DNA from: Candidatus Raymondbacteria bacterium RIFOXYA2_FULL_49_16
GTDB lineage: Bacteria; Fibrobacterota; OXYB2-FULL-49-7; XYB2-FULL-49-35
Assembly: GCA_001789205.1 (NCBI GenBank)
Contig: MFYT01000072.1
Span: 1,882 to 6,889 of the forward strand
Reading direction: 5' to 3'
Length of the DNA stretch: 5,008 nucleotides
Shown here: one piece after another, positions 1 through 5,008 of the stretch
How the letters are laid out: each line of letters begins with the position of its first letter
Numbering within the stretch: position 1 is the stretch's first letter
Notes under the pieces: model-generated
What the model was told of the DNA's origin: nothing
What the model saw: the letters and a program-made list of their open reading frames with translations, nothing else
Databases searched by the model: none
Program-made: the position numbers and the translations under genes

Positions 1-2
1 TC

Positions 3-209
3 GGCACCAAAGTTACGCTTTACGGCGAGCGCTTTGGCGATACACCGAAAAACGTGAAATTTTATAGTAACGCTTTAGCAACGCCAGTCGGCGCTGATTG
101 GACGGATACTATTATAAATGTCAGCGTGCCACTGCAAACGCAAAGCGGCGACGTGCGCGTTATAGATAATAGTGATTTGCAAAGCAACCCGCTGAATTTC
201 CGGGTTGGT
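3..209 (+). other. IPT/TIG domain (5' truncated by window edge)
   Basis: The segment opens with GTKVTLYGERFGDTP, matching the GTxVTIxGxxFG strand-turn of IPT/TIG immunoglobulin-like domains. It continues with a V-x-F strand, then WTDTIINVSVP and GDVRV, and ends in SNPLNFRVG, the usual final strand. These domains are structural spacers in bacterial surface proteins. The first residues may lie outside the window, and more TIG copies may precede it. Confidence 0.7.
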
Positions 210-3200
210 TCCTGTTTGGAAAATGGGCAGGCCGGCAGTGACAATTCTATGTGCGGAGAGGACAGTGTTTGTTGCGCGGAAAATACGCAGTTGCCCGGCA
301 GTTGTGTTGCCAAACAAGAAGATTGCGGCACAGTGGAAGGCAGTACGTATTCACAGTACTACATAGAATTCAGCACCGCCAGCGCCGGACAGGTTTCCTG
401 CGACGGCAACGCGGCGACAGTGGAGTGCAATCCAAACGTTGATTTATGCAACACATTAGGTTTGGGGTATACGTGCAGTCAGACATGCGTGTGCGAGCCG
501 CCAAAAGCGCCGCGAGTGATTGAGGAGTGCGACCGGCAGAACAACGATTGCAAACCCTACGCCGCCGGACCCAGCCCGTCACCGTGGACGCCAAATTTTG
601 ATACCAGTATTAACCGCTCATTAAGTTGTGTAAATTCGGTCATCACCGCGCGTTTTGATAAGAAAATGGATTTGAGTCGTATTAACAGTAATACCATTAC
701 AGTGAGCAAGTGCGGTGCTGACGACAAGGGAGCAGTTAATGCAGAGTCATGTCAAAAAATTGATGCCGCCAGCTCGTGGGCACTAACAAAATTTGACACT
801 TCAGACACTACCCCGCAGAGTGGCTTCAGCGTAACGCCCGGCGCAAATTTAGATACCAATACGTGGTATCAGGTTAAACTTATCGGCGGCGATAACGGCA
901 TAAAATCAGATGCCACGGCCGGTGGTTTGCCCATTTTTGGCAATAGCGGCGCGGATTACGTTTGGTATTTCAAAACGCGCGCCAGCGCTGATGCATGCAA
1001 GCTGGGTTGCGTGGGCGTTGTGCCGAACGTATATTCTTCAACCAAGCAAAACGAGTTGATTCCATACAGCACGATTGCCGATTCCGAAGACAACGCTTGC
1101 AATTTAATAAACGTGTCAGGGTATGATTTTACTTGGAAATCAAGCGATGAGAACAAAGCAAAGGTAGACCCGGATGAAAGTGTTTTTAATAGTAAAGAAA
1201 ACAGTGATAACAAAAGTTATACGGCGCTCGCAAAAACAATTGCCGAAACAACTCCCCAGGCGCCAGTCATTATAACTGCCACCGAAACAAAGAAAGGCAA
1301 AGAGGGGAGCGGCAAACTCTACATTACGTTCGCCCCCTTTTACGTTGTGACGCCATGGCCGTCCTGCCAGAGTGCTTGTCTGAACGCGGCGGTCGGGGCT
1401 GAATTCAGCGTTCCTGTCAAAACCATCTCACTCATTGGCAACGTTTCTTTGATTAAATGCACTGATGCGGCGTGTAACTCGTGGACCAATAATCAATTAA
1501 TACAGGTTGCGCCGCATGTGTTGCGTGATTCATCAGGAAAAAAGTTAGATTTGCAGAACAGCGGCAATTTGGAGAAAAATACTTATTATCGGGTTATTAT
1601 TAAAAATACCGTAACAAGCCGAGATGACGATAAGGCATTGGAGCGTCTCAATTTCAATTCAGCTAAGCCTTCAGCAACAAACGGGTTCGACTCATACTCG
1701 TGGGTGTTCAAAACCAAAGATACCACCTGCGAAGTAAACAGGGTTTCACTTGCTCCGCAGGATATATGCGTTAGCTTAATCGGGGATACTGCAAACTATG
1801 GCGCAACGCCGTTCAGCTCGCCGGATGAGTGTTCAACACAGGGCCAGCGGCTGAAAGGGGCGGATTTTAATTGGGATTGGACGGCGCAATCCGCCAAGGT
1901 CGGTCAGTTCACGCCTAATCCAAATGTCAATAATGATATATCTACGCATACCTCACAGGCTCCTGCAGAACCTGCAGAAATTGTGAAAGCTGTCGGGGCC
2001 GGTGATGTCAGTAATAATAAACAAACAGCCGATATTACAGCGAAAGAACATGCAACTGCAAAAAGCGATACGGCAGAGTTTTGCATTCAGTGCGGGTTTA
2101 ACCGTGATGACCAGTGTATTTATGCCAATGGGAATTCCGCAACAGAAGGCTACGGCGTCGGCGCCAACACCTGCTGTTATCCGCGGCCGCAGGTCAGTGG
2201 TTCAACGCCGGCGGACGGCGCAAGCAATATTTGCCGAAATGCGATGCTTTCGGTGCAATTTGACACGGCCATGGATATTGCGAGTCTGAATAAAAACATC
2301 ATCGTTGCGGCTAACTACGGCGCGGACGCCTGTCCGGACGGAACAAACTACCTGCTCTTGGCTGATGCCGGCCGGAATTCAGGTTTCCGAAACCTCTTAA
2401 AGGTTTCGGAAACCTTAACGGCCTTGACAAATTGGTTGGCAAATAAAATTGCTAAACTGCCGTTGGTTAACCATTTAGTCAGTATTACGAGCGTGCAAGC
2501 TACAGATTACAGCAGCCGCTGGTGCGCCATTACCGGTACGGTTGACGGCCGCAATGAACTTGGCAAAGGTGTCATCCATTTTTCGCCGAATGTGCTCTTG
2601 AAGGCGGGGACGCAACACGTGATTTTAATCAAAGGCGATGACAACATCAGTGATGGGGTGAAAAAAGGCGTGGTCAGCATCAACGGCGTAACATTGCGCG
2701 GCAAAGACAAGACGGGAACAGTTACCACGTACTGCGACGGAAAAGACAATTGCAAATTCAACGGCAATAGCTTCTACGGCGAGGCGATTGATTTTACCAC
2801 GCTTGGTGCGAGCGCGTTGCACCAGGGCGTCTGTGTCGGCGAGCACGTTTCTATTGACCCGGCCGCCTGGACGTTTTTTTCAAATCAAAACGACGCGCGC
2901 GATGACGATTCCAATGATGAGACAAACTACGATACGATTGACACCGACAACGACAAGGCATTCAACGCAACGTTGCAGTCGGCCGACGGGCAGGATTTGG
3001 CCTCACTTAATGATGTTTACTCATGGACGTGGCAGTGGTCGTCTGACGATCCACAACTCGTACAAGCTACGGAACAAACTATTGAGAAAACAGCTTTGGT
3101 ACAAACGAAGTCAGCAGTGCAAGGCAAAACCTATGTAAAAGCTGCCGCAACTATTACGAGCAAAGTTACCGGCGTGGCAAACGATACAAAAAAAGGGCAG

Positions 3201-4934
3201 GCGCCAGTAAACGTTTTTATGTGTAAAAATCCCTGGCCGGCATTTGACCCGGAACATCCGGCAAACTGGCCGTTTAAAGATAAAGATTATAATTTTGAAA
3301 CCTATTATTGCCGCGACAAAGGCAGTGCGCTGTTTAATGATGACTTGCCGGCGATTAGCGACAACGGCGTGATTTTAGGCAAAAGATTTGTTTGTTCTGC
3401 TGATGCTGATAATCCCGGAGTCGCCTGTACTGCTGACGCTAACACATGCAAAAAAGATGGAGCAGTTGCGCCGCAATTATGTGCGGGTATTTTAAAAGAA
3501 TTTTTATTCACCCGCCCGGGAAAACCGGAAGCGCCGCGGCTAATGGTTTATACTGGGCCATTGGCCGGAACAGATTGCTGGACAGGTGATTGCAACGGCG
3601 ATGGATTAACGGACAATTTTGATTGGTTTTTCCAGCAGTTGGCGCACGACCAAAGGCCTTTGCCTCAAAATGGTACTGCGCATCTCATTTGGAATGGCAC
3701 TCCTAGTCAAGAATACAATATTTATCAAAACGGTGATTTATTGGCTAATGTCAAAGCAGGTGTAATACCGACACCAGATGACTCCACTTCCCATAAATGG
3801 TGTGGCAGTGTGTTTTTAAATAATCACACAATAGTTGGTTGTACCGCAAGAATCACCGGATTAGAAAACAATATCGCCCATACTTTTGCAGTTACAAGCA
3901 TTAAAAATACTGCTGTAGGAAACGAAGAAAGCGCGTTCTCTAACATTGTAAGCGTGACGCCTAAACGCACGGCTGGGCCTGCCGCTCCGACAAATTTGTC
4001 CGCGTCGGTTAGTAATAACGTAGTAGTTTTAACTTGGACAAAAAGTATTGACGGCGATGTCAGTAATTACAAGGTTTATTTAGGCATAGATAAAGACGAA
4101 AAAAATGAAGTGCGCGACGCGGGCAATGTTAATAATTACGCTTGGCAGAATTTAGATTTTAAGCATACCTATTATTTCGCGGTAATGGCTGTGGCTGGTG
4201 GTAAAGAAAGCGATGCTAACAATACAATAAGAATAAATTTAGGGCCGATAGGGTATTGGAAACTAGATGAAGGGAAAAGTACTGTTATTAAAAATAGTAG
4301 TCCATTTAGCATCAATGGTCTTATAATAGCTGGCGCTTCTTGGAATGAAACAGGATTTTTAAGTTTTAATGGCAGTAATTATATTAGATTCCTCACCTCT
4401 GATTATTTGAATTTATCAATGCCAGTCAATGGTTTTACGCAAAGCGTTTGGGTAAAGCCGGACATTACTTTTGATATCACTCAAAACAACGCCGCCTCTA
4501 TTTATTTTGGTGTTTTGGGACATCAAGAAAAACCCGGCGCGCAAAATCGCTATCCTTCCATATTTGTCATGTCGAACGGGAAACTAAATGCAGGGTTTGG
4601 CACGAGTAATGATAACGGCAAATGGTGCAATATTATTACCAACGATTTTTTATTCAAAAAAGGCGTATGGAGCTTTGTCGCAGTTAATTATGATAGAAAT
4701 GCCAGCCAGTATAAAGTTTATTTTGACAATCAATTTATTGGAGCATATCAGCCCAAAAATGTTGATAGTCAAGAATGTAAAAATAATGATCCTTACGGTA
4801 TAAATAAATTAGAAATTGGTCGTGTTGACGATTCATATTTCAAAGGCCAAATCGCGGAAGTAAAAATATATAATTATGTCCGCACGCCGGAACAAATCAA
4901 AGCTGACTACGATAGCGCCAAATCGCGGTTTTAG
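3..4934 (+). CDS. Giant multidomain Ig-like/FN3/LamG surface protein, 5' partial
   Basis: The frame is open from the left edge to TAG at 4932-4934 and encodes 1643 visible residues. The GTG at 54 is not the start: codons before it encode the first strands of an IPT/TIG domain (GTKVTLYGERFG), and no ribosome-binding site precedes it. Domain order by visible residue: IPT/TIG 1-69, Cys-rich linker 70-189, three SbsA-like Ig plus Ig-like modules about 190-1073, NPWP Cys-rich segment 1074-1195, dockerin-like loop 1196-1207, FN3 1221-1320, FN3 1327-1412, LamG 1415-1643. I count 46 Cys in the first 1220 residues and 4 in the last 423. No LPXTG motif or C-terminal membrane helix is present, so any anchor must be upstream, or the protein is held non-covalently. 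No catalytic motif was seen. Such architectures occur in secreted adhesins, notably of Patescibacteria; an adhesive role is inferred. Domain calls are by eye. Confidence 0.93.
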   Translation, partial: GTKVTLYGERFGDTPKNVKFYSNALATPVGADWTDTIINVSVPLQTQSGDVRVIDNSDLQSNPLNFRVGSCLENGQAGSDNSMCGEDSVCCAENTQLPGSCVAKQEDCGTVEGSTYSQYYIEFSTASAGQVSCDGNAATVECNPNVDLCNTLGLGYTCSQTCVCEPPKAPRVIEECDRQNNDCKPYAAGPSPSPWTPNFDTSINRSLSCVNSVITARFDKKMDLSRINSNTITVSKCGADDKGAVNAESCQKIDAASSWALTKFDTSDTTPQSGFSVTPGANLDTNTWYQVKLIGGDNGIKSDATAGGLPIFGNSGADYVWYFKTRASADACKLGCVGVVPNVYSSTKQNELIPYSTIADSEDNACNLINVSGYDFTWKSSDENKAKVDPDESVFNSKENSDNKSYTALAKTIAETTPQAPVIITATETKKGKEGSGKLYITFAPFYVVTPWPSCQSACLNAAVGAEFSVPVKTISLIGNVSLIKCTDAACNSWTNNQLIQVAPHVLRDSSGKKLDLQNSGNLEKNTYYRVIIKNTVTSRDDDKALERLNFNSAKPSATNGFDSYSWVFKTKDTTCEVNRVSLAPQDICVSLIGDTANYGATPFSSPDECSTQGQRLKGADFNWDWTAQSAKVGQFTPNPNVNNDISTHTSQAPAEPAEIVKAVGAGDVSNNKQTADITAKEHATAKSDTAEFCIQCGFNRDDQCIYANGNSATEGYGVGANTCCYPRPQVSGSTPADGASNICRNAMLSVQFDTAMDIASLNKNIIVAANYGADACPDGTNYLLLADAGRNSGFRNLLKVSETLTALTNWLANKIAKLPLVNHLVSITSVQATDYSSRWCAITGTVDGRNELGKGVIHFSPNVLLKAGTQHVILIKGDDNISDGVKKGVVSINGVTLRGKDKTGTVTTYCDGKDNCKFNGNSFYGEAIDFTTLGASALHQGVCVGEHVSIDPAAWTFFSNQNDARDDDSNDETNYDTIDTDNDKAFNATLQSADGQDLASLNDVYSWTWQWSSDDPQLVQATEQTIEKTALVQTKSAVQGKTYVKAAATITSKVTGVANDTKKGQAPVNVFMCKNPWPAFDPEHPANWPFKDKDYNFETYYCRDKGSALFNDDLPAISDNGVILGKRFVCSADADNPGVACTADANTCKKDGAVAPQLCAGILKEFLFTRPGKPEAPRLMVYTGPLAGTDCWTGDCNGDGLTDNFDWFFQQLAHDQRPLPQNGTAHLIWNGTPSQEYNIYQNGDLLANVKAGVIPTPDDSTSHKWCGSVFLNNHTIVGCTARITGLENNIAHTFAVTSIKNTAVGNEESAFSNIVSVTPKRTAGPAAPTNLSASVSNNVVVLTWTKSIDGDVSNYKVYLGIDKDEKNEVRDAGNVNNYAWQNLDFKHTYYFAVMAVAGGKESDANNTIRINLGPIGYWKLDEGKSTVIKNSSPFSINGLIIAGASWNETGFLSFNGSNYIRFLTSDYLNLSMPVNGFTQSVWVKPDITFDITQNNAASIYFGVLGHQEKPGAQNRYPSIFVMSNGKLNAGFGTSNDNGKWCNIITNDFLFKKGVWSFVAVNYDRNASQYKVYFDNQFIGAYQPKNVDSQECKNNDPYGINKLEIGRVDDSYFKGQIAEVKIYNYVRTPEQIKADYDSAKSRF
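210..569 (+). other. Cys-rich linker region
   Basis: About 120 residues with 14 Cys, including MCGEDSVCC, YTCSQTCVCEPP and EECDRQNNDC. The spacing suggests small disulfide-bonded knobs, but I do not recognise a named family. It separates the IPT/TIG domain from the first Ig module. Disulfide bonding would require an extracytoplasmic location, consistent with a secreted protein; this is inference from Cys density. Confidence 0.5.
570..983 (+). other. SbsA-like bacterial Ig domain, module 1 (Big_5 type)
   Basis: The segment runs from PSPSPWTPNFDTS to YVWYFKTRA. Hallmarks of the SbsA-like Ig fold (Big_5, PF13205) are visible: a Cys followed by the ITARFDKKMDLSRINSNTITV strand-turn (F-x-x-x-MD-x-x-x-I/N), a middle strand NTWYQVKLIGG, and a closing W-x-FKT strand. 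The family is a structural repeat of S-layer and adhesin proteins. Confidence 0.7.
984..1340 (+). other. Second Ig-like domain of module 1 (Big_2-like)
   Basis: After ASADACKLGC comes an Ig-like segment with the strand YDFTWKSSDENKAKVDP, resembling the 'W-x-S-S-D/N-x-x-x-A-x-V' core of Big_2-type domains. It ends with VIITATETKKGKEGSGKLYI, the usual 'x-I-T-A-T' closing strands. The family assignment is tentative; the position directly after an SbsA-like domain recurs in modules 2 and 3. Confidence 0.5.
1341..1718 (+). other. SbsA-like bacterial Ig domain, module 2
   Basis: Begins YVVTPWPSCQSACLN. The strand VGAEFSVPVKTISLIGNVSL aligns with the F-x-x-x-M-D-x-x-x-(I)-x-x-N region of copies 1 and 3 but lacks the MD pair. 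NTYYRVIIKN corresponds to the middle strand NTWYQVKLIGG of copy 1, and YSWVFKTKD to the closing W-x-FKT strand. It is a diverged copy, shorter than the third. Confidence 0.62.
1719..2081 (+). other. Second Ig-like domain of module 2
   Basis: Contains VNRVSLAPQDICVSLIGDT, a Cys-containing loop (PDECSTQGQRLKG) and the strand ADFNWDWTAQSAKVGQF, equivalent to YDFTWKSSDENKAKV in module 1 and YSWTWQWSSDDPQLVQ in module 3. It ends in a strand (QTADITAKEHATAKSDTAEF) that parallels the closing strands of the other copies. The match to a named Pfam family is uncertain. Confidence 0.45.
1962..1979 (+). repeat. 9-base tandem duplication
   Basis: CCTGCAGAA occurs twice head to tail and encodes PAEPAE within the second Ig-like domain. 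It keeps the frame and looks like a simple slippage duplication in a surface loop. Confidence 0.7.
2082..2186 (+). other. Short Cys-rich linker between modules 2 and 3
   Basis: About 35 residues with CIQCGFNRDDQC and NTCCYPRP, five Cys in total. It resembles the longer Cys-rich linker ahead of module 1 in having a CC pair shortly before the Pro-rich start of an SbsA-like domain. Confidence 0.45.
2187..2807 (+). other. SbsA-like bacterial Ig domain, module 3, with long insertion
   Basis: The clearest SbsA-like (Big_5) copy. It starts PQVSGSTPADGASNICRN, continues MLSVQFDTAMDIASLNKNI, has a middle strand TQHVILIKGDDN and closes with IDFTTLG. At 621 bases it is over 200 bases longer than copies 1 (414) and 2 (378). 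The extra sequence sits between NYGADACPDGTNYLL and WCAITGTV, is rich in Leu, Ala and Lys, and includes the translated palindrome at 2381-2415. Confidence 0.75.
2381..2415. repeat. Intragenic double palindrome (15-bp stem, 5-base spacer)
   Basis: The left arm AGGTTTCCGAAACCT (2381-2395) and right arm AGGTTTCGGAAACCT (2401-2415) are exact reverse complements separated by CTTAA. Each arm is itself a palindrome apart from its central base (C at 2388, G at 2408; centres 20 bases apart). It is read in frame and contributes GFRNLLKVSET plus shared edge codons to the insertion of module 3. The design matches the hairpin after the stop codon. It may be a short palindromic repeat that inserted into the gene, or a protein-binding site; which one cannot be told from a single genome. 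Confidence 0.85.
2808..3221 (+). other. Second Ig-like domain of module 3, with acidic loop
   Basis: Begins after the closing FTTLG strand of the SbsA-like domain. It contains GVCVGEHVSIDP, an Asp-rich loop at 2889-2954 (9 Asp and 1 Glu in 22 residues), the strand YSWTWQWSSDDPQLVQ and the closing strands TYVKAAATITSKV and KKGQAPVNVF. It is equivalent to the second half of modules 1 and 2. The acidic loop could bind calcium. Confidence 0.5.
3222..3587 (+). other. NPWP-containing Cys-rich segment
   Basis: Starts CKNPWPAFDPEHPANWPF, followed by YNFETYYCRDKG, a Cys-rich part (VCSADADNPGVACTADANTC) and LKEFLFTRPGKPEAPRLMVY. I recall similar NPWP...F-x-TYYC-x-D-x-G...FxFT segments before FN3/LamG tails in Patescibacteria surface proteins, but cannot verify this here. 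Function unknown; it links the Ig stalk to the C-terminal domains. Confidence 0.5.
3588..3623 (+). other. Dockerin/EF-hand-like calcium-binding loop
   Basis: The 12 residues DCNGDGLTDNFD have Asp at positions 1, 5, 9 and 12 and Asn at 3, the ligand pattern of a dockerin type I calcium loop (D-x-N-x-D-G-x-x-D-x-x-D), followed by WFFQQL as the start of a helix. Only one loop is present, whereas true dockerins have two, so cohesin binding is not claimed; calcium binding is the likely role. Confidence 0.55.
3663..3962 (+). other. Fibronectin type III domain 1
   Basis: The sequence shows the FN3 strand order: AHLIWNGTPSQEYNIYQNG (B-C strands), ARITGLENNIAHTFAVTSI (the L-x-x-x-x-x-Y/F-x-V-x-A/S signature) and ESAFSNIVSVTP (G strand). 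A loop with two Cys (KWCGSV, VGCTAR) lies between strands. It acts as a spacer before the terminal LamG domain. Confidence 0.75.
3981..4238 (+). other. Fibronectin type III domain 2
   Basis: A textbook FN3 sequence: AAPTNLSASVSNNVVVLTW, SNYKVYLG and the YYFAVMAVAGGKESD signature, ending in NTIRINLG. It has no Cys. It follows FN3 domain 1 after a short Pro/Ala linker. Confidence 0.85.
4245..4931 (+). other. C-terminal LamG / concanavalin A-like domain (LamG_3 type)
   Basis: The domain opens PIGYWKLDEGKST, continues with SPFSINGLI and LSFNGSNYIRF, has the core strand VNGFTQSVWVKP and then WSFVAVNYDRNASQYKVYFD, and ends with GQIAEVKIYNYVRTPEQIKADY. All are hallmarks of LamG_3 (PF13385) jelly-roll domains, which bind carbohydrate or protein ligands. 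It is the last domain, only a few residues from the stop, and is encoded in AT-rich DNA. Confidence 0.85.
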
Positions 4935-4945
4935 ATAAAAATAGA

Positions 4946-4997
4946 GACATCTGATGATAGATGTGACATCCGATGTCGCTGAACGACATCGGATGTC
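4946..4997. repeat. Three GACATC-N-GATGTC-like repeats, spaced 19 and 20 bases
   Basis: GACATCTGATGAT (4946-4958), GACATCCGATGTC (4965-4977) and GACATCGGATGTC (4985-4997) share a 13-base quasi-palindromic core with a variable centre (T, C, G). The first copy is degenerate in its last two bases. The second and third form the arms of the large hairpin. The array fills most of the space after the stop codon. Confidence 0.7.
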
Positions 4998-5000
4998 ACA
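4962..5000. terminator. Perfect 17-bp hairpin after the stop codon, possible terminator
   Basis: TGTGACATCCGATGTCG (4962-4978) pairs exactly with 4984-5000 around the loop CTGAA, starting 27 bases after the stop codon. The position suits an end-of-gene structure or a transcript-stabilising hairpin. The following bases visible (ACCCTACG) are not a T-run, so intrinsic termination is doubtful. The same structural design inside the coding sequence argues that this may be a member of a palindromic repeat family instead. Confidence 0.5.
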
Positions 5001-5008
5001 ACCCTACG

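Follow-up and report, generated by a model that had tools for sequence, protein, structure and literature searches.

We analysed a window of 5,008 nt on contig C72, which is filed in a nominal 5.4-Mb genome of Candidatus Raymondbacteria (G000). The window carries part of one large gene and two palindromic elements, E1 and E2, with the following features.

3-4934, + strand: 3' portion of a large surface-protein-like gene encoding Big_5, fn3 and Laminin_G_3 domains, open at the window's left end
2381-2395, unstranded: left arm of E1, AGGTTTCCGAAACCT, a hairpin by itself with a 6-bp stem and a 3-nt loop
2396-2400, unstranded: spacer of E1, CTTAA
2401-2415, unstranded: right arm of E1, AGGTTTCGGAAACCT
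4962-4978, unstranded: left arm of E2, TGTGACATCCGATGTCG
4979-4983, unstranded: spacer of E2, CTGAA
4984-5000, unstranded: right arm of E2, CGACATCGGATGTCACA, upstream of a RAYT-type gene

E1 lies in frame in the 3-4934 gene and encodes the peptide GFRNLLKVSETL, and E2 starts 28 nt past the stop codon of the same gene. When 12 surface-protein homologues were compared for an empty E1 site, the corresponding loop was variable in length and no clean empty site was found.

The arms of E1 (2381-2415) and E2 (4962-5000) are fully complementary, and each arm is a 6-bp palindrome around a 3-nt centre. The centres lie at 2388 and 2408 in E1 and at 4971 and 4991 in E2, and 7 of 15 arm bases are identical between the two elements. 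The original prediction had described a shared plan of perfect inverted repeats, a 5-nt spacer and near-palindromic arms, and this description is exact in every position. Folded as single-stranded DNA, the elements form one long hairpin (-16.6 kcal/mol for E1 and -20.9 kcal/mol for E2), and their single arms fold as small hairpins of -3.1 kcal/mol each. No perfect 15-5-15 inverted repeat occurred in 3 Mb of Markov-simulated window sequence with the same dinucleotide make-up. The whole of E1 scores 41.3 bits with our element model R1. Two further details of the predicted plan, a spacing of 20 bases between centres and a TCCGA centre, hold for E1 and E2 but not across the family, where the spacing is 19, 20 or more and other members have the centres TTAGA, TTTAA, CTTAG and CCCGG.

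The surroundings of E2 show other repeats. A degenerate partial palindrome, GACATCTGATGATAGATGT, adjoins E2 at 4945-4962 and resembles its arms; it is possibly a decayed third arm. In addition, a 25-nt stretch at the end of the gene, CTACGATAGCGCCAAATCGCGGTTT (window 4907-4934; C14:26211 in the Falkowbacteria genome G001), recurs at 96% identity 97 nt on. This second copy runs from window position 5003 onward (C14:26308), so that a copy of the gene's 3' end lies on each side of E2, an arrangement that could stem from a tandem duplication around E2.

Positions 1-8903 of C72 (40,629 bp in total) are 100% identical, N runs aside, to MFGL01000014.1 19383-28501 from Ca. Falkowbacteria RIFOXYC2_FULL_47_12. 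N runs lie on either side of the window in C72, and one 1,599-bp piece of the contig that matches MFGL01000014.1 at 98.7% spans an N run. When the whole genome collection was searched, the exact E1 pattern was found in seven stretches, all in two Candidatus Falkowbacteria genomes, and within G000 the element model matched on C72 only. Judged from these sequence matches, C72 is very probably a Falkowbacteria contig misbinned into an unrelated 5.4-Mb genome. The original prediction had proposed counting further copies of the plan in the source genome. In the nominal genome G000 this count came out negative (the two window elements, two chance matches and nothing else), but in the Falkowbacteria genome it came out positive, with 16 elements. 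A scan of G000 alone would have spoken against the finding because C72 belongs, very probably, to Falkowbacteria.

The 16 elements, inverted repeats with self-palindromic arms, were found in 558 kb of G001, and none were found in three Markov controls. These data bear out the suggestion that E1 and E2 are members of a short palindromic repeat family. Several arm classes occur in G001:

AGGTTTCSGAAACCT, the commonest class
AGGAGTYNRACTCCT, a further class
AGGGGTTTAACCCCT, a further class
AGGAATCCAATTCC, a further class
GACATCSGATGTC, the class of the E2 arms, a single copy in the 558 kb

The 13-mer core of the E1-class arm occurs 20 times in the 558 kb, 18 of them in doublets. The E1 class is confined to two of the six genomes of the family, and these are the genomes that have the RAYT gene adjoining E2. 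Across 28 elements from G001 and related genomes, compensatory changes were observed in 13 of 14 arm pairs, and 99.2% of cells paired versus 25-51% when the partner was slid; since the 28 elements were chosen for self-complementarity, this covariation is partly circular and describes a constraint rather than proving it. Copies lie at unrelated sites and do not share flanks. None of the 16 elements had an adjacent direct repeat of at least 3 nt, as a target-site duplication would leave. At the hairpin foot, where a GTAG-like guide tetranucleotide was looked for, GTAG preceded 1 of 40 E1-class arms with both strands counted; only a weak 5' purine-A was seen there.

Twelve of the 16 elements in G001 are in frame within open frames of 190-1645 aa, and E1 is among these cases. 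Genomes of the Falkowbacteria type are mostly coding, so this placement indicates that genes are not avoided and does not prove that they are preferred. In topA, the element accounts for exactly 12 extra residues relative to E. coli topoisomerase I. The PrmC alignment stops just before the element carried by prmC. In ychF, the element peptide aligns without net gain against known YchF, suggesting a replacement or an old insertion. By reading of the sequences, further element-bearing frames appear to be TsaB-like, O-antigen-ligase-like, glycosyltransferase and FGE-like.

Two other repeats were noted in these proteins. The prmC-like frame on C13 of G001, which has an E1-class element, also carries a second, degenerate element-like peptide of the GGAATCC class, RNPIPRYRGIGF, at residues about 110-122. 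The peptide PPLIRGGSEGGV is common to two unrelated proteins of G001, encoded by the frame at 1031 on C14 and the frame at 393 on C22, which suggests a second repeat family translated in frame.

The original prediction had also proposed looking for a linked REP-associated, Y1 transposase-like gene. Such a gene is present just beyond E2:

MFGL01000014.1 26417-27031: RAYT-type Y1 transposase gene of 205 codons, starting near window position 5113, about 105 bp past the window's end

The 205-aa protein has the HUH motif NHFH and the conserved Tyr, and it matches Pfam Y1_Tnp. Its sole NCBIfam match, to REP_Tyr_transpos (NF047646), is weak and below the cut-off. A structure model (pLDDT 90.3) has as its top match 4er8, a structure of the E. 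coli RAYT in complex with a REP hairpin, followed by the IS608 and ISDra2 transposases. The gene is bracketed by the doublets AGGAGTTAGACTCCT and AGGAGTCCGACTCCT, and inside it lies an in-frame doublet, AGGGGTTTAACCCCT-TTAAG-AGGGGTTAAACCCCT, which encodes RGLTPLRGVKPL. The elements that this gene carries are of other arm classes (GGGGTTT.., GGAGT..) than E1 or E2.

We investigated how closely elements and RAYT genes are associated beyond this locus. RAYT-type loci of the order contain 25 doublets in 93 kb. IS200-type Y1 genes were considered as the mobilising enzyme and rejected, as their loci are nearly without elements (1 in 83 kb). We searched 111 genomes of the order with a covariance model of the doublet, trained on the elements of G001 and the RAYT loci, and 22 of them contained copies. 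Doublets were present in 15 of 20 genomes with a homologue of the Falkowbacteria RAYT versus 7 of 91 without one (Fisher P = 1.4e-9, a value that overstates independence because the genomes are related by descent). All 15 genomes with both RAYT and elements also have copies away from the RAYT locus. The 7 element-bearing genomes lack a close RAYT homologue, and some of them have weaker Y1 matches. Across the phylum, RAYT homologues were found in 126 of 379 sampled genomes. Of the 82 loci with enough flanking sequence, 45 have a hairpin no more than 90 nt downstream and 46 have one no more than about 120 nt upstream.

Many of these genes also contain a hairpin of their own. Among 83 distinct Y1 frames, almost all RAYT-type, 33 contain an internal hairpin with 9 or more net pairs. 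A single loop, lying between the first helix and the strand that leads to the HUH motif, holds 23 of the 33. This loop makes up about 18% of the length (binomial P = 1.5e-10 for clustering, with relatedness ignored). In the model of the Falkowbacteria RAYT, the same loop (residues 41-60, pLDDT 57) is the main internal stretch of low confidence. On average, an internal hairpin has 15.5 nt identical to the flanks of its own gene versus 7.1 to those of other loci, and none of 5000 permutations reached this. The own locus is the strict best match for 16 of the 33, with 19-40 identical nt in most of those 16. At locus L246, CCTGCAGGGCCAGGCCCTGCAGG occurs upstream of, inside and downstream of the RAYT. 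At the RAYT adjoining E2, the internal arms belong to other classes than the flanking ones, and the match between them is not above chance. In an E. coli rayT control no internal hairpin of 6 net pairs was found, in a scan that also missed the known flanking REPs of that gene, which have bulged stems; the control therefore carries little weight.

Variants of this arrangement were seen at several loci. L121 and L125 have, inside the RAYT frame, palindromes with a length of about 60 nt that are translated in frame. In L194, L199, L220, L224, L228 and L117, the internal hairpin lies outside the pre-HUH loop, for example after the HLNP motif, and in several of these it still matches the flanking palindromes.

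In the open-licence literature we found no description of hairpin copies internal to RAYT genes and nothing relevant on RAYT or palindromic repeats in Patescibacteria. One possible reading, which we put forward tentatively and at less than even odds, is that the internal hairpin, most often located in the disordered loop that precedes the HUH strand, is a functional part of patescibacterial RAYT genes: it would be the gene's own recognition hairpin, coevolving with the flanking palindromes and acting as a cis signal that makes the gene its own substrate. Under the same tentative reading, it might serve autoregulation or cis-preference, or mark an inner end of a mobile unit. Should the internal copy prove functional, RAYT-hairpin coevolution could be tested directly, since a single reading frame encodes both partners.

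Other explanations of the elements were weighed against these data. Spread by replication slippage, by template switching at palindromes or by gene conversion would leave the RAYT as a passenger or a binding regulator. This deserves consideration because RAYT-driven mobility is deduced and RAYTs of other bacteria are regarded as domesticated (PMC8266576), but the copies sit at unrelated sites without shared flanks and the presence of elements tracks that of RAYT; we regard such spread as unlikely. That a DDE transposase acting on terminal inverted repeats moves the elements as ordinary MITEs we hold to be very unlikely. The elements are short, dispersed and perfectly inverted, and some lie in frame in genes as in several MITEs (PMC10969869). 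However, a target-site duplication is absent at all 16 elements, the arms are self-palindromic, as DDE ends need not be, and the elements cluster at RAYT-type Y1 loci.

If E2 served the surface-protein gene as a terminator or as a stabiliser of mRNA 3' ends, with E1 unrelated, this would agree with the position of E2 just past the stop codon and with its stable fold. Against this, no T-run follows E2 and no terminator was called, and the same plan is present inside the gene in E1 and recurs genome-wide. The explanation is accordingly highly improbable, and E2 as a terminator was rejected for want of the T-run; E2 may still have a secondary effect on mRNA ends. The original prediction had offered, as an alternative, paired sites for a dimeric DNA-binding protein two helical turns apart. 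The 20-base centre spacing and symmetric arms of both E1 and E2 would suit such operators, yet the family spacing varies from 19 up, arm sequences vary freely among copies, and the copies are dispersed, most of them within frames of unrelated genes (topA, prmC, ychF, tsaB-like). This alternative is not supported, and we give it almost no credence.

We consider it likely that E1 and E2 are REPIN-like doublets in a low-copy, multi-class family of non-autonomous mobile elements of Candidatus Falkowbacteria, belonging to a RAYT/TnpA-REP-type system. The structure, dispersal and covariation of the elements, their linkage to and co-occurrence with RAYT, their in-frame coding sites and their lack of target duplication are directly in hand. 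From these we infer that a RAYT-type transposase moves the doublets; the RAYT adjoining E2 may be the one that moves the E1 class, and the movement may be recent. In such a system, the linked Y1 HUH transposase would recognise the folded arms as hairpins in single-stranded DNA, cut beside the hairpin and paste the doublet elsewhere in trans without target duplication. The absence of target duplication at the elements fits the Y1 HUH mechanism. Characterised TnpA-REP enzymes are a model for the steps of binding one arm, cutting and joining (PMC8266576), and two inverted arms suit a dimer, as proposed for REPINs (PMC3116915). Arm sequences may drift along with transposase specificity, giving rise to structure-conserving covariation and several arm classes. 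A doublet is short and has several open reading frames, so one that inserts into a gene could survive there as an in-frame peptide.

REPINs serve as a model of the way in which very short sequences are maintained in bacterial genomes with help from a transposase present in single copy, and they are known mainly as extragenic repeats in free-living bacteria. Here a comparable system is found in uncultured Patescibacteria, whose small genomes leave little room between genes; it adds peptides to core enzymes and places hairpins of its own within the gene for the transposase. The original prediction knew of no named family with this exact plan. The plan itself is that of a REPIN or a self-complementary TIRtron, but we found no match to these sequences among described families.

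The REPIN and REP-RAYT systems (REPtrons; Pseudomonas fluorescens SBW25, PMC3116915; E. coli TnpA-REP, PMC8266576) share with the elements an inverted REP doublet, two alternative folds (either a single long hairpin or a pair of small hairpins), doublets outnumbering singlets (as in the E1-class arms) and several classes per genome. They also share a linked Y1 HUH transposase of the same fold whose gene is bracketed by repeats. In contrast, a GTAG/GTGG guide tetranucleotide is present there and none is seen in the Falkowbacteria elements, copies number hundreds rather than tens, and REPs are extragenic whereas most of the present elements lie inside reading frames. Hairpin copies inside the transposase gene are a further difference. 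Membership in REP proper fails on two features, the GTAG tag and the extragenic location, and as far as sequence can tell the TIRtron description also fits.

As described in the available text of Di Nocera et al. 2013 (PMC3733652), TIRtrons (TIRYT) consist of RAYT-like genes between palindromic repeats that lack GTAG; some of these repeats are self-complementary and occur in dimers, and copy numbers are moderate. The Falkowbacteria locus likewise has palindromic repeats devoid of GTAG on both sides of a RAYT-like gene, together with a derived repeat family. That available text describes no internal in-gene copy and does not mention Patescibacteria. The same text reports intragenic GTAG/CGTC REPs, palindromes that lie in frame in housekeeping genes and are translated; it reports no linked transposase for the CGTC repeats, whereas a RAYT-type gene is linked here. 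Rickettsia palindromic elements (Ogata et al., as cited in PMC10969869) are also in-frame, translated palindromes in housekeeping genes. They measure about 150 bp, in contrast to the 34-36 nt of the elements described here, which have a linked RAYT-type gene.
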